From positions 434,001 through 498,000 of the forward strand of contig NZ_FNQZ01000001.1 in assembly GCF_900107545.1 (NCBI RefSeq): a stretch of DNA of 64,000 nt, given 5' to 3'. Within the stretch, counting starts at the first letter, position 1. Every line of letters starts with the position of its first letter. Both the position numbers and the translations under genes were made by a program. Of this stretch, positions 1 to 64,000 are shown in pieces. The DNA is from Pseudobutyrivibrio sp. ACV-2. GTDB lineage: Bacteria; Bacillota; Clostridia; Lachnospirales; Lachnospiraceae. The notes under the pieces were generated by a model that saw only the letters and a program-made list of their open reading frames with translations, ran no database searches and had not been told where the DNA came from.

Positions 1-1132
1 GAGTCTGATAAAATAGCCCCGTAACTATAGGAAGCATCCCTACAAACATTGAAAATGAAAATATAAGGCTATTTATTAAATATTCAAAAAGTTTTCTATG
101 CAACGAAACTTTCTTAGCATAAAAACTGTCCTTTGGCTTTAAACCATGAAATCTAATTCTACAATAATTCGTATATACGTTATTAACTGGTAATACAAAT
201 AGAGCTATAGAAAGTACTGCTCCAAAAGAAAATATAAAGCTTGAATTCGTTATGTATAAAGGTTCTTGTAGCAATAGAATAAGACCTAAAAGCGATAATG
301 AGGTGAGCATATCATAGCTTTCTCCTAAAATCTGCGCACCTAAATAAACAAGAAACATTCCTATGGCTCTTATAGAAGATATGCTCCCACCTGTGAGAAA
401 CCCATACACAATTGAAATAGAACCTGCAAAAATTCCACTTATGGTAAAATTGGCTCTCCTTTTTCTAAAGAAGGAATATACACCCATACAAATCACTGAA
501 ACGTGCAATCCAGACACTGCCAAAATATGTGCTATGCCAACATTTTGAAAAAGATTCTTTAATGACATATCAAGAGCACCTTTTTCTCCAACAACCACAC
601 TGGCTAAAAATCCGGCTTCTTCTGCAGGAAGGCAGCTTGAATAGACGTAAGCTATCTGCTTACGCAATTTGAATGGTATATCAAGTCTTTTCAAATACCC
701 CGCGGTAAATGAATAGCCTTCAATATCTGTTATCTCAAAATAAAGTCCCAATGAATTATAGTACTTTGCCATATCAAAGGCCCCTTCATTTGTCGCAACA
801 GAAAAATGTTGAACCTTACCATCAATATTTAGTTTACAAAAATTTGGAATTTCGTCTGAATCTAATTTGAATATAAAAGAAGTTTTTGATAGTGTTTCGC
901 TTCTTGAGGTAATAGAAGCATTTTTAACATAATATAAAACTTTGTTATTTTTTATTTCCTTGTGATAAACATAACCGGTTGCTTTAATATGTTCCTGCTC
1001 TTCTAAAACAGTATCAGCAACCTTTGCTTTATCATATAGCCCCAGAAAGTCCCAGGGGCTATATGCACTTAAAGCAATTAGTAGAATAATCAGCAAGGAA
1101 ATCTTACAAAGTACTCGGCCTTGTAATTGCAA
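1..1132 (-). CDS. comEC: Competence protein ComEC, N-terminal part (cut by window edge)
   Basis: Membrane channel protein that passes single-stranded DNA into the cell during transformation. I translated the minus strand from a TTG at 1132. A GGAGG lies 7 bases upstream of this TTG, whereas the nearby ATG opens a frame that stops after 15 codons. The frame then stays open for 377 codons to the window edge. It shows an N-terminal membrane segment, a soluble OB-like domain, and the family motif AHILAVSGLHVS followed by several hydrophobic segments. The remainder of the competence domain and any C-terminal metallo-beta-lactamase domain lie outside the window. It is the last visible gene of a run with comEA and a two-component system. 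A natural TTG start is inferred from the ribosome site. Confidence 0.9.
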   Translation of the reverse strand, partial: MQLQGRVLCKISLLIILLIALSAYSPWDFLGLYDKAKVADTVLEEQEHIKATGYVYHKEIKNNKVLYYVKNASITSRSETLSKTSFIFKLDSDEIPNFCKLNIDGKVQHFSVATNEGAFDMAKYYNSLGLYFEITDIEGYSFTAGYLKRLDIPFKLRKQIAYVYSSCLPAEEAGFLASVVVGEKGALDMSLKNLFQNVGIAHILAVSGLHVSVICMGVYSFFRKRRANFTISGIFAGSISIVYGFLTGGSISSIRAIGMFLVYLGAQILGESYDMLTSLSLLGLILLLQEPLYITNSSFIFSFGAVLSIALFVLPVNNVYTNYCRIRFHGLKPKDSFYAKKVSLHRKLFEYLINSLIFSFSMFVGMLPIVTGLFYQT

Positions 1133-1146
1133 TACATATCCTCCTA

Positions 1147-2172
1147 TTATTCCTGTATAATCTCATCCTCAGGAATATTTTCATCTTCTGTCGTTGAAAA
1201 ATCTCCCTCTGGTATAAACCCATCTTCTTCGAATATCGTATAGTCATCATCTGCAGAAGTCTTATTTATTATATCTTCATTACGAGATAAAGGCGCAGAT
1301 AAGTCTACGTCAATATTTGATAGATGAGGTGTAGCACCATTAACAAGTATTTGTACCTGTTTGATATTATCAAGCTTTGTTAATGAATTTATTATGGAAT
1401 ACAGTGTAACGTTTTCTGTAATACCTGCCATTGCCGTCTCAAAAGAGCTATCAAAGTTTACTATACATACTCCGTTTTCTGTAACTGAGATAGAATTAAT
1501 CTTTGTGCTGTCAGGTATTGCAGATAATAATCCTTCGGTGCTTGGACCCTTAAACAACTGCTCCATTACAACTTTTTCAATAGTTACATTACTGCTGTAA
1601 TATACAACCCTATTCTCTTCAACAAGTGACATTCCATCTGCACTGGCAAAATATAAGGTGAGCTCTGTTGAAAGTAAAGAATCTGTCTCCTGTCCAAAAT
1701 CCTCAATAAAAGTATCAGCTGTCATGGCCCCTACAGCCTCACCTGAAGAATCAACAAGAGGCTTATTATTCACATAAATAGATACATTCTTTACATCTTC
1801 TATTTGAGTAAGCGTTTTTACGATTGCTGCCCTTACTAATACTTCAGTGTAGACATCTATTGATTCATAATCACCTATAAAAAATAGTGAAAGTGCTCCA
1901 TCTGTTAATTCCCATCGACTTATTTCGATGCTTGAAGGTATTGTAGTAATATAATCTATATCATCAGTATCCTCTGATAGCATCTTAAGAGCCTCTTTTA
2001 TCTGTGCTCTTCCATCGTCGCTATTATACTCATAATTAACAGCAGTAATGCTGTTTTTATCTGTGGAAAGGTAAAAAATCTGCTTATCCGAACCTGTCTC
2101 ATTAAAAGTACATCCAACAAAAATCGCAATGGATAATGTACAACACAGCAATAGACTAGTAAGCTTTTTCAT
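1147..2172 (-). CDS. GerMN-domain lipoprotein
   Basis: Predicted 341-residue lipoprotein on the outer face of the membrane. The signal peptide ends in the lipobox FVGC (Cys21). Two similar domains of about 90 residues follow, roughly at 55-150 and 185-290, each with the SLVEE/VxxL..GP pattern of the GerMN (sporulation and spore germination) fold. An acidic, disordered tail ends the protein. GerM-type proteins act in spore or cell-wall biology, but the exact role here is unknown. The stop codon overlaps the sensor kinase end by one base, so it is translated as part of the same operon. WalRK-like operons often carry such an accessory lipoprotein after the kinase, which makes it a possible modulator of that system. 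Confidence 0.8.
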   Translation of the reverse strand: MKKLTSLLLCCTLSIAIFVGCTFNETGSDKQIFYLSTDKNSITAVNYEYNSDDGRAQIKEALKMLSEDTDDIDYITTIPSSIEISRWELTDGALSLFFIGDYESIDVYTEVLVRAAIVKTLTQIEDVKNVSIYVNNKPLVDSSGEAVGAMTADTFIEDFGQETDSLLSTELTLYFASADGMSLVEENRVVYYSSNVTIEKVVMEQLFKGPSTEGLLSAIPDSTKINSISVTENGVCIVNFDSSFETAMAGITENVTLYSIINSLTKLDNIKQVQILVNGATPHLSNIDVDLSAPLSRNEDIINKTSADDDYTIFEEDGFIPEGDFSTTEDENIPEDEIIQE

Positions 2173-3608
2173 TAGTGCACCTCCTTTTCAATATAGTTCA
2201 AAGGAATACGCACATCAAATGTTGTACCCTCACCCAATTTAGAGCGAACTTTAACCTCACCATTATGCATGGCAATGGCACTCTTTGTGATAGCAAGACC
2301 AAGACCTGTTCCACCAATTTCTCTTGAATGAGATTTGTCTGCACGATAGAATCGCTCGAATATGTGATCCACAGAATCTTCTGGAATGCCAAGTCCGTTA
2401 TCTTCAACCTTAATATAGAAAAATTGATGATCGCTGTTCAAAGAAATATGAACCCAACCGCCCTCATCATTATATTTGATAGCATTTTCAACAAGGTTAG
2501 TAACCACAAGAGTAAATTTAACCTCATCAACTTCAGCTACTACTGGTCTGAAGGACTCAAACACAACCTCGATATTGGCAGTATCCGCTATAGGCTTTAA
2601 TCGCTTCAGTATGGATTCTATCAATGTGTTGATGTTTACAGCTGTTACATTAAGCTTAGCCTCACTTTTATCCATACGTACCAGGCTCAATAAATCATTT
2701 ATAATTTTAGTTTCTCTATCGATTTCATCTCCGATATCCAACATAAATTCCTTGTACATCTCAATAGGAACATCTTCAGAACCATTTAAGGAATCGGCCA
2801 AAACTTTCATTGAAGTCAACGGTGTCTTAAGCTCATGAGACACATTGGATACAAATTCCTGTCTCGATTCATCTATAGCCTGAAGTTTCTTTATCACCTG
2901 ATTGATTTTATCGGAAACTTGTTCCAGTTCATAATATGATTTTACGTTAGGCAACTCATTTGAATATTCCCTTGTGATAGCATCCAGTCCATCTGCCATT
3001 TTACACATAGGTCGTGAAAAATAAATAGAGAAAAATACACTAGCTATTATGGAAAGAATAATAACAAGCATTACACCAATCAAAATATATGATAGAAAAA
3101 CATCTCTATTCTGATTAATATAATCCATCGATTTATTAATAACAAAGGTACCAACAATATCGCCATCAGAATTATTGATTGGAACTGATACTATAAGATA
3201 GTTTGTATCCTCATCAAAATAATAAAGATACTCTCCATGCACAGAACGAATGATATTCTCCCAAATGACAGTCTTTCCAATATCGGCTGAATATGAATCC
3301 TTCACTATCTTAAGAGAAGAATTAACAAGCAAAATTCGACCATTATAACTGTCGGCTACCGCTTTTAATTCTTTATCCATTAGCGGATTATTTTCTCCAC
3401 GAATGTAGCCACTGGTAACAATCTGACTGTTATACTGAGCTGCCTGTGCCATAAGGTTGTTGGCATCTGTGCGAATGGAAACTGATTTGTATGCACTCAA
3501 AGAAATAGGCACGCAAACCAAAAATGGAATGATGCCTATGATAATAATAATCAGTGCCAATTTAAGTCTTAAACTATGAAAAGCCGCGAAGCTAAATCTA
3601 TTTTTCAT
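2172..3608 (-). CDS. Sensor histidine kinase (WalK/PhoR-like)
   Basis: Membrane histidine kinase that phosphorylates the response regulator encoded just upstream. With the start at the ATG at 3608 it has 478 residues; an upstream TTG at 3656 is less likely because AAGAGAG precedes the ATG. The order is one membrane segment, an extracytoplasmic PAS/Cache-like sensor domain (about 40-165), a second membrane segment, a HAMP linker, a HisKA domain with SHELKTPLTSMK (His at about residue 258), and a HATPase with N (ENAIKYN), G1 (DNGLGIP) and G2 (GTGLGL) boxes. The operon resembles WalRK or PhoPR. The signal sensed cannot be told from the sequence. Confidence 0.9.
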   Translation of the reverse strand: MKNRFSFAAFHSLRLKLALIIIIIGIIPFLVCVPISLSAYKSVSIRTDANNLMAQAAQYNSQIVTSGYIRGENNPLMDKELKAVADSYNGRILLVNSSLKIVKDSYSADIGKTVIWENIIRSVHGEYLYYFDEDTNYLIVSVPINNSDGDIVGTFVINKSMDYINQNRDVFLSYILIGVMLVIILSIIASVFFSIYFSRPMCKMADGLDAITREYSNELPNVKSYYELEQVSDKINQVIKKLQAIDESRQEFVSNVSHELKTPLTSMKVLADSLNGSEDVPIEMYKEFMLDIGDEIDRETKIINDLLSLVRMDKSEAKLNVTAVNINTLIESILKRLKPIADTANIEVVFESFRPVVAEVDEVKFTLVVTNLVENAIKYNDEGGWVHISLNSDHQFFYIKVEDNGLGIPEDSVDHIFERFYRADKSHSREIGGTGLGLAITKSAIAMHNGEVKVRSKLGEGTTFDVRIPLNYIEKEVH

Positions 3609-3669
3609 TAAAAACTCTCTTTTGTAAAAAACTAGTAACTCCCCCAATTCTACCAACGTCCAGATAGAC

Positions 3670-4365
3670 TTATTGATAATAATATCCTACTCCCCATTTT
3701 GTACGTACGTATTTTGGCTCCTTTGGATTAGGCTCTATCTTTTCACGAAGACGTCGTACATGAACATCTACTGTACGCTCATCACCTGGATAATCAGTGC
3801 CCCAAATAGTCTGCAGTAAATCCTCTCTCGAAAAAACTTTGCGAGGATTAGTTACCAATAAAAGTAACATATCAAACTCTTTTGATGTGAGATTATATTC
3901 TGTTCCAAGAATGGTTAAACGTCTGTTACGTTTATCTAAAACAAGATCACCGTTTTCAATAATATTTTCGTCTGCAGTATTTTCTGTGGAAGCCTGACCA
4001 ATAGATGCGCGCCTCATAATCGCCTTTATACGAGCTTTTACCTCTAGGATATTGAACGGCTTGGTAATGTAGTCATCTGCTCCATACTCAAGTCCAAGGA
4101 TTTTGTCCATATCATCGCCCTTGGCTGTAAGCATTACAATTGGAACCGTAGAGAATTCTCTTATATTTTGACAAACCTCAAAGCCATCAAGCTTTGGAAG
4201 CATTACATCTAAAAGAATCATGTCGTAATGATTCGCAGTTGCTAAATCAAGTGCCTCCTGACCATCATAAGCACAATCTACTTCCATACCGTCCTGTTCA
4301 AGAGAAAAGCGAATTCCCTTTACAATGAGTTTTTCATCGTCAACTACCAAAACCTTTTTTGCCAT
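3670..4365 (-). CDS. OmpR/PhoB-family response regulator
   Basis: DNA-binding response regulator of 231 residues. The receiver domain has the acidic pair in VVDDE, the phosphorylated Asp in MILLDVMLPKLDG, the Thr in MLTAKGD and the Lys in YITKPF. The C-terminal winged helix carries LTSKEFDMLLLL and the DERTVDVHVRRLREKI recognition region. I prefer the ATG at 4365 over 4371 because the AGG of the ribosome site then lies 6 bases upstream. It is followed at 61 bases by its partner kinase. It looks like the WalR/VicR or PhoP group, but the subgroup cannot be fixed by eye. Confidence 0.9.
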   Translation of the reverse strand: MAKKVLVVDDEKLIVKGIRFSLEQDGMEVDCAYDGQEALDLATANHYDMILLDVMLPKLDGFEVCQNIREFSTVPIVMLTAKGDDMDKILGLEYGADDYITKPFNILEVKARIKAIMRRASIGQASTENTADENIIENGDLVLDKRNRRLTILGTEYNLTSKEFDMLLLLVTNPRKVFSREDLLQTIWGTDYPGDERTVDVHVRRLREKIEPNPKEPKYVRTKWGVGYYYQ

Positions 4366-4380
4366 AATCATCCTACCCTA

Positions 4381-4950
4381 TTAAACTTTTATAAGTGAGT
4401 TAATTTGTTTGAATATCCCGTCACCAATTCCAGAAACATTTTTAATATCATCTACTGAAGAAAATGAGCCATTGGATTGCCTGTATTCTATGATTTGTCT
4501 GGCTTTGTTTTGACCAATCCCGGGCAAAGTAGTGAGTTCAGCTTCTGATGCTTTATTTATGTCTACTAAACCATCATTGATAGCTGCTGCTTCCTCTTTG
4601 GCTTGTTCTTCTTGTTTTTCTTCAAAAGTGTAAATATATATCTTCTGACCATCCTCCAAGACTGAGGCTTGATTAATATCAGAATCATCGGCAGAATCTA
4701 AAAGACCTCCTGCCGCTTCAATCGCTGCACATACTCGCGAACCAGCTTTAAGCTCATATACTCCAGGTTTTGCCACGGCCCCCGCAACCTGTACGAAAAT
4801 CATGGTTGGAATAACTTCTGATAGCTCTTCCTGTGTCTCTTTAGTTTCTGTTGTTTCTTCAATCAGCTTAGTACTTTGAAAATATGATGTATTGCCACAG
4901 CCTGAAAATAAAAAAAGGCTAGCAAATACGAGAATAAATAATTTTTTCAT
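4381..4950 (-). CDS. comEA: ComEA-like helix-hairpin-helix DNA receptor, predicted lipoprotein
   Basis: DNA-uptake receptor of 189 residues. After the signal sequence comes an SLBB-type domain (about 48-110, with VQVAGAVAKPGVYEL), an acidic Glu/Gln-rich linker, and two helix-hairpin-helix motifs at the C-terminus (VDINKASEAELTTLPGIGQ and IKNVSGIGDGIF) that bind DNA without sequence preference. The N-terminus ends in FLFSGC, so Cys18 is a plausible lipidation site. Most ComEA proteins are instead anchored by a membrane helix. It is the first gene of a run leading through a two-component pair to comEC, and it has its own promoter at 5005-5033. Confidence 0.88.
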   Translation of the reverse strand: MKKLFILVFASLFLFSGCGNTSYFQSTKLIEETTETKETQEELSEVIPTMIFVQVAGAVAKPGVYELKAGSRVCAAIEAAGGLLDSADDSDINQASVLEDGQKIYIYTFEEKQEEQAKEEAAAINDGLVDINKASEAELTTLPGIGQNKARQIIEYRQSNGSFSSVDDIKNVSGIGDGIFKQINSLIKV

Positions 4951-5004
4951 GTAATCTCCTATCTAAACTTTGTTTAGGCTAGAAGATGTCAGTATCACTC
5001 GTAT

Positions 5005-5033
5005 ATTGTAGCCAAAATTTATAATTATTACAA
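5005..5033 (-). promoter_or_regulatory. Promoter for comEA operon
   Basis: Reading the minus strand, -35 TTGTAA (5028-5033) and -10 TACAAT (5005-5010) are separated by 17 bases. The region between argD and comEA holds no other gene. A short inverted repeat, CTAAAC-TTT-GTTTAG (4963-4977), lies in the predicted leader just before the ribosome site. Confidence 0.5.
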
Positions 5034-5063
5034 TAGTTTTACGGTATTATGTCACGTAAAAAA

Positions 5064-6266
5064 TTAAATTAAAAATGAATCAAATACTTTCTCTATCTTT
5101 TCTTTGAATTCGTCTACGTCCTTTTCAGTAATAACAAGAGGTGGAAGAAGCCTTAAAACATCAGCCCCAGCAGACAAAACCACGAGATGCTCATCAAGTA
5201 AAGCTTTAGATACAACATCTTTTACAGGAATGGTAAGTACAAGGCCCTGCATAAGGCCTAGACCTCTTCTTTCTGTAATAAAATCATATTTATTTACAAG
5301 AATATCAAGAACCTGCTCAAAATAAGGGGTAATCTGATTAACATGATCTACGAGCTTATAATCCTCAAACATATCAAGAACCTGTGAAACAGCCGCAGTA
5401 CAAAGTGGATTTCCACCATAAGTGGTTCCGTGATCACCAGGAACTAAAGAGCTCTTAGCCACTTCATCTGTAACCAAAAATGCGCCAACAGGTACACCAT
5501 TTCCCAATGCCTTTGCTGTAGTCAAAATGTCTGGCTTGATTCCATATTTTTGGAAAGCATACATGCTTCCTGTACGGCCCATTCCGCATTGAACCTCATC
5601 AAGAATCAAAAGAATCCCCTCATCATCACAAAGCTGCCTTACTTTTTTCAGGAACTCCTCATCAGCTGGAAACAATCCGCCCTCTCCCTGAACGGTCTCC
5701 ATAATGATTGCACAGGTTTTATCAGTTAGATTTGCAAGTACGCTGCCAAAATCATTGAAGGTAGCAAATTTCACACCTGACATCAATGGATAGAATGGCT
5801 CTCTGTAGTGGTCGGTTCCTGTAACAGAAAGGGACCCAACTGTACGTCCATGGAAGCTGTTTTCCATGGCAATAATCTCATAATCTCCCGGCCCCTTATT
5901 CGTATATGCGAATTTTTTAGCAGTCTTTAAAGCGCCTTCAATTGCCTCAGCACCAGAATTTGTAAAGAAAACCTTGTCCATACCTGAAGCCTTAACCAGC
6001 TTTTCAGCTGCTTCAATCATAGGAATATGATAGTAAAGATTAGAAGTGTGAGTAATTCTTTTAAGCTGTGTAGTAAGAGCATCCTCAAAATCCTCATTAC
6101 CATATCCAAAGGCCATAACGCCTATTCCAGAAGCAAAATCCAGGTATTCTTCATCCAATTCATCATAAAGATGAACACCCTTACCATAATCAAAGATCAC
6201 AGGAAATCTATTGTAAACATGTAAAAGATTTTCTTCAGCCTTTTCAATATATTCTTTCTTATTCAT
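5064..6266 (-). CDS. argD: Acetylornithine aminotransferase
   Basis: PLP-dependent class III aminotransferase that makes N-acetylornithine from N-acetylglutamate semialdehyde. With the ATG at 6266 it has 400 residues, the usual length. An upstream in-frame start at 6290 lies deep inside argB and has no ribosome site, whereas CACGAGG precedes 6266. Visible landmarks are [14 protein letters not shown] (phosphate binding), the ENSFHGRT segment, [12 protein letters not shown], and the PLP lysine in TTAKALGNG (Lys252). Its start overlaps the argB stop by 8 bases, implying translational coupling in argJBD. Confidence 0.95.
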
Positions 6267-7155
6267 TGTAATACCTCGTGTCCTTGTCACCGATTATTGC
6301 TGTGCCAATACCTTTATTTGTAAAGAATTCAAGAAGCAGACAGTGAGCGATTCGTCCGTCAAGAATATGCACTCTGCTAACCCCCTGCTCAATAGCTTCG
6401 ATACAGTTATTTAGCTTTGGAAGCATACCTCCGCCGATGTATCCGTCGCCAATTAAATCTCTTGCTTCATCAACTGTCAGCTCAGAAATAAGAGTATTTG
6501 GGTCATCCTTATCCTTGTATACACCTTCAATATCTGTAAGGAATGCAAGCTTTTCTGCATTTACAGCCTTTGCTATGGCACAGGCAGCATCGTCAGCATT
6601 GATATTGTAAGTCTGGAAATTGTCATCCATACCGATAGGGCAAACAATAGGAAGAAAGTCATTATCCAAAAGATCCATGATAATCTTAGGATTAACCTCT
6701 GTTATCTCTCCTACAAAACCAATATCCTGACCATTAGAAAGCTTCTTTTCTACCTTTAAAAGACCACCATCCTTGCCAGAAACACCTACAGCATTTACTC
6801 CAAGCGACTGAACATTTTGAACCAGCGATTTATTTACCTTATTAAGAACCATTTCAGCAATTTCCATTGTGGCTTCATCTGTCTTTCTAAGACCATTGAT
6901 GAATTCTGGCTCCATACCAGTTTTTTCAACCCAACGGCTTATTTCCTTTCCCCCGCCATGAACTATGATCGGCTTAAAGCCAACAAGCTTAAGTAATGTA
7001 CAGTCCTGAATAACCTGCTTTTTTAGCTCATCGTCCACCATGGCACTTCCGCCGTATTTCACTACGATAATCTTGCGATTAAATCTTTGAATATATGGCA
7101 GTGCTTCTATTAAAACCGCTGCTTTATCCAATATTGGTTGCATACTACTATCCAT
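6259..7155 (-). CDS. argB: Acetylglutamate kinase
   Basis: Phosphorylates N-acetylglutamate with ATP, the second step of arginine synthesis and the usual site of feedback control. It has 298 residues. The amino-acid kinase signature VVKYGGSAM, the glycine loop [11 protein letters not shown] and the substrate loop [14 protein letters not shown] are present. The C-terminal part has [14 protein letters not shown] and IGGGMLPKL. It is an arginine-sensitive type by length and context, since it sits with argJ, but regulation cannot be proven here. It starts 34 bases after argJ. Confidence 0.96.
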
Positions 7156-7189
7156 TCAATTATCCTCCTATATCTTACATTCAGGTAAA

Positions 7190-8413
7190 TTAACTTCTAT
7201 AATCCGCATTAATCTTTACATAATCGTATGTAAGGTCACAACCCCAGGCTGTTGCCTCTGCCTCACCTTCGTGCATATCTACAAAAACTGTAACTGCATC
7301 GGCCTTCATGATTTCAAGGGCTTTTTCCTCATCAAAAGCAATAGGTGTTCCTTTATCAAATACCTGCAATTGACCATTTTCGCTCTTAAAGAAAAGCTCC
7401 ACATCGTTCTGGTCAAAATCTGCTCCTGAATATCCCATAGCACATAAGAAACGACCAAAGTTTGCATCGCATCCAAATATTGCAGCCTTTGAAAGATTCG
7501 AGCCAACGATTGCTCTTGCTAAGGTTTTAGCATCTTCCTTTGACTTCGCATTTACGATATGAGCTTCAAATAATTTACTCGCCCCCTCACCATCTGCGGC
7601 CATTCTTTTTGCGAGGGTCTCACATACATACAAAAGAGCCTCTTTAAATGTGTTATAATCCTCTCCCTCATCTGTAATTACAGGGTTTTCTGCAAGTCCA
7701 TTTGCCATGCAAAGAAGAGTATCATTTGTAGATGTATCACCATCCACAGTAATCATGTTAAAGGTATCAGCTACCACTTCACTTACTGCCTTTTGCAAAA
7801 GCTTCTTTTCGATTGCAAGATCTGTGCCAAGGAAAGCAAGCATTGTACACATGTTAGGATGAATCATACCTGAGCCTTTGCTCATGCCACCTAAAGTAAC
7901 TGTTTTGCCGCCAATTTCAAAGGAAACAGCCACCTCTTTATTCACTGTATCTGTAGTCATAATGGCCTTTGAAGCATCAGTTCCTGCATCTAAGCTTTCG
8001 TCAAGCTGTGGAGCCATTGCCTTCACACCTTCCACAAGCTTTTCCACTGGAAGCTGCATGCCTATTACGCCAGTAGATGCCACAGCTACGGAATCATAAG
8101 GAATTGAAAGAACTTCTTCTACACCCTTTGCTGTGGCTTCGCATGCATCAAAGCCTTCCTTTCCTGTACAAGCATTTGCAATACCTGAATTAATAACAAC
8201 AGCCTGAAGTGGCTTATCCGTATTTACGATATTCATGTCCCACTGCACACATGCTGCTTTTACAACATTTGTAGTAAAAGTTCCTGCACTGACGCATGGA
8301 ACATTGGAGTATACCATTGCCATGTCGGTGCGGTTTTGATATTTAATTCCTGCTGCTGTGCTGGCCGCTTTAAACCCCAGCGCAGCTGTAATTCCACCTT
8401 CTATTATTTTCAT
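7190..8413 (-). CDS. argJ: Bifunctional glutamate N-acetyltransferase / ornithine acetyltransferase
   Basis: Recycles the acetyl group from acetylornithine to glutamate, giving ornithine and N-acetylglutamate. The 407-residue precursor is expected to cut itself into two chains before the catalytic Thr190 in the motif HPNMCTMLAFLGTD. The residue before the Thr is Cys here rather than the common Ala. The Thr-Gly pair at ASTGVIG (oxyanion hole) is also present. Whether it uses acetyl-CoA (bifunctional) or only acetylornithine cannot be judged by eye; no argA was seen in the window. It leads the argJBD run and follows an unusual 124-base inverted repeat. Confidence 0.95.
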   Translation of the reverse strand: MKIIEGGITAALGFKAASTAAGIKYQNRTDMAMVYSNVPCVSAGTFTTNVVKAACVQWDMNIVNTDKPLQAVVINSGIANACTGKEGFDACEATAKGVEEVLSIPYDSVAVASTGVIGMQLPVEKLVEGVKAMAPQLDESLDAGTDASKAIMTTDTVNKEVAVSFEIGGKTVTLGGMSKGSGMIHPNMCTMLAFLGTDLAIEKKLLQKAVSEVVADTFNMITVDGDTSTNDTLLCMANGLAENPVITDEGEDYNTFKEALLYVCETLAKRMAADGEGASKLFEAHIVNAKSKEDAKTLARAIVGSNLSKAAIFGCDANFGRFLCAMGYSGADFDQNDVELFFKSENGQLQVFDKGTPIAFDEEKALEIMKADAVTVFVDMHEGEAEATAWGCDLTYDYVKINADYRS

Positions 8414-8450
8414 GTTTTTTCTCCTGTAGTCCGGCTCTTAAATCTAGTCC

Positions 8451-8574
8451 GCCTGCAACCTGTATAATAAATAATTTTTCATCGTTGTCGTCGGCAAAGC
8501 CTCCTGATTATGAATAAATTCATAATCACTTTGTCACTATACTCTCAAAATTATTCATTATACAGGTTACAGGC
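8451..8574. repeat. Long inverted repeat in the GNAT-argJ gap
   Basis: The 259-base gap between the GNAT gene and argJ contains two 28-base arms (8451-8478 and 8547-8574) that are inverted copies with 26 of 28 matches. The loop holds a second palindrome (8506-8527) with 10-base perfect arms and a 2-base centre. The arms and the palindrome contain TGTATA, TGAAT and ATTCA half-sites that resemble ArgR half-sites, but the spacing is not canonical. No T-run follows on the argJ side, so a simple terminator is unlikely. The element may be an argJ leader structure or a compound operator. Confidence 0.75.
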
Positions 8575-8671
8575 TCGTCTAAAGTTTTTACTTTTTATGA
8601 TAAGAGCCTCATCTAATTATTTAAAAATATTAAGTAATCAACTTGTAATTACTGTACGCTTTTACGTTATT

Positions 8672-9124
8672 TTAACTGTTAAAACGAATAATATTTTCGT
8701 CGTTTAGGACGAAGTCGTAGGTGTTGTAGTCTATGCGTTCGCTCCAGCCTTCGGTGTGCCAGAATTGGTTGCCTATTTGGTTGCCGGCAAAGGCTACAAG
8801 TTGGATTTTATTTATGCCTTCGTCTTTTAGTCGATGCATAGCTTCTGTTACCATTGCTTTTCCTATACCGTGTTTACGATATTCTTCCTGTACACATACG
8901 TGATAAAAGCTGCCGTGTCGTCCATCATTTCCTACTAAAATAGAGCCTACAATTTTTCCATCTGCTATAGCAACAACTGACAACTGACTATTACGATTTA
9001 AAAACCTTTGAACCCCTTCCCGCGAATCATCTATTGAGCGCATCGCAAACCCATGAATTGAGGTCCATAAGCTATATACTTCGTCGTAATCTTCAATTGT
9101 CATTGTTCTAATTTCGTAATACAT
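8672..9124 (-). CDS. GNAT-family N-acetyltransferase
   Basis: Predicted acetyl-CoA-dependent acetyltransferase of 150 residues. The GNAT core is clear: an N-terminal MTIEDYDEVYSLW strand-helix, VVAIADGKIVGSILVG, the acetyl-CoA loop VQEEYRKHGIGKAMV (R/Q-x-x-G-x-G/A type), and the C-terminal NQFWHTEGW motif. The substrate is unknown. It lies between argC and argJ on the same strand, 24 bases after argC, behind the ribosome site CGGGAG. This suggests a link to arginine metabolism, possibly as an N-acetylglutamate synthase substitute, but that is inference from position alone. Confidence 0.85.
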   Translation of the reverse strand: MYYEIRTMTIEDYDEVYSLWTSIHGFAMRSIDDSREGVQRFLNRNSQLSVVAIADGKIVGSILVGNDGRHGSFYHVCVQEEYRKHGIGKAMVTEAMHRLKDEGINKIQLVAFAGNQIGNQFWHTEGWSERIDYNTYDFVLNDENIIRFNS

Positions 9125-9148
9125 TAAATTCTCCCGTTCATGCCAGTT

Positions 9149-10201
9149 CTATGGGAACATTGGTGCAAAATCAAGTCCTGTTTTTTCATCAAGGCCAAAT
9201 ATAATATTCATGTTCTGAACCGCCTGTCCTGCGGCACCCTTAACCAAATTATCAAGAGCTCCCATCATAACGATTCTTCCGGTTCTTTCATCAATCTTGC
9301 AGCTAACATCCACAAAATTGCTTCCTTCAACCCACTTTGTTTCAGGGCACTCTCCATATTCTAAAACTCTTACAAAGAATTCATCGTCGTACATGTCATG
9401 ATATGCTTTCATCACCTCTTCTTTAGTTGGAAGCTTACCATCTTTTTTTACAAGAGTTGCATATTCTGTAACTAAAATACCGCGATTCATTGGCACAAGA
9501 TGTGGAGTGAAATTAATCATTATCTCCTGGCCACAAGCATATCCAAGCTGCTCTTCAATCTCAGGTGTATGACGATGGGATGTAACACCATAGGCTTTAA
9601 TGCTCTCATTTACTTCGCAATATAGGTTAGGCAGCTTTGCTCCACGGCCTGCTCCTGATGTGCCCGATTTTGCATCTACTATAAGTGTAGTTGGATCAAT
9701 GAAACCAGCCTTTACTAACGGATATGCTGTAAGAATTGAACAGGTTGTATAGCAACCAGGATTTGCAATAAGTCTTGCCCCCACTTCCTTGTCTCTATTT
9801 ATTTCACACAGACCATAAACTGCTTCTTCTATGAATTGTGGACTCTTATGCTCTATTCCATACCACTTCTCATAGGTTGCAACATCTTTTATTCTGTAGT
9901 CAGCTGATAAATCGATAACCTTACAATTATTTAGAATTTCTTCTGTAAGTACTCCTGCCAAATACCCCTGAGGTGTGGCTGTGAAAATCACATCTACCTG
10001 CTTAGAAAGCTCTAGTATGTTGTCATCAAGACATTTTTCTTCCACCAGTGTAAACATGTTCTTATATATAGAAGCAAATCTTTCATCCACATAGGATCTG
10101 GATCCATACCAAACAATTTCAGCTTCTGGATGACTATAAAGAAGTCTAACAATCTCTGCTCCGGCGTAGCCTGTAGCTCCAATAATTCCAACTTTTACCA
10201 T
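9149..10201 (-). CDS. argC: N-acetyl-gamma-glutamyl-phosphate reductase
   Basis: NADPH-dependent reductase for the third step of arginine synthesis; 350 residues from the ATG at 10201. That start is preceded by AAAGGAGTGAG and opens directly into the nucleotide-binding motif VGIIGATGYAGAEIV. The open frame extends upstream to 10327, but the extra 42 residues cross the promoter and an operator and are not expected to be translated. The catalytic cysteine is Cys150 in IANPGCYTTC, and HRHTPEIEEQL provides the conserved histidines. It is transcribed divergently from argG. Confidence 0.96.
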   Translation of the reverse strand: MVKVGIIGATGYAGAEIVRLLYSHPEAEIVWYGSRSYVDERFASIYKNMFTLVEEKCLDDNILELSKQVDVIFTATPQGYLAGVLTEEILNNCKVIDLSADYRIKDVATYEKWYGIEHKSPQFIEEAVYGLCEINRDKEVGARLIANPGCYTTCSILTAYPLVKAGFIDPTTLIVDAKSGTSGAGRGAKLPNLYCEVNESIKAYGVTSHRHTPEIEEQLGYACGQEIMINFTPHLVPMNRGILVTEYATLVKKDGKLPTKEEVMKAYHDMYDDEFFVRVLEYGECPETKWVEGSNFVDVSCKIDERTGRIVMMGALDNLVKGAAGQAVQNMNIIFGLDEKTGLDFAPMFP

Positions 10202-10233
10202 ATTTGTCTCACTCCTTTTGTATGAATAGCCTA

Positions 10234-10262
10234 ATTGTAGTACTTCACTTTTATAAAGTAAA
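10234..10262 (-). promoter_or_regulatory. Promoter for argC
   Basis: Minus strand: -35 TTTACT (10257-10262), 17-base spacer, -10 TACAAT (10234-10239). It lies between the argC ribosome site and the first ArgR-type box. Confidence 0.5.
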
Positions 10263-10290
10263 GTGTTACAGCGAAATTTTATAAATAAAT

Positions 10291-10328
10291 CTTGCATAAA
10301 TATACACGTACAAGCATAATATTTCAAG
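10291..10328. promoter_or_regulatory. Tandem ArgR-type operators (ARG boxes)
   Basis: Two 18-base sites lie 2 bases apart between divergent argC and argG. The first, CTTGCATAAATATACACG (10291-10308), fits the palindromic core TGNATWWWWATNCA at every defined position. The second, CAAGCATAATATTTCAAG (10311-10328), has two mismatches in the core. ArgR/AhrC hexamers bind pairs of such boxes when arginine is present, and argR is encoded at 33049-33504. Confidence 0.7.
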
Positions 10329-10363
10329 TGTAATTTTCACAATATTCATATTTATTCCTATTT

Positions 10364-10381
10364 TATGCATATTTTTACACT
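10364..10381. promoter_or_regulatory. Third ArgR-type operator, overlapping a likely argG promoter
   Basis: TATGCATATTTTTACACT has one mismatch to the TGNATWWWWATNCA core. It overlaps a plausible plus-strand -35 (TTTACA, 10374-10379) with a weak -10 (TAATGT, 10396-10401), so binding here would block argG transcription directly. Confidence 0.55.
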
Positions 10382-10463
10382 TGTATTTTGTGATTTAATG
10401 TAGTAAAGTATTTTCAAATCAAAAAAGCAAATTTTAAATTTTCAATAAAAAGGAGATATTACT

Positions 10464-11687
10464 ATGGCACAAGAAAAAGTTGTTCTTGCATACTCAGGTG
10501 GTCTCGACACCACTGCAATCATTCCTTGGTTAAAGGAAAATTATGGATATGAAGTTATCTGCTGCTGTATCGACTGCGGACAGGGCGAAGAATTAGATGG
10601 GCTTTCAGAAAGAGCAAAAGCTTCTGGTGCAGCAAAGCTTTATATAGAAGATATCGTTGATGATTTTTGTGATAACTATATTGTTCCATGCGTACAGGCA
10701 GGGGCTATTTACGAAAACAAATACCTTCTTGGTACTGCTATGGCTCGTCCAGGTATCGCAAAGAAGCTTGTAGAAATTGCTAGAAAAGAAGGCGCTGTTG
10801 CCATCTGCCACGGTGCTACAGGAAAGGGTAACGATCAGATTCGTTTCGAGCTTGGTATCAAGGCTTTAGCCCCAGATATCAAGGTTATCGCTCCATGGAG
10901 AAATGATAAATGGAAGCTTCAGTCTCGTCAGGATGAAATCGATTATTGTAAGGCTCACGGCATTGACCTTCCATTCTCTACAGATCAGTCTTACAGCCGT
11001 GACAGAAACCTTTGGCACATCAGCCATGAAGGTCTTGAGCTTGAAGATCCATCACAGGAGCCAAACTATGAGCACCTTTTAATGCTTACTACTCCACCTG
11101 AAAAAGCTCCAGAGAAGCCTGAATATGTAACCATGACATTTGAAAAGGGTGTTCCTACATCTGTAAATGGCAAGAACATGAAGGTTTCTGAAATCATCAA
11201 AGAATTAAATGAGATTGGTGGCAGAAACGGAATCGGTATTATAGATATCGTCGAGAACCGTGTAGTTGGTATGAAATCACGTGGCGTTTATGAAACTCCA
11301 GGTGGAACCATCCTTATGGAAGCACACGCACAGCTTGAGGAACTTTGCCTCGACCGCGCGACAATGGAAATGAAAAAAGAAATGGGTAACAAGCTTGCAC
11401 AGGTTTGCTACGAAGGAAAATGGTTTACACCACTCTGCGATGCTATCCAGGCATTCGTAAAGTCTACACAGGAATATGTTACAGGTGAAGTTAAGTTCAA
11501 GCTCTACAAAGGAAACATCATTAAAGCCGGAACAACTTCTCCATACTCACTCTACTCTGAGTCACTTGCATCATTCACAACTGGCGATTTGTATGACCAC
11601 CATGATGCAGAAGGATTCATCACACTTTGGGGACTTCCACTAAAGGTTCGTGCAATGAAACTTCAGGAGAATCAGAATAAGAAATAA
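10464..11687 (+). CDS. argG: Argininosuccinate synthase
   Basis: Joins citrulline and aspartate using ATP to make argininosuccinate. It has 407 residues, the normal length. The ATP-binding P-loop-like motif is AYSGGLDTT near the N-terminus, with the family stretches GATGKGNDQIRFE and SYSRDRNLWHISHEGLELEDP. A good ribosome site, AAGGAGA, lies ahead of the ATG. It is the only arg gene here on the plus strand, is monocistronic, and ends at a strong terminator. Three ArgR-type boxes lie in its upstream region. Confidence 0.97.
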   Translation: MAQEKVVLAYSGGLDTTAIIPWLKENYGYEVICCCIDCGQGEELDGLSERAKASGAAKLYIEDIVDDFCDNYIVPCVQAGAIYENKYLLGTAMARPGIAKKLVEIARKEGAVAICHGATGKGNDQIRFELGIKALAPDIKVIAPWRNDKWKLQSRQDEIDYCKAHGIDLPFSTDQSYSRDRNLWHISHEGLELEDPSQEPNYEHLLMLTTPPEKAPEKPEYVTMTFEKGVPTSVNGKNMKVSEIIKELNEIGGRNGIGIIDIVENRVVGMKSRGVYETPGGTILMEAHAQLEELCLDRATMEMKKEMGNKLAQVCYEGKWFTPLCDAIQAFVKSTQEYVTGEVKFKLYKGNIIKAGTTSPYSLYSESLASFTTGDLYDHHDAEGFITLWGLPLKVRAMKLQENQNKK

Positions 11688-11703
11688 AACATCTTAACAA
11701 TCA

Positions 11704-11734
11704 AGGGTTCATGAGAAATTTCATGAACCCTATT
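11704..11734 (+). terminator. argG terminator
   Basis: Inverted repeat with arms AGGGTTCATGA and TCATGAACCCT just after the argG stop, followed by a T-rich stretch. Confidence 0.75.
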
Positions 11735-11756
11735 TGTTTACAATAAACAATCTAAA

Positions 11757-11795
11757 ATGAGCCCTTGGCGAAAGCCAAGAGCTCATTTTTTAACT
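11757..11795. terminator. Bidirectional terminator between argG and the GGGtGRT gene
   Basis: Stem ATGAGC-CTTGGC / GCCAAG-GCTCAT with a GAAA loop and T-runs on both strands. It can end argG read-through and the convergent GGGtGRT transcript. Confidence 0.75.
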
Positions 11796-11813
11796 ATATT
11801 CCTAATACAATGA

Positions 11814-12824
11814 TTAGAACTTACCAGCTGTAGCAGCTTCCTCAACTGAAACTGCAACTGCAACAGTAGCACCTACCATTGGGTTGTTACCCATACCGAT
11901 AAGACCCATCATCTCAACGTGTGCAGGAACTGAAGATGAACCAGCGAACTGAGCATCTGAGTGCATACGTCCAAGAGTATCTGTCATACCGTATGAAGCA
12001 GGACCTGCTGCCATGTTATCTGGGTGAAGTGTACGTCCTGTACCACCACCAGAAGCAACTGAGAAGTACTTCTTACCAAGGTCGATGCATTCCTTCTTGT
12101 ATGTACCAGCTACTGGATGCTGGAAACGAGTTGGGTTTGTAGAGTTACCTGTGATAGAAACACCAACGTTCTCATGGTGCATGATAGCAACACCTTCCTG
12201 AACGTCATCAGCGCCGTAGCACTTAACTGTTGCACGAAGACCATTTGAGTAAGCCTTCTCAGATACGATGTTAAGCTTAGCTTCCTTGTAATCGTACTTT
12301 GTCTCAACGAATGTGAAACCGTTGATACGTGAGATAATCTGTGCAGCGTCCTTTCCAAGACCGTTAAGGATAACACGAAGTGGCTTCTGGCGAACCTTGT
12401 TAGCCTTCTCAGCGATACCGATAGCACCCTCAGCAGCAGCGAATGACTCGTGACCTGCGAGGAAGCAGAAGCACTCTGTCTCCTCCTCAAGGAGCATCTT
12501 ACCAAGGTTACCATGGCCAAGACCTACCTTACGGTGATCAGCAACTGAACCTGGGATACAGAAAGCCTGAAGGCCCTCTCCGATTGCTGCAGCTGCATCA
12601 GCAGCCTTGCGGCAGTTTTTCTTGATAGCGATTGCAGCGCCTACAGTGTAAGCCCAGCAAGCGTTCTCGAAGCAGATAGGCTGAATCTTCTTTACCTGCT
12701 CGTATACATCAAGACCAGCGTCCTTTGTAATCTTCTCAGCTTCTTCGATAGAGCTGATACCATACTGATTAAGAACAGCATTGATCTGATCAATTCTTCT
12801 CTCATATGATTCAAATAAAGACAT
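11814..12824 (-). CDS. GGGtGRT protein (function unknown)
   Basis: Member of the GGGtGRT family, named for a motif seen here at residues 259-265 (GGGTGRT). It has 336 residues and no signal peptide or membrane segment, so it is cytoplasmic. Eight cysteines (51, 56, 71, 89, 118, 120, 202, 246) and conserved glycine-rich segments (GLGHGNLGKM, NGLGKDAAQII, GLIGMGNNPMVGA) suggest a metal- or nucleotide-linked role, but no enzyme activity can be assigned from the sequence. It starts 21 bases after a NifU-like scaffold gene and is plainly co-transcribed with it. Codon choice is strongly biased (for example AAG, CGT, GGT/GGA and ATC/GTT types), which suggests high expression. Confidence 0.88.
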   Translation of the reverse strand: MSLFESYERRIDQINAVLNQYGISSIEEAEKITKDAGLDVYEQVKKIQPICFENACWAYTVGAAIAIKKNCRKAADAAAAIGEGLQAFCIPGSVADHRKVGLGHGNLGKMLLEEETECFCFLAGHESFAAAEGAIGIAEKANKVRQKPLRVILNGLGKDAAQIISRINGFTFVETKYDYKEAKLNIVSEKAYSNGLRATVKCYGADDVQEGVAIMHHENVGVSITGNSTNPTRFQHPVAGTYKKECIDLGKKYFSVASGGGTGRTLHPDNMAAGPASYGMTDTLGRMHSDAQFAGSSSVPAHVEMMGLIGMGNNPMVGATVAVAVSVEEAATAGKF

Positions 12825-12845
12825 TATTGTTTCTCCTTTCTATAA

Positions 12846-13538
12846 TTATTCCTGACGTGGATCGATAATCTTAACAGCATCGTCAACACGACCGTACTGG
12901 CCCTTTGCCTTCTCCCATGCTGTATTAGGATCATCACCCTTCTTGATGAAGTCTGTCATCTTTCCAAGAGAAACAAACTGGTAACCGATAACTTCGTTAT
13001 CAGCGTCAAGAGCGATACCTGTTACATAGCCTTCAGCCATTTCAAGGTAACGAACACCCTTTTCCTTTGTTGCGTACATTGTACCAACCTGTGAACGAAG
13101 ACCCTTTCCAAGATCCTCAAGACCAGCACCAACTGCAAGTCCGTCATCAGAGAATGCAGACTGTGTACGTCCGTAAACGATCTGAAGGAAAAGCTCTCTC
13201 ATAGCTGTGTTGATAGCGTCACAAACAAGGTCTGTATTAAGAGCCTCAAGGATTGTCTTTCCCTGAAGAATCTCTGCAGCCATAGCTGCTGAATGTGTCA
13301 TACCTGAGCAACCAATTGTCTCAACAAGAGCTTCCTCAATAACACCATTCTTAACATTTAAAGATAATTTGCAGGCACCCTGCTGTGGAGCACACCAGCC
13401 AACACCGTGTGTGAAACCGCTAATATCAGAAATCTGCTTAGCGTGTACCCATTTTCCCTCCTCAGGGATAGGAGCTGGTTCATGCTTTGCGCCCTTTGCT
13501 ACAGGACACATGTTTTCTACTTCTTTTGTGTAAATCAT
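12846..13538 (-). CDS. NifU-like iron-sulfur cluster assembly scaffold, paired with GGGtGRT
   Basis: Resembles the NifU/IscU N-terminal fold but is longer (230 residues against about 145 for the nifU at 57095) and divergent. Candidate cluster-binding cysteines are Cys49/Cys56 in GWCAPQQGACK, Cys77 in IGCSGMTHSAAMAAEI and Cys106 in LVCDAINTAMREL; a further Cys11 sits in MCPVAKG. The order mirrors the three-cysteine layout of the standard scaffold. The C-terminal part (about 150-230) is an extension without an obvious motif. The start is fixed by AAAGGAG 8 bases upstream. The gene lies directly ahead of the GGGtGRT gene, so the two likely act as a unit. Confidence 0.8.
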   Translation of the reverse strand: MIYTKEVENMCPVAKGAKHEPAPIPEEGKWVHAKQISDISGFTHGVGWCAPQQGACKLSLNVKNGVIEEALVETIGCSGMTHSAAMAAEILQGKTILEALNTDLVCDAINTAMRELFLQIVYGRTQSAFSDDGLAVGAGLEDLGKGLRSQVGTMYATKEKGVRYLEMAEGYVTGIALDADNEVIGYQFVSLGKMTDFIKKGDDPNTAWEKAKGQYGRVDDAVKIIDPRQE

Positions 13539-13709
13539 TGTAGAACTCCTTTCTTCGTTCGATTAATGACCATTAAAATGTAATTGCTACTTACATTAAT
13601 GACATAATTGGAATCGCGCTTGTAAACTCAAGCACGCTATCGATAATATTTTCTCACTTTCCACTAATTTAGTAAAGTGTTTTTTAGTTAAATTTTTGAC
13701 AATATTATC

Positions 13710-14378
13710 CTACTGTTTCTTTACAATATTATCCTGACTTTTAAAGATGCTGTCAGCCTCAACCACACCTCTAACTGGAGAAAGTGGATAAATATTTGAA
13801 CGAGGGCAAACTACTGTACCAGGATTAAGAACTGAATTACAGCCTACCTCCACATTGTCCCCCAACATAGCGCCGAACTTCTTAAGTCCTGTTTCAATTT
13901 TTTCTCCATCACGTGATTTAACAACAACAAGAGTCTTATCACTCTTTACATTTGATGTGATCGAGCCTGCGCCCATATGAGATTTATAGCCCAGCACTGA
14001 ATCACCAACATAGTTGTAATGTGGAACCTGAACATTATTAAAGAGGACAACATTTTTAAGCTCAGTTGAATTTCCAACCACGCAGTTTTTGCCAACAATA
14101 GCCGAGCCTCTAACGAATGCACACTGACGAACCTCTGCATCCTCATCAATAATAAGCGGACCATTTAAATATGCGCTATCAAAAACCTTTGCTGATTTAG
14201 CAACCCATACATCCTCTCCTCTTTGTTCGAACTTTTCAGGATCAAGTGTTGGACCAAGTTTTCTAATGAAGTCCGAAATCTCTGGTAATACTTCCCAAGG
14301 ATATTCCTTGCCTTCAAATAAGTCCTTAGCAATTGTTTCATCTAAATTATACATTGATTTAATTTTTGCCTGTTCCAT
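13710..14378 (-). CDS. Left-handed beta-helix protein, GlmU-like (sugar-nucleotide/acyltransferase type)
   Basis: A 222-residue protein with hexapeptide-repeat character from about residue 55 to 195 (repeats such as VWVAKSAKV, LIIDEDAEV, SAIVGKNCVV, GAMLGDNVEV and PGTVVCPRS), typical of left-handed beta-helix acyltransferases and of the C-terminal half of GlmU-type proteins. An N-terminal alpha-helical segment precedes the helix. There is no pyrophosphorylase domain. The substrate is not evident; UDP-GlcNAc-related acetyl transfer or a structural role are both possible. It is on the same strand as topB, starting 22 bases after it. Confidence 0.7.
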   Translation of the reverse strand: MEQAKIKSMYNLDETIAKDLFEGKEYPWEVLPEISDFIRKLGPTLDPEKFEQRGEDVWVAKSAKVFDSAYLNGPLIIDEDAEVRQCAFVRGSAIVGKNCVVGNSTELKNVVLFNNVQVPHYNYVGDSVLGYKSHMGAGSITSNVKSDKTLVVVKSRDGEKIETGLKKFGAMLGDNVEVGCNSVLNPGTVVCPRSNIYPLSPVRGVVEADSIFKSQDNIVKKQ

Positions 14379-14399
14379 TATAATTATGTACTCCTTTAC

Positions 14400-17300
14400 C
14401 TATGCATTGTAATTTTCAAATACAAATTCTGTTCTGCACTGTTCATTCAGCTTTATTCTAGCATCAAAGAATAAACCTTTTTTGCTTAAAAATCCAGAGA
14501 TGACATCTGTCTGTTTCTCATTAATAAGCTTTATAAACTGATCCTCCGGTATGTCAACGCCAGCCACTTTACCCAAATAGAATGGACAGCTATCCTGGTT
14601 ATCCCTTACATTGTTTTTGCATCTATAACCGAAATGATTTTTAAGAATTACCCCACCACATTTTGGACATTTAATTCCTTTCAATTCCTTTTCATTGTCT
14701 TCAAAAACAAATTTGATGCCAGTAACTTTTCCCTCTTCATCCTTACCAAGTGCAAGCTTGGCATCGAACTTGGTTCCTTTTTTTGATTTAAATCCGGAAA
14801 TTGATTCAGTAATCCCATTTGCAAGAAGTGCCTTTACCTGAGCTTCTTTAAGCTTCACACCGGCAATCTGGCCTACATTAAACCTGCAGGAATTATCAGG
14901 ATCATCCTTATTGTAGTTGCTACATCCATAGCCAAATGGTGTAACCACGATTTTGCCACCACACATAGGACAAACTACATCTTTGATTTCTTTAGCTTCC
15001 ACATTGTCAAAGTCAAAAGTAATCTCCTGCTTTCCGGTCTCCTCATTCTTTTTAAGTATAAGGCAGGCATCAAACTTTTTACCTGATTTCCCCTTGAAGC
15101 CTCTGACTGTTTTGGTAGCCCCATTTGTAAGAAGTTCCTTTACATCAGCATCAGTAAGCTTCTTTGAAGCTATCTCGCCTATTACAAAATCACATTTGTT
15201 TTCTTTATCAAAATATTTCTCACAGGCAAATCCAAAATTGGTCTTTACTATTTTCGAGCTGCATTCAGGACAAACTACCTCTGGCAAATAATTAGCTTCG
15301 GCATTCTCGAAATCAAATACCACCTCAGTCCTGTTAGTTTCCGCATTCTTTTTAAAAATTAAAACTGCATCAAACTTTTTACCAGATTTTCCTTTGAAGC
15401 CTCTTAATGTTTCTGTCTTTCCTGTAGTTAGCAGCTGTGTAGCTACCTGTGGAGAAATATTTTTCCCGGCTATTGTCTTACCAATATAAAACTTGCAGGA
15501 ATTTTCATTTGTAGAGCTATAATTCATGCAGCCATATCCTGACATCTTAACAGCTATATCACCACCACAATCAGGGCATTTACAGCCCTCAAGTTTGGTA
15601 GCCTCTATTCCGTCAAAATCAAATGCAATAACTTTTCTGCCATCATCGTTTGTTTTTAGCTTCAGCTTTGCTTCAAATTTCTGATTAGTCTTTGATTTAA
15701 AACCACTTAATACAGGTGTGGTGCCTTCTTTTATAAGTGCCGAAAATTCTTCTAACGAAAGCTTTCTACCAGCGACTTCACCTATCGAAAAATAACATTG
15801 ATTTTCTTCTTGAAAGCGATGCTCACAGGCAAAACCATAGGTGGTGGCGAATATTCTTCCCCCGCAGGCTGGGCAATTGAGTCCGTCAATAAATTCTGTA
15901 GGTGTCTCAGAAAAATCAAAGGAGGTGATAAAATCGCCATCTTCGTTTTTTTCCAATTTAAGAACCGATTTAAAAGGCTTGCCCGATTTACTTTTAAAGC
16001 CTTCGATTAGGTCTGTTTTTCCTTCTGTGACAAGCTTGATAAACTGAGCTTCAGGAATGTCCACTCCAGCCACTTGCCCTAAATTAAATTTACAATTAAC
16101 TTCATCATTGAAGTAGTTAGTACAGCCATAACCAAAGGACGTGGTCGTTAGTTCACCACCGCATTTTGGACATTTAATTCCAAGAGGCTTTCTTGTAGCA
16201 ACACCTTTTGATTCTTTTCCTGTAAACTGATTGATATTGAGTGCGATTGTTTGAGTCAAATCTTTATCAATCATGTTTTTCGTCTCACGACGTATATAAT
16301 CTTCAAGCTCTTTTCGATAGTCAGTAAACTCTACAGAACCATTGATAATACCCTCAAGCCCCTTTTCCCAGTTAGCCGTCTGCTCTGGTTTTAATAATGA
16401 AGGAGTAGTCAAAAGAACTACCTCATATATCATTTCACCAAGCTTTTCAGGAGAAATAACCTGAGTCTTGTTATTTTGATTCAGATAACCGATTCTAACA
16501 AGCTTTTCCAAAATCTCGCCTCGTGTGGCAGATGTACCAATACCTGTGGTCTTTATTTGCTCGCGAAGTGCTTCATCTTCAATGAGTTTTCCAGCATTTT
16601 CCATTGCAAGGATAAGTGAACCAGAAGTGTATCTCTTTGGCGGTGAGGTTTTACCTTCTTTTAAATCGTATCCATTTATAAGAATCTCATCACCAATATT
16701 TGCCTGTTCAACAAACTTTACAAAATCCTCTTTTGAAAAGCTGTCCTCATTTTCTTCTCCATCCTCGCCCTCTGTCTCAGATGAATCTTTAGCCTTTGGA
16801 ATACCTGCTATTTCTAAATATCCAGGTTTAACTAAAAGCTTTGCTCCTGCAAAAAACTTTTCAGCGCCAACCTGAACTGTCACCTTTACATTTTTGTATT
16901 CTGCAGGTGGATAAAAAATAGAAAGGAAACGTCTGACAATCAGCTCATACACCCTTTGACTTAAAGGAGACAGCCTGTCAATTCCATTACACTGCCCTGT
17001 TGGGATGATTGCATAGTGATCTGTAACCTTGCTATCGTCTGTATACGAACTTTTTTCCAAGCCAATATATTTTCTATCTGCCAGTATTTCATGAACGAAC
17101 TTTGAAGTAGGTTCATAGCTCTGTAATCTGTTAAGATTTTTAGATATTTCCTTTGCTACAGCCGTAGTAAGAACTCTGGCATCAGTACGTGGATAGGTAG
17201 TATATTTTTTTTCGTACAACTCCTGAATGATATCCAGTGTCTGAGCTGGAGAAATCTTAAATCGTTTAGAGCATTCTGACTGCAACTCAGCCAGGTTAAA

Positions 17301-18203
17301 TAGTAAAGGAGCCTTTTTCTTTGAAATTCCTGCTTCCTTATCTGAAATCCTGGTCGGTATATTAGTTAATTCTTCAATTAATTTTTCTGCACTAGTCTTT
17401 TCTTTAAAACCATTTCCCTTATCACCATATAAAAGTGGCGACTCATAGTATTTAGATGTGGCAACCGCTTTCCACTCGGCAGGAAAATTAACTTCTGAGA
17501 ACTTACCAATTACTTTAAAGAAAGGATCTTCATTAAAGTTTCTGATTTCCCTTTCTCTCTCAACAACCATTCCAAGGACACAGGTCATAACACGACCAAT
17601 GGCGATAGCCGAATATCCGGAGGTTGCTGCAGCATCATTTATAAGTCTTCCATATTTAACTGACAAGGCTCTGGAGAAATTAATACCCAGGCTGTAATCT
17701 TCGATGGTACGCATAATTCCAGATGCTCCAAGCTTCGCGTACTCACTCATTGGCTTTGCTTCTCTAATACCACGCATTATTTCATCGTCAGTCTGAGAAT
17801 CTATCCATACACGTAGTTCTGTCATACCCGGACGAACACCGCCATACATTCTGATATTTTCTTCTATGGTCTGTCCTTCTTTTCCCGAGTCACCTGCCCA
17901 ATATACAGTATCGATATCCTCCCTGTGAAGAAGTCCATTTACGACCTTGTATTGGTCTGCTGAGGATTGAACAACACCATATTTATATTCCTTAGGAAGA
18001 AATGGCAAATCCTCAAGATTCCACTTCTTGTATTTGATGTCATATTCCTCTGGATAAACCATCTGTACCAGATGACCATAACACCAGCTCACGACATATT
18101 CATTATTTTCAATATAACCATTTTGATTGCCGCTGACCTTTAGCACTCTTGCGAAATCTCTGGCAACAGATGGTTTCTCAGTAATAATGAGTTTCTTTCC
18201 CAA
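14400..18203 (-). CDS. topB: Type IA DNA topoisomerase III with six C-terminal zinc-ribbon repeats
   Basis: Relaxes and decatenates DNA by single-strand passage. The Toprim domain opens with KKLIITEKPSVARDFARVL and has the metal motif GDSGKEGQ near residue 104, the DxG form seen in Firmicutes TopB rather than DxD. The catalytic tyrosine is Tyr337 in YTTYPRTDAR. At 1267 residues it is far longer than usual TopB (about 650-750). From about residue 675 the extra length consists of six tandem units of 95-100 residues. Each starts with a CPxC pair, then FGYGC or similar and a further Cys, then a GFKSKxGxKF segment. These match the topoisomerase C-terminal repeat type and probably bind zinc and DNA. 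Confidence 0.9.
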   Translation of the reverse strand: MGKKLIITEKPSVARDFARVLKVSGNQNGYIENNEYVVSWCYGHLVQMVYPEEYDIKYKKWNLEDLPFLPKEYKYGVVQSSADQYKVVNGLLHREDIDTVYWAGDSGKEGQTIEENIRMYGGVRPGMTELRVWIDSQTDDEIMRGIREAKPMSEYAKLGASGIMRTIEDYSLGINFSRALSVKYGRLINDAAATSGYSAIAIGRVMTCVLGMVVEREREIRNFNEDPFFKVIGKFSEVNFPAEWKAVATSKYYESPLLYGDKGNGFKEKTSAEKLIEELTNIPTRISDKEAGISKKKAPLLFNLAELQSECSKRFKISPAQTLDIIQELYEKKYTTYPRTDARVLTTAVAKEISKNLNRLQSYEPTSKFVHEILADRKYIGLEKSSYTDDSKVTDHYAIIPTGQCNGIDRLSPLSQRVYELIVRRFLSIFYPPAEYKNVKVTVQVGAEKFFAGAKLLVKPGYLEIAGIPKAKDSSETEGEDGEENEDSFSKEDFVKFVEQANIGDEILINGYDLKEGKTSPPKRYTSGSLILAMENAGKLIEDEALREQIKTTGIGTSATRGEILEKLVRIGYLNQNNKTQVISPEKLGEMIYEVVLLTTPSLLKPEQTANWEKGLEGIINGSVEFTDYRKELEDYIRRETKNMIDKDLTQTIALNINQFTGKESKGVATRKPLGIKCPKCGGELTTTSFGYGCTNYFNDEVNCKFNLGQVAGVDIPEAQFIKLVTEGKTDLIEGFKSKSGKPFKSVLKLEKNEDGDFITSFDFSETPTEFIDGLNCPACGGRIFATTYGFACEHRFQEENQCYFSIGEVAGRKLSLEEFSALIKEGTTPVLSGFKSKTNQKFEAKLKLKTNDDGRKVIAFDFDGIEATKLEGCKCPDCGGDIAVKMSGYGCMNYSSTNENSCKFYIGKTIAGKNISPQVATQLLTTGKTETLRGFKGKSGKKFDAVLIFKKNAETNRTEVVFDFENAEANYLPEVVCPECSSKIVKTNFGFACEKYFDKENKCDFVIGEIASKKLTDADVKELLTNGATKTVRGFKGKSGKKFDACLILKKNEETGKQEITFDFDNVEAKEIKDVVCPMCGGKIVVTPFGYGCSNYNKDDPDNSCRFNVGQIAGVKLKEAQVKALLANGITESISGFKSKKGTKFDAKLALGKDEEGKVTGIKFVFEDNEKELKGIKCPKCGGVILKNHFGYRCKNNVRDNQDSCPFYLGKVAGVDIPEDQFIKLINEKQTDVISGFLSKKGLFFDARIKLNEQCRTEFVFENYNA

Positions 18204-18260
18204 ATTATAGCTCCCTTTATATTTATTAATTTTAGAATTAATATTCTCATATAATATTGA

Positions 18261-18287
18261 GAGCCCCTCGCTAACTGCAAGGGGCTC
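18261..18287 (-). terminator. Terminator-like hairpin after the DUF234-type ATPase
   Basis: GAGCCCCT / AGGGGCTC stem in the 98-base gap between the ATPase gene and topB. The downstream T-tract on the minus strand is poor (TCAATATTAT), so efficiency is uncertain. Confidence 0.5.
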
Positions 18288-18301
18288 CTAGTATTATAAC
18301 T

Positions 18302-19663
18302 TTATAATTCGGTCATGTCCACTAAGACTACCGATTTATTTTCTTTCGATAAATCAACCAATTTACTGTCAAATTTTGTTGCTGAGAACAAATAAACTGT
18401 ATTCGCAGAGATACGAGCCTTTTTCATTGATTCAAGTAATTCATCGTATCTCAAATAATTCATCTGCTTATCTGCCCAATTACATATTCCAACAACATTT
18501 TCTCTATTTGAGCTTTGTCCAATCACATCAATTGTACCCTCTTTTCCAATCCAGGTACCTATTTTGATTAATTTGATTGGAAGCTTTTCCACTACGTTTA
18601 ATAGATGTAAATATTCACGGCAAACATCTACGAAATATGCCTGTAAATATTCATCTAAATATGGAGCAATAAACTCATTATAAAATGACTCTGGCTCTCT
18701 TGAGATCAATTCCGAAAGATGTGGATATACGAATGTGAACCAAAAATTTATATATGGATCCACAATTCTATACACACCTTTTTTTGTATTATCCCATCCA
18801 CCTGTCTCAAAGGATACTACCTTATCAATAACATCAAAGGCTGCAAGATTTTTCATATAAACAGAAATTTTTGCTCTGGAATAGCCTGTATCTTCAAATA
18901 AATCATTAAGCTTTTCATTACCACTTGCAATGGAGCCTAAAATTGTGTTATAGCATGAAAGTTCTCTAAGTTCTGTAGAGATATATCCTTCCGCTTCCTT
19001 ATATAGGAAACCTGTGGGGCTTAAAATATGTTCGCAGACATTTTGCTTGATAGTCCTTTTTCCATTCCATCTGTCTATATATTCTGAAACACCACCAATG
19101 ATGCCATAAGTACTAACAGACTGTGCCACTGAATATTCTGGAAACGCTCTAACTACATCCAAAAAAGATAGGTTCTCAAGCTTTATTGAATCATCAACTG
19201 CGTTTTTATGTGTACCTACAATTTCACAAAATGTATTCTCAGCCCAAACAATTGACGAGCTGACAATAATTATCATAACATTGCCAGGAAAAAGTTTTCC
19301 ATTTTTCAAATCTATAAGACTGTCAAAGAGCTGATTTGTTTTTTTAATAGAAAACTGAGCTTCGTCAATAATAACCACATGCTTCGACCCATCCTTCGAA
19401 CGAAAATTCTTAAAACTTTCCTCAAAGGACTGACTAATCTTCAGGTAATTGTATGTCTGACGCATCTGTTTATCAAAATATGATAGTTGCTTTTCATCTG
19501 AACACTGGCGGCTTCTATAATAGAAATATGATTTGCCTGTAGTAAACGAATCCAGAAGACTTTCCTTACCGCAGCCAATTCTTCCATACAAAAGCACAAT
19601 ATTGCTGCTATTATTTTGATAAATAGCCTCTAACTTTTTAAGCTCATTAGTTCTAGTAACCAT
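18302..19663 (-). CDS. ATP-binding protein, archaeal-ATPase/DUF234 type
   Basis: A 453-residue P-loop ATPase of the group often annotated as ATP-binding protein or DUF234. Walker A is YGRIGCGKES near residue 25 and Walker B is VVIIDEAQ near 95. A winged-helix segment (GYSRAKISVYMKNLAAFDVI, about 265-285) follows. The C-terminal third looks like the DUF234 nuclease-like domain (IKIGTWIGKEGTIDVIGQ and ICNWADKQMNY). Members of this family are widespread with unknown function; some have been discussed as mobile or defence-related ATPases. There is no partner gene here: it stands between topB and a hybrid kinase with gaps of 98 and 115 bases. Confidence 0.75.
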   Translation of the reverse strand: MVTRTNELKKLEAIYQNNSSNIVLLYGRIGCGKESLLDSFTTGKSYFYYRSRQCSDEKQLSYFDKQMRQTYNYLKISQSFEESFKNFRSKDGSKHVVIIDEAQFSIKKTNQLFDSLIDLKNGKLFPGNVMIIIVSSSIVWAENTFCEIVGTHKNAVDDSIKLENLSFLDVVRAFPEYSVAQSVSTYGIIGGVSEYIDRWNGKRTIKQNVCEHILSPTGFLYKEAEGYISTELRELSCYNTILGSIASGNEKLNDLFEDTGYSRAKISVYMKNLAAFDVIDKVVSFETGGWDNTKKGVYRIVDPYINFWFTFVYPHLSELISREPESFYNEFIAPYLDEYLQAYFVDVCREYLHLLNVVEKLPIKLIKIGTWIGKEGTIDVIGQSSNRENVVGICNWADKQMNYLRYDELLESMKKARISANTVYLFSATKFDSKLVDLSKENKSVVLVDMTEL

Positions 19664-19778
19664 AACAATTCTCCCTAGCTAAAATCAACCTCATATTGTA
19701 CGGCTACTATCATAACACATTTTACTTTAGCAGGCTACAGTAAAAAAGAATTTTATTCAAATTTAATTATTTGGGTAT

Positions 19779-22730
19779 TTATAGTAAATTAAGAACCCCA
19801 TCCCTATCGACTTCACGCATTAATTTCTCCAGCTTTTCATGGTTTTCCTTAACCTCCGCAGGTATACTATATTCTTTAAGCATATTCATAATTGATTCTG
19901 CTGTATCAAAATCATAGGCTTCTACCAGTTCTTTTATATCTCTGTACGCGTCTTTAAGCACATCTACCGAGATTTCAGGTAATACCTCATTCTCTTTTAC
20001 ACAGGCCGATAAACTGTCTTTATAAGACAAATATCTGGCAATAAGCCCAGGATTCTTTTCCCGTATGAATTCCAGTTTTTCTTCATTACCAAGCTGTTCT
20101 AATTCAGCTGCCATATCAGATAATTCCATAGCTCCAACCAATCTTGCGGAGCTTTTTAGAGCGTGAACCAGCACAGTATAATTCCTTATATCCTGCTCCT
20201 TAAGGAAGCCCTCTATAGCTTCTACTTTTCCATCTATAGATGAATAAAAGTCCACAACTACTTTTTCAAGAACATCGACTCCGCCGCAGTTTTTCACAGC
20301 CTCTTTCAAATCTACATCCTTAAGCTCATTCAAAAAACTATCTGTAGGAATTTCCATATTAAAATCAGGCACGTATTCTTCAGAATCCTTTTCTACTGAG
20401 ACAGATATTATTTTTTCTTTAGGAAGGTAATATTCCAGCATTTTTTCCAGTTCACTTCCATCAATAGGCTTAGAAAGATAGTCTGAAAAACCATGTGCTA
20501 CATACTCTTCCTTTGCACCCGAAACGGCATTTGCTGTGAGAGCTATTACAGGGATATTCTGATTTCTGTTTCCCTCCAACACCTTCATAGCTTCAAATGT
20601 CTCAATTCCGTCCATATTAGGCATTCTATGATCCAGAAAAATAACATCATAGCTATTATTTTTTACCTTTTCCAAGGTTTCTAGCCCACTTCCAGCTGTA
20701 TCTATCTGTACATTAGTCTGCTTTAGAAGACTCTTTACAACTGTTAGATTCATTTCCGTATCATCCACTACAAGAATCCTGGCATCAGGCGCACTAAATC
20801 TCCTATGATAATCATTTGCACTGTTGATAAAGTCCTTATACTTTTCAATAAAGTTTCCAATCTCTTCCCAGGAAACTACTTGTTGCTTAATTGCAAAAGA
20901 AAATGTTGACCCTTTACCATATTCGCTTTTAACTTCCATTTTAGTATCCATTAAAGCTAAAAGCTTTCTTACGATACTCATACCAAGGCCAGTGCCTTCA
21001 ATAGTACGATTACGTATTTCCTCAATTCTTTCAAAAGGTGAATATAATTTTGATAAATCCTCCTCTTTTATACCTATACCAGTATCTGAAACTGAAAATT
21101 TAAGAAAGATAGACCTATCATTTATAGGTTCAAAGGATACATCAAGTGAGATTGCCCCTTTTTCAGTATACTTAACAGCGTTTGTCAGTAAATTTGTAAC
21201 ACATTGTTTTATTCTAAGCTCATCACCAATCAAAAGACATGGTATATGCTCATCCACATTAATATCAAACCTTAAACCTTTCTCCTCGGCTCTTGTTGCC
21301 ACCATATTAATCAAATCATTAATAGTAGAACCCATCTGGTACTGCGCCAAAATGATTTCCATTTTTCCTGCTTCTATCTTTGAAAAATCAAGGATATCAT
21401 TTATGAGGCTAAGCAAAGAATTGCTTGCAGATTTTGCATTATTAGCATATACCAAAATCTGAGGCTCCTTACTTTCCCTTAGTATCATTTCATTCATGCC
21501 AATAACAGCATTAATAGGAGTTCTGATTTCATGGGACATGTTAGACAAAAAGCTAGATTTAGCCTCGTTGGAGCGCTTTGCTATTTCAAGTTCACTCTTT
21601 AGTTTTTGCTCTGCCTTCATACGCCCAATATATGCCTCCATTTCGTATACTGTGGCATGTAACGCATTATATACAGTCTCGATTTCGTCCTTTGAGGTAA
21701 TAGCGATATCATCAATTTTATGTCCATATAATATCTTGTCTTCGTCAGAAGTATAGGCATACTCCTCTAGAAAATCAGCCATTTCGCCAAGTGGTGCTGC
21801 AATAAAATATTTAGTATAAAAGCTTGAAAATGCCGCAAGTGGTGCTCCTACGCAGAACATTAAACATATCATTTTTAAGTCAAATGATATCATTGCACCA
21901 TCCACAACAAAATCCAGTTCATCTATCCTCTTTAAATTTAGTAGCTCCCCTGTGACTTCGTTTTGTATATCGTCTCTATGAGTAAAAATCTTTTTCATAT
22001 CAGGGAACAAAACCATCATGAAAACAGCTACAAATATGATTAACACAATCTCAATAGAAAAAATAGTTCCTGTAAGCTTTATACTAACCTTAGTCATCCT
22101 AAGTTTCTTTTTTATATTTTCATCGTTTTTTACAGCCTCAGTATAAACAATGCCTATAGGAAACACTTTTTTTACATTGTCAGGCGCAAATTTATAAAAG
22201 AAGTGTAAGAAAAGACCTACACCATATATTGCAAGAATTTCCTTATATGAATGATATGTACTTGCAAAAATATTGTGAGCTTCATAATTCATTGTAGCAA
22301 CTGCATGTACGCAAAGATAACTCATTCCTGTTACAGTAACAAATGTTATGGAGCATAAAATAATCGTCTTCCAAAAAGAAATATACCATTCATAGCGGCC
22401 TATTATAGCAAAACAGACTATAATCCCCATGTAAATTACCATAGTATATGTATCTCCCATATTAAAAAGAAGAGAGCACACAAAAGCCGCTGAAAATGAA
22501 ATAAAAGCTATAATATATCCATATAGTCCGGCCAAAAATAGAATGGGAAGTAAATAATAGCCTGCCACTACATGTCCATTATCACTTATGTAATAATTAG
22601 CGCTGTGTGCTGAAACTATATGGCAGAAAATCAGTGTTAACAATAGATATATAACCCAAGCAATAATTAAACTCATTTTATTGTCTGGTGTAAAAAGTTT
22701 AACCACAAAATTCTTTTTATTTTTATCCAT
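19779..22730 (-). CDS. Membrane hybrid sensor kinase with receiver and Hpt domains
   Basis: A complete phosphorelay in one protein of 983 residues. I chose the ATG at 22730 because AGGGTGG lies 6-7 bases upstream; a GTG at 22739 overlaps that site. The N-terminal 330 residues carry about eight hydrophobic segments, followed by a HAMP-like linker, HisKA (MSHEIRTPINAVIG, His at about 400), HATPase (NLLTNAVKYTEKG, DTGIGI, GTGLGMS), a receiver (ILVVDDTEMN, phosphorylated Asp in IFLDHRMPNMDG) and a C-terminal Hpt domain (VLVHALKSSARLVGA). There is no DNA-binding or effector output, so the phosphate probably passes to a separate regulator not seen nearby. Confidence 0.9.
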   Translation of the reverse strand: MDKNKKNFVVKLFTPDNKMSLIIAWVIYLLLTLIFCHIVSAHSANYYISDNGHVVAGYYLLPILFLAGLYGYIIAFISFSAAFVCSLLFNMGDTYTMVIYMGIIVCFAIIGRYEWYISFWKTIILCSITFVTVTGMSYLCVHAVATMNYEAHNIFASTYHSYKEILAIYGVGLFLHFFYKFAPDNVKKVFPIGIVYTEAVKNDENIKKKLRMTKVSIKLTGTIFSIEIVLIIFVAVFMMVLFPDMKKIFTHRDDIQNEVTGELLNLKRIDELDFVVDGAMISFDLKMICLMFCVGAPLAAFSSFYTKYFIAAPLGEMADFLEEYAYTSDEDKILYGHKIDDIAITSKDEIETVYNALHATVYEMEAYIGRMKAEQKLKSELEIAKRSNEAKSSFLSNMSHEIRTPINAVIGMNEMILRESKEPQILVYANNAKSASNSLLSLINDILDFSKIEAGKMEIILAQYQMGSTINDLINMVATRAEEKGLRFDINVDEHIPCLLIGDELRIKQCVTNLLTNAVKYTEKGAISLDVSFEPINDRSIFLKFSVSDTGIGIKEEDLSKLYSPFERIEEIRNRTIEGTGLGMSIVRKLLALMDTKMEVKSEYGKGSTFSFAIKQQVVSWEEIGNFIEKYKDFINSANDYHRRFSAPDARILVVDDTEMNLTVVKSLLKQTNVQIDTAGSGLETLEKVKNNSYDVIFLDHRMPNMDGIETFEAMKVLEGNRNQNIPVIALTANAVSGAKEEYVAHGFSDYLSKPIDGSELEKMLEYYLPKEKIISVSVEKDSEEYVPDFNMEIPTDSFLNELKDVDLKEAVKNCGGVDVLEKVVVDFYSSIDGKVEAIEGFLKEQDIRNYTVLVHALKSSARLVGAMELSDMAAELEQLGNEEKLEFIREKNPGLIARYLSYKDSLSACVKENEVLPEISVDVLKDAYRDIKELVEAYDFDTAESIMNMLKEYSIPAEVKENHEKLEKLMREVDRDGVLNLL

Positions 22731-22800
22731 AATGGCCACCCTAATTCAAAACTATTAACAGGGGCTAACACCGGGTAATTATCCCTTGAGTGCAATAAAA

Positions 22801-22838
22801 TAGCATCCCTTTCTATGCTACCATAAAAAGGGATGCTA
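22801..22838 (-). terminator. asd terminator
   Basis: Perfect stem AGCATCCCTTT / AAAGGGATGCT just after the asd stop, followed on the minus strand by ATTTTATT. Confidence 0.75.
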
Positions 22839-22864
22839 AAATTTGATATTTTATGAACTTATTG

Positions 22865-23950
22865 TTATTTCTTTGTGATGTAGCCCTGAGCCTTAAGAAG
22901 CTCTGCGCAAAGCACTGCTCCACCTGCTGCGCCACGAACAGTGTTGTGTGAAAGTCCTACAAACTTCCAATCATAGATGCTGTCCTCACGAAGACGGCCA
23001 ACATTAATTCCCATACCATTCTCATAATCTACATCAAGAGCAACCTGTGGTCTATTATCCTCTTCCATGTAGCGAATGAACTGCTTTGGTGCTGAAGGAA
23101 GCTCAAGCTCCTGTGGAACACCTGAGAAGTTGTTGATTGCATCAATAAGCTGTTCCTTTGTAGGCTGTTTCTTGAACTTAACAAATACAGCTGCTGTATG
23201 ACCATTAAGAACTGGTACACGGATGCACTGGCTTGTGATTTTAACATAATCAGCAGGAACGATTACGCCGTCCTTGATTTCGCCCCAGATTCTAAGTGGC
23301 TCCTTCTCAGACTTCTCTTCCTCACCTGAGATAAATGGGATGATGTTGTGCTCCATCTCTGGCCAATCCTTAAATGTCTTACCTGCACCTGAAATAGCCT
23401 GATATGTTGTAACAACTACCTCGTATGGCTCAAATTCCTTCCATGCTGTAAGTACTGGAGCATATGACTGAATTGAGCAATTAGGCTTAACTGCAACGAA
23501 GCCTCTTGTTGTTCCAAGTCTCTTCTTTTGGAACTCAATTACTTCCATGTGCTGTGGATTGATTTCAGGCACTACCATAGGAACATCTGGAGTCCATCTA
23601 TGTGCTGAGTTGTTTGAAACTACTGGAGTCTCTGTCTTGGCGTAAGCTTCCTCGATGGCCTTGATTTCATCCTTTGACATATCTACAGCAGAAAATACGA
23701 AGTCAACTTCCTTTGCTACTTCCTCAACCTCGTTTACGTTCTTTACGATGATATCCTTAACTGCCTCTGGCATTGGAGTATCCATCTTCCATCTTCCGCC
23801 TACGGCATCCTCATATCTCTGTCCTGCAGAACGAGGGCTGGCTGCAATAGTTGTAACCTCAAACCATGGATGATTCTCTAAAAGAGAAATGAATCTCTGT
23901 CCAACCATACCTGTTCCACCAAGAATACCGACTTTTAACTTATCGCTCAT
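22865..23950 (-). CDS. asd: Aspartate-semialdehyde dehydrogenase
   Basis: NADPH-dependent enzyme that reduces aspartyl phosphate to aspartate semialdehyde, the branch point to lysine, methionine and threonine and, in this organism, a direct substrate for carboxyspermidine dehydrogenase. It has 361 residues. The N-terminal VGILGGTGMVGQRFI binds NADP, Cys158 in VKPNCSIQSY is the catalytic residue, and HTAAVFVKF and the C-terminal LSHNTVRGAAGGAVL are conserved. It belongs to the archaeal/fungal-like branch by its motif spelling. It is monocistronic, with its own promoter and terminator. Confidence 0.93.
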   Translation of the reverse strand: MSDKLKVGILGGTGMVGQRFISLLENHPWFEVTTIAASPRSAGQRYEDAVGGRWKMDTPMPEAVKDIIVKNVNEVEEVAKEVDFVFSAVDMSKDEIKAIEEAYAKTETPVVSNNSAHRWTPDVPMVVPEINPQHMEVIEFQKKRLGTTRGFVAVKPNCSIQSYAPVLTAWKEFEPYEVVVTTYQAISGAGKTFKDWPEMEHNIIPFISGEEEKSEKEPLRIWGEIKDGVIVPADYVKITSQCIRVPVLNGHTAAVFVKFKKQPTKEQLIDAINNFSGVPQELELPSAPKQFIRYMEEDNRPQVALDVDYENGMGINVGRLREDSIYDWKFVGLSHNTVRGAAGGAVLCAELLKAQGYITKK

Positions 23951-24021
23951 TTCAAACTTCTCCTTATAATCTGTATTTCTGTCACGGACATTTGTCCGTC
24001 ATAGAGTGTAATTTAGTTGGT

Positions 24022-24050
24022 ATTATAATCAAACTAAATAAAAAAAGCAA
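24022..24050 (-). promoter_or_regulatory. asd promoter, overlapping the argH terminator
   Basis: Minus strand: -35 TTGCTT (24045-24050), 17-base spacer, -10 TATAAT (24022-24027). The -35 lies inside the T-rich end of the argH terminator. A 16-base palindrome, ACGGACATTTGTCCGT (23984-23999), sits in the leader between this promoter and the asd ribosome site; its function is unknown. Confidence 0.6.
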
Positions 24051-24087
24051 GGGATTTTTGAATATTTATTACAAATCCCTTGCTTTT
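24045..24087 (-). terminator. argH terminator
   Basis: Stem AAGCAAGGGATTT / AAATCCCTTGCTT in the argH-asd gap, followed on the minus strand by a run of seven T. Confidence 0.8.
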
Positions 24088-24097
24088 ATTTCAATAA

Positions 24098-25498
24098 TTA
24101 TTCAAATTTAAAAATGTTTGGTATATATTCCAAAAATTCTCTACTCACCTGTATTTCTTCAAGCATGGCATCATGTCCTGGAGCACCTACTGTCAATCGC
24201 TTATTAACACAGGTTTCCATGGAAATTGCATCGAAAATATCCTCCTCAAAAGCTGGAGAAATATTCTGTAGCTCCTCTAAAGACATATCGTCAATAGCAA
24301 TACCCTTTTCGATACAGTAAAGTACAACCTGGCCAATAATTCCGTGAGCATCTCTAAATGGAACACCATGATTAACCAGATAATCAGCTGCATCTGTAGC
24401 ATTAGTAAATCCGTTTTTAGCGCTGTTAGCCATAACGTCTTCATTGAAGGTCATAGTGGCAAGCATGCCATCAAAAAGTACTATACAATCCTGTACTGTC
24501 TTCATGGCGTCAAAGGCCTGCTCCTTATCCTCCTGCATATCCTTGTTGTATGCAAGTGGAATACCCTTCATAGTGGTAAGAAGTGACATTAAAGCGCCGT
24601 AAACACGACCTGTCTTTCCTCTTACAAGCTCTGCAATATCAGGATTTTTCTTCTGTGGCATAATTGATGAGCCTGTTGAGTAAGCATCGTCAATCTCAAC
24701 AAAACGATATTCATTACTGTTCCAGATAATAACCTCTTCTGAGAATCTAGAAAGATGCATCTGGATTGTAGCAAGAGCTGATAAAAACTCAATTAGATAA
24801 TCTCTATCTGATACGCCATCCATAGAGTTTACTGTAGGGCCAAAGAAATCTAAAAGCTCAGCTGTCATATCTCTATCAAGTGGATATGTAGTGCCAGCTA
24901 AAGCTCCAGAACCTAAAGGACACCAGTTCATTCTGACTTTTATATCAGATAAACGCATTACATCCCTTTTGAACATCTCAAAATAAGCTCCCATATGATG
25001 AGCAAGTGTTATAGGCTGAGCCTTCTGAAGATGTGTAAATCCTGGCATGATTGTATCGATGTGTTCTTCCATAATGCCAAGAATTGTATCAAGCAGATGA
25101 GAAAGCGCGTGTGCTGTAGCATCAATCTGGTCTCTTGTGTAAAGACGCATATCAAGCGCTACCTGATCGTTGCGGCTGCGGCCTGTGTGAAGCTTCTTTC
25201 CAGCATCACCAATTCTATCGATAAGATTAGCTTCAACAAAACTGTGAATATCCTCATATTCAGAGGTTATCTCTAAGGCACCAGAATTAACATCTGCTTC
25301 AATGCCATCCAATCCCTTTAATATTTCGTCTCTTTCAGCCTCTGTAATAACGCCTACACTTGCAAGCATCTTTACGTGTGCGCGACTTCCTCTAACATCC
25401 TGCGCAAAAAGAGTCTTGTCGAAATTAATGGATGCATTAAAATCATAAACCATTTGATCGGTAGATTTTGTGAATCTACCTCCCCATAACTGTGCCAT
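24098..25498 (-). CDS. argH: Argininosuccinate lyase
   Basis: Splits argininosuccinate into arginine and fumarate, the last arginine step. It has 466 residues from the ATG at 25498, where GGAGG lies 7 bases upstream and the protein begins with the family N-terminus AQLWGGRFTKS. The frame extends to 25657 but only into the upstream queH gene. Signatures include HTGRSRNDQVALDMRL, HLQKAQPITLAHH, and the fumarase/aspartase loop GSSIMPQKKNPD with the catalytic serine. It lies 22 bases after queH, away from the other arg genes. Confidence 0.96.
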   Translation of the reverse strand: MAQLWGGRFTKSTDQMVYDFNASINFDKTLFAQDVRGSRAHVKMLASVGVITEAERDEILKGLDGIEADVNSGALEITSEYEDIHSFVEANLIDRIGDAGKKLHTGRSRNDQVALDMRLYTRDQIDATAHALSHLLDTILGIMEEHIDTIMPGFTHLQKAQPITLAHHMGAYFEMFKRDVMRLSDIKVRMNWCPLGSGALAGTTYPLDRDMTAELLDFFGPTVNSMDGVSDRDYLIEFLSALATIQMHLSRFSEEVIIWNSNEYRFVEIDDAYSTGSSIMPQKKNPDIAELVRGKTGRVYGALMSLLTTMKGIPLAYNKDMQEDKEQAFDAMKTVQDCIVLFDGMLATMTFNEDVMANSAKNGFTNATDAADYLVNHGVPFRDAHGIIGQVVLYCIEKGIAIDDMSLEELQNISPAFEEDIFDAISMETCVNKRLTVGAPGHDAMLEEIQVSREFLEYIPNIFKFE

Positions 25499-25520
25499 AT
25501 TTTGTCCTCCGTGTTTTGTA

Positions 25521-26162
25521 TTAGGCTTGCACCTGTTCCTTTTGTAACTGTCTTTCTCTAAATGAAAATACACATCCACAGTAATCCTGTCTGTACATAT
25601 CATATTCCTTGGAAAGCTCTGTGGAGCGCTTGTAGCCCTCCTTCTTTTTAAAATCACTAGGTAACCATTTTACACCAATTTCTTCGCTGATACGAACACC
25701 AATTTCATTGAGCACCTGTGAATCTTTCATTGGGGATATTGTAAGCGTTGTTGTGAAAAAGTCAAACCCTTTTTCTTTTGCTTTAAGGGCCGTACGTCTC
25801 AAACGCAAGTCATAGCATCTGTGACAACGGGCACCCTTTTCAGGCTCATGCTCAAATCCTTTAGCGATTTCATAAAAGCTTTCTTTATCGTAGTCTCCCT
25901 CTATGAAGGACACTGGATGTTTGGTAGGAAAGGCTTCTATGAATCTCTGTTGCTCTTTTACCCTGTGATAATATTCGTCATCTGGATAAATGTTTGGATT
26001 GTAGTAAAAAACCGTAACATTAAAATACTGAGACAAATATTCGATACAGTAACTACTACATGGCCCACAACAGCTATGTAATAATAAAGAAGGCACTACG
26101 CCTTCTTTATTAAATCCTGATATTAATTTATCCAATTCCTTTTGATAGTTGATTTTGTTCAT
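25521..26162 (-). CDS. queH: Epoxyqueuosine reductase QueH
   Basis: Iron-sulfur enzyme for the last step of queuosine tRNA modification, of the QueH (DUF208) type that replaces QueG. It has 213 residues. Conserved cysteines are in SCCGPCSSYC (Cys31, 32, 35), GARCHRCYDLRL, and YCGCVFS near the C-terminus. The start overlaps the stop of the small membrane gene upstream as TAATG, and argH follows after 22 bases, so the three form one operon. The pairing with argH has no evident metabolic reason. Confidence 0.92.
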   Translation of the reverse strand: MNKINYQKELDKLISGFNKEGVVPSLLLHSCCGPCSSYCIEYLSQYFNVTVFYYNPNIYPDDEYYHRVKEQQRFIEAFPTKHPVSFIEGDYDKESFYEIAKGFEHEPEKGARCHRCYDLRLRRTALKAKEKGFDFFTTTLTISPMKDSQVLNEIGVRISEEIGVKWLPSDFKKKEGYKRSTELSKEYDMYRQDYCGCVFSFRERQLQKEQVQA

Positions 26163-26509
26163 TATCTATTTGCCCAAATAAAGAAAAATGTAACTGCAAA
26201 AGCGTAAACAAATGCCATAAGTAACATGAATGGAACCTGTGAAGCTATTATGCCACAAACAATCTGAGCAATGAAAACAAGTCCATGTACCCAGATAGGA
26301 ATGCGATTAAGACATGCTACTAAACCTGCCTCAAGTATAACCATAACACACGCAACTACTACATTTATCTTGAATAAAGCACATGAAAGTACAATGGCAA
26401 CAACTGTATATACCACTAAAAAAATAAGACTTAACAATGGTAAATTATCCTTAGAAAGGAATGATTTTATGTTAAATGAGTTGTTAGATTTTTTGATTAT
26501 ATCAGACAT
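26162..26509 (-). CDS. Small membrane protein, unknown function
   Basis: A 115-residue hydrophobic protein with about four membrane segments (near residues 24-46, 50-66, 70-90 and 92-112). The start has a strong ribosome site, GGGGGAG. It has no recognisable domain or conserved charged motif. The overlap with queH suggests co-translation but gives no function. Confidence 0.6.
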   Translation of the reverse strand: MSDIIKKSNNSFNIKSFLSKDNLPLLSLIFLVVYTVVAIVLSCALFKINVVVACVMVILEAGLVACLNRIPIWVHGLVFIAQIVCGIIASQVPFMLLMAFVYAFAVTFFFIWANR

Positions 26510-26584
26510 AATGCTCCCCCATTTCGTTAATGATTAAGTACAAGTGACATTATAATAAAACCTTCTTTTTTTCTCAACATTTAA

Positions 26585-26613
26585 TTGATTTTTTTCTCGT
26601 ATTATATTATAGT
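26585..26613 (+). promoter_or_regulatory. Promoter for tRNA-Thr (and possibly potABCD)
   Basis: -35 TTGATT (26585-26590), 17-base spacer, -10 TATAGT (26608-26613), about 50 bases ahead of the tRNA. Confidence 0.6.
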
Positions 26614-26665
26614 GAAAATCGCGGTTAATATCATAAATATAGGATGTAAATCATTTTATTAATAT

Positions 26666-26738
26666 GCTCCGATAGCTCAGTTGGTAGAGCACCTCACTCG
26701 TAATGAGGGGGTCGTCAGTTCGAGTCTGATTCGGAGCT
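26666..26738 (+). tRNA. tRNA-Thr (anticodon CGT)
   Basis: A 73-base cloverleaf. The acceptor stem pairs GCTCCGA with TCGGAGC, the D arm has AGCTCAGTTGGTAGAGC, the anticodon arm is CCTCA-CTCGTAA-TGAGG with anticodon CGT (reads ACG), and the T arm has GTTCGAGTC. No CCA is encoded. potA starts 44 bases downstream. Confidence 0.95.
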
Positions 26739-26782
26739 TTTCTTGTACATAAGTACAGGTTTATAAAAGGAGGATTATATAA

Positions 26783-27850
26783 TTGGAATTTATTCAATTT
26801 GACCATGTATCAAAAAGCTATGACAAGCAACTGGTTTTGGATGAGCTTGATCTTTACATCAAGGAGAACACCTTCGTTACACTTCTTGGACCATCAGGCT
26901 GTGGTAAAACCACTACTCTTCGTCTTTTAGGCGGTTTTGAAAAGCCTGATGCTGGTAAAATCTATCTTAATGGCAACGACATCACTGCACTTCCTGCAAA
27001 CTTGCGACCTATCAATACGGTTTTTCAAAAATACGCATTATTCCCACACATGACAATAGAAGAAAATATTGCATTTGGATTAAATATTCAGAAAAAATCC
27101 AAGGAATACATTAAAGATAAGGTAAAGTATGCCCTTAAACTTGTTAATCTTGACGGCTTTGAAAAACGTTCTATAGATTCACTTTCTGGTGGCCAGCAGC
27201 AGCGTATAGCCATAGCCCGTGCCATCGTTAACGAACCAAAGGTACTTCTTTTAGATGAACCTCTTGGCGCACTTGATTTAAAGCTTCGTCAAAGCATGCA
27301 GTACGAGCTTATGAAAATCAAACAGGAAGTAGGCATCACCTTCCTCTATGTTACTCACGATCAGGAGGAAGCCCTCACCATGTCAGATACCATCGTGGTC
27401 ATGAACCAGGGTTATATCCAACAAATAGGCACTCCAGAGGATATCTACAACGAACCTGAAAATGCTTTCGTAGCGGATTTTATCGGTGAAAGCAACATCA
27501 TCGAGGGCATTATGATTAAGGATGAGCTGGTTTCATTCCTTGGAGTACAGGTACCTTGTGTAGATAAGGGCTTTGGAAATATGAAGCCTGTAGACGTGGT
27601 AATTCGTCCTGAGGATGTGGAGCTCGGTGCACCTGGCAAGGGATTTATGGATGGTGTTATCACCGACTGTCTGTTCAAGGGTGTTCACTATGAGCTTGAT
27701 GTTCAATGTGGCGAATACGAATGGCTTGTACATACCACTAAATACTTTGAAATAGGCCAACACGTTTCCTTGAATGTAATTCCATTTAACATACAAATCA
27801 TGAACAAACCAGAATCAGAGGATGAGGAGGTAATGAAGGAAGATGACTAA
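26783..27850 (+). CDS. potA: Spermidine/putrescine ABC transporter ATP-binding protein PotA
   Basis: ATPase of a polyamine importer, 355 residues. Walker A GPSGCGKTTT, Q-loop, signature LSGGQQQRIAIA and Walker B LLLDEPLGALD are intact, followed by a TOBE-type C-terminal domain (about 275-345). Translation starts at a TTG; an AGGAGG lies 9 bases upstream and no better ATG exists. It overlaps potB by 8 bases. The order potA-B-C-D is the standard one. No strong promoter is visible between tRNA-Thr and potA, so read-through from the tRNA promoter is possible. Confidence 0.95.
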   Translation: MEFIQFDHVSKSYDKQLVLDELDLYIKENTFVTLLGPSGCGKTTTLRLLGGFEKPDAGKIYLNGNDITALPANLRPINTVFQKYALFPHMTIEENIAFGLNIQKKSKEYIKDKVKYALKLVNLDGFEKRSIDSLSGGQQQRIAIARAIVNEPKVLLLDEPLGALDLKLRQSMQYELMKIKQEVGITFLYVTHDQEEALTMSDTIVVMNQGYIQQIGTPEDIYNEPENAFVADFIGESNIIEGIMIKDELVSFLGVQVPCVDKGFGNMKPVDVVIRPEDVELGAPGKGFMDGVITDCLFKGVHYELDVQCGEYEWLVHTTKYFEIGQHVSLNVIPFNIQIMNKPESEDEEVMKEDD

Positions 27851-28670
27851 TAAAATGCGTACAAGCTTCCTTGCAGCGCCTTATGCCCTCTGGGTGCTTA
27901 TATGCACCATTCTTCCACTGTTTTATATTTTAGGCTATGCCGTTACTACAAGCTCTGGAAGCTTCACCTTAGCAAACCTTACAGCCATCGCAGATCCAGT
28001 TCATCTTAAATCCCTTTGGCTTTCAATCAAGGTTGCCTTTATGACAACAGTTATCTGCCTTGTTCTTGCCTACCCTGTTGCACTGATTTTGCACAATCTT
28101 AAAATCACCAACAAGGCTTTTGTAGTTTTTCTTTTCATTCTTCCTATGTGGATGAATTTCATGCTACGTATTTTAGCCTGGCAGATTATCCTTTCAAACA
28201 ATGGTATTTTAAACAGCTTCCTTTCATTTTTAGGACTTCCTACCATTCATATTTTATACACCAAATCTGCAGTTACCCTTGGTATGGTTTATGATTTTTT
28301 ACCTTATATGATTCTTCCAATCTATAATGCCCTTGCAAAAATCAACGACCAGGTAGTAGAGGCCGCAGCAGATCTTGGTGCCAACTGGTTTACCACCTTT
28401 ACCAAAATCACCATTCCTCTTTCAAGAGATGGTATTATTTCAGGTATCATTATGGTATTTGTTCCTGCCCTCTCATCTTTCGTTGTATCTAATCTTTTAG
28501 GTGGAGGAAAGGTGCTTCTCATTGGTAATGTTATCGAGCAGGAATTTACTCTTGCAAGAAACTGGAATTTAGGTTCAGGTCTTTCAATCATATTGATGAT
28601 TTTCGTACTGCTTTCTATGTCAATCATGAACAGACTTGACGATTCTGAGAATGGAGGTATGCTTGTATGA
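27843..28670 (+). CDS. potB: Spermidine/putrescine ABC transporter permease PotB
   Basis: Inner-membrane permease subunit of 275 residues with six predicted membrane segments. The cytoplasmic loop EAAADLGANWFTTFTKITIPLS is the EAA motif that docks to PotA. It overlaps potA by 8 bases and potC by 4 (ATGA), showing tight translational coupling. Confidence 0.94.
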   Translation: MTNKMRTSFLAAPYALWVLICTILPLFYILGYAVTTSSGSFTLANLTAIADPVHLKSLWLSIKVAFMTTVICLVLAYPVALILHNLKITNKAFVVFLFILPMWMNFMLRILAWQIILSNNGILNSFLSFLGLPTIHILYTKSAVTLGMVYDFLPYMILPIYNALAKINDQVVEAAADLGANWFTTFTKITIPLSRDGIISGIIMVFVPALSSFVVSNLLGGGKVLLIGNVIEQEFTLARNWNLGSGLSIILMIFVLLSMSIMNRLDDSENGGMLV

Positions 28671-29455
28671 CAAAAATCAAAAAAGGTACCTCATACCTCT
28701 ATCTTGGACTTATATTTTTATTTTTATACGCACCAATACTTGTGCTCATAGTTTTATCCTTCAATAATTCTATGTCACGTACTGTATGGGGTGGATTCAC
28801 ACTTAAATGGTATTTCAATCTCACATCCAATGATAATATTATGGATGCCCTTGGAACCACTATTAAAATAACCCTTTCTTCATCTATACTTGCCACAGTG
28901 CTTGGCACATCCGCAGCAATCGGTATCCAATACATGAAGAAAAGACATGCAGCTATAATGCTTGGAGCCACAAATATTCCACTTTTAAATGCAGATATTG
29001 TTACTGGTATTTCTCTCATGCTTTTGTTTACCAGATTCACTCCGCTTGGAACATTTTCTGTAGTCCTTGCACATATAGCATTTTCAGTTCCTTATGTAAT
29101 ATTTAATGTGCTACCAAGGCTTCAGTCTTTGTCTGAGTCCTGCTTTGAAGCAGCCATGGATTTAGGAGCTACTCCATCCTATGCCTTTGCAAAGGTAGTT
29201 TGGCCAGAAATTTTTCCTGGTGTTTTATCCGGATTTTTGATGGCACTTACCATGTCACTTGACGATTTCACCATCACCTATTTTACAAAGGGTGCCGGTG
29301 TTAACACACTTTCAACAATGCTTTACACACAGCTTAGAAAAGGCATTCAGCCAGAACTTTACGCCCTTTCTACTATCCTGTTTTTATTTGCATTTGTACT
29401 TTTATTTGTAACGAACTACAAAGGCACTACAAAAGAGGAGGCAAAGACGAAATAA
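28667..29455 (+). CDS. potC: Spermidine/putrescine ABC transporter permease PotC
   Basis: Second permease subunit, 262 residues, six membrane segments. The EAA loop reads EAAMDLGATPSYAFAKVVWPEI, and the following SLDDFTITYF is typical of PotC. Its stop shares one base with the potD start (TAATG). Confidence 0.94.
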   Translation: MTKIKKGTSYLYLGLIFLFLYAPILVLIVLSFNNSMSRTVWGGFTLKWYFNLTSNDNIMDALGTTIKITLSSSILATVLGTSAAIGIQYMKKRHAAIMLGATNIPLLNADIVTGISLMLLFTRFTPLGTFSVVLAHIAFSVPYVIFNVLPRLQSLSESCFEAAMDLGATPSYAFAKVVWPEIFPGVLSGFLMALTMSLDDFTITYFTKGAGVNTLSTMLYTQLRKGIQPELYALSTILFLFAFVLLFVTNYKGTTKEEAKTK

Positions 29456-30522
29456 TGAAAAAAAAATTACTTAGCTTCCTTAGCATTATCGTATTTACGT
29501 TAGCTCCTGTACTTGGCCTTACAGGCTGCGGTTCAGATGCCGAGGATACTGATACACTTGTAGTTTTAAACTATGGTAAATACATCGAGGCCGATGTTTT
29601 AAAACGCTTTCAGGAAGAAACCGGTATCACTGTTAAATACGAGGAATACGAACAGGTTGAGGATATGTATGCAAAGTACAAAGCCGGCTCAATCAACTAT
29701 GATGTAATATGCACCTCAGATTACATGATAGAAACCCTTAGGCAGGAGGGCGAGCTTATTCCAATCGATTACAGCTCTATTCCAAACTATGAAAACATTG
29801 ATCCAGCCATTATAGATGCCTCTGAAGCATTTGATCCTACTCACAAGTATACCGTTCCTTATTTTTATGGCACCGTAGGTATTCTTTACAATACCAATAT
29901 GGTAGATGAGCAAACTGTTTCCTCTTGGGACAGCCTCTGGGACCCGGCTTTTAAAAATCAAATCGTAATGATTAACTCTCAGCGCGATGCCTTCATGGTA
30001 GCCCTTGAAAAGCTTGGCTACGATATCAATACCACTGATAAAAAAGAACTTGATGAAGCATATAAGCTATTATGCGATGAGAAAAAATATGTCTATGCAT
30101 ATCTTCAGGACGAAACCTATGAATGCATGATTTCTGAAGATGCTGCCATGGCCGTATGCTACTCAGGCGAAGCTGCCATGGGTATGGAATACAATGAAGA
30201 CTTAGCCTATACAGTTCCAAAGGAAGGTGGAAATCTTTGGATTGATTCATGGTTCATTCCTAGAACCTGCAAGCATTATGATGCTGCAATGAAATGGATA
30301 GACTTTATGTGTGAGGAAGAAGCTGCCACAGAAAACTTTGAATATGTATGGTATGCCACTCCAAACACAAAGGTGGCCGCCCATGAAGATGCCGAGACCC
30401 TTGCAGACGAAACAGTCTTCCCTACAAAAGAAACCTTAAGCCGTTGTAAGCTCTATGAAGCCTACGACAACGAAACACTTGATTACACAACCAATCTTTG
30501 GAAAAAATTAAAAGCATTCTAA
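29455..30522 (+). CDS. potD: Spermidine/putrescine-binding lipoprotein PotD
   Basis: Substrate-binding lipoprotein of 355 residues. The signal peptide ends in LTGC (Cys25). The mature part has the PotD/PotF pattern: LVVLNYGKYIEADVLKRFQEETG, DVICTSDYMIE, VPYFYGTVGILYNT, and a C-terminal LWKKLK. Acidic and aromatic residues (for example Tyr and Asp in the LWIDSWFIP segment) fit polyamine binding, but specificity for putrescine or spermidine cannot be read directly. It is the last gene before a strong terminator. Confidence 0.94.
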   Translation: MKKKLLSFLSIIVFTLAPVLGLTGCGSDAEDTDTLVVLNYGKYIEADVLKRFQEETGITVKYEEYEQVEDMYAKYKAGSINYDVICTSDYMIETLRQEGELIPIDYSSIPNYENIDPAIIDASEAFDPTHKYTVPYFYGTVGILYNTNMVDEQTVSSWDSLWDPAFKNQIVMINSQRDAFMVALEKLGYDINTTDKKELDEAYKLLCDEKKYVYAYLQDETYECMISEDAAMAVCYSGEAAMGMEYNEDLAYTVPKEGGNLWIDSWFIPRTCKHYDAAMKWIDFMCEEEAATENFEYVWYATPNTKVAAHEDAETLADETVFPTKETLSRCKLYEAYDNETLDYTTNLWKKLKAF

Positions 30523-30527
30523 TTAAT

Positions 30528-30561
30528 AAAGCGTCTAGGATTATTCCCAGACGCTTTATTT
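30528..30561. terminator. Bidirectional terminator, potD and DUF5688 gene
   Basis: Stem AAAGCGTCT-GG / CC-AGACGCTTT with T-rich flanks on both sides, between convergent genes. Confidence 0.8.
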
Positions 30562-30566
30562 ATATC

Positions 30567-31223
30567 TTATGCTATACCAAGTTCCCCAGTCTTTCTATTA
30601 TAGAAATATAAGTTATCACTAAGAAAATCTTCTGGTGGTAATTCATTTCGATTTATATTGTAAATCATTTCTTTTATTGCATCTGTAGAAAATTCACATC
30701 CTTCAATTGTTTTTACAACTATAATTTCATGAATAGATGACGGAATGATATATAAATCAGACTTAAGTTTTGAAGCAATTGCCTTTAAAGCATCCTTATA
30801 AAGCATAACAGCTGCTCCGTTAAAAGCAATATTATTTGTTGCGACATAAATCGGTGTATAATTCTCCTCATCTTCAACAAGAGAAAGCATTGAATCATCC
30901 TCCAAGAATGATGCTATTGTATTTAGAATACCCCTGAATTTAAAACCAAAAATCCTTGGTGTATTACATATTGCTGCTTCCATTAAAGTACCAATGTCTG
31001 CCTGCCACATTTCAATCATCTCATTATTTATCATCATGAGACGCTCTCCCTCTTTAGAGTATTGGTCAGGCAAATAATAATAAAACACAATTGCCAAGTC
31101 CAGGTATTCGATATATGGGACCTTATTTAACAATTCTTTATGCTTGTTTCTATTAATTACCTTGAATACAATATTTTCCCTAACTTCGGGAGCAAATTCC
31201 TTATAAAGTTTAATGTATGCCAT
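30567..31223 (-). CDS. DUF5688-type protein, unknown function
   Basis: A 218-residue cytoplasmic protein that I recognise as the DUF5688 type common in Lachnospiraceae. Supporting segments are the central MWQADIGTLMEAAICNTPRI, the YIIPSSIHEIIVV stretch and the C-terminal SDNLYFYNRKTGEL. It has no catalytic motif that I can name. It is a single gene with ribosome site GGAGG, between the potD and recN terminators. Confidence 0.65.
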   Translation of the reverse strand: MAYIKLYKEFAPEVRENIVFKVINRNKHKELLNKVPYIEYLDLAIVFYYYLPDQYSKEGERLMMINNEMIEMWQADIGTLMEAAICNTPRIFGFKFRGILNTIASFLEDDSMLSLVEDEENYTPIYVATNNIAFNGAAVMLYKDALKAIASKLKSDLYIIPSSIHEIIVVKTIEGCEFSTDAIKEMIYNINRNELPPEDFLSDNLYFYNRKTGELGIA

Positions 31224-31274
31224 TTAGCCTCCAAACTAAATAGACATAAATCAAGTGGGATAAAAAACGAAAAA

Positions 31275-31306
31275 ACAAAAATCCGCATGAGAACCATGCG
31301 GATTTA
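31275..31306 (-). terminator. recN terminator
   Basis: AATCCGCATG / CATGCGGATT stem downstream of recN with a T-run on the minus strand. Confidence 0.8.
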
Positions 31307-31329
31307 TTATATCAGCTATAAATATTTTT

Positions 31330-33009
31330 TCAAGCATTATTTTTATAACTTTTAGCCATATCCTTCATCTCTTTTGCATTGGTCATAACAGCTTCTGTTA
31401 TCGCGCTACCTCCGAGCATTCTTGCAAGTTCTGTGATAGTTTCATCCTCCATAAGCTTTTTAATACCTGATATGGTATGACCATTTGCAACACTTTTTTC
31501 AATAAGAAAATGTGTGTCAGCCATTGAAGCAATCTGAGGAAGATGTGTAATGCAAATTACCTGATGATTTTTGGCAACAGTGCTTAGCTTTTCAGATACA
31601 GCCTGTGCTGTACGTCCTGAAATACCAGCATCTATCTCATCAAAAATAAGAGTATCTATTCCACCATCTGCAGCAAGAACAGTCTTTATAGCAAGCATAA
31701 TACGGCTCATTTCACCACCTGATGCTATATCCTTAAGTGGTCTGAGTGGTTCTCCAGGATTAGTACATATTACAAACTGACCTTCATCAAAGCCATTTTC
31801 TGTTAAATGATCCAATCGCTTTAGCTCCACATCAAATTCACTGTTAAGGAAATTCAGGTCGCTCATAGCTATCCTCATTTTTTTAGCAAGCTCTTTAGCA
31901 TTCTTTTTTCTAATGGCTGAAAGCTTTTCTGAAAGACCTTCAAGCTCTTTTGTAGCTACAGAAACCTTTTCCTTTAGCTCTGATAGATATTCATCAAAGC
32001 TTTCAAATTTGGCTTTCTTTTCCTGTCTGTCCTTAAGCTCCTCAAGAATGATATCGATGGTAGGTCCATATTTATCCTTTAATCTGTTAATCTCGTTCAG
32101 ACGAACCTCAACTTCATTAAACCTGGCTCCGTCAAAGGAAGTGTCTGACATGTAGCCTGAAAGCTCACGATTGAAATCTGAGATAATACTATCAGCATCA
32201 TTAAGCATTGCCAGCAAATCAACAGCCTTTTCATCTAAAGCCTCTATATGGCGCAAATCAGAAATGGCTGAGCTTAAGGCATCAGATGCTCCAGCATCAC
32301 CTGCTATTGCTTCATGGGCTCTCTGGAAGTATTCCATGGTCTTGCTGAAATTTGAAAGACGCTTGTATTCTTCTTCAAGCTCCTCGTCTTCACCGCTCTT
32401 TAAATTGGCGCTTTCTATCTCATTAATCTCGTGGTCTAAAAGAACAATTTCACGTTCCTTGGAAATATCGCTTTTTTTCGCAGACTCCAACTCCTGAATT
32501 AAAGCCTTGTATTCCTTATAGGCGTTGGCTACCTTTTCCTTCAAATCTCCAATATCATTTTTGGCAAATTCATCGAGGAATTCCATATGCTTATGGGTAT
32601 TAAGAAGTGACTGATGCTCCTTTTGACCATAGATATCAAGCAAAATATCTCCCACCTGCTTCATCTTTGCAGCTGGAACCTGCTCTCCATTTATTTTGGC
32701 CACACTGCGGGAATCTGTAATCCTGCGACTCATAATGACTTCATCATCATAAGGCTCTACCCCAAGGTCTCTAAGTGCTTCCTTTGTGGCATCATCATTT
32801 ACAAGATATACTGCCTCCACAAAAGCCTCTGAATCGGCATCCCTAAGAAAATCCTTTGATGCCTTGTCCCCCAGGCTCAAATGAAGTGCTCCAAGTATAA
32901 TAGATTTTCCTGCACCTGTCTCACCTGACAGGATGTTTAACCCCTTTGAAAAAACAATCTCTTCCTCATCTATGAGGGCTAAATTCTTTACGTGCAAACT
33001 AGCTAGCAT
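31330..33009 (-). CDS. recN: DNA repair protein RecN
   Basis: SMC-like ATPase that gathers broken DNA ends. It has 559 residues. Walker A (LSGETGAGKSII, about 28-39) is at the N-terminus. A long coiled coil runs through the middle (about 160-370). The signature LKDIASGGEMSRIMLAIK and Walker B TLIFDEIDAGISG lie near the C-terminus. It ends the nusB-to-recN run, starting 39 bases after argR, which is its usual place in Firmicutes. Confidence 0.95.
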   Translation of the reverse strand: MLASLHVKNLALIDEEEIVFSKGLNILSGETGAGKSIILGALHLSLGDKASKDFLRDADSEAFVEAVYLVNDDATKEALRDLGVEPYDDEVIMSRRITDSRSVAKINGEQVPAAKMKQVGDILLDIYGQKEHQSLLNTHKHMEFLDEFAKNDIGDLKEKVANAYKEYKALIQELESAKKSDISKEREIVLLDHEINEIESANLKSGEDEELEEEYKRLSNFSKTMEYFQRAHEAIAGDAGASDALSSAISDLRHIEALDEKAVDLLAMLNDADSIISDFNRELSGYMSDTSFDGARFNEVEVRLNEINRLKDKYGPTIDIILEELKDRQEKKAKFESFDEYLSELKEKVSVATKELEGLSEKLSAIRKKNAKELAKKMRIAMSDLNFLNSEFDVELKRLDHLTENGFDEGQFVICTNPGEPLRPLKDIASGGEMSRIMLAIKTVLAADGGIDTLIFDEIDAGISGRTAQAVSEKLSTVAKNHQVICITHLPQIASMADTHFLIEKSVANGHTISGIKKLMEDETITELARMLGGSAITEAVMTNAKEMKDMAKSYKNNA

Positions 33010-33048
33010 ATTATTCTCCTTTTCTAACTAACACTAGGAATTGCACTC

Positions 33049-33504
33049 CTACATTTTTTCAATTATCTTTTTAAGCTTACTCATCAAGAGTACTGTGTCA
33101 TCAATTGAACGAATAGCACACATGATGGTATCATCACCTGCTATCGAACCGACTATCTCAGGGAAATCCATATGATCAAGGGCAGCCGCCACTGCCATTG
33201 CCATACCTGAAACAGTCTTGATAACTAATATATTTGACGCATTGTCCATAGATACAAATCCATCTAAGAAAATGCGAATATATTTCTCATTCATGTCGTC
33301 CTCTGTAGATTTAAAGGCGACGTAACGAAGCTTCCCTGTGCCATCAGCTACTTTGGTAAGCTTCATTTCCCTGATGTCGCGGGAAACGGTAGCCTGAGTT
33401 GCATTAAAGCCCGCTTCTTCTAGCTTGGCTGTAAGCTCCTCCTGGGTACCTATTTCGTTTTTAACTATTAATTCTAATATCTTTGTCTGTCTTTCAATTT
33501 TCAT
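33049..33504 (-). CDS. argR: Arginine repressor ArgR/AhrC
   Basis: Arginine-responsive regulator of 151 residues. The N-terminal winged helix (RQTKILELIVKNEIGTQEELTAKL and ATQATVSRDIREMKLTKV) binds ARG boxes; the C-terminal domain (about 80-150) with GSIAGDDTIMCAIR binds arginine and forms hexamers. Candidate targets are the boxes between argC and argG in this window. It lies directly after nadK with no gap. Confidence 0.96.
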   Translation of the reverse strand: MKIERQTKILELIVKNEIGTQEELTAKLEEAGFNATQATVSRDIREMKLTKVADGTGKLRYVAFKSTEDDMNEKYIRIFLDGFVSMDNASNILVIKTVSGMAMAVAAALDHMDFPEIVGSIAGDDTIMCAIRSIDDTVLLMSKLKKIIEKM

Positions 33505-34350
33505 CTAAATCTCCTGCATTCTTGCTCTGATACGCTCCAAGAAATTTACATTTTCAAGCATCACCATGTGTGATGTCACAGATGAACGATATATTCTAAG
33601 TGTCTCGTCTTTGTGAAGTGTCTGCCTTAAGGTACCGTCATATACGATATTTGCAACAGGATCATCCTCATCATGTCGAGCTGAAATTGAAACCTCTACC
33701 TCATCACTTGAAGACAATATGATACTTCTTGAATTAAGAGTATGAGGATTTATAGGTGTAAGAATTATACAATCAGCGTGTGGGCTGACTATTGGCCCAT
33801 TGGCTGAAAGATTGTAGGCTGTGGAGCCTGTAGGTGTTGCAACAATAAGTCCATCGCAGTTATGTGAATAAAGCTGAATGCCATTAACCTTAACAGTAAG
33901 ATTAAGAACATAAAGCCCTGCAGCAACAGGAACCACAACTATATCATTTAATGCTCTGTAGCAGTTTTTAGAATCAGTAGAACAAACTGCTTCAAGCATC
34001 ATACGCTTATCTATTTTATAATTGTCACTTAAAAGCTGATCCAGGCAATGCTCCACATTTTCAACTGTCATATCGCAAAGATATCCCAGATGACCGCAAT
34101 TCAATCCAACTATCGGCACATTGCGGTTGTTAACATTTTGGGCAACCCTGACAACAGTTCCATCACCTCCTACAGTGATAATACATTCAATATCATCATC
34201 TACTGTAATTTGGGTATCAGAACTGTCTGAGCAGGTATCCAAATCAAGGATGCACATGCCACCATGGCTCTTAATATAGTCTCTAATGATGCCTATATAT
34301 TTTTCATGTAAATCGCTAAAAGACCTTGCAACAATTAAAAAGCTTTTCAT
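33505..34350 (-). CDS. nadK: NAD kinase
   Basis: Phosphorylates NAD to NADP. It has 281 residues with the family motifs ITVGGDGTVVRVAQ (GGDGT) and LNCGHLGYLCD, then VATPTGSTAYNLSANGPIV. The start shares one base with the tlyA stop (TAATG), so they are coupled. Confidence 0.95.
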   Translation of the reverse strand: MKSFLIVARSFSDLHEKYIGIIRDYIKSHGGMCILDLDTCSDSSDTQITVDDDIECIITVGGDGTVVRVAQNVNNRNVPIVGLNCGHLGYLCDMTVENVEHCLDQLLSDNYKIDKRMMLEAVCSTDSKNCYRALNDIVVVPVAAGLYVLNLTVKVNGIQLYSHNCDGLIVATPTGSTAYNLSANGPIVSPHADCIILTPINPHTLNSRSIILSSSDEVEVSISARHDEDDPVANIVYDGTLRQTLHKDETLRIYRSSVTSHMVMLENVNFLERIRARMQEI

Positions 34351-35147
34351 TATTTGTCTAAGCTGCCGTGAGCCGCTGCAACTGTAGCAGCAACATCAAT
34401 AGCTTCCCCCTCTTTGTCGGCGTTTGAAATATGAATCAGATACTCGATATTTCCCTCTGGCCCCTTGATTGGAGAAAATTCCAGGTGGAGCACATAAAAA
34501 CCTATCTCTTTAACAAAATCTATGATGTTGTTTATAACCTCTTCATGAACTGCAGGGTCTCTAACCACACCTTTTTTACCGACCTTTTCACGGCCAGCTT
34601 CAAACTGTGGTTTAATCAGGCAAACCATTTCAGCATCATCCTTAAGAAGTGCTTTTGCTGGTCCTAAAACCTTAGTGAGGCTGATAAAGGATACATCAAC
34701 AGATGCAAAATCAAGCTGCTCTCCTATGTCCTCAAGAGTCACATAGCGTATGTTGGTTTTTTCCATACAAACAACTCTTGGATCCTGACGAAGCTTCCAT
34801 GCAAACTGACCATAGCCAACATCTACAGAGAATACCTTTGTAGCTCCGTTTTGAAGCATACAGTCTGTAAATCCTCCTGTGGATGCACCAATGTCCATGC
34901 ATACCTTGCCATCAAGCGTGATATCAAAATGGGTCATTGCCTTTTCAAGCTTTAGGCCACCACGGCTTACATACTTAAGCTGTTGACCATGTATTTCAAT
35001 ATCAGCATCAACATCAATTTTGGTGCCTGCCTTATCTTCCCTGTTTCCTTTTACAAAGACATTGCCTTCCATAATCATGGTCTTTGCCTTTTCCCTAGAA
35101 GGAGCAAAGCCTCTGTCTACTAAAACTATATCAAGTCTTTCTTTCAT
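34350..35147 (-). CDS. tlyA: TlyA-family rRNA cytidine-2'-O-methyltransferase
   Basis: A 265-residue protein with an N-terminal S4 RNA-binding domain (RLDIVLVDRGFAPSREKAKTMI, about 1-60) and a FtsJ-like methyltransferase domain with the AdoMet motif CMDIGASTGGFTDCMLQ and the VDVSFISL and LIKPQFEAGRE segments. TlyA methylates 16S and 23S rRNA in some species. It sits in its standard place between dxs and nadK. Confidence 0.92.
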   Translation of the reverse strand: MKERLDIVLVDRGFAPSREKAKTMIMEGNVFVKGNREDKAGTKIDVDADIEIHGQQLKYVSRGGLKLEKAMTHFDITLDGKVCMDIGASTGGFTDCMLQNGATKVFSVDVGYGQFAWKLRQDPRVVCMEKTNIRYVTLEDIGEQLDFASVDVSFISLTKVLGPAKALLKDDAEMVCLIKPQFEAGREKVGKKGVVRDPAVHEEVINNIIDFVKEIGFYVLHLEFSPIKGPEGNIEYLIHISNADKEGEAIDVAATVAAAHGSLDK

Positions 35148-35148
35148 T

Positions 35149-37011
35149 CTAATTTCCTAAACTCTCTAATATACGCTCAGTGATTGACTGAGCATCCATC
35201 TTAAGCTCCTTAAACAATAGGGTTACACTACCATGAGGAACAAACTCATCTGGAATTGCAATTTTAAGGACCTTACCCTTGTAACCGATGTCTGATAAAT
35301 ATGCCTGAACCTGCTGACCAAAACCACCAGTTGTCACATTTTCTTCTAAGGTTACAATTAAATCGTATTTATCTTTAATTCCATCAAGGTATTCTTTATC
35401 GAATGGCTTTGCAAAACGGGCATTACAGATACCTGCATCTATTCCCTTTTCCAAAAGAAGCTTTTCCGCCTCTTCCGCCTTTTTAACCATAGAACCATAT
35501 GCAAAAAGCATTACCTTTGAGCCTGACTTTATTTCCTCAGCCTTGCCCAAAGCAACTGGATCTCTATGTTCCTTAAGGCCACAGTATGCTTCTCCTCTAG
35601 GGTATCTGATAGCTATTGGACCGTTGTGCTCAGATACAGCATATTTCATCATATCTGAAAGCTCCCATTTGTTCTTTGGCGCCATAACAGTCATATTTGG
35701 CATAGCTGTAAGGAAAGATACATCAAATACACCTTGATGTGTGCTTCCATCTGCCCCAACAAGACCCGCTCTATCTATAGCAAATATTACATGAAGATTT
35801 TGCAGGCAAACATCCTCTAAAATCTGATCATAGGCACGCTGCAAAAATGATGAATATACAGCAAACACTGGAACTCTACCGCCAAGTGCAAGACCTGCAG
35901 CAAATGTAACAGCATGCTCCTCTGCAATACCTACATCAAAGAATCGCTCTGGAAACATATTTCTAAAGCGCTTTAGACCTGCGCCTTCTGCCATGGCAGC
36001 TGTGATAGCTACTACCTCAGGATTTCTGTCTCCCATCTTTCTCATGACAGTGGAAAAAACGTCTGTATATCCAGGGCTATTGCTACGCTTTGGAAGTCCT
36101 GTCTCTATTTCAAATATATCGGTACCATGGAAGCGAGATGGATGTCGCTCCGCTGGTTCATATCCATTTCCCTTTTTAGTGATAACGTGAACCAAAACCG
36201 GTCCTTTGATTTTGCTGGCCATCTCAAAGGTTTCAAGCAAAGCTTTAATGTTGTGACCATCCACAGGACCTAAGTACATGATTCCTAAATCCTCGAAAAC
36301 CATGTTTGGAACCATCAGCTGTTTGATTCCATTTTTGGTGCTACGTATTTTTCTTATGATACCTTCACCATTAGGCCAGTTTTCCAAAGAGGAAATCACG
36401 TTATTCTTAAGTCCTACGTATTTTTGACTGGTGCGCAGTCGCTCTAAATTAGTAGACATTCCACCTACGTTTTTAGAAATAGACATCTCATTATCATTTA
36501 AGATAATAAGCATGTTGGATTTGTTAAGTCGTGAAGCATTATTAAGTGCTTCATATGCAAGACCTCCTGTAAGGGCTCCATCTCCAATTACAGCGCACAC
36601 CTTATAATTATCACCAGCTAGATCTCTGGCCATACTATAGCCTAGCGCCGCTGAGATAGATGTAGAGCTATGACCTGTATCAAAACTGTCACATTCGCTC
36701 TCACATCTTTTAGGAAAACCACTGATACCGCCATATTGTCTGAGATGTTCAAACTCATCAGCTCTACCAGTGAGGATTTTGTGAGTATACGCCTGATGTC
36801 CCACATCCCAAACAAGTTTGTCCTTAGGGAAATCTAAAAGCAGATGTAATGCGATTGTTAGCTCAACAGTACCTAAATTTGACGCAAGATGACCGCCAGT
36901 TTTTGAAAGATGCTCTATCAAAAACTGTCTGATTTCTCCTGGGAGTATCTCTAGCTCCTGCTCACTGAGCTTCTTTATATCATTAGGTTGCTTTATCTTT
37001 TCAAGGACCAT
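35149..37011 (-). CDS. dxs: 1-deoxy-D-xylulose-5-phosphate synthase
   Basis: Thiamine-diphosphate enzyme that condenses pyruvate and glyceraldehyde 3-phosphate, the first step of the MEP isoprenoid pathway. It has 620 residues. The TPP motif is GDGALTGGLAYEALN...LNDNEMSIS; the transketolase-like middle domain has GIAEEHAVTFAAGLA and DRAGLVGADGSTHQG; the C-terminal domain has TLEENVTTGGFG. It lies 6 bases after ispA, which uses the pathway's products. Confidence 0.96.
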   Translation of the reverse strand: MVLEKIKQPNDIKKLSEQELEILPGEIRQFLIEHLSKTGGHLASNLGTVELTIALHLLLDFPKDKLVWDVGHQAYTHKILTGRADEFEHLRQYGGISGFPKRCESECDSFDTGHSSTSISAALGYSMARDLAGDNYKVCAVIGDGALTGGLAYEALNNASRLNKSNMLIILNDNEMSISKNVGGMSTNLERLRTSQKYVGLKNNVISSLENWPNGEGIIRKIRSTKNGIKQLMVPNMVFEDLGIMYLGPVDGHNIKALLETFEMASKIKGPVLVHVITKKGNGYEPAERHPSRFHGTDIFEIETGLPKRSNSPGYTDVFSTVMRKMGDRNPEVVAITAAMAEGAGLKRFRNMFPERFFDVGIAEEHAVTFAAGLALGGRVPVFAVYSSFLQRAYDQILEDVCLQNLHVIFAIDRAGLVGADGSTHQGVFDVSFLTAMPNMTVMAPKNKWELSDMMKYAVSEHNGPIAIRYPRGEAYCGLKEHRDPVALGKAEEIKSGSKVMLFAYGSMVKKAEEAEKLLLEKGIDAGICNARFAKPFDKEYLDGIKDKYDLIVTLEENVTTGGFGQQVQAYLSDIGYKGKVLKIAIPDEFVPHGSVTLLFKELKMDAQSITERILESLGN

Positions 37012-37017
37012 ATCTAT

Positions 37018-37911
37018 TTATTTGTCTCTGTAAACCAGATAGCTTAATAATTCAACCAAGAATTCGTTGTGAACTGGTAATTTATTAAGCTCTGCTATGG
37101 CTTCATCTGTGAGACGTTTTACCTCTTCTTTGGATTTTTCCATACCTGCGAAAGTAACGTAGGTACTCTTTTCATTTCTAATATCTGAACCTATAGGCTT
37201 GCCTAAGGTTGCCTCATCTCCTTCGATGTCAAGAATATCGTCTTGGATTTGGAAGGCAAGGCCAATGTTTTTCGCAATGCCTTCGATAGCTTGCACCTGA
37301 GACTCTGTGGCACCTGCAAGGACAGCTCCTATCATCATAGAAGCCTCTATTAAAGCACCAGTCTTTAAATCATAAATAAAATGAAGCATATCTTCTGTGA
37401 CTTCAAGTTGTTTTTTTTCAGCCTCAACATCCACTACCTGACCGCCTATCATGCCAAACACACCCGCGTTTCTGGCAAGTATACGCATAGCCTCAGTCAC
37501 AGACTTCACATCTGTGTCTGCATCGTAAGCATTTAGCGCCGTTTCAAAAGCGTAATTTAAGAGAGCATCACCTGCAAGAACTCCCATCGCTTCGCCAAAG
37601 GCAATATGTACTGTAGGCTTGCCTCTGCGAAGAGAGTCATTATCCATGGCTGGCAAATCATCATGAATAAGTGAATAAGTATGAATCATTTCTATAGCTG
37701 CCATAAAAGGCTCAATAACATCACCTTTGCCACCAAAAAGTTGGAAGGTCTCATTCATCAGGATTGGACGGAGCCTTTTTCCTCCAGCTGTAACACCATA
37801 TTCCATGGCTTCAAAAATAGTCTTTTGCATCCCCTCTACATCTGGTAGAAATCTGCAAACAACATCTTCTGCCGCCTCTACTCTGAGACTAAGTTCATTT
37901 TTAAATTCCAT
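37018..37911 (-). CDS. ispA: Polyprenyl (farnesyl/geranylgeranyl) diphosphate synthase
   Basis: Builds C15-C20 isoprenoid diphosphates. From the ATG at 37911 it has 297 residues; this ATG lies one base after the xseB stop, while the longer reading frame to 37947 runs into xseB. The first aspartate-rich motif is DDLPAMDND, the second DDILD, with GGKRLRP near residue 55 and FQIQDDILDIEGD near 220. Confidence 0.94.
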   Translation of the reverse strand: MEFKNELSLRVEAAEDVVCRFLPDVEGMQKTIFEAMEYGVTAGGKRLRPILMNETFQLFGGKGDVIEPFMAAIEMIHTYSLIHDDLPAMDNDSLRRGKPTVHIAFGEAMGVLAGDALLNYAFETALNAYDADTDVKSVTEAMRILARNAGVFGMIGGQVVDVEAEKKQLEVTEDMLHFIYDLKTGALIEASMMIGAVLAGATESQVQAIEGIAKNIGLAFQIQDDILDIEGDEATLGKPIGSDIRNEKSTYVTFAGMEKSKEEVKRLTDEAIAELNKLPVHNEFLVELLSYLVYRDK

Positions 37912-37912
37912 G

Positions 37913-38137
37913 TTAGTTTTCCTCTTCAAAGACTTCCAGGCTGCCATCTTTACTGATAGCCATAACAGCCTTTTTGGTCTGTTCTATTTTGGAATTGGCA
38001 TTTGCTAATTCTTCCATTCCTGCCTTATATAAAGTAAAGGACTCATCCAAAGAAATGTCTGATGACTCTAACTTTGTAATGATATCCTCTAAAGCTTCAA
38101 AGCTCTCTTCAATTGTACCGTCCTTACGCTCTTCCAT
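37913..38137 (-). CDS. xseB: Exodeoxyribonuclease VII small subunit
   Basis: A 74-residue acidic helical protein with the family pattern ESFEALEDIITKLES and SLDESFTLYKAGMEL-like segment. It partners XseA, whose gene ends 15 bases upstream. The ribosome site is AGGAGA. Confidence 0.93.
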   Translation of the reverse strand: MEERKDGTIEESFEALEDIITKLESSDISLDESFTLYKAGMEELANANSKIEQTKKAVMAISKDGSLEVFEEEN

Positions 38138-38152
38138 TTTAAATCTCCTGAT

Positions 38153-39361
38153 TTATTGTAAAGGTTTGGCCTCGAAGACCTTACCTGTTATCTGTCCATC
38201 CTTAATACGAATGAGAATTGTATCATCCTGCTTTAGCTGTGATACACTATCCACACGCTTTCCATCTGCATCTGTAACATATCCAAAGCCGGCTGCCAGT
38301 TTTTTAGCAGGGGAAAGTCCGTCTAATCTTCCTGATATTGCAATCAGTCTGTTTGAATATCTGTCAAGCTTTGCATCCATAAGATTTTGAAGACGGATGC
38401 TTAAATGCTTAAGTCGCTCTTCATTTGCCTTGATTTTGTTCTCTGGGCGAAGCAGCTGCAATCTTTGCCTTAAGCTGTTGATGCGCTCCTCACAGGCTCC
38501 CAGCTTGTAATCGAAGGCACGATTAATTCTGTCAGAATATCTATCAAGCTGATTAGCGAAATCCGTATATACGAAGTTAGCAAGTTCAGCTGCCTGTGAT
38601 GGTGTGGCAGCTCTTTTGTCTGCAACAAAATCTGCAATGGTAAAATCTGTCTCATGACCAACTGCTGAAATAATAGGTGTCTGAGCATGAAAAATAGCTT
38701 TTGCTACCGGCTCCTCATTGAAGGCCCATAAATCCTCGATGGAACCACCTCCACGTCCTACAATAATCACATCGAGCCCCATTGCATCCAGACAATTGAT
38801 TCCTGAAATGATAGAAGCTGCCGCCCCCTCTCCCTGTACCTGTGCCGGATATAGCACTATCTGAACAAATGGATTTCTGGTCTTTGAAACACGGATGATA
38901 TCATGAACTGCTGCTCCTGTAGGTGCGGTTACCACACCTATTTTCATAGCATAAGTAGGCAATGGCTTTTTATACATGGAATCAAACATTCCACTTTCCT
39001 CAAGCTCAGCCTTTAAAGCTTCAAATCGCTTATATAAATCACCTACACCTGCAAGCTCAATTTCGTTTGCATATACCTGGTATGTGCCGTAAGGCTTGTA
39101 CACTCCAACGTAGCCAGTGACAACGATTTTGTCACCATCCTTCATTTGAAACTTTAGGCCCTTTGCTCGTTTACCGGCAAACATAACACAGGAAATGGCA
39201 GCCTTGTCATCCTTTAAAGTAAAGTATATGTGTCCAGTATGATTGTATTTGCAGTTGCTGACCTCTCCTGTGAGGGAAAGATTGCCCAGCATAAAATCAT
39301 CTGTAAACATACGCTCAATGTATGTATTTACCTGAGAGACACTGTATACATTTTTATTCAT
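38153..39361 (-). CDS. xseA: Exodeoxyribonuclease VII large subunit
   Basis: Single-strand exonuclease large subunit of 402 residues. The N-terminal OB fold covers about 1-100 (VYSVSQVNTYI, LTGEVSNCKYNHTGHIYFTLKD). The catalytic core has GVVTAPTGAAVHDI, VGRGGGSIEDLWAFN and SAVGHETDFTIADFVADKRAATPSQAAE. A coiled-coil part and a C-terminal beta segment follow. It overlaps nusB by 4 bases (ATGA). Confidence 0.95.
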   Translation of the reverse strand: MNKNVYSVSQVNTYIERMFTDDFMLGNLSLTGEVSNCKYNHTGHIYFTLKDDKAAISCVMFAGKRAKGLKFQMKDGDKIVVTGYVGVYKPYGTYQVYANEIELAGVGDLYKRFEALKAELEESGMFDSMYKKPLPTYAMKIGVVTAPTGAAVHDIIRVSKTRNPFVQIVLYPAQVQGEGAAASIISGINCLDAMGLDVIIVGRGGGSIEDLWAFNEEPVAKAIFHAQTPIISAVGHETDFTIADFVADKRAATPSQAAELANFVYTDFANQLDRYSDRINRAFDYKLGACEERINSLRQRLQLLRPENKIKANEERLKHLSIRLQNLMDAKLDRYSNRLIAISGRLDGLSPAKKLAAGFGYVTDADGKRVDSVSQLKQDDTILIRIKDGQITGKVFEAKPLQ

Positions 39362-39783
39362 TGTACTAATTTAGCTAATGCTCCATTAACAAAGCTTGCT
39401 GAGCTGTCTGAACCAAATTCATCAGCTAAAGAAACTGCTTCATTAATAGCAACTCCAACTGGAATATTTTCGATTTTGATTTCATATAAAGCAAGTCTGA
39501 TTAGAGTAAGATCAACCTTTGCCATACGACTGGTCTTCCAGCCATCTACAGATTTGTTAATCATTTCATCTAATTCAGGAATCTTTGCAACGATATCCTC
39601 AGCCTTTGTCTTGATGTAGCTTTCATCCTCTGGGGTTTTGTTATTTTTAGCTAAATCTTCGGATTCGGCATTATCACGTCCCTCAAGAAATGTGTCAACA
39701 ACATCCTTCATATCCTCAGTGTCATGAAACTCATTCATAAAGACAGCTTTGAATACTTCTTTTCTAACTTCGTGTCTATTCAT
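39358..39783 (-). CDS. nusB: Transcription antitermination factor NusB
   Basis: All-helical factor of 141 residues for rRNA antitermination. The start is the ATG at 39783 (MNRHEVRKEVFKAVF) with AGGAG upstream; the open frame to 39906 crosses a terminator and is not coding. The C-terminal part has RLALYEIKIENIPVGVAINEAV and FVNGALAKL, both typical. First gene of the nusB-xseA-xseB-ispA-dxs-tlyA-nadK-argR-recN run. Confidence 0.94.
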   Translation of the reverse strand: MNRHEVRKEVFKAVFMNEFHDTEDMKDVVDTFLEGRDNAESEDLAKNNKTPEDESYIKTKAEDIVAKIPELDEMINKSVDGWKTSRMAKVDLTLIRLALYEIKIENIPVGVAINEAVSLADEFGSDSSASFVNGALAKLVQ

Positions 39784-39824
39784 AAATAATACTCCTGAAA
39801 AATCTTTGTGTTTAGAATAATATA

Positions 39825-39850
39825 GGGATGCTATCTCATGATAGCACCCC
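39825..39850 (-). terminator. Terminator after the Asp23 gene
   Basis: Stem GGG-TGCTATC / GATAGCA-CCC with a CATG loop in the 109-base gap between the Asp23 gene and nusB, followed by TATATTATT on the minus strand. Confidence 0.65.
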
Positions 39851-39892
39851 ATAATTATACAGTAAAATGAATAAAAAATAAATAAGCGGTCA

Positions 39893-40267
39893 TTAGTTGT
39901 TTGCAACAGATACAGTAGCGATTCTGATATCTACTGCTGTAACTACAAGACCTGTCATAGTCTCAACTGCCTGCTTAACCTTTTCCTGTACCATTCCTGA
40001 TACCTTTGGAATCTCATAACCATATTTCATGTTGATAGCCATGCGAACAACGATTTTACCTGGCTCATCATCAACTACTCTGACTGCCTTTGCAAGCTTA
40101 CCCTGTCCAGCTTTAGATATGGTCTCTGCTGTAAGGTTGCCAGCAAGTGATTCAACGCCCTCTACCTCAACTGCACCAAGGCCTGCGATGATCCCTACAA
40201 CCTCTTCAGAGATATTAACCCCTCCGTCGCCATTTACATTTATAACAAAATTCTTATTCTCTGCCAT
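39893..40267 (-). CDS. Asp23/Gls24-family envelope stress protein
   Basis: A 124-residue Asp23 (DUF322) protein. Signatures are ISEEVVGIIAGLGAVEVEGVESLAG near the N-terminus and VDDEPGKIVVRMAINMKYGYEIPKV in the middle. Members act in cell-envelope homeostasis, but this one's role is unknown. It lies upstream of nusB, a common position in Firmicutes. Confidence 0.9.
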   Translation of the reverse strand: MAENKNFVINVNGDGGVNISEEVVGIIAGLGAVEVEGVESLAGNLTAETISKAGQGKLAKAVRVVDDEPGKIVVRMAINMKYGYEIPKVSGMVQEKVKQAVETMTGLVVTAVDIRIATVSVANN

Positions 40268-40307
40268 ATTCGCCTCCTAAAATCATAGAAAAACTAGAGT
40301 AATTATA

Positions 40308-41024
40308 TCAATATCCCACATTATTTACAACACCGACAGAAATATAGTTATTCAAAATGGCCTCAAAATCCGTTCCAGCCTCTGCTTCAGGGATATAAAC
40401 TCCCTCCACCATATATCTTTTTCCGCCATCATCCAGTTCTTCTACAAGATTGTAATGGTCTTTGTAAAACATACCTCTAGAGACCTTTCTGTCATAGAGT
40501 ATTCCCTTGCAGTCTCCTAAAGGACAATCTGGAAAATTCACATTATGAATATAGCCTGGCTGAAGTGGCTCATTAAGAAGCTTTTTTAATATTTCTTTGA
40601 TATATTTATCTGTCACCTCATGACAATGACAGCCCTCAGAAAAAGCAATGGCATGATATCCCTGAAATGTAGCCTCAAATGCAGCCCCTGCAGTAGCAGA
40701 ATATTGAATATCGCTGGCAACATTAAAGCCGAAATTAATTCCGGAAAGAACCACATCTGGCTTATCCGGCATCACACTAAGGCTTCCAACCCTTACACAA
40801 TCCCCTGGTGTCCCGCTGCAGAAAAATGCATGTACACCATCGATTGGAAAATCTATGCAGGGATATACATCTATTTCATTGTGCAGACTAATACTGTGGC
40901 TTGCTGCACTCCTTTGACTTTCTGGTGCTACCACCCACACCTCTCCAAATTCCTTTGCTGCTCTTGCCAGACGAATAATTCCATCTGCCTCAATACCATC
41001 ATCATTTGTAATAAGAATTTTCAT
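40308..41024 (-). CDS. surE: 5'/3'-nucleotidase SurE
   Basis: Metal-dependent nucleoside monophosphatase of 238 residues from the ATG at 41024; a GTG two codons earlier is also possible. The motif MKILITNDDGIEADGI supplies the metal-binding DD pair, and VLSGINFGFNVASDIQYSATAGAAFEA contains the conserved SGIN-G-N segment. It follows the SDR gene after 7 bases. Confidence 0.93.
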   Translation of the reverse strand: MKILITNDDGIEADGIIRLARAAKEFGEVWVVAPESQRSAASHSISLHNEIDVYPCIDFPIDGVHAFFCSGTPGDCVRVGSLSVMPDKPDVVLSGINFGFNVASDIQYSATAGAAFEATFQGYHAIAFSEGCHCHEVTDKYIKEILKKLLNEPLQPGYIHNVNFPDCPLGDCKGILYDRKVSRGMFYKDHYNLVEELDDGGKRYMVEGVYIPEAEAGTDFEAILNNYISVGVVNNVGY

Positions 41025-41031
41025 ATGCACT

Positions 41032-41790
41032 CTACCCCAGTTTTTTCTTTTGCTGTCCTGCTGTGATTTTTATAAGGATTGGATATGGCACAATATGTGA
41101 AAATATAGTAGCAAGCTTCATTCTAAGAGATGGAACAATCACTACCTTTTTTCTATCCATTCCCTTTAATGCTTCTTTTACACACTGTCTTGGGCTAATC
41201 CCCTTTAAAGAAAATACAACATCAGCCACATCGTTAAATTCAGTATTAACAGGGCCCGGGCAAAGGACACTTACCCGCACATTACTTTTCTTTTCCTTTA
41301 ATTCACAGTCAACTGCTCTTGTAAGACTGACCACAAATGCTTTTGATGCATAATAGGTGGCCATATAAGGACCAGCTGGAAGAAGTCCGGCAGATGAGCC
41401 CACATTTAAAATATGACCGCCGCCATCCTGCTGCATCATCTGCAAAATCCCCTTAAAAAGAATATGCATTGCCACATCATTAACCTTAATCATAGACACT
41501 TCTCTTTTTACATCTGTCTCAAGGAATGAACCGGCCAGTCCAAAACCTGCGTTATTTATAAAAACATCGATAGTCTCATCCTGTAGTGCTTCAAGCAGCT
41601 CGTAGCATTCCTTCTTTTTATTTAGATCAAACACGTAAATATCTACAGGAACCGAAAGCTCACTTTTTAACTGTTCGAGCCTGTCCTGTCTCCTTCCAGT
41701 GACAATGAGCCTATAGCCCCTGTCTGCAAGCTGCCTTGCGAATTCATTACCAATACCTGAAGTTGCTCCTGTGATAAGCGCAGTCTTCAT
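41032..41790 (-). CDS. Short-chain dehydrogenase/reductase
   Basis: NAD(P)-dependent oxidoreductase of 252 residues. The cofactor motif TGATSGIGNEFAR, the NNAG motif (FINNAGFG), the catalytic Ser in NVGSSAG and the YYASK segment with Tyr and Lys are all present, and CPGPVNTEF follows. The C-terminal part (about 200-245) is hydrophobic and basic. Substrate unknown. It ends next to surE and begins one base after the HD protein gene. Confidence 0.9.
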   Translation of the reverse strand: MKTALITGATSGIGNEFARQLADRGYRLIVTGRRQDRLEQLKSELSVPVDIYVFDLNKKKECYELLEALQDETIDVFINNAGFGLAGSFLETDVKREVSMIKVNDVAMHILFKGILQMMQQDGGGHILNVGSSAGLLPAGPYMATYYASKAFVVSLTRAVDCELKEKKSNVRVSVLCPGPVNTEFNDVADVVFSLKGISPRQCVKEALKGMDRKKVVIVPSLRMKLATIFSHIVPYPILIKITAGQQKKKLG

Positions 41791-42383
41791 TACTCGTCCT
41801 CCCTGATGTTTCCCTTATCAATGTTTTGTTTAATTATATCGTCAACTACTTCAAAAAGCTTTTTGGAGCCAAGCTTTGTTTTATCCTGTCTGCCATGAAC
41901 CTGCTTTGAACTCACCTGATGCTCTCTCCAATCAGCTCCACCATTGTTATTATTAAGCATGAGTGGCTGAAGATTATCCATAGCATGAGCGAATTTTGAT
42001 TCAGCAGTATCATAAGCTTCAAACTCATCAAAAAGTGCTACAAGCTCAGCCTTTTGATCCTCTGGAAGAATTGAAAAAATACGCTCCTTAGCTGCGTCTT
42101 CTCTGGCCTTTTGGGTCTTAAGATTTTCAGCATCATAGGCATAAGTATCGCCGGCATCTATTTCTACAATGTCATGTATAAGACACATCAGCATAACCTT
42201 TGCTATATCTACAGGTTCATTTGAATACTCACGTAATAAATATGCCATTATCGCCATGTGCCAGGCATGCTCCGCATCATTTTCATTTCTGCCATGACCT
42301 GATAAATGGGTCTGTCTGAAAATGTTTTTCTCTTTATCAATTTCTAAAGCAAAATCAAGCTGCTTTTTAAGTCTTTCATCCAT
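41790..42383 (-). CDS. HD-domain phosphohydrolase (YfbR-like)
   Basis: A 197-residue HD hydrolase. I use the ATG at 42383, preceded by GGGAGA; the frame extends to 42425 without a better site. The metal ligands are visible as EHAWHMA, LIHDIVEIDAGDTYAYD (HD pair) and a distal Asp in FAHAMDNLQPL. Similar proteins are 5'-deoxynucleotidases, but the substrate here is not determined. Same strand as surE and SDR; the polyamine operon ends 66 bases upstream. Confidence 0.85.
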   Translation of the reverse strand: MDERLKKQLDFALEIDKEKNIFRQTHLSGHGRNENDAEHAWHMAIMAYLLREYSNEPVDIAKVMLMCLIHDIVEIDAGDTYAYDAENLKTQKAREDAAKERIFSILPEDQKAELVALFDEFEAYDTAESKFAHAMDNLQPLMLNNNNGGADWREHQVSSKQVHGRQDKTKLGSKKLFEVVDDIIKQNIDKGNIREDE

Positions 42384-42449
42384 AGTCTTCTCTCCCTTTT
42401 CAGTATCAGTATAACATAGATTCATGAAGACAATTCCATTGTTTGGTCA

Positions 42450-43325
42450 TTAAGAAGTTATATCCCCATAGCATTCTGGTCTTCTATCTCTAAAGAGTCC
42501 CCAGCTAAGTCTGTTAACAGCTATTTCATCAAAATCATAAGTATGAATCAATATTTCCTCAGCATCTCTTGAAGCACTTTCAAGGATTTCTCCGGTTTCA
42601 TCAGTCATAAATGAGCTTCCGTAAAAGTTTAGACTTGAGGATTGCATCGCATTTTCCTTGCAAGGCTCTACCGTCTCAAGACCAATTCGATTGGCAGCTA
42701 CAACCGGCATAAGATTGCAGCCGGCATGGCCCTGCATACAGCGTCTCCAATGAGGCATACTGTCACATTCTATAATAGGCTCGCTGCCAATAGCAGTAGG
42801 ATATAGTAAAATCTCTGCCCCCTGTACCGCCATGGCTCTGGCTGTCTCAGGGAACCACTGATCCCAGCAAATTCCAACACCTATTGTGCCGTATTTTGTA
42901 TTCCACACCTTAAAGCCTGTATCACCTGGTGTAAAATAAAACTTTTCCTGGTAAAAATGATCATCTGGAATATGAGTCTTTCTGTACACTCCAAGCACTG
43001 TACCGTCAGCATCTATAACTGCAACAGAATTGTAAAGTACATTCCCCTGTTTTTCATAAAAGCTTACAGGAATAACCACCGATAACTCTTTTGCCAATAC
43101 TTTAAAATGATTAACCGCATCGTTTTCCTCTAAGTTTTTTGCAAAATCATAATATTCGTATTTACGTTCCTGACAAAAATATTGTCTTTCAAAAAGCTCT
43201 GGAAGCAATATAATCTGGGCGCCTTTTTTTGCGGCCTCTCTTACCATATCATCTGCTTTTTTTATATTTTCAGAAACAACTGTAGTGCATTTCATCTGCA
43301 CTGCTGCAACTGTCACTTGTCTCAT
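42450..43325 (-). CDS. aguB: N-carbamoylputrescine amidase
   Basis: Nitrilase-superfamily enzyme that hydrolyses N-carbamoylputrescine to putrescine, CO2 and ammonia. It has 291 residues. The Glu-Lys-Cys triad is Glu43 in LPELFE, Lys116 in YRKTHIPD and Cys153 in VGICWDQWFPE. It is the last gene of the arginine-to-spermidine operon and follows aguA after 32 bases, so both agmatine-degrading steps are together. Confidence 0.95.
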   Translation of the reverse strand: MRQVTVAAVQMKCTTVVSENIKKADDMVREAAKKGAQIILLPELFERQYFCQERKYEYYDFAKNLEENDAVNHFKVLAKELSVVIPVSFYEKQGNVLYNSVAVIDADGTVLGVYRKTHIPDDHFYQEKFYFTPGDTGFKVWNTKYGTIGVGICWDQWFPETARAMAVQGAEILLYPTAIGSEPIIECDSMPHWRRCMQGHAGCNLMPVVAANRIGLETVEPCKENAMQSSSLNFYGSSFMTDETGEILESASRDAEEILIHTYDFDEIAVNRLSWGLFRDRRPECYGDITS

Positions 43326-43357
43326 GCCTTTCCTCCTGAATGTTCAGGCCAAACTTA

Positions 43358-44452
43358 CTAGCCTGGAATCTGTTGTGTAATACAATGTATATTTCCGCCA
43401 CCCACAATAATGGCTCTGGCATATATAGGATAAATCTTTCTATCTGGAAATAGTTTCTGTAAAGTATCTACGGCAACTTTATCATTTTCATCATCAAATT
43501 GAGGAACTATAATCCCACCATTTGAAATATAAAAATTGACATAGCTTGCAGCGAGACGTTCTCCTGTTTCTCTAACATCCTCGCCCTCTTCAAATTCATA
43601 TCCTTCTAATTCTTCCGCTGTGATACATACAGGATTTTTAGGGATAGGCAACTTATGTATCTTAAAGCTTCTTCCCTTCGCATCACACTCTGATTCTAAT
43701 ACTTTGAAGCAAGCCTCACTCATAGCGTATTGTGGGTCAGATTTATCATCTGTCCATGCCAGTACCACTTCTGCTGGACCTGTAAACGCACATACATTGT
43801 CTACATGCTCATTGGTCTCGTCATTGTATATTCCATGTGGAAGCCATATTATTTTTTCAGCTCCAAGATACTCTTTTAGCTTTTCTTCAATTTGATTTTT
43901 ATCTAAAGCAGGATTTCGTCCTTTGCTTAGAAGGCAGGCTTCAGTAACTATAACAGTACCTTCCCCATCGCTATGTATGCTGCCACCCTCTAACACAAAT
44001 GGATGTGCATCATAGTAGTCCATGCTAAGCTCTTCGCAGATAGAAGCAGCTGCTGCATCATCTTTATCCCAATGAGCATAGAGGCCATCAAACTCACCGC
44101 CCCATGCATTGAACTGCCAGTCTATCCCTCTCACAGAATCTCCACTGACTACACATGTAGGACCCACATCTCTTGCCCATGCATCATCAGTAGGGATAAG
44201 CATAGGATAAATATTTTCATCTTCCCTAAATTCTTTTTTTACCTCTGAAATATAATCCTCATCAGCAAGCATCCACACTTTTTCACTTTCTGCTATGGCT
44301 CTTGCTATTTCTGCAAATACCTTTTTCGCCTCCACTCCACCATGAGGCCATGAGCCTGGGCGCACCGGCCAAATCATAATACAGCCTTTGTGATGACTGT
44401 ACTCAGCAGGCATATAATATTTATCGATTTTAGGTGTACTATTTATTTTCAT
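43358..44452 (-). CDS. aguA: Agmatine deiminase
   Basis: Converts agmatine to N-carbamoylputrescine and ammonia. It has 364 residues. The guanidine-modifying core is shown by [48 protein letters not shown] and the C-terminal catalytic Cys357 in [11 protein letters not shown]. The products feed aguB directly downstream. Confidence 0.96.
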
Positions 44453-44480
44453 CTGATACTGCTGTCCTTATAATACGTAT

Positions 44481-45623
44481 TTACGATAATCTGTTTTTAA
44501 AATCTTCATAACCAAATCTCTTAATCAATTCTGTGGTGCCATCTTGCTCAAGCAAATATATATCAGGTAAAGGGATACCATTAAAGGTATTGTTTTTGAC
44601 CATAGAATAGATAGCCATATCTTCAAATATTAGTCTGTCACCGATTTTAATTTCTGTATCAAATGAATAATCTCCAATGATATCTCCAGCAAGACAGGTA
44701 TAAGAGCTTAGCCTGTATTCAAATGGCTTTTCACCCCACTCTCCTGAATCTCTAAGTGGGGGACGATATGGCATTTCAAGTACATCTGGCATATGGCAGG
44801 CTGCAGAGCCATCCAAAATAAGAGTTTTAATATCATTATCTACAATATCTAAAACCTCTGTAACAAAATAGCCTGCATTTAGCGCAACAGCCTCTCCTGG
44901 CTCTAAATAAACTAAAAGGTCATACTCTGATTTTACATCCTTTATCAAGTGTACCAATCTATCTATATCATAATCCGCTCTTGTGATGTGATGACCTCCA
45001 CCCATGTTAAGCCATTTCATCTGATGTAGATATTCTCCAAACTTTTCCTTAACAGCCACTAAGGTCGTCTCTAAATCATCTGAATTCTGTTCACAGAGTG
45101 TATGAAAATGTAAGCCGCTAACACCATCTAGCACAGAAGAATCCCTATCTAGTTCAAGCTTTAGTCTATCTGCCGTAACACCTAGCCTTGAGCCTTTTGC
45201 GCATGGATCATAAATAGCATGGTCCTCCTGAGTAGAACACTGTGGATTTACTCTTAGTCCTATTTCAACCCCTGCTGCAAGGCATTTTTCCTTGTATTTT
45301 ACCAATTGATTAACAGAATTAAAAATTATATGGTCACAAATTTTAATCAGTTCATCAATGTCGGCTTCCTTATAGGCTGGAGCAAATACATGATTTTCCT
45401 TGCCCATCTCTTCAAAGCCAAGCCTTGCTTCATACAGACCACTTGCTGTAGTTCCGGCTAAATACTCTCCTATAAGGGGATAAAGAGCAAAATTTGAAAA
45501 CGCCTTTTGGGCAAGAAGAATTTTACAGCCTGCCTCCTTCTGCACTTTCTGTAAAATCTTAAGGTTATCTATTAGTTTATTTTCATCTATGACGTATGAA
45601 GGTGTTTTAACATCTGCCAGCAT
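44481..45623 (-). CDS. nspC: Carboxynorspermidine/carboxyspermidine decarboxylase
   Basis: Fold-III PLP decarboxylase that turns carboxyspermidine into spermidine. It has 380 residues. The PLP lysine is Lys40 in ILLAQKAFS. The glycine-rich phosphate loop and GGGHHITRADYD segment follow, and LDGSAACHMPDVLEMPYRPPL contains the catalytic Cys of this family. Context with the dehydrogenase upstream and aguAB downstream supports the spermidine assignment. Confidence 0.94.
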   Translation of the reverse strand: MLADVKTPSYVIDENKLIDNLKILQKVQKEAGCKILLAQKAFSNFALYPLIGEYLAGTTASGLYEARLGFEEMGKENHVFAPAYKEADIDELIKICDHIIFNSVNQLVKYKEKCLAAGVEIGLRVNPQCSTQEDHAIYDPCAKGSRLGVTADRLKLELDRDSSVLDGVSGLHFHTLCEQNSDDLETTLVAVKEKFGEYLHQMKWLNMGGGHHITRADYDIDRLVHLIKDVKSEYDLLVYLEPGEAVALNAGYFVTEVLDIVDNDIKTLILDGSAACHMPDVLEMPYRPPLRDSGEWGEKPFEYRLSSYTCLAGDIIGDYSFDTEIKIGDRLIFEDMAIYSMVKNNTFNGIPLPDIYLLEQDGTTELIKRFGYEDFKNRLS

Positions 45624-45657
45624 ATTTCACACTCCAAATTACTTTTATTACAAAACA

Positions 45658-45688
45658 AGCCAGCTTGGCAAACACCAAGCCAGCCACA
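45658..45688 (-). terminator. Possible partial terminator or processing hairpin between the dehydrogenase and nspC
   Basis: GGCTTGG / CCAAGC stem in the 68-base gap, followed by TTGTTTTG on the minus strand. It may reduce, but need not stop, read-through into nspC. Confidence 0.4.
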
Positions 45689-45691
45689 TTA

Positions 45692-46951
45692 TTAATCAAC
45701 GAGAACTGGATTCTCTACAACCTGCCATGGCAAGCCCCACTTGTTAAGAGCTTCCATATATGGATCTGGATCAAATTCATCTGTAGTAAATACGCCAGGA
45801 TTCTTCCACTGGCCTGTAACTACCATCATGGCACCAATCATCGCTGGTACACCAGTTGTATAGGAAATGGCCTGTGAGCCAACCTCCTTATAGCATTCCT
45901 GATGGTCACATACATTGTAAATGTAGATAGAACGTTCCTTGCCATCCTTGATACCTGTAAAGATACAGCCGATATTTGTCTTACCTACTGTACGAGGACC
46001 AAGTGATGCAGGGTCTGGAAGAAGAGCCTTTAAGAACTGAATTGGCACAATTTCCTGTCCATTAAAGTTTATAGGTGTTGTAGAAAGCATACCAACATTT
46101 TCAAGGCAGTTCATATGTGTAAGATAGCTCTGTCCAAAGGTCATAAAGAATCTGATTCTCTTAACCTCTGGCATGTTACGTCCAAGTGCCTCAATCTCCT
46201 CATGGTGAAGAAGATACATATCCTTTTTACCTACACCATCAAAATCATACTCACGCTTTATGCTCATTGCGGGGATTTCAATCCACTTGCCATTTTCCAT
46301 ATAAGAGCCTGGAGCAGAAACCTCACGAAGGTTAATCTCTGGATTAAAGTTTGTAGCGAATGGATATCCATGGTCACCTCCGTTGCAATCTAAAATATCG
46401 ATGGTGTGAATTTCATCGAAATAATGCTTCTTTGCATATGCTGCAAAAACAGAGGTTACACCAGGATCAAAGCCTGTTCCAAGAAGGGCTGTTAAGCCTG
46501 CGTTTTTAAATTTGTCCTCATAAGCCCACTGCCAGCTGTAGTCAAAGTATGCAGAAAAGCCAAGCTCCTTGCAGCGCTTTTCATAGATTTCTCTCCATTT
46601 AGGGTCATCTGTATCCTCTGGCTCATAGTTTGCTGTATCGATATAATCAACTCCTGCAGCAAGACATGCATCCATAATAGTAAGATCCTGATAAGGAAGT
46701 GCTACATTAAGGACAGCATCTGGAGCATAATCCTTTATAAGCTTTGTAAGAGCCTCCACATCATCTGCATCAATCTGCGCAGTCTTGATAACTGTCTTTG
46801 TAGTACCCTCAAGCTTTTCCTTCATTGCCTCGCACTTTGAAACTGTGCGGCTTGCAATCATAATTTCCTCAAAAACATCACTGTTCTGGCAGCACTTTGA
46901 TATTGCAACCTGTGCTACTCCACCACATCCAATAATTAATAATCTTGCCAT
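45692..46951 (-). CDS. Carboxynorspermidine/carboxyspermidine dehydrogenase (saccharopine-dehydrogenase fold)
   Basis: NADPH-dependent enzyme that joins putrescine to aspartate semialdehyde, giving carboxyspermidine. It has 419 residues. The Rossmann motif LLIIGCGGVAQVAISKC opens the protein, with GVDYIDTANYEPEDTDDP and LLGTGFDPGVTSVF characteristic of the CANSDH/LYS1 branch. A lysine-pathway saccharopine dehydrogenase is excluded by context: nspC is downstream and speE/speA upstream. The aspartate semialdehyde can come from asd at 22865-23950. Confidence 0.92.
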   Translation of the reverse strand: MARLLIIGCGGVAQVAISKCCQNSDVFEEIMIASRTVSKCEAMKEKLEGTTKTVIKTAQIDADDVEALTKLIKDYAPDAVLNVALPYQDLTIMDACLAAGVDYIDTANYEPEDTDDPKWREIYEKRCKELGFSAYFDYSWQWAYEDKFKNAGLTALLGTGFDPGVTSVFAAYAKKHYFDEIHTIDILDCNGGDHGYPFATNFNPEINLREVSAPGSYMENGKWIEIPAMSIKREYDFDGVGKKDMYLLHHEEIEALGRNMPEVKRIRFFMTFGQSYLTHMNCLENVGMLSTTPINFNGQEIVPIQFLKALLPDPASLGPRTVGKTNIGCIFTGIKDGKERSIYIYNVCDHQECYKEVGSQAISYTTGVPAMIGAMMVVTGQWKNPGVFTTDEFDPDPYMEALNKWGLPWQVVENPVLVD

Positions 46952-46965
46952 ATATTTTCTCCTAT

Positions 46966-47838
46966 CTATATTTCTTTCTTTGCAGCCTTTTCTTCTTCCT
47001 CAAGCAAATCCTCCACATATTTGGGAAGCATGAAGGCTCCCTTGTGTAGATTTGTTGTATAGTACCAGGTCTTGATACCTCGTTCCTTCCAACGTCTCGC
47101 ATCAAGATTTTTAAGCGGATGATACTTTTTAGATGCAAATCCAAACATCCAATATCCCGATGGGCAAGTAGGAATGTTTGCCTGATAAACTCTGTTAATT
47201 GGAAAACTCTTATAAGCTTTACCATGCATTGCTCTAAAGGCTTCCTCGTCCTCATCATAAAAAGGACTACCATGCTGATATACCATGATTCCATCTTCCT
47301 TTAAAGCTCTATAGCAGCTACCATAAAATTCCTTTGTAAAAAGACCTTCAGCATATCCAAAGGGATCAGTGGTATCATTTATAATCAAATCATATTTATC
47401 CCTGCAACGGCGCAAAAATCTGAGACCATCCATGTAGGTCACAGTGACTCTTTCATCATCAAAGCCTTTGGCTGTTTCAGGAAAATATTTCTTACTGATT
47501 TCCAGAAACATCTCATCCTGCTCTACCACATCAATGTGCTCGATTTCAGGATATTCTGTGAGAACTCTGGCAACGCCACCATCGCCTCCACCGATAATCA
47601 ACACCTGCTTTACATTGGGATGTACAGCCATAGGCACATGAACAATCATTTCGTTGTAGATAAATTCATCTGCCTCAGAGAAAATGATTTCACCATCAAG
47701 TACAATCATTTTTCCAAGCTCCTGAGTATCGAACACATCTATGCGCTGATACTCACTTTGAGCGCTGTGTAGCTGCTTGTTCACACGGATACTTGTTTTG
47801 ACATGCTCCGTCTCCATCTGTGAAAACCAAAAATCCAT
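46966..47838 (-). CDS. speE: Spermidine synthase family aminopropyltransferase SpeE
   Basis: Aminopropyltransferase of 290 residues. Family motifs are LHSAQSEYQRIDVFDTQELGKM, VLIIGGGDGGVARVLTEYPEIEHIDVVEQDE (decarboxylated-AdoMet site) and the catalytic region LIINDTTDPFGYAEGLF. The glycine-rich loop is complete, so the fold is intact. The enzyme normally needs decarboxylated AdoMet from SpeD, yet no speD is present in this window and the operon already encodes the carboxyspermidine route. The substrate in this organism is therefore uncertain. It follows speA by 12 bases. Confidence 0.9.
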   Translation of the reverse strand: MDFWFSQMETEHVKTSIRVNKQLHSAQSEYQRIDVFDTQELGKMIVLDGEIIFSEADEFIYNEMIVHVPMAVHPNVKQVLIIGGGDGGVARVLTEYPEIEHIDVVEQDEMFLEISKKYFPETAKGFDDERVTVTYMDGLRFLRRCRDKYDLIINDTTDPFGYAEGLFTKEFYGSCYRALKEDGIMVYQHGSPFYDEDEEAFRAMHGKAYKSFPINRVYQANIPTCPSGYWMFGFASKKYHPLKNLDARRWKERGIKTWYYTTNLHKGAFMLPKYVEDLLEEEEKAAKKEI

Positions 47839-47850
47839 TACATTTCTCCA

Positions 47851-49299
47851 TTACTCTATAACACTAATCAAGTTTACATCAGGATCCTTTGTACCTTGTA
47901 AGCTACAGCCCTTTTCCTTGGCAAACTCGATATATTCTATGATATCCTTAGTGATACGCTCTCCCGGTGTCAAAATTGGAATTCCAGGAGGGTAACACAT
48001 TACAAGCTCAGCACAGATTTTACCTTCTGTTTCAAATAAAGGAAGCTGTACCTTGTCTGCATAAAAGGCCTGTTGTGGTGTCATAACATTTTCAGGCTGG
48101 ATAAACTCTCCGCAATATAAATCACTGGAGTCCTTCTGATAAAGACGTTTAATATCCTCTAATGCCCCTACCAGACGCTCAATATCCTGGATTCTATCAC
48201 CGATGGAAATATAAGCCAGGATATTTCCAATATCACCAAATTCTATCTGAATATCGTATTCATCACGGAGTAAATCATATACTTCAATACCGGTAAGACC
48301 TATGCCCTGTGTATAGATGGAAAGCTTTGTCACGTCAAAATCGTATACGCTGTCACCATCTATAAGCTCTTTTCCATAGGCGTAGTAGCCACCGATTTCA
48401 TTTATTTCATTTCTGGCATATTCTGCCATATGAGCAACCTTCTTGAAGGATTCCTCACCTCTAAGTGCCAAATTCCTGCGAGACAAATCAAGACTTGATA
48501 ACAGCAGATAAGATGCACTTGTAGTTTGAGTCAGATTGATAATCTGTCTGACATACTCTGCATCCATAGCTTCTCCGCACAAAAGAATAGAGCTTTGTGT
48601 CAATGAACCGCCGGACTTGTGCATGGAAACAGCTGCCATATCTGCACCTGCTGCCATGGCTGAAATTGGCAGATTATCGTTAAAATATAAATGAGTGCCA
48701 TGAGCTTCGTCGGCTAGTACCTTCATTCCATGCTCATGGGCAATTTTTACTATTTCTTTAAGATTTGAGCAAATGCCATAGTAGGTTGGATTATTTATGA
48801 GAATAGCCTTGGCATCTGGATTTAAATCCATCACCCTTCTAACCTCATCTACTTCAACACCTAAAGCAATGCCTATTTTAGGATTAACCTTTACTTCTAC
48901 ATAAACTGGGATTGCGCCACAAAGAACCATGGCATTGATAACACTCTTATGGACATTTCGTGGAATCAAAATCTTATCACCAGCCTTGCACACAGACAGA
49001 ATCATAGTCTGCACAGAGCTAGTAGTTCCATTAACCATAAGAAATGCATGCGCTGCCCCAAAAGCATCTGCGGTCAAATCCTCCGCTTCCTTGATAACAG
49101 AAATAGGATGACCTAAATTATCAAGTGGCTTCATGGAATTAACATCCAAACCAACACACTGCTTTCCAAGCAACTCCACAAGCTCAGGATTACCTCTTCC
49201 ACGCTTGTGACCTGGCACGTCAAACGGAACAACGCGCCTTCTTCTAAACCTCTCCAACGCTTCACATATTGGAGCCGCCTTCTGCTCAAATTTTCTCAT
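47851..49299 (-). CDS. speA: Arginine decarboxylase SpeA (fold-I, Orn/Lys/Arg decarboxylase family)
   Basis: PLP enzyme of 482 residues, close to the 490 of B. subtilis-type SpeA. N-terminal RRRRVVPFDVPGHKRGRGN is the family hallmark; ADEAHGTHLYF precedes the PLP lysine Lys228 in SMHKSGGSLTQSS; ITLPGERI-like residues are replaced by LTPGERITKDIIEYI at the C-terminus. Arginine is the best substrate call because aguA and aguB follow; lysine or ornithine activity cannot be ruled out by sequence alone. First gene of the polyamine operon. Confidence 0.92.
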   Translation of the reverse strand: MRKFEQKAAPICEALERFRRRRVVPFDVPGHKRGRGNPELVELLGKQCVGLDVNSMKPLDNLGHPISVIKEAEDLTADAFGAAHAFLMVNGTTSSVQTMILSVCKAGDKILIPRNVHKSVINAMVLCGAIPVYVEVKVNPKIGIALGVEVDEVRRVMDLNPDAKAILINNPTYYGICSNLKEIVKIAHEHGMKVLADEAHGTHLYFNDNLPISAMAAGADMAAVSMHKSGGSLTQSSILLCGEAMDAEYVRQIINLTQTTSASYLLLSSLDLSRRNLALRGEESFKKVAHMAEYARNEINEIGGYYAYGKELIDGDSVYDFDVTKLSIYTQGIGLTGIEVYDLLRDEYDIQIEFGDIGNILAYISIGDRIQDIERLVGALEDIKRLYQKDSSDLYCGEFIQPENVMTPQQAFYADKVQLPLFETEGKICAELVMCYPPGIPILTPGERITKDIIEYIEFAKEKGCSLQGTKDPDVNLISVIE

Positions 49300-49430
49300 T
49301 ATTGACCCTTTTACCTTCTATAATGTGCATGGTCACCTTATATACTAGATTGTATACCATTAACAGATGCCCAATGCTTTTACATTATATCAGCGTATGA
49401 CAGTTTTCGCCACTATTGATTTATACAAAA

Positions 49431-49464
49431 AATAAGAGCTAGACTCAAAAGTCTAACTCTTATT
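49431..49464. terminator. Terminator after the tRNA pair
   Basis: AATAAGAG-TAGACT / AGTCTA-CTCTTATT stem with a CAAA loop and T-runs on both strands. It ends the tRNA-Val/tRNA-Met transcript. The 131 bases from here to the speA start hold no gene and no convincing operator. Confidence 0.8.
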
Positions 49465-49470
49465 TTTTAG

Positions 49471-49544
49471 TAGCGAGAGGGGGATTCGAACCCTCGACAC
49501 CGCGGGTATGAACCGCGTGCTCTAGCCAACTGAGCTATCTCGCC
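49471..49544 (-). tRNA. tRNA-Met (anticodon CAT, elongator type)
   Basis: 74 bases. The acceptor pairs GGCGAGA with TCTCGCT (first pair G-T), the anticodon arm is GCGGTTCATACCCGC with anticodon CAT, and the T arm has GTTCGAATC. It lacks the GGG/CCC anticodon-stem pairs of initiator tRNA. A tRNA-Ile with a modified CAT anticodon cannot be excluded by eye. Confidence 0.92.
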
Positions 49545-49561
49545 ATATTTAATTAAGAAAA

Positions 49562-49634
49562 TGGGACCTACAGGGCTCGAACCTGTGACCCTCTGCTTGT
49601 AAGGCAGATGCTCTCCCAGCTGAGCTAAGATCCC
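49562..49634 (-). tRNA. tRNA-Val (anticodon TAC)
   Basis: 73 bases. The acceptor pairs GGGATCT with AGGTCCC, the anticodon loop is CTTACAA with anticodon TAC (reads GTA), and the T arm has GTTCGAGCC. It is first in the pair with tRNA-Met, 17 bases apart. Confidence 0.95.
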
Positions 49635-49675
49635 AGAGCTTTTAGCGTTTTGTTACCGCTTCAAGCGACTGTTAA

Positions 49676-49704
49676 AATATAACATTGAAACCTAGCATTG
49701 TCAA
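49676..49704 (-). promoter_or_regulatory. Strong promoter for the tRNA-Val/tRNA-Met pair
   Basis: Minus strand: consensus -35 TTGACA (49699-49704), 17-base spacer, -10 TATATT (49676-49681). It is the best match to the housekeeping promoter seen in the window. Confidence 0.8.
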
Positions 49705-49747
49705 CACATAAATTAATATTCGCAATACTTTTTAATATTTGAGGAAT

Positions 49748-49800
49748 TTGCTGAAATCTATTAATGCTAAACAACTAATTAAGCATCTAGATTTCAGCAA
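49748..49800 (-). terminator. Long hairpin after rsmH
   Basis: Thirteen-base perfect arms TTGCTGAAATCTA / TAGATTTCAGCAA with a further ATGC/GCAT pairing inside, 5 bases after the rsmH stop. The T-run is short, so it may be an RNA-stability hairpin as much as a terminator. Confidence 0.6.
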
Positions 49801-49805
49801 AACAA

Positions 49806-50840
49806 TCAGACCTTCACGGCCCATCTCATCTTTGTAGATTTGCTACGTGGATTTATTCTGCATTCCTCTGCTGATGGACGAATAACATCCGTTGATACCT
49901 CTGAATAAACTTCTGCCTTCAAAAGCTCCTTAAAGGATTTTTTCACTAATCTATCCTCTCCTGAATGGAAAGTAAGTATTGCCACACGTCCACCAGGATT
50001 TAGTATTCCTGGTAGCTTTTCAAGTAAGGAATAAAGCACTTCAAATTCGCTATTAACGTCTATACGAAGTGCCTGGAAAACTCTTGCACAGCTTTTTTTG
50101 ATGGCCTGATCTTTTTCTTCCTTTGGGACCTTCCATAAAGCTTCTGCAATGGCCTCTCTAAGGGCTGTTGTTGTGTCCATAGGGTTACCTTTAGACATGA
50201 GGGTAAATACCTTGTGGGCAATCTCCTGGGCATATGGTTCATCGGAGTTTTCTACCATCATCCCTATGAATTCTTCTTCAGTGATATTATGTAGTCGCTC
50301 CGCTGCTGATTCGCCATGCTCTGGGTCAAGGCGCAAATCAAGAGGCCCATCTATTTTATAAGAAAAACCACGTTCAGGATTATCTATCTGCATAGAGGAT
50401 ACGCCAAGATCTGCAAGAACAAAATCAAATTTGCCTGCCTCCTCAGCCACCTTATCTATATTTGCAAAATTAATAAGTCTAAACTGGAAGTTATCCTCTC
50501 CAAATCCAAAGCCTCTAAGTCTTTCGACAGTTTTTGCAGATTCTATTGGATCTACATCAAGACCATAGATTATGCCATTACCCTGAAGCTGTTCTAGCAT
50601 TTTTCTGGTGTGTCCACCATAGCCTAGTGTACAGTCTAACCCCTGCTGGCCTGGTTTGATTTGGAGAAAGTCCAAGATTTCCTGCACCATGATGGAAATA
50701 TGCATACCAGCCGGTGTAGAGCCTTTGCTGATTACATGCTCTATGGTGTCTTTATATTTTTCAGGATTGTGCTCCTTGTATTTTTCTTCGAATTTTTTTG
50801 GATATTTTCCTGAGTAGTGAACTCGGCGTTTGTGTTCCAT
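49806..50840 (-). CDS. rsmH: 16S rRNA (cytosine(1402)-N4)-methyltransferase RsmH
   Basis: AdoMet-dependent rRNA methyltransferase of 344 residues from the ATG at 50840. Motifs are LDCTLGYGGHTRKMLEQ, GLDVDPIE, FVLADLGVSSMQID and GRVAILTFHSGEDRLVKKSFK. The N-terminal 50 residues (basic, KRRVHYSGKYPKKFEEKY) are longer than in the standard protein, about 310 residues. It stands outside the usual mraZ-ftsL-division cluster, with tRNAs downstream and metH upstream. The frame extends to 50891 but without a ribosome site. Confidence 0.92.
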   Translation of the reverse strand: MEHKRRVHYSGKYPKKFEEKYKEHNPEKYKDTIEHVISKGSTPAGMHISIMVQEILDFLQIKPGQQGLDCTLGYGGHTRKMLEQLQGNGIIYGLDVDPIESAKTVERLRGFGFGEDNFQFRLINFANIDKVAEEAGKFDFVLADLGVSSMQIDNPERGFSYKIDGPLDLRLDPEHGESAAERLHNITEEEFIGMMVENSDEPYAQEIAHKVFTLMSKGNPMDTTTALREAIAEALWKVPKEEKDQAIKKSCARVFQALRIDVNSEFEVLYSLLEKLPGILNPGGRVAILTFHSGEDRLVKKSFKELLKAEVYSEVSTDVIRPSAEECRINPRSKSTKMRWAVKV

Positions 50841-50878
50841 TATTATAATAACCTCGTTTTTAATAATACTTTTAGGCT

Positions 50879-50928
50879 GCGAACCCCTCATCAGTCACCT
50901 GCGGTGACAGCTTCCCCCCAGTGGGAAT
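50879..50928. repeat. Small palindromic element between metH and rsmH
   Basis: Two adjacent hairpins fill the 89-base gap: GTCACC-TGC-GGTGAC (50894-50908) and TTCCC/GGGAA (50912-50927). It is G/C-rich compared with its surroundings and looks like a short intergenic repeat of the kind scattered in gut Clostridia. Only one copy was seen here, so its repetitive nature is inferred from the pattern. Confidence 0.5.
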
Positions 50929-50929
50929 C

Positions 50930-53371
50930 CTAGCGTAATAGCCTTTGTACTAGTTTTACTGCATCGGCTGCGTCGGCGGAGTAGCCATCGGCGTTTATTT
51001 CATCCTTGAAGGATTCGTTGATGCAGGCACCGCCGATGATGATTTGAGCGTTACATCCCTTTTCTTTTGCTAGCTTTACAACATCATCCATGCGCATCAT
51101 GGTGGTGGTCATAAGAGCCGACAAGCCAATGATATCTGCATTTACTTCTACAGCCTTATCAATGATTGTCTCAGCTGGTACGTCTTTACCTAAATCTATT
51201 ACATTGAAGCCGTAGTTTTTTAGCATCAGGGCTACCAGATTTTTTCCTATGTCGTGAATGTCACCTTCTACAGTGGCAATCACTATTGTAGCCTTTGCTT
51301 CACCGTCCGCACTGGCAAGAAGTGGTTCTATATGCTTCATGCCAAGTTCCATTGCATTTGCCCCTGCTATAAGCTGTGGAAGGAAATATTTCTTTTTATC
51401 ATAAAGCTCTCCCACCACGTTAATTCCTTTTATAAGATGTTCCTCTATTATAACCTGAGGGTCCATGCCGGAATCAAGTGCTTTTTGTATCTCAGGAACA
51501 ATCTGCTCCTTTTTTCCCTTTATGACGCATTCTGCTATGGGTCCAACCCCATCACAGGCATTGGATACACTAAGCCCTCCTGATGCAGCACCAGATCCTG
51601 TTGCTGCCCCGCTTCCAGTAGCTGCAGCCTTTGTCTCAACCACAGGAAGTGCTGAATACTTTTCAAGTGCTCCTGGTTTATTCATCAGTGTGTCAGCTGC
51701 GGCTGCGCAGTACATAAGCATCTCCTGATTAGGATTAGCGATTGCCATAGTAAGTCCCTTGCTAACTGCGATAGTCAAATAAGTCGTATTTACGAATTGA
51801 CGATTTGGCATACCAAAGGAAATGTTTGAAAGACCACATACTGTAGGAAGGCCCAGCTCATTTTTACAGTATTCAATAGTTTCAAAGCACTGTAATCCCG
51901 CTGTACCTTCTGCACCTACAGTCTGAACCAGCACATCCACAACTGCATCTTCTTTTTTAAGTCCCAGCTCCACTGCTTTATTTATAACAGTATTTATGTG
52001 CTGCTTTTTCTCATTAATATCCTTTGGAAGACCAGCCCCGGAAAGAGGAAGTGTAATAAACATAGCTCCATATTTTTTCGCCAGCTTAAGCATTGGCTCC
52101 ATTTTCTCTTCCTCGGCAGAAATGGAGTTTATTAAAGCTCGTCCTGGATAAATACGAAGTGCTGCCTCCATGACATCCACATGGCTGGTATCAAGGCATA
52201 GTGGTAAATCCACAGCCGATGTAACCTCGTAGATACTATCAAGCATCATCTGCTTTTCATCAATACCATTCATTCCCATATTTACATCAAGAATATTAGC
52301 CCTACGTTCTTCCTGTTCTCTTGCAAAATCAACTACCATTGAAAGAGACCCCTGCTTTAATGTCTCCTGGAACTTTTTCTTTCCTGTAGGATTGATTCTC
52401 TCACCGATAACCATGAAAGGTCCGTCTAAATCAATCCATGTATTTTTTCGTTCAGATGTAACTACTCTAAGAGGTTTATCTGCTATTTCATGGGCTGGTT
52501 TATCCTTTAGACGACTAACAAGTGTACGAATATGCTCTGGTGTAGAACCACAGCATCCACCAAAAAGCGTAGCCCCTGCCTGATATAGTTTTTCGCTGGC
52601 ATCGGAAAATTCTTCAGGTGTCATCTTATAGACTGTTTTTCCATCTTCAAGCTCAGGAAGACCTGCGTTAGGCTTGACCATGATTGGAACATTTGCAACC
52701 GCTGCCATCTGCTCCACAAGCTCAAGCATTGCATCCGGTCCTGTGCTACAGTTCATTCCTACGCAGTCCACCCCCATGGCTTGAAGAACAATTATAGCTG
52801 TCTCTGGAGATGTACCATATAAGGTCTTGCCGTCTGGATTATAAGTGAGAGAAACAATGATAGGCAAATCGCAGGATTCCTTGATAGCAAGTACAGCGGC
52901 ACGGCACTCCTGGAGACTCATCATAGTCTCAACCACAAAAAGTTCCACACCTTCTGATAAAATAGCTGCCACCTGTTCCTTATAACAATCCACCAAATCC
53001 TCAAACATCAAATCTCCCAGAGGATATAGCTGCTTTCCAGTCATGGAAATATCAGCTGCCACAAATTTTCCTTTAGGTGCAATTTCTTTTGAAAGTCTGA
53101 CCAGCTTGCGATTAATCTCCACCAAATCATCCGCCAAACCATATTCATCAAGCTTGATTCTTGTACCTGTGAAAGTAGGCGCTAGCACAATATCGGAGCC
53201 AGCTTCAAAATATGCCTTTTGAACCTCCTGAATGGCCCATGGATTATCAATAATCCATTTTTCAGGACATACTCCGGCCTTCATACCTCGCTTTTGAAGC
53301 TCAGTACCTGTGGCTCCATCTATAAATACAGTTCTTGTCTCTAGTAATTTTCTAAATTCTGCTCTGGTCAT
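50930..53371 (-). CDS. metH: Cobalamin-dependent methionine synthase, lacking the reactivation domain
   Basis: Transfers a methyl group from methyl-tetrahydrofolate to homocysteine. It has 813 residues against about 1200 in full-length MetH. Domains in order: homocysteine-binding (about 1-300; zinc cysteines in GMNCSTGP and FGGCCGSTPEH), pterin-binding (about 320-590; GERINPTGKKKFQ), a low-complexity Ala/Gly/Ser/Thr linker (ATGSGAATGSGAASGG), a helical cap, and B12-binding with GDIHDIGKNLV (DxHxxG). There is no C-terminal AdoMet-binding activation domain, so a separate reactivase is expected. It follows the LysR gene after 5 bases. Confidence 0.93.
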   Translation of the reverse strand: MTRAEFRKLLETRTVFIDGATGTELQKRGMKAGVCPEKWIIDNPWAIQEVQKAYFEAGSDIVLAPTFTGTRIKLDEYGLADDLVEINRKLVRLSKEIAPKGKFVAADISMTGKQLYPLGDLMFEDLVDCYKEQVAAILSEGVELFVVETMMSLQECRAAVLAIKESCDLPIIVSLTYNPDGKTLYGTSPETAIIVLQAMGVDCVGMNCSTGPDAMLELVEQMAAVANVPIMVKPNAGLPELEDGKTVYKMTPEEFSDASEKLYQAGATLFGGCCGSTPEHIRTLVSRLKDKPAHEIADKPLRVVTSERKNTWIDLDGPFMVIGERINPTGKKKFQETLKQGSLSMVVDFAREQEERRANILDVNMGMNGIDEKQMMLDSIYEVTSAVDLPLCLDTSHVDVMEAALRIYPGRALINSISAEEEKMEPMLKLAKKYGAMFITLPLSGAGLPKDINEKKQHINTVINKAVELGLKKEDAVVDVLVQTVGAEGTAGLQCFETIEYCKNELGLPTVCGLSNISFGMPNRQFVNTTYLTIAVSKGLTMAIANPNQEMLMYCAAAADTLMNKPGALEKYSALPVVETKAAATGSGAATGSGAASGGLSVSNACDGVGPIAECVIKGKKEQIVPEIQKALDSGMDPQVIIEEHLIKGINVVGELYDKKKYFLPQLIAGANAMELGMKHIEPLLASADGEAKATIVIATVEGDIHDIGKNLVALMLKNYGFNVIDLGKDVPAETIIDKAVEVNADIIGLSALMTTTMMRMDDVVKLAKEKGCNAQIIIGGACINESFKDEINADGYSADAADAVKLVQRLLR

Positions 53372-53376
53372 TATGC

Positions 53377-54279
53377 CTACTCCTCAATTGCGTGTCTGAT
53401 GTAATCTATAAACTCCACCGCCAAATCTGACGGTGTGTAATCTTTATTAATTAAATATCCAAATTCTATCTGCCCATCATCGTTAAAAAGCTCTATTCCT
53501 GGGCCATAGCCCCTCTCATAATTGTTGAAGGACTGAGCGCCAAGATTTGCCAGATGATTTTTTTCGAGCATATTGTGCATTACATAATCACTGTTTGTAA
53601 CAACAGCTATTTTCTCGTTGACATTAAATTCTATTCCATCCTCAGTCTTCCATTTTCCAAATCGCACGTATTCATCATTTTCAGACTGAATAAACTTAAG
53701 ATTACTGTAGGATCTTTCTCCGTTTTGATTCGTATATGCGATATCCTCAGGAGCGAAATAAACCATTCCATCCATTTTCTTTAAGGATACAAATCTTAGG
53801 TTATTCTTCTTTATCAGATATTCTATTTGGGTTTTAGTGTTTGGGAAAATATAAATGAAGCCAACCTCATCCTCAGAAAGTTTTAGGCGCTCCACTAGAG
53901 CCTGTGGACTATCTGCATGAATGTAAAAACAGCAATCTTCATCCTTATGCAGCTCGTAAAAATCAGAAAAGCAGTTTGCAATCCAAGAGCTATGGATAGA
54001 GCCGATTCTAACTACATTTCTTTGAAGATTTCCTTTATCCCTCTCAAGCCTGTCAAAATCAGCAACTAAACCGCCAGCCTTCTGATACAGGGCTCTACCC
54101 TTATCGGTCAAAGCAATGCCCTTGTTCTCCCTTTTAAAAAGAGGATAGTCCAACTCCTGCTCCAATGATGCTATAACCTTGCTGACACTTGATTGAGTTG
54201 TATACAGAATGGTTGCTGCCTCACTAAATGAACCTACGTCTGCAGATACCACAAAATATTTTAACTGCTTTATCTCCAT
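53377..54279 (-). CDS. LysR-family regulator of sulfur genes (predicted)
   Basis: A 300-residue LysR-type regulator from the ATG at 54279, preceded by CGAGGGA. The winged helix-turn-helix covers about residues 1-60 (MEIKQLKYFVVSADVGSFSEAATILYTTQSSVSKVIASLEQ, divided here as MEIKQLKYFVVSADVG and SFSEAATILYTTQSS). The effector domain follows. It lies directly ahead of metH and next to cysK-metY. Two inverted repeats of LysR type stand upstream of metY and metQ. The link to these sites is inference. Confidence 0.85.
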   Translation of the reverse strand: MEIKQLKYFVVSADVGSFSEAATILYTTQSSVSKVIASLEQELDYPLFKRENKGIALTDKGRALYQKAGGLVADFDRLERDKGNLQRNVVRIGSIHSSWIANCFSDFYELHKDEDCCFYIHADSPQALVERLKLSEDEVGFIYIFPNTKTQIEYLIKKNNLRFVSLKKMDGMVYFAPEDIAYTNQNGERSYSNLKFIQSENDEYVRFGKWKTEDGIEFNVNEKIAVVTNSDYVMHNMLEKNHLANLGAQSFNNYERGYGPGIELFNDDGQIEFGYLINKDYTPSDLAVEFIDYIRHAIEE

Positions 54280-54414
54280 AAATAGTCCCTCGCACTTTAA
54301 TATGCTAAAGATTTTATCATAAACCATTAGCTTACGAAACAGCCCTGCTCTCATTTTTACTTATCGCTGGCTATCACAAAAAACAATAGCCAAAAAGTCC
54401 TAAATAATTCAAAT

Positions 54415-54442
54415 GCCCCCAAGCACTGGCATACCTGGAGGC
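54415..54442 (-). terminator. Hairpin after cysK
   Basis: A 9-base stem (GCCTCCAGG with CTTGGGGGC, two G-U pairs) in the 213-base gap between cysK and the LysR gene, followed by ATTTGAATTATTT. A second, smaller hairpin (TGGCTAT/ATAGCCA, 54368-54392) lies nearer the LysR gene. Neither has a long T-run. Confidence 0.4.
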
Positions 54443-54492
54443 TGTAAAAGGAGTATTTTAATTAATCGAATGTCAAAAGAAGTTGTCTATAA

Positions 54493-55425
54493 TTACTCTG
54501 TAAAGAGTGGTGTAGAATAATATCTGTCACCTGAATCTGGGAGAAGTGCTACGATAGTCTTTCCCTTATTCTCTGGCTTCTTTGCAAGCTCAATAGCTCC
54601 ATGAAGAGCCGCGCCTGAAGAAATACCAACTGAGATACCCTCTTTCTTTGCAAGAAGCTTTGCAGCCTCAAATGCATCCGCTGACTCAGCAGTAAAGATT
54701 TCATCATAAATCTTTGTGTTAAGAACATCTGGTACAAATCCAGCACCAATACCCTGAATCTTGTGAGCACCTGCACGGCCTTCTGAAAGTACTGGTGAAT
54801 CCTTTGGCTCTAAAGCAACAACCTTTACATCAGGATTCTGGCTCTTTAAGTACTCACCAACACCTGTAACAGTTCCGCCTGTACCTACACCAGCGATGAA
54901 AATATCTACCTTTCCATCTGTATCCTTCCAGATTTCAGGACCTGTTGTTGAACGATGTGCAGCAGAGTTTGCTGGGTTTACGAACTGACCTGGAATGAAG
55001 CTTCCCTCGATTTCAGCTGCAAGCTCCTCAGCCTTTGCAATAGCACCCTTCATACCCTTAGCGCCTTCTGTAAGAACGATTTCAGCGCCATATGCCTTAA
55101 GGATATTTCTACGCTCTACTGACATTGTCTCTGGCATTGTAAGGATTGCTCTGTATCCCTTTGCTGCAGCGATTGCAGCAAGACCGATACCAGTATTTCC
55201 AGATGTAGGCTCGATAATAACTGAACCTTCCTTTAAAAGACCTTTCTCTTCAGCATCCTCAATCATAGCAAGTGCTACTCTATCCTTTACTGATCCTGCT
55301 GGATTGAAGTACTCAAGCTTTACAAGAACCGTAGCCTCAAGGCCAAGCTCCTTTTCAATATTTGTTACCTCAACAAGTGGTGTGTTTCCAATAAGCTCTG
55401 ATGCGCTCTTATAAATGTTTGCCAT
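54493..55425 (-). CDS. cysK: Cysteine synthase A (O-acetylserine sulfhydrylase)
   Basis: PLP enzyme that makes cysteine from O-acetylserine and sulfide; 310 residues from the ATG at 55425, with GGAGG 8 bases upstream. The PLP lysine is Lys47 in NPAGSVKDR. The substrate loop [12 protein letters not shown] and the PLP phosphate loop [11 protein letters not shown] are present, and [11 protein letters not shown] lies near the C-terminus. It follows metY after 48 bases with no hairpin between them, so the two likely share the metY promoter and leader. Confidence 0.95.
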
Positions 55426-55473
55426 TGCATTATCCTCCGTAACCATTAAATTCTATCTATTACTATATAACTA

Positions 55474-56811
55474 TTAAACACTGGCTGCAAAGCCTTTTTC
55501 TGTATTCTGAACATCCTGAATATGTTCTTCATCAATTGCTGCGAAGCCTCTCTCAAGATCTTCGATGATATCGTCGATGTGCTCTGTACCAATTGAAAGT
55601 CTGATTGTAGACTGGGTAATTCCCTGATCTAAAAGTTCTTCCTCTGTAAGCTGTGAATGAGTTGTTGTCGCTGGGTGAATTACAAGGCTCTTTACATCTG
55701 CTACATTTGCAAGGATTGAGAAAATCTGAAGATTGTCAATAAACTTAAATGCCTCTTCCTTGCCACCTTTAATTTCAAATGTAAAGATGCTACCGCCATC
55801 CTTAGGGAAATATTTCTTGTAAAGCTCGTGATCTGGATGTTCCTCAAGTGATGGATGATTTACCTTGGCAACCTTTGGGTGATTCTTAAGGAACTCAACA
55901 ACCTTCGTAGTATTTTCAGCATGTCTATCAAGACGAAGTGGAAGTGTCTCGATACCCTGAAGAAGTAAGAATGCATTGAATGGTGAAATTGTAGCACCTG
56001 TATCACGAAGAAGAATTGCTCTGATGTATGTAACAAATGCTGCTGGTGCAGTTGCATCTGCAAATGAGATACCATGGTAGCTTGGGTTTGGCTCTGCGAT
56101 AGCAGGGAACTTTCCGCTCTTCTTCCAATCATAAGTACCAGCCTCAACGATTACACCACCAAGTGTAGTTCCGTGTCCACCGAAGAACTTTGTAGCTGAA
56201 TGAACCACGATGTCTGCACCGTGCTCGATTGGGCGAACCCAGTAAGAAGCACCAAATGTGTTGTCAACTACAAGTGGTAAATCATGACGATGAGCGATTT
56301 CTGCAAGTGCATCGATATCAGGGATATCTGAGTTTGGATTTCCAAGTGTCTCAATGTAGATTGCCTTTGTATCCTCTTTGATTGCATCCTCAACTTCCTT
56401 TAAGTTATGAGCATCTACGAATGTAGCTGTCACTCCGTACTGTGGAAGTGTATGAGCAAGTAAGTTGTAGCTACCTCCGTAGATTGTCTTTTGAGCTACA
56501 ATGTGTCCGCCGCCAGCTGCTAAAGCTTCGATTGTGTATGTGATAGCTGCTGCTCCAGATGCAACTGCAAGGGCTGCTGAACCACCTTCAAGTGCTGCTA
56601 CTCTTTGTTCTAAAACACCCTGTGTAGAATTTGTAAGTCTACCGTAAATATTTCCTGCATCTGCAAGACCAAACCTGTCAGCCGCATGCTGTGAATCTCT
56701 AAATACATACGATGTAGTCTGGTAAATAGGTACTGCTCTTGCATCTGATGCTGGGTCTGGGTTTTCCTGTCCTACGTGAAGTGCTAATGTTTCAAATCTA
56801 TAATTACTCAT
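55474..56811 (-). CDS. metY: O-acetylhomoserine sulfhydrylase (homocysteine synthase)
   Basis: Gamma-family PLP enzyme that makes homocysteine from O-acetylhomoserine and sulfide, feeding MetH. It has 445 residues, the length typical of MetY rather than MetB/MetC (about 380). Landmarks are SGAAAITYTIEALAAGGGHIVA, the VDNTFGASY segment and the PLP lysine Lys208 in HSATKFFGGHGTT. The start is fixed by AAAGGAG. It has a leader of about 175 bases carrying a cysteine-rich small open frame (56876-56959). Confidence 0.94.
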   Translation of the reverse strand: MSNYRFETLALHVGQENPDPASDARAVPIYQTTSYVFRDSQHAADRFGLADAGNIYGRLTNSTQGVLEQRVAALEGGSAALAVASGAAAITYTIEALAAGGGHIVAQKTIYGGSYNLLAHTLPQYGVTATFVDAHNLKEVEDAIKEDTKAIYIETLGNPNSDIPDIDALAEIAHRHDLPLVVDNTFGASYWVRPIEHGADIVVHSATKFFGGHGTTLGGVIVEAGTYDWKKSGKFPAIAEPNPSYHGISFADATAPAAFVTYIRAILLRDTGATISPFNAFLLLQGIETLPLRLDRHAENTTKVVEFLKNHPKVAKVNHPSLEEHPDHELYKKYFPKDGGSIFTFEIKGGKEEAFKFIDNLQIFSILANVADVKSLVIHPATTTHSQLTEEELLDQGITQSTIRLSIGTEHIDDIIEDLERGFAAIDEEHIQDVQNTEKGFAASV

Positions 56812-56875
56812 AATCTTTTCTCCTTTTCTAATTGAATTATTTATATAATCTCTCTTTTTATTCTAAAAATTTAAT

Positions 56876-56959
56876 CTAACAACATCGCTCGCAGTAACAA
56901 CACTGCATTCGTTCAATCCTAAAATTATGTCTGACAAAATCAATTAATAATTGCTTCAT
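56876..56959 (-). CDS. Cysteine-rich leader peptide ahead of metY-cysK (predicted)
   Basis: Small open frame of 27 codons plus stop inside the predicted metY transcript leader, 64 bases before metY. It starts with ATG at 56959 and ends MQCCYCERCC-stop, with five cysteines among the last eight residues; the rest is basic (several Arg). The upstream AAGGCAGG is a modest ribosome site. The cysteine codons include a short hairpin (GCAGT-GTTGTT-ACTGC). By analogy with cysteine-attenuation uORFs known in Actinobacteria, ribosome stalling at the Cys run could couple metY-cysK expression to Cys-tRNA supply. Translation is not proven. Confidence 0.6.
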   Translation of the reverse strand: MKQLLIDFVRHNFRIERMQCCYCERCC

Positions 56960-56995
56960 TTGTACTGCCTGCCTTTCTTGTTTGTTGATGAGATT

Positions 56996-57024
56996 ATAAT
57001 AAACGTTATTACCTACTAGGTCAA
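56996..57024 (-). promoter_or_regulatory. metY-cysK promoter
   Basis: Minus strand: -35 TTGACC (57019-57024), 17-base spacer, -10 TATTAT (56996-57001); an alternative -10 TATAAT lies at 56993-56998. The leader from here to metY is about 175 bases. Confidence 0.65.
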
Positions 57025-57030
57025 TAGGTT
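57012..57030. promoter_or_regulatory. ACCYA-N9-TRGGT operator over the metY -35 box
   Basis: On the minus strand ACCTATTGACCTAGTAGGT, an inverted repeat with arms ACCTA/TAGGT enclosing the -35 hexamer. The same design is found at metQ and iscS. It resembles sites of Rrf2-family (CymR/IscR) repressors by position, which is inference. Confidence 0.55.
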
Positions 57031-57047
57031 TTACAATTAGAAAAAAT

Positions 57048-57084
57048 TATAGCTGGTTATCAAACCAGTTGATAGCCAGCTATA
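57048..57084 (-). terminator. nifU terminator, abutting the metY promoter
   Basis: TAGCTGG-TATCAA / TTGATA-CCAGCTA stem followed on the minus strand by TAATTTTTTC. It ends the iscS-nifU transcript. Its inner repeat (TATCAA-N5-TTGATA, 57058-57074) is shared with the metQ upstream region and may double as a LysR-type binding site. Confidence 0.75.
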
Positions 57085-57094
57085 TAGTCATTCC

Positions 57095-57526
57095 TTATAC
57101 GTGACAAGCTTCAACTTCAGGATCTGGGAAATCCTTTGGATCATACTCGATGCCATTCTTATCATAGTAATCTCTTACTGCAGACTTGATTGCCTCCTCA
57201 GCAAGCACTGAGCAATGAAGCTTGTGTGCTGGAAGTCCATCTAATGCTTCTGTAACAGCCTGATTTGTAAGTGCGAGAGCCTCAGAAAGTGGCTTGCCCA
57301 TGATAAGCTCTGTTGCCATTGAGCTTGAAGCGATAGCACTACCGCAACCAAATGTTTCAAACTTTACATCTTCAATAACCTTTTCGTCATTAATCTTTAA
57401 GTATATTTTCATGATATCACCGCAGACTGGGTTACCTACCTCGCCTACTCCATCAGCGTTTTCAATTACTCCAACATTTCTTGGATTTCTGAAATGATCC
57501 ATTACCTTTTCACTATATAATGCCAT
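57095..57526 (-). CDS. nifU: Iron-sulfur cluster scaffold NifU/IscU
   Basis: A 143-residue scaffold on which IscS builds iron-sulfur clusters. The three cluster cysteines are Cys35 (NPVCGD), Cys61 (FGCGSA) and Cys105 (KLHCSVLA), with the conserved Asp37. A short C-terminal tail adds one Cys (EACHV). It starts 38 bases after iscS and is its partner. Confidence 0.95.
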   Translation of the reverse strand: MALYSEKVMDHFRNPRNVGVIENADGVGEVGNPVCGDIMKIYLKINDEKVIEDVKFETFGCGSAIASSSMATELIMGKPLSEALALTNQAVTEALDGLPAHKLHCSVLAEEAIKSAVRDYYDKNGIEYDPKDFPDPEVEACHV

Positions 57527-57564
57527 TATTTGTCTCCTTCTTTCTATATATTATTAATCAATAA

Positions 57565-58773
57565 TTAAACTGCCTCTTTGTGCTCAGCAAAAACGTGTGG
57601 TCTCTTGCCACTTACTAAATCACCCCAGAAAGGTGAGAAGCTTCTGAGATATTCGATAACCTCAGCAACTGATTTAATAATGTAGTCTACCTGCTCCTCT
57701 GTAGCATCCTCACCAAGAGAGATTCTAAGTGAACCATGAGCCACCTCATGCGGACGGCCAATTGCAAGTAAAACGTGGCTTGGATCAAGTGAGCCTGATG
57801 TACAAGCAGAACCTGATGATACAGAAATTCCCTTGTCATCTAAAAGAAGAAGTAATGATTCTCCTTCGATTCCTTCAAAGCAGAAGTTTACATTTGACTT
57901 TACTCTGTGAACTCTGTCGCCATTAAGCTCTGAATAAGGAATATTAGATAATCCTTCAATAAGTCTATCCTGAAGCTTAGCAAATTTTTCGTTATTAGCA
58001 TCGATATTTGCTACTGCATCCTCAAGGGCAACTGTCATACCAACGATGCCAGCAAGGTTTTCTGTACCTGCTCTCTTACCACGTTCCTGGGCACCACCGT
58101 TGATAACATTTGTAAGAACGATACCGCCTCTTGCATAAAGAACACCGACACCCTTTGGTCCGTGGAACTTATGAGCTGAAATTGAAAGCATATCAATGTT
58201 CTGGTCCTTAACATCGATGTGGACATGGCTTACTGCCTGAACAGCATCTGTGTGGAAAATAACCCCCTTCTCCTTGCAGATTGCACCGATTTCATCGATA
58301 GGCTGGATTGTTCCAATTTCGTTATTTGCGTACATGATTGTAACTAAAGCTGTATCCTCACGTATAGCATCTCTTACCTGCTCAGGTGTTACAACACCAT
58401 TTGAATGTACGTCTAAAAGCTCGATTTCAAAGCCTTCCTTTTCAAGAACATTTAATGTGTGAAGTACTGCATGGTGCTCAAACTTTGTTGAAATGATATG
58501 TTTCTTGCCCTTCTTTGCTCCAATACGTGCTGCCGAAATGATTGCCTGGTTGTCAGCCTCACTTCCGCCTGATGTAAAATATATTTCTCTAGGAGCTGCA
58601 CCAAGAATCTTTGCGATTCTCTCTCTTGACTCCTCAAGTACCTCCTTCGCCTTCTGGCCAACTGTATAAAGGCTTGATGGATTTCCATAAACCTCAGTAA
58701 AATATGGTAACATTGCTTCTACAACCTTTGGACTAACAGCGGTTGTTGCTGCATTATCTGCGTAAACAAACAT
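57565..58773 (-). CDS. iscS: Cysteine desulfurase NifS/IscS
   Basis: PLP enzyme that removes sulfur from cysteine and passes it to NifU. It has 402 residues. The PLP lysine is Lys202 in [12 protein letters not shown]; the persulfide-forming Cys324 sits in [17 protein letters not shown], the group I (long loop) type. The ribosome site is AAAGGAAG. Its promoter carries two palindromes, suggesting feedback control by sulfur or cluster status. Confidence 0.95.
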
Positions 58774-58804
58774 TTTTATCTTCCTTTCACATTTTTCACA
58801 TATT

Positions 58805-58821
58805 TACCTACTGCGTAGGTA
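58805..58821. promoter_or_regulatory. Second iscS operator near the transcription start
   Basis: TACCTAC-TGC-GTAGGTA, a perfect 7-base inverted repeat around the predicted start of the iscS transcript. Confidence 0.5.
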
Positions 58822-58828
58822 TGCGAAT

Positions 58829-58865
58829 ACTATAAAAAAATTCACCTATTCAGTCAATAGGTGAA
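58829..58865 (-). promoter_or_regulatory. iscS-nifU promoter with overlapping palindrome
   Basis: Minus strand: -35 TTGACT (58852-58857), 17-base spacer, -10 TATAGT (58829-58834). A perfect 10-base inverted repeat with 5-base centre (58841-58865; core ACCTATTGACTGAATAGGT) encloses the -35. Confidence 0.65.
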
Positions 58866-58908
58866 TCTCAAAAATATCCTTATTGCGACATTTTATCAAA
58901 ATCATTTA

Positions 58909-60318
58909 TCAATGTCTTTTTATCTTTCCACTTGCAGTCTTTTCGAATTCTTCAGTAGTAAATTCTATGTTATGGATACGCTTGTATAACGGTAGCGTTT
59001 TGTTTAAGTCTGAAACGTATTCACGTATATCTTCATGATATTCTTTTGGGGCAAATACTCCTGCCACAATTCTATCTATGCTCTCATACACTTTGCATTC
59101 CACTATGGAATCACACTTATAAAGCATTTTCTCTAATTCTTCAGGGCTGACATTTTCCCCACTTGAAAGAATAATAAGATTTTTCTTTCGACCGGTAATA
59201 TAAACATAGCCATCCTGATCAATGTAACCTAAATCGCCTGTATGAATGACACCACCCCGCAGACATTTATCGGTCTCTTTATAGTTATTATAGTAACCTT
59301 GCATTATCTGCTGGCCTGATATACAAATCTCTTCATCCTGGATAAAGAGGTTGACTCCTGGGATAGGTAAGCCTACTGATTCTATGTGATTTCCAATATC
59401 GAAATTACAGGTAACATTTCCACCAGTCTCTGTCATACCATAGAACTGACAAAAGCGAATTCCATTATTTAAAAATGCATCAACTGTTTCTCTATCGATT
59501 TTAGCCCCGGCAGTGGCAACTAAATTTAAACCGCCTAGCCTTGAGGTATTGCCTCTTTTTATAGCCTTCTTCCACAGTTTTAAAACAGCAGGGGTGGCGA
59601 AACCTACGTCAATGCTCTCTCCATCTAAATCAAATAAAATATTTTTAGGATTAGCACTCAAATACAACGTACAACCACATTCCAAACTTCCAAGTAACGC
59701 AACAATACCTGCCACATGATAAAACGGAAAATTGTTGTAAATCTTCATTCCAGGAAGAGCATCCGGCCCACCCATAAAATCAGAATTGATTATTTGCTTT
59801 TTTACCCCGAATTGGTTAGCGACAGTAAGAACTACACCCTTAGATAAACTAGTAGTTCCTGAGGTGTATATAATGAACAAAGGATTGTCTGCCTCATCCT
59901 CAGAAAAATCTGTCAGTGTCATCAAGTTACTATGAACTAACAGTGTCGCTTTATTATATTGGGGAACATCTATTGAAATCTTCTCCTGATATTCCTTATC
60001 TATAATTATTGCTTCAGTTTCTGAATCATTAATGATATGGCTAATATTGTCTGTGCTTTCATATGAATTAATCGGAATAACTACTGCTCTGCTAAAAACC
60101 AAAGCCAGCATGATGATAGTGTAATCTATATTACTTTCACACAGAAGACCTATATGACGACCTCTTAAGTCTCCAAAAGTCCGATTAAGATTGTAGGCAC
60201 AAAAAGATACTTCTTTTAAGTATTCATTGTAACTTAGCTCGAAGCTGTCTTTACCTGCCAAGCTTTTGAAGGCAGTCATGTTTCCGAATTCTTCTATAAT
60301 CTTTATGAAATCTAACAT
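58909..60318 (-). CDS. AMP-dependent acyl/aminoacyl ligase (carrier-protein loading)
   Basis: A 469-residue adenylate-forming enzyme. The phosphate loop is YTSGTTSLSKGV (about 151-162); the adenine motif is FYGMTETGG, the ribose Asp is in HTGDLGYIDQDGYVYITGRKK, and the C-terminal catalytic Lys lies in KTASGKIKR at the end. The next upstream gene encodes a carrier protein, so the ligase probably loads it. The substrate (fatty acid, amino acid or other acid) cannot be told. It resembles DltA in size and setting, but the transferase partner is different. Confidence 0.88.
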   Translation of the reverse strand: MLDFIKIIEEFGNMTAFKSLAGKDSFELSYNEYLKEVSFCAYNLNRTFGDLRGRHIGLLCESNIDYTIIMLALVFSRAVVIPINSYESTDNISHIINDSETEAIIIDKEYQEKISIDVPQYNKATLLVHSNLMTLTDFSEDEADNPLFIIYTSGTTSLSKGVVLTVANQFGVKKQIINSDFMGGPDALPGMKIYNNFPFYHVAGIVALLGSLECGCTLYLSANPKNILFDLDGESIDVGFATPAVLKLWKKAIKRGNTSRLGGLNLVATAGAKIDRETVDAFLNNGIRFCQFYGMTETGGNVTCNFDIGNHIESVGLPIPGVNLFIQDEEICISGQQIMQGYYNNYKETDKCLRGGVIHTGDLGYIDQDGYVYITGRKKNLIILSSGENVSPEELEKMLYKCDSIVECKVYESIDRIVAGVFAPKEYHEDIREYVSDLNKTLPLYKRIHNIEFTTEEFEKTASGKIKRH

Positions 60319-60338
60319 TTTAACCTTCCTATGCTTTG

Positions 60339-60566
60339 TTATCTTGTTTCTAAGAGTTTCACAATGTCAGCAACTGATTCTACAGCCAATAATTCTTTTT
60401 CTGTAATTGAGACAGAAAATTCTTCTTCTATTTTTGATACAATGGCCAATATCTCAAGAGATGCCAAATCCAAATCATCTATCAAAAGACTGTTTTCATT
60501 TATATCTGATTGAGGAATATCTGCCACATCTTCTATTATGCTAACTATTTTGTTATATATTTCCAT
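60339..60566 (-). CDS. Acyl/peptidyl carrier protein
   Basis: A 75-residue acidic four-helix carrier. The phosphopantetheine serine is Ser36 in DLDLASLEIL; the usual DSL is spelt ASL here. It is coded directly between a membrane acyltransferase (no gap) and an AMP ligase (20-base gap), so it serves this cluster and not the fatty-acid synthase. Confidence 0.9.
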   Translation of the reverse strand: MEIYNKIVSIIEDVADIPQSDINENSLLIDDLDLASLEILAIVSKIEEEFSVSITEKELLAVESVADIVKLLETR

Positions 60567-61682
60567 TTATGCCTTATGCTCCTTTTGTAATATTGGTTTG
60601 TTAAACTTTGGAATACGCACCATAATCTTGCGTTTAAACTTTACAAAAGTATAGGTTGCTAAAATGACAGCCACCGCTCTTACTCCAAATTGAATAAGAT
60701 TCCTAAGGAGCAGACTACCAGTCCAATTCTGTACGAATCTATCCTGTATTATTTCTCCAAATGACTTAAGTTCTATCGAATGAATACATAATACATAAAA
60801 TGAATATCTACCAATCCTTCTTATTTGAGTAATTAAAAAGCTATTGAATCTATTCAGGAGTAGAAAGATATATATATATCCCATAGATATAATAATATTT
60901 CCAATAATTGAAATAGGACCTAAAGTATATACGCAATGTGCCATATTCAAATCATCACCGAATCCCTTAAGCACCATTGAAAATAGAAACGTCCCTAATA
61001 TAATCAAAACCTTTTTTCTTAAAGTATTGTTAGTAACAAAGAACTTCTTTTTCTTTGAAAAATATCCGACGTATATATACAATGTGGCAATAAATCCTTG
61101 TGATAAACAAAATGGGACTGGTCGCCCAAGGCTTAGATACCACCCAGCACATGCAATCATTAACACTACTAATAATAGCTTTTTGCCCTCCAGGAGATTA
61201 AGCAATTGATTAAAGATAAGATTGCCGATGATTAAAGCTAATAAAAACCAGTTAGGCGATGCTGCTGAATATCCAAGTAGGATATTTATAAAACTTCTTG
61301 ATGCTTCTTCTAATGAAGAATGTATGTTTCTTGTAACAAAACATAAGAAGAAAAATTTTACAATTGCTACTAAAAACATTGAAACAATATAGGGAATCAA
61401 AAGCGTCTTACACTGCTTTTTAAGACATTTCTTCAAAGTAGTTTTACGAAAGCCGTACCCACTAAGGATAAACATTATAGGCATTGAAGCCACGCCTAGT
61501 ATGTACGTAAAAATATACAGCACCAACACTAATGGATTATAATTTCCAATAAGAGTTTCCTGGCCCTGCATAAAGTCGAATAGTCCGGAAGTATGTGATA
61601 ACATGACAATAAGCATAATACTTCCCTTCAGGAAATCAAACATTCCTAGAGTATTCCTTATTTCATAATTATTTTTTTTCAT
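60567..61682 (-). CDS. Membrane acyltransferase, acyltransferase-3 family
   Basis: A 371-residue membrane protein with about ten hydrophobic segments of the acyltransferase-3 (PF01757-like) type. Typical features are the N-terminal FDFLKGSIMLIVMLSH with the catalytic His, the MPIMFILSGYGFRK segment and a basic cytoplasmic tail. Such proteins acylate sugars, lipids or peptides at the cell surface. First gene of the three-gene cluster. Low GC compared with its neighbours hints at recent acquisition. Confidence 0.85.
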   Translation of the reverse strand: MKKNNYEIRNTLGMFDFLKGSIMLIVMLSHTSGLFDFMQGQETLIGNYNPLVLVLYIFTYILGVASMPIMFILSGYGFRKTTLKKCLKKQCKTLLIPYIVSMFLVAIVKFFFLCFVTRNIHSSLEEASRSFINILLGYSAASPNWFLLALIIGNLIFNQLLNLLEGKKLLLVVLMIACAGWYLSLGRPVPFCLSQGFIATLYIYVGYFSKKKKFFVTNNTLRKKVLIILGTFLFSMVLKGFGDDLNMAHCVYTLGPISIIGNIIISMGYIYIFLLLNRFNSFLITQIRRIGRYSFYVLCIHSIELKSFGEIIQDRFVQNWTGSLLLRNLIQFGVRAVAVILATYTFVKFKRKIMVRIPKFNKPILQKEHKA

Positions 61683-61961
61683 ATATTACCATCCCTATGA
61701 AAAGTATTACAAAAAGTTAACTTATTTACTAATTTTCTGAAAAATAACTCTCCCCTACACTTTTCGTATCTCATTGATTTTAATATATTTCATCAAATTT
61801 ATAACACTATTCTTTGTAGCTAATTTCTTAAATAATTATACAAAATAACCAAATATATAAAAAAATAGCGGCATAGCCTAAAAAGATAATATCTTTATGA
61901 CTATCCGCTACCTTTTATCACATTGAGAGTTTATTTATTTTAGAGGAATTAACTATATTGT
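61683..61961. other. Gene-free gap of 279 bases
   Basis: AT-rich, holding the metQ terminator (61865-61910) and presumably the promoter of the acyltransferase cluster. I could not place a convincing -35/-10 pair. Confidence 0.5.
61865..61910 (-). terminator. metQ terminator
   Basis: Stem TAGCGG-ATAG / CTAT-CCGCTA with inner AAAGATA/TATCTTT pairing, followed on the minus strand by ATTTTTTTATA. Confidence 0.8.
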
Positions 61962-62852
61962 TTACTCGAAAGGAACTACTGCCCCATCGTAAGTATCTGT
62001 AATATATTTCTTTACGTCATCTGACTTAAGAACATCTACAAGAACCTTAATGCCATCGTTGTTTTCATTTCCTTCTGCTACTGCAATAATGTTAACGTAT
62101 GTCTTTGCAGCTTCCGAATCTGATGCCTCGTAAGCGATTGAATCCTTTGCTACAGAAAAGCCTGCTTCAAGGGCGTAGTTACCATTTAATACTACATAGG
62201 CAACCTCATCCTTAACACGTGCAACCTGAGCTGCTTCAAGCTCCTGAATTTCAATATTCTTTGGATTATCAACAATATCCTTGATTGTAGCCTTTAAGCC
62301 CACACCATCCTTTAGTGTAAGAAGTCCATTGTCCTGAAGAAGAAGTAAAGCTCTTGCTTCGTTTGTAGTATCGTTTGGAACTGCGATAACATCACCCTCT
62401 GAAACATCATCGAGTGTAGCCTTTGTTCCTGGGTAAATACCAAATGGCTCATAGTGAATATCGCCTGCATCTACAAGATGTGTTCCCTGCTCCTCATTGA
62501 AGCTGTCAAGATATGGAACATGCTGGAAGTAGTTTGCATCAAACTCACCTGACTCTACTACAAGGTTTGGCTGAACATAATCATCAAAAACTGTGACATC
62601 TAACTTATAGCCCTTTTCCTCAAGTAAAGGTGCCGCATACTCTAAAATCTCTGAATGAGGTGTAGCAGATGCTGCAACCTTAATAGTCTTAAGCTCTGCT
62701 GGAGCTGCCTCTGTAGCTTCAGTAGCTTCGCTGCTCTCTTCCTGTGTATTTTCTGCAGTACTTGTAGCTGCACTGTCAGATGAACCGCAACCTGTAAGTG
62801 CTCCAAGTACAAATGTTGTTCCTAAAATGCTTGCTAAAATTTTCTTTGTCAT
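61962..62852 (-). CDS. metQ: Methionine ABC transporter substrate-binding lipoprotein MetQ
   Basis: NlpA/MetQ lipoprotein of 296 residues. The signal peptide ends in LTGC (Cys22), followed by a Ser/Thr/Glu-rich linker. Core motifs are IKVAASATPHSEILEYAAPLL, FDANYFQHVPYLDSFN, VAVPNDTTNEARALLLLQDNGL and the C-terminal VLVDVLKSDDVKKYI. It binds methionine and hands it to MetI. It is separated from metI by 212 bases with a terminator and has its own promoter. Confidence 0.95.
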   Translation of the reverse strand: MTKKILASILGTTFVLGALTGCGSSDSAATSTAENTQEESSEATEATEAAPAELKTIKVAASATPHSEILEYAAPLLEEKGYKLDVTVFDDYVQPNLVVESGEFDANYFQHVPYLDSFNEEQGTHLVDAGDIHYEPFGIYPGTKATLDDVSEGDVIAVPNDTTNEARALLLLQDNGLLTLKDGVGLKATIKDIVDNPKNIEIQELEAAQVARVKDEVAYVVLNGNYALEAGFSVAKDSIAYEASDSEAAKTYVNIIAVAEGNENNDGIKVLVDVLKSDDVKKYITDTYDGAVVPFE

Positions 62853-62886
62853 ATCCTTTTTCTCCTTTGCCGTTGTCTATGATAAA

Positions 62887-62915
62887 GTTATAATCCTTAT
62901 TACCCTACAGGTCAA
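62887..62915 (-). promoter_or_regulatory. metQ promoter
   Basis: Minus strand: -35 TTGACC (62910-62915), 17-base spacer, -10 TATAAC (62887-62892). The leader to metQ is short and has no small open frame like that of metY. Confidence 0.7.
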
Positions 62916-62921
62916 TGGGTT
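62903..62921. promoter_or_regulatory. ACCYA-N9-WRGGT operator over the metQ -35 box
   Basis: Minus strand ACCCATTGACCTGTAGGGT, arms ACCC/GGGT around the -35 box, in the same position as the metY and iscS sites. Confidence 0.55.
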
Positions 62922-62948
62922 TTATCATAGAGAAAAACTATAGTATGT

Positions 62949-62965
62949 TATCAATTAAATTGATA
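62949..62965. promoter_or_regulatory. LysR-type inverted repeat upstream of metQ
   Basis: TATCAA-N5-TTGATA, embedded in the longer palindrome GTTATCAATT...AATTGATAAC. It ends 33 bases before the -35, exactly as the copy ahead of metY does. Position fits an activator site. Confidence 0.55.
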
Positions 62966-63022
62966 ACTAATGGGTATTGCACACAATTAGGAGGATTTCC
63001 GCTCACTGTAACTAATATAAAA

Positions 63023-63048
63023 AGTGCTGAGAAATCAATTCTCAGCAC
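63023..63048 (-). terminator. metI terminator
   Basis: GTGCTGAGAA / TTCTCAGCAC stem followed by TTTTTATATT on the minus strand, between metI and metQ. Confidence 0.8.
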
Positions 63049-63064
63049 CTAATAACTAAATTAT

Positions 63065-63724
63065 TTATTTCTTATGATCAAATTTCTTGGCAATGGCCAT
63101 TCCACTGTTCTGGAAAATCTGGAACAACACAATAAGCAAAATAACTGTCACTATCATGATATCTGTCTCATAACGATAATAACCATAACGAACAGCAATA
63201 TCTCCAAGACCGCCACCACCAACAGTACCTGCCATGGCAGAATATCCAAAGACTGTTCCAAGGGCGATTGTAGCATTTGTAATTAAAGATGTACGAGCCT
63301 CAACCAAAAGTACCTTGAATACAATCTGCGCATTGCTGGCACCCATTGATTTAGCGGCTTCAATAACACCTGCATCTACTTCCTTAAGAGAAGCCTCCAC
63401 CATTCTGGCAATGTATGGCGCAGCTGAAATAACAAGTGGCACAATAGTAGCTGTGCTACCATATGACTTTCCTACCACAAGTCTTGTGAAAGGAATAAGT
63501 AAAATAAGCAAAATCAAAAATGGAACAGAACGAACCAAATTTGAAACTACGTCTAAAATCTTGTATAAAATTGGGTTTGGCTTTAATCCATTAACATCTG
63601 AAATGGTAAGCAATATTCCCATTGGAAGTCCAAGTACATATCCTAAAAATGTTGAAACCACGCTCATGTAGATAGTCTGGAGAATTCCTTCTAATATCAT
63701 ATTTACAATGGTACTATCCCACAT
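63065..63724 (-). CDS. metI: Methionine ABC transporter permease MetI
   Basis: Permease of 219 residues with five predicted membrane segments. The docking loop is [23 protein letters not shown] prefer the ATG at 63724, 8 bases from GGAGG; an ATG at 63730 is too close to that site. It overlaps metN by 11 bases. Confidence 0.93.
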
Positions 63725-64000
63725 ATCCATCTACCTCCGAATTGTTAATATCAAGTTTACCTGACTGATTGTCAGTGAGCTTGCTGTCACCATCAATCCA
63801 AAAATATTTGTCCTCAGGAAGACTAACTTCACCGATTTTACCGGTGTCTACAAGCTGACCGCTCTCCAAGACTGCTACCTTATTGCAGATAGCTTTTACG
63901 ACAGACATTTGATGGGTAATAAGCACAATAGTGATACCGTATTCTTTGTTGATGCGTTTAAGCAATGAAAGAATAGATGCTGTTGTCTGTGGATCAAGTG
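63714..64000 (-). CDS. metN: Methionine ABC transporter ATP-binding protein MetN, C-terminal side of the ATPase (cut by window edge)
   Basis: The frame is open to the window edge; only about 95 codons are visible. It includes the end of Walker B ([13 protein letters not shown]), the switch segment [24 protein letters not shown], and a short tail. The usual C-terminal NIL/ferredoxin-like domain of MetN is absent, since the protein stops about 70 residues after the switch histidine. The N-terminal ATPase with Walker A lies beyond the window. Confidence 0.88.

Follow-up and report, generated by a model that had tools for sequence, protein, structure and literature searches.

Ahead of the genes metY and cysK of Pseudobutyrivibrio sp. 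ACV-2 lies a very short open reading frame (ORF) that ends in a run of cysteine codons, and the question that this locus raises is whether the ORF regulates the two genes, which signal it would read, and how the reading would be passed on to metY. We have addressed this question in the window, i.e. the whole stretch of 64,000 nucleotides that has been analysed, and in related loci from the genus, the taxonomic family and the class. The first-pass annotation had described a 27-residue ORF with a Cys-rich end, an extreme Cys density and metY-cysK downstream, and all three descriptions agree with our findings: the ORF is present (Table 1), with five Cys among its final eight residues; it is alone among the 1486 window ORFs of 10-60 amino acids in having at least five Cys in the last eight residues, a density that is reached by none of the 41894 small ORFs (0/41894) of 20 dinucleotide-shuffled windows; and metY and cysK follow on the same strand, both above the cut-offs of their families.

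Promoter, leader ORF, metY and cysK succeed one another on the minus strand of the window: a short ORF that appears to be translatable, with a predicted ribosome site of its own, is placed between a promoter and a biosynthetic gene, and the codons of the relevant amino acid, cysteine, are both enriched and conserved. By chance, 2.0 promoters of this kind are expected in the region, and the promoter is therefore supported by where it is located and by being conserved in the genus. A search of the organism's own genome for a second copy of the peptide has returned a weak match (E 0.33). The reading that we favour, and consider reasonably probable, is that of a regulatory leader ORF (uORF), where ribosome stalling couples the expression of metY-cysK to the supply of sulfur amino acids through Cys-tRNA.

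Table 1. Positions of the leader ORF, its neighbouring elements and the downstream genes in the window.
Feature	Position	Strand	Remark
Leader ORF, 27 codons and stop, MKQLLIDFVRHNFRIERMQCCYCERCC	56959..56876	minus	
CGA-AUG (Arg17-Met18), constant core of the family	56906..56911	minus	
Cys-rich tail, codons 20-27, CCYCERCC	56879..56902	minus	Tail Cys-rich across genus members that keep the ORF
Shine-Dalgarno-like AAAGGCAGG upstream of the leader ORF	56968..56976	minus	Similar in the genus
GCAGT-GTTGTT-ACTGC hairpin	56906..56891	minus	Five-pair stem not conserved
Sigma-70-like promoter, TTGACC-17 nt-TATTAT	57024..56996	minus	
Palindromic operator ACCTATTGACCTAGTAGGTAAT, overlapping the -35 box	57008..57029	minus	
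metY Shine-Dalgarno AAAAGGAG	56820..56827	minus	
metY, O-acetylhomoserine sulfhydrylase	56811..55474	minus	TIGR01326, above curated cut-off
cysK, cysteine synthase A	55446..54493	minus	TIGR01139, above curated cut-off

A wider leader family in Clostridia, with R-x-N-[FY]-R-x-G-R-M at its centre, takes in the window ORF as one of its divergent members. The family is large and apparently undescribed: searches of an open-licence library have returned no such metY leader family in Clostridia. The most constant part of the family is R-M, written CGA-AUG, and R-x-N-[FY]-R-x-G stands ahead of it in many members, this full core being the one encountered most often. Six members, including the window peptide, have no match in NCBIfam or Pfam, and nothing has matched the family as searched in Rfam, Pfam and NCBIfam.

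A peptide search of 250 genomes of the taxonomic family, where 35 gave matches at E <= 1 (G000, G153 and G156 were followed, and G064, among the matches, is a real leader), was replaced with a survey anchored on metY. The gene has been found in 159 of 200 family genomes, and the survey sample comprises 130 metY upstream regions (30 loci and 100 stretches, two of them shortened by contig ends). Among the family genomes, locus L193 of G173 agrees with a named Lachnospiraceae contig (L261) in all of 3027 bases, and L196 of G224 has 95.7% identity to another (L242), in keeping with the Lachnospiraceae named in the first-pass annotation. A Cys-rich small ORF, defined as three Cys in ten residues, occurs in 31/130 regions, against 10 in antisense and 2-9 in 20 shuffles, and a small ORF with CGA-AUG in frame, irrespective of Cys, occurs in 36/130, against 2 in antisense and a mean of 4.4 (range 0-9) in 30 shuffles, and some of these 36 resemble chance; in the same regions, AUG is preceded by one of the remaining Arg codons in 22 cases altogether.

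The searches with peptide patterns, which fixed part of the peptide, have been conducted at several levels of stringency. With every Arg codon allowed, a loose core pattern has 29 matches in 27 of 397 family genomes, 23 of which carry CGA-AUG and are located in leaders; because its reversed control gives 21 among the matches listed, the loose pattern alone is unspecific, and six matches (L175, L177, L182, L198, L200 and L201) were judged from their context to be chance. A tighter pattern, likewise open to any Arg codon, has 26 matches in 24 of 391 genomes of the class, and its reversed control shows none among the matches listed. With CGA fixed, the scan of named genomes has returned at least 120 stretches; among the 80 named matches listed, most are from Oscillospiraceae, Ruminococcaceae, Lachnospiraceae and other Clostridia, and there are also an Erysipelatoclostridium, a Treponema bin and one chance match in a Brocadiales bin.

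The core matches that were examined in their loci number 168 (129, and 39 from 40 further loci; not all are independent, and L235 was excluded from the counts as a chance match). In 136 of the 168, the gene that follows is metY, and 5 are cut off. Ten proteins, drawn from 19 other core matches of the 129, were tested and comprise seven NlpA/MetQ lipoproteins, one MetN-like protein, one protein like nitrogenase component 1 and one ABC permease. The family suggests that many metY leaders and some metQ leaders in Clostridia may hide an unrecognised regulatory ORF. At locus L186 (G004:C1), the same kind of leader precedes the nitrogenase-component-1-like gene, which matches Oxidored_nitro in Pfam and is NifE-like in NCBIfam, below the cut-offs; its product might act in sulfur salvage, as an enzyme like methylthio-alkane reductase. 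A lipoprotein located behind the leader of another locus (L267:3-1652, minus strand) combines family 3 solute-binding and NlpA domains in one chain.

The position of the Cys codons relative to R-M has been compared in 100 distinct peptides with core and tail: 56 of them have a Cys codon directly after R-M and 15 have a stop there, Cys is found among the first eight residues in 75 of the 85 tails and is missing from the first eight in 10, and tail positions 2-8 hold 93 Cys in 402 residues, as compared with 18 +/- 4 in nucleotide shuffles (29 at the highest, in 200 shuffles). In 130 of 151 distinct leaders, a set that includes the 40 further loci and 23 that were hand-chosen from the survey, Cys is located at most three residues before or at most eight after R-M. 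The Cys codons are under selection, and a minority of members does without them; with 15/100 peptides stopping after R-M and 10/85 tails having no Cys among their first eight residues, these codons cannot be the whole story. The cysteine-sensing reading of the first-pass annotation stands insofar as it fits the conservation of the ORF and the Cys enrichment of the family; its emphasis, however, has to move, since it is R-M (CGA-AUG), and not the Cys run, that varies least in the wider family, and some members are Cys-free.

The comparison of the leaders has revealed two architectures through which a leader ORF could act on metY. In the first, which occurs in many members, there is complementarity between the N-F-R-F-G codons (AATTTCCGTTTCGG) and the metY ribosome site (CGAAAGGAAAT), and between GAATGTG and a CACATTC-like stretch. 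The duplex of the leader core with its own metY ribosome-site region has a mean of -11.5 kcal/mol, against -9.65 kcal/mol with other loci (sd 0.28, n=53), and this advantage of the own pair is reached in 0/10000 permutations (n=53); because the loci are related, their independence is overstated by the tests, and the own partner ranks on average at no better than 0.39 (chance 0.5), i.e. the signal comes from part of the loci. Synonymous recoding of the core also weakens the pairing (n=68, p=0.001; real codons at z < -1 in 28 and at z > 1 in 9), and the best duplex takes in at least two bases of the ribosome site in 48/68. In 12 hand-picked loci, a helix of 11 pairs is formed in 90.9% of cells, a percentage that is biased upward because the loci were picked from the better-pairing ones; both-sided changes occur in 2 pairs, and 25/500 shuffles reach that.

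In the second architecture, CTCCCGGGC or a similar stretch is located about 5 nt after CGAATG, with its complement about 100 nt further on (204 in one case), and an intrinsic terminator is built on the complement of this CTCCCGGGC-type anti-terminator arm. A strict script has found the terminator architecture in 9 of 153 loci, the U run being misplaced in L049, and a wider definition of the arm has found it in 19 of the 151 distinct leaders. The two groups of leaders differ in the side of R-M on which Cys is located: Cys at most three residues before R-M (e.g. CCRM, RCGRM) is seen in 16/19 terminator leaders and in 13/132 others (p = 3e-11), while Cys right after R-M is seen in 3/19 and 83/132, respectively (p = 1e-4). 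The three terminator leaders with Cys right after R-M (L211, L287 and L295) are contrary to the scheme and belong to the wider definition of the arm; the narrower definition gives 0/9. The side of the Cys codons thus differs with the architecture, as it should if it is important where the ribosome stalls.

In the mechanism that we propose, a ribosome would translate the short leader peptide and, when charged tRNA-Cys is scarce, would stall where Cys codons flank R-M (CGA-AUG). In many relatives, a ribosome that is stalled after R-M would sit on the N-F-R codons, which can otherwise pair with the metY ribosome site, and metY would be translated; in the terminator architecture, one that is stalled before R-M would not occupy the anti-terminator arm, and transcription would continue. 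When cysteine is plentiful, the ribosome would pass and expression would be lowered; in both architectures, expression would be higher when cysteine is short. Sensing of Cys-tRNA is favoured mainly because the placement of Cys tracks the architecture of the RNA, an argument from position, and the family of tiny genes probably lets the cell sense a shortage of cysteine during translation.

The core itself could instead be what stalls the ribosome: as an arrest peptide that senses a ligand or a state, the nascent R-x-N-[FY]-R-x-G-R-M would respond to a sulfur metabolite (e.g. Met, SAM, Cys or O-acetylhomoserine) by stalling it at the codon that follows Met, with the Cys codons acting only as modulators. 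The codon usage of the core is in keeping with this idea, six codons being used at Arg1 and six at Arg2, but the core residues were fixed by the search pattern, and their conservation is partly explained by the pairing with the ribosome site, by which they are also constrained. The peptides that stop exactly after R-M, i.e. 15 of the 100 distinct members, speak for arrest, and so does the constancy of CGA-AUG, which is present in 26/26 matches of the tighter pattern, as would suit a programmed slow step (among the Arg codons of 45 uncurated window ORFs with 220 amino acids or more, CGA accounts for 5.3%); many metY leaders with CGA-AUG, however, lack the R-x-N-F-R part, and neither the strong enrichment of Cys around R-M nor its placement according to RNA architecture agrees with codons that only modulate. 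We consider arrest of this kind unlikely. A broader proposal, which we hold as a tentative one, combines the two: Clostridia-wide, metabolite-sensing arrest peptides with an obligate CGA codon for Arg, where the nascent chain, not the Cys codons alone, would read the status of sulfur amino acids, where the same core would drive either release of the ribosome site or anti-termination as the Cys codons move across R-M, and of which the window ORF would be a divergent member. The constant CGA-AUG, together with the switch in the side of Cys, could tell how leader peptides re-wire between translational and transcriptional control.

Returning to stalling at Cys codons, alternative RNA structures have been found in relatives and in one sub-clade of the genus, and none is predicted in the window. 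In the sub-clade (L004, L037, L038 and L039), the first codons of the ORF are fully paired to the metY ribosome site (probability 1.0), while the metY ribosome site of the window is mostly free (paired probability 0.19; 0.01-0.73 in its nearest relatives). The window leader folds no better than its shuffles (z -0.85; 42/200 shuffles as good), and no terminator-like site is found from the ORF to metY (56876 to 56811); Rho-dependent termination or transcript stability is possible as the output step of the window. The GCAGT/ACTGC hairpin that had been noticed over the Cys codons is present, but relatives, compared by eye, do not retain its five pairs, and the leader is unstructured overall; we have rejected it as a switch and as the regulatory structure, the candidate structures of relatives being the pairing with the metY ribosome site or the intrinsic terminator.

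Within the genus, the peptide search has returned matches at E <= 1 in 11 of 29 genomes, and metY has been found in 25 of the 29 by a metY search. The 260 nt ahead of metY were read by script, with the start recognised in 23 of 25 loci; with genome G273 counted through its leader locus L036, and L345 being unreadable, 24 loci are evaluable, and presence of the ORF was judged by CGA-AUG in frame. By this measure, 12/24 metY leaders keep the ORF with its Cys-rich end and 12/24 lack the whole ORF. A lack of conservation of the frame or of the Cys codons in relatives, which the first-pass annotation had named as what would count against its reading, is not observed: frame, position and Cys-rich end are kept in those 12. 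CGA-AUG is present in all leader ORFs of the genus, and it occupies codons 17-18 in the ten that were aligned; the leader peptides of eight genus relatives and of L004 were set beside that of the window, and the alignment of leader DNA, where the row of L036 is wrong owing to a contig end, was read by eye. The ORFs are 27-29 codons long, with a similar ribosome site upstream, and end in ERCC, CRCC, YYCC, CYCC, SRCC, RCCCR or RCSCCR; the variable parts are residues ~19-21 and the spacer to metY (29-64 nt). Where the ORF is missing (L325, L326, L333, L334, L336-L341, L343 and L344), the promoter and the operator, exact or near, are retained. In G156, a relative in another genus, MAKILIDFDRHNFRNGRMRCCCCCR is located just ahead of metY.

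The absence of the ORF from half of the evaluable leaders, the absence of a predicted switch from the window leader, and an operator core that is exact in 19/23 genus leaders could all be expected if the ORF no longer had a regulatory role in the genus and were the remnant of an attenuator, with control exerted by the operator at the promoter. The ORFs that are kept, however, conserve their length, ribosome site, CGA-AUG and Cys-rich tail beside a spacer that varies, which is not expected of a remnant, and we regard this explanation as quite improbable. The genus leaders with and without the ORF form a natural set for comparing the response of metY.

Sensing of metal or redox state by the Cys-rich nascent peptide, in place of cysteine supply, would have a precedent in the CruR uORF, which responds to copper via a CXXC motif (PMC9426467), and would suit the Cys clusters near the end and the iron-sulfur genes nifS-nifU directly upstream, but is most improbable, since the number and spacing of Cys vary freely, Cys occurs before or after R-M, and most of the genes under control belong to sulfur amino acid metabolism. 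A terminal Cys in so short a peptide, moreover, has not yet left the ribosome at the time of its addition.

Regulation of metY-cysK through Cys codons in a leader ORF has counterparts in several described systems. The polycysteine uORF of mycobacteria is presumably leaderless, its ORF starting at the 5' end of the transcript; here, the predicted -10 box and the ORF start are 36 nt apart, with a ribosome site in the interval, and the window leader does not appear to be leaderless. Canestrari et al. 2020 reportedly described cysteine-responsive polycysteine uORFs. Two papers that cite polycysteine uORFs refer to them as cysteine-responsive (PMC13236596, PMC9094748). For the cys operons of actinobacteria (Mycobacterium, P. 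acnes) and for cbs of B. longum, PMC1262725 presents leader peptides with a Cys run near the stop and no conserved terminator. The window leader resembles these in being a short ORF with Cys codons near the stop, just ahead of cysteine genes, in having no terminator and, likely, in sensing Cys-tRNA; it differs in phylum, in preceding metY, in being led by a ribosome site, and in its R-x-N-[FY]-R-x-G-R-M core, where CGA-AUG is constant; in addition, two output structures have been mapped in its relatives.

In Rhodobacterales, cysS is preceded by uORFC-8-2, an attenuator that contains tandem Cys codons (PMC8632094). Tandem Cys codons in a leader ORF are shared with the present family, and so is an intrinsic terminator in the terminator architecture of relatives; the class, the gene and the sequence are different, and the window has no terminator of that kind. 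In translational attenuation of the ermC type, a stall in the leader ORF frees the downstream ribosome site. The principle is given in PMC13236596; in many relatives, the leader ORF can likewise pair with the downstream ribosome site, which a stall would free, but the signal here would be Cys supply and not an antibiotic, and the pairing is not predicted in the window. The LEU element of actinobacterial leuA (PMC1262725) has a codon run in the leader ORF and a pairing with the ribosome site of the main gene; a run of regulatory codons and such a pairing are found here too, while the LEU element is concerned with Leu, forms a pseudoknot and belongs to a different phylum.

With regard to clostridia, PMC2940859 reports that a Cys T-box and S-box control cysteine and methionine genes of C. 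perfringens at the RNA level, and that other mechanisms of clostridial cysteine-gene control may exist. Control of cysteine and methionine genes at the RNA level would be common to these and to the present family, where the sensor would instead be the translation of an ORF. A T-box or SAM riboswitch has been rejected as an explanation of the locus: at the gathering score, the window has no such Rfam match (three tRNAs only), and 16 loci (the window and 15 relatives, several with the leader) have no T-box or S-box at E up to 1, the only 7 Rfam matches being microRNA families below the gathering score, all at L052:3080-3153. The family is a concrete and widespread candidate for cysteine-gene control in clostridia without Cys T-boxes.

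The region around the metY promoter holds additional elements. The operator over the -35 box of metY is, we assume, of the Rrf2/CymR/IscR type. A second copy of the operator and promoter (ACCCATTGACCTGTAGGGTAAT, 62899-62920, minus strand) is located just before metQ (61962..62852), whose leader, read by eye in the window, contains no such leader ORF; the operator pattern, which was drawn from the metY and metQ sites, matches nowhere else in the window, where chance would give 0.02. The two copies suggest an Rrf2-type regulator that is common to metY and metQ. Upstream of the metY promoter (57030-57090, minus strand), there is an inverted repeat TAGCTGGCTATCAA..TTGATAACCAGCTATA, a type that recurs in most of the genus members seen and that may represent a nifU terminator or an activator box. 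In the metY upstream regions of other genera (L048, L052, L054, L064, L066 and L071), a box of the TTATCAC..ATAA type, identified by eye, occupies the place of the ACCTATTGAC operator of other loci, which indicates that the promoter control of metY may have been swapped.
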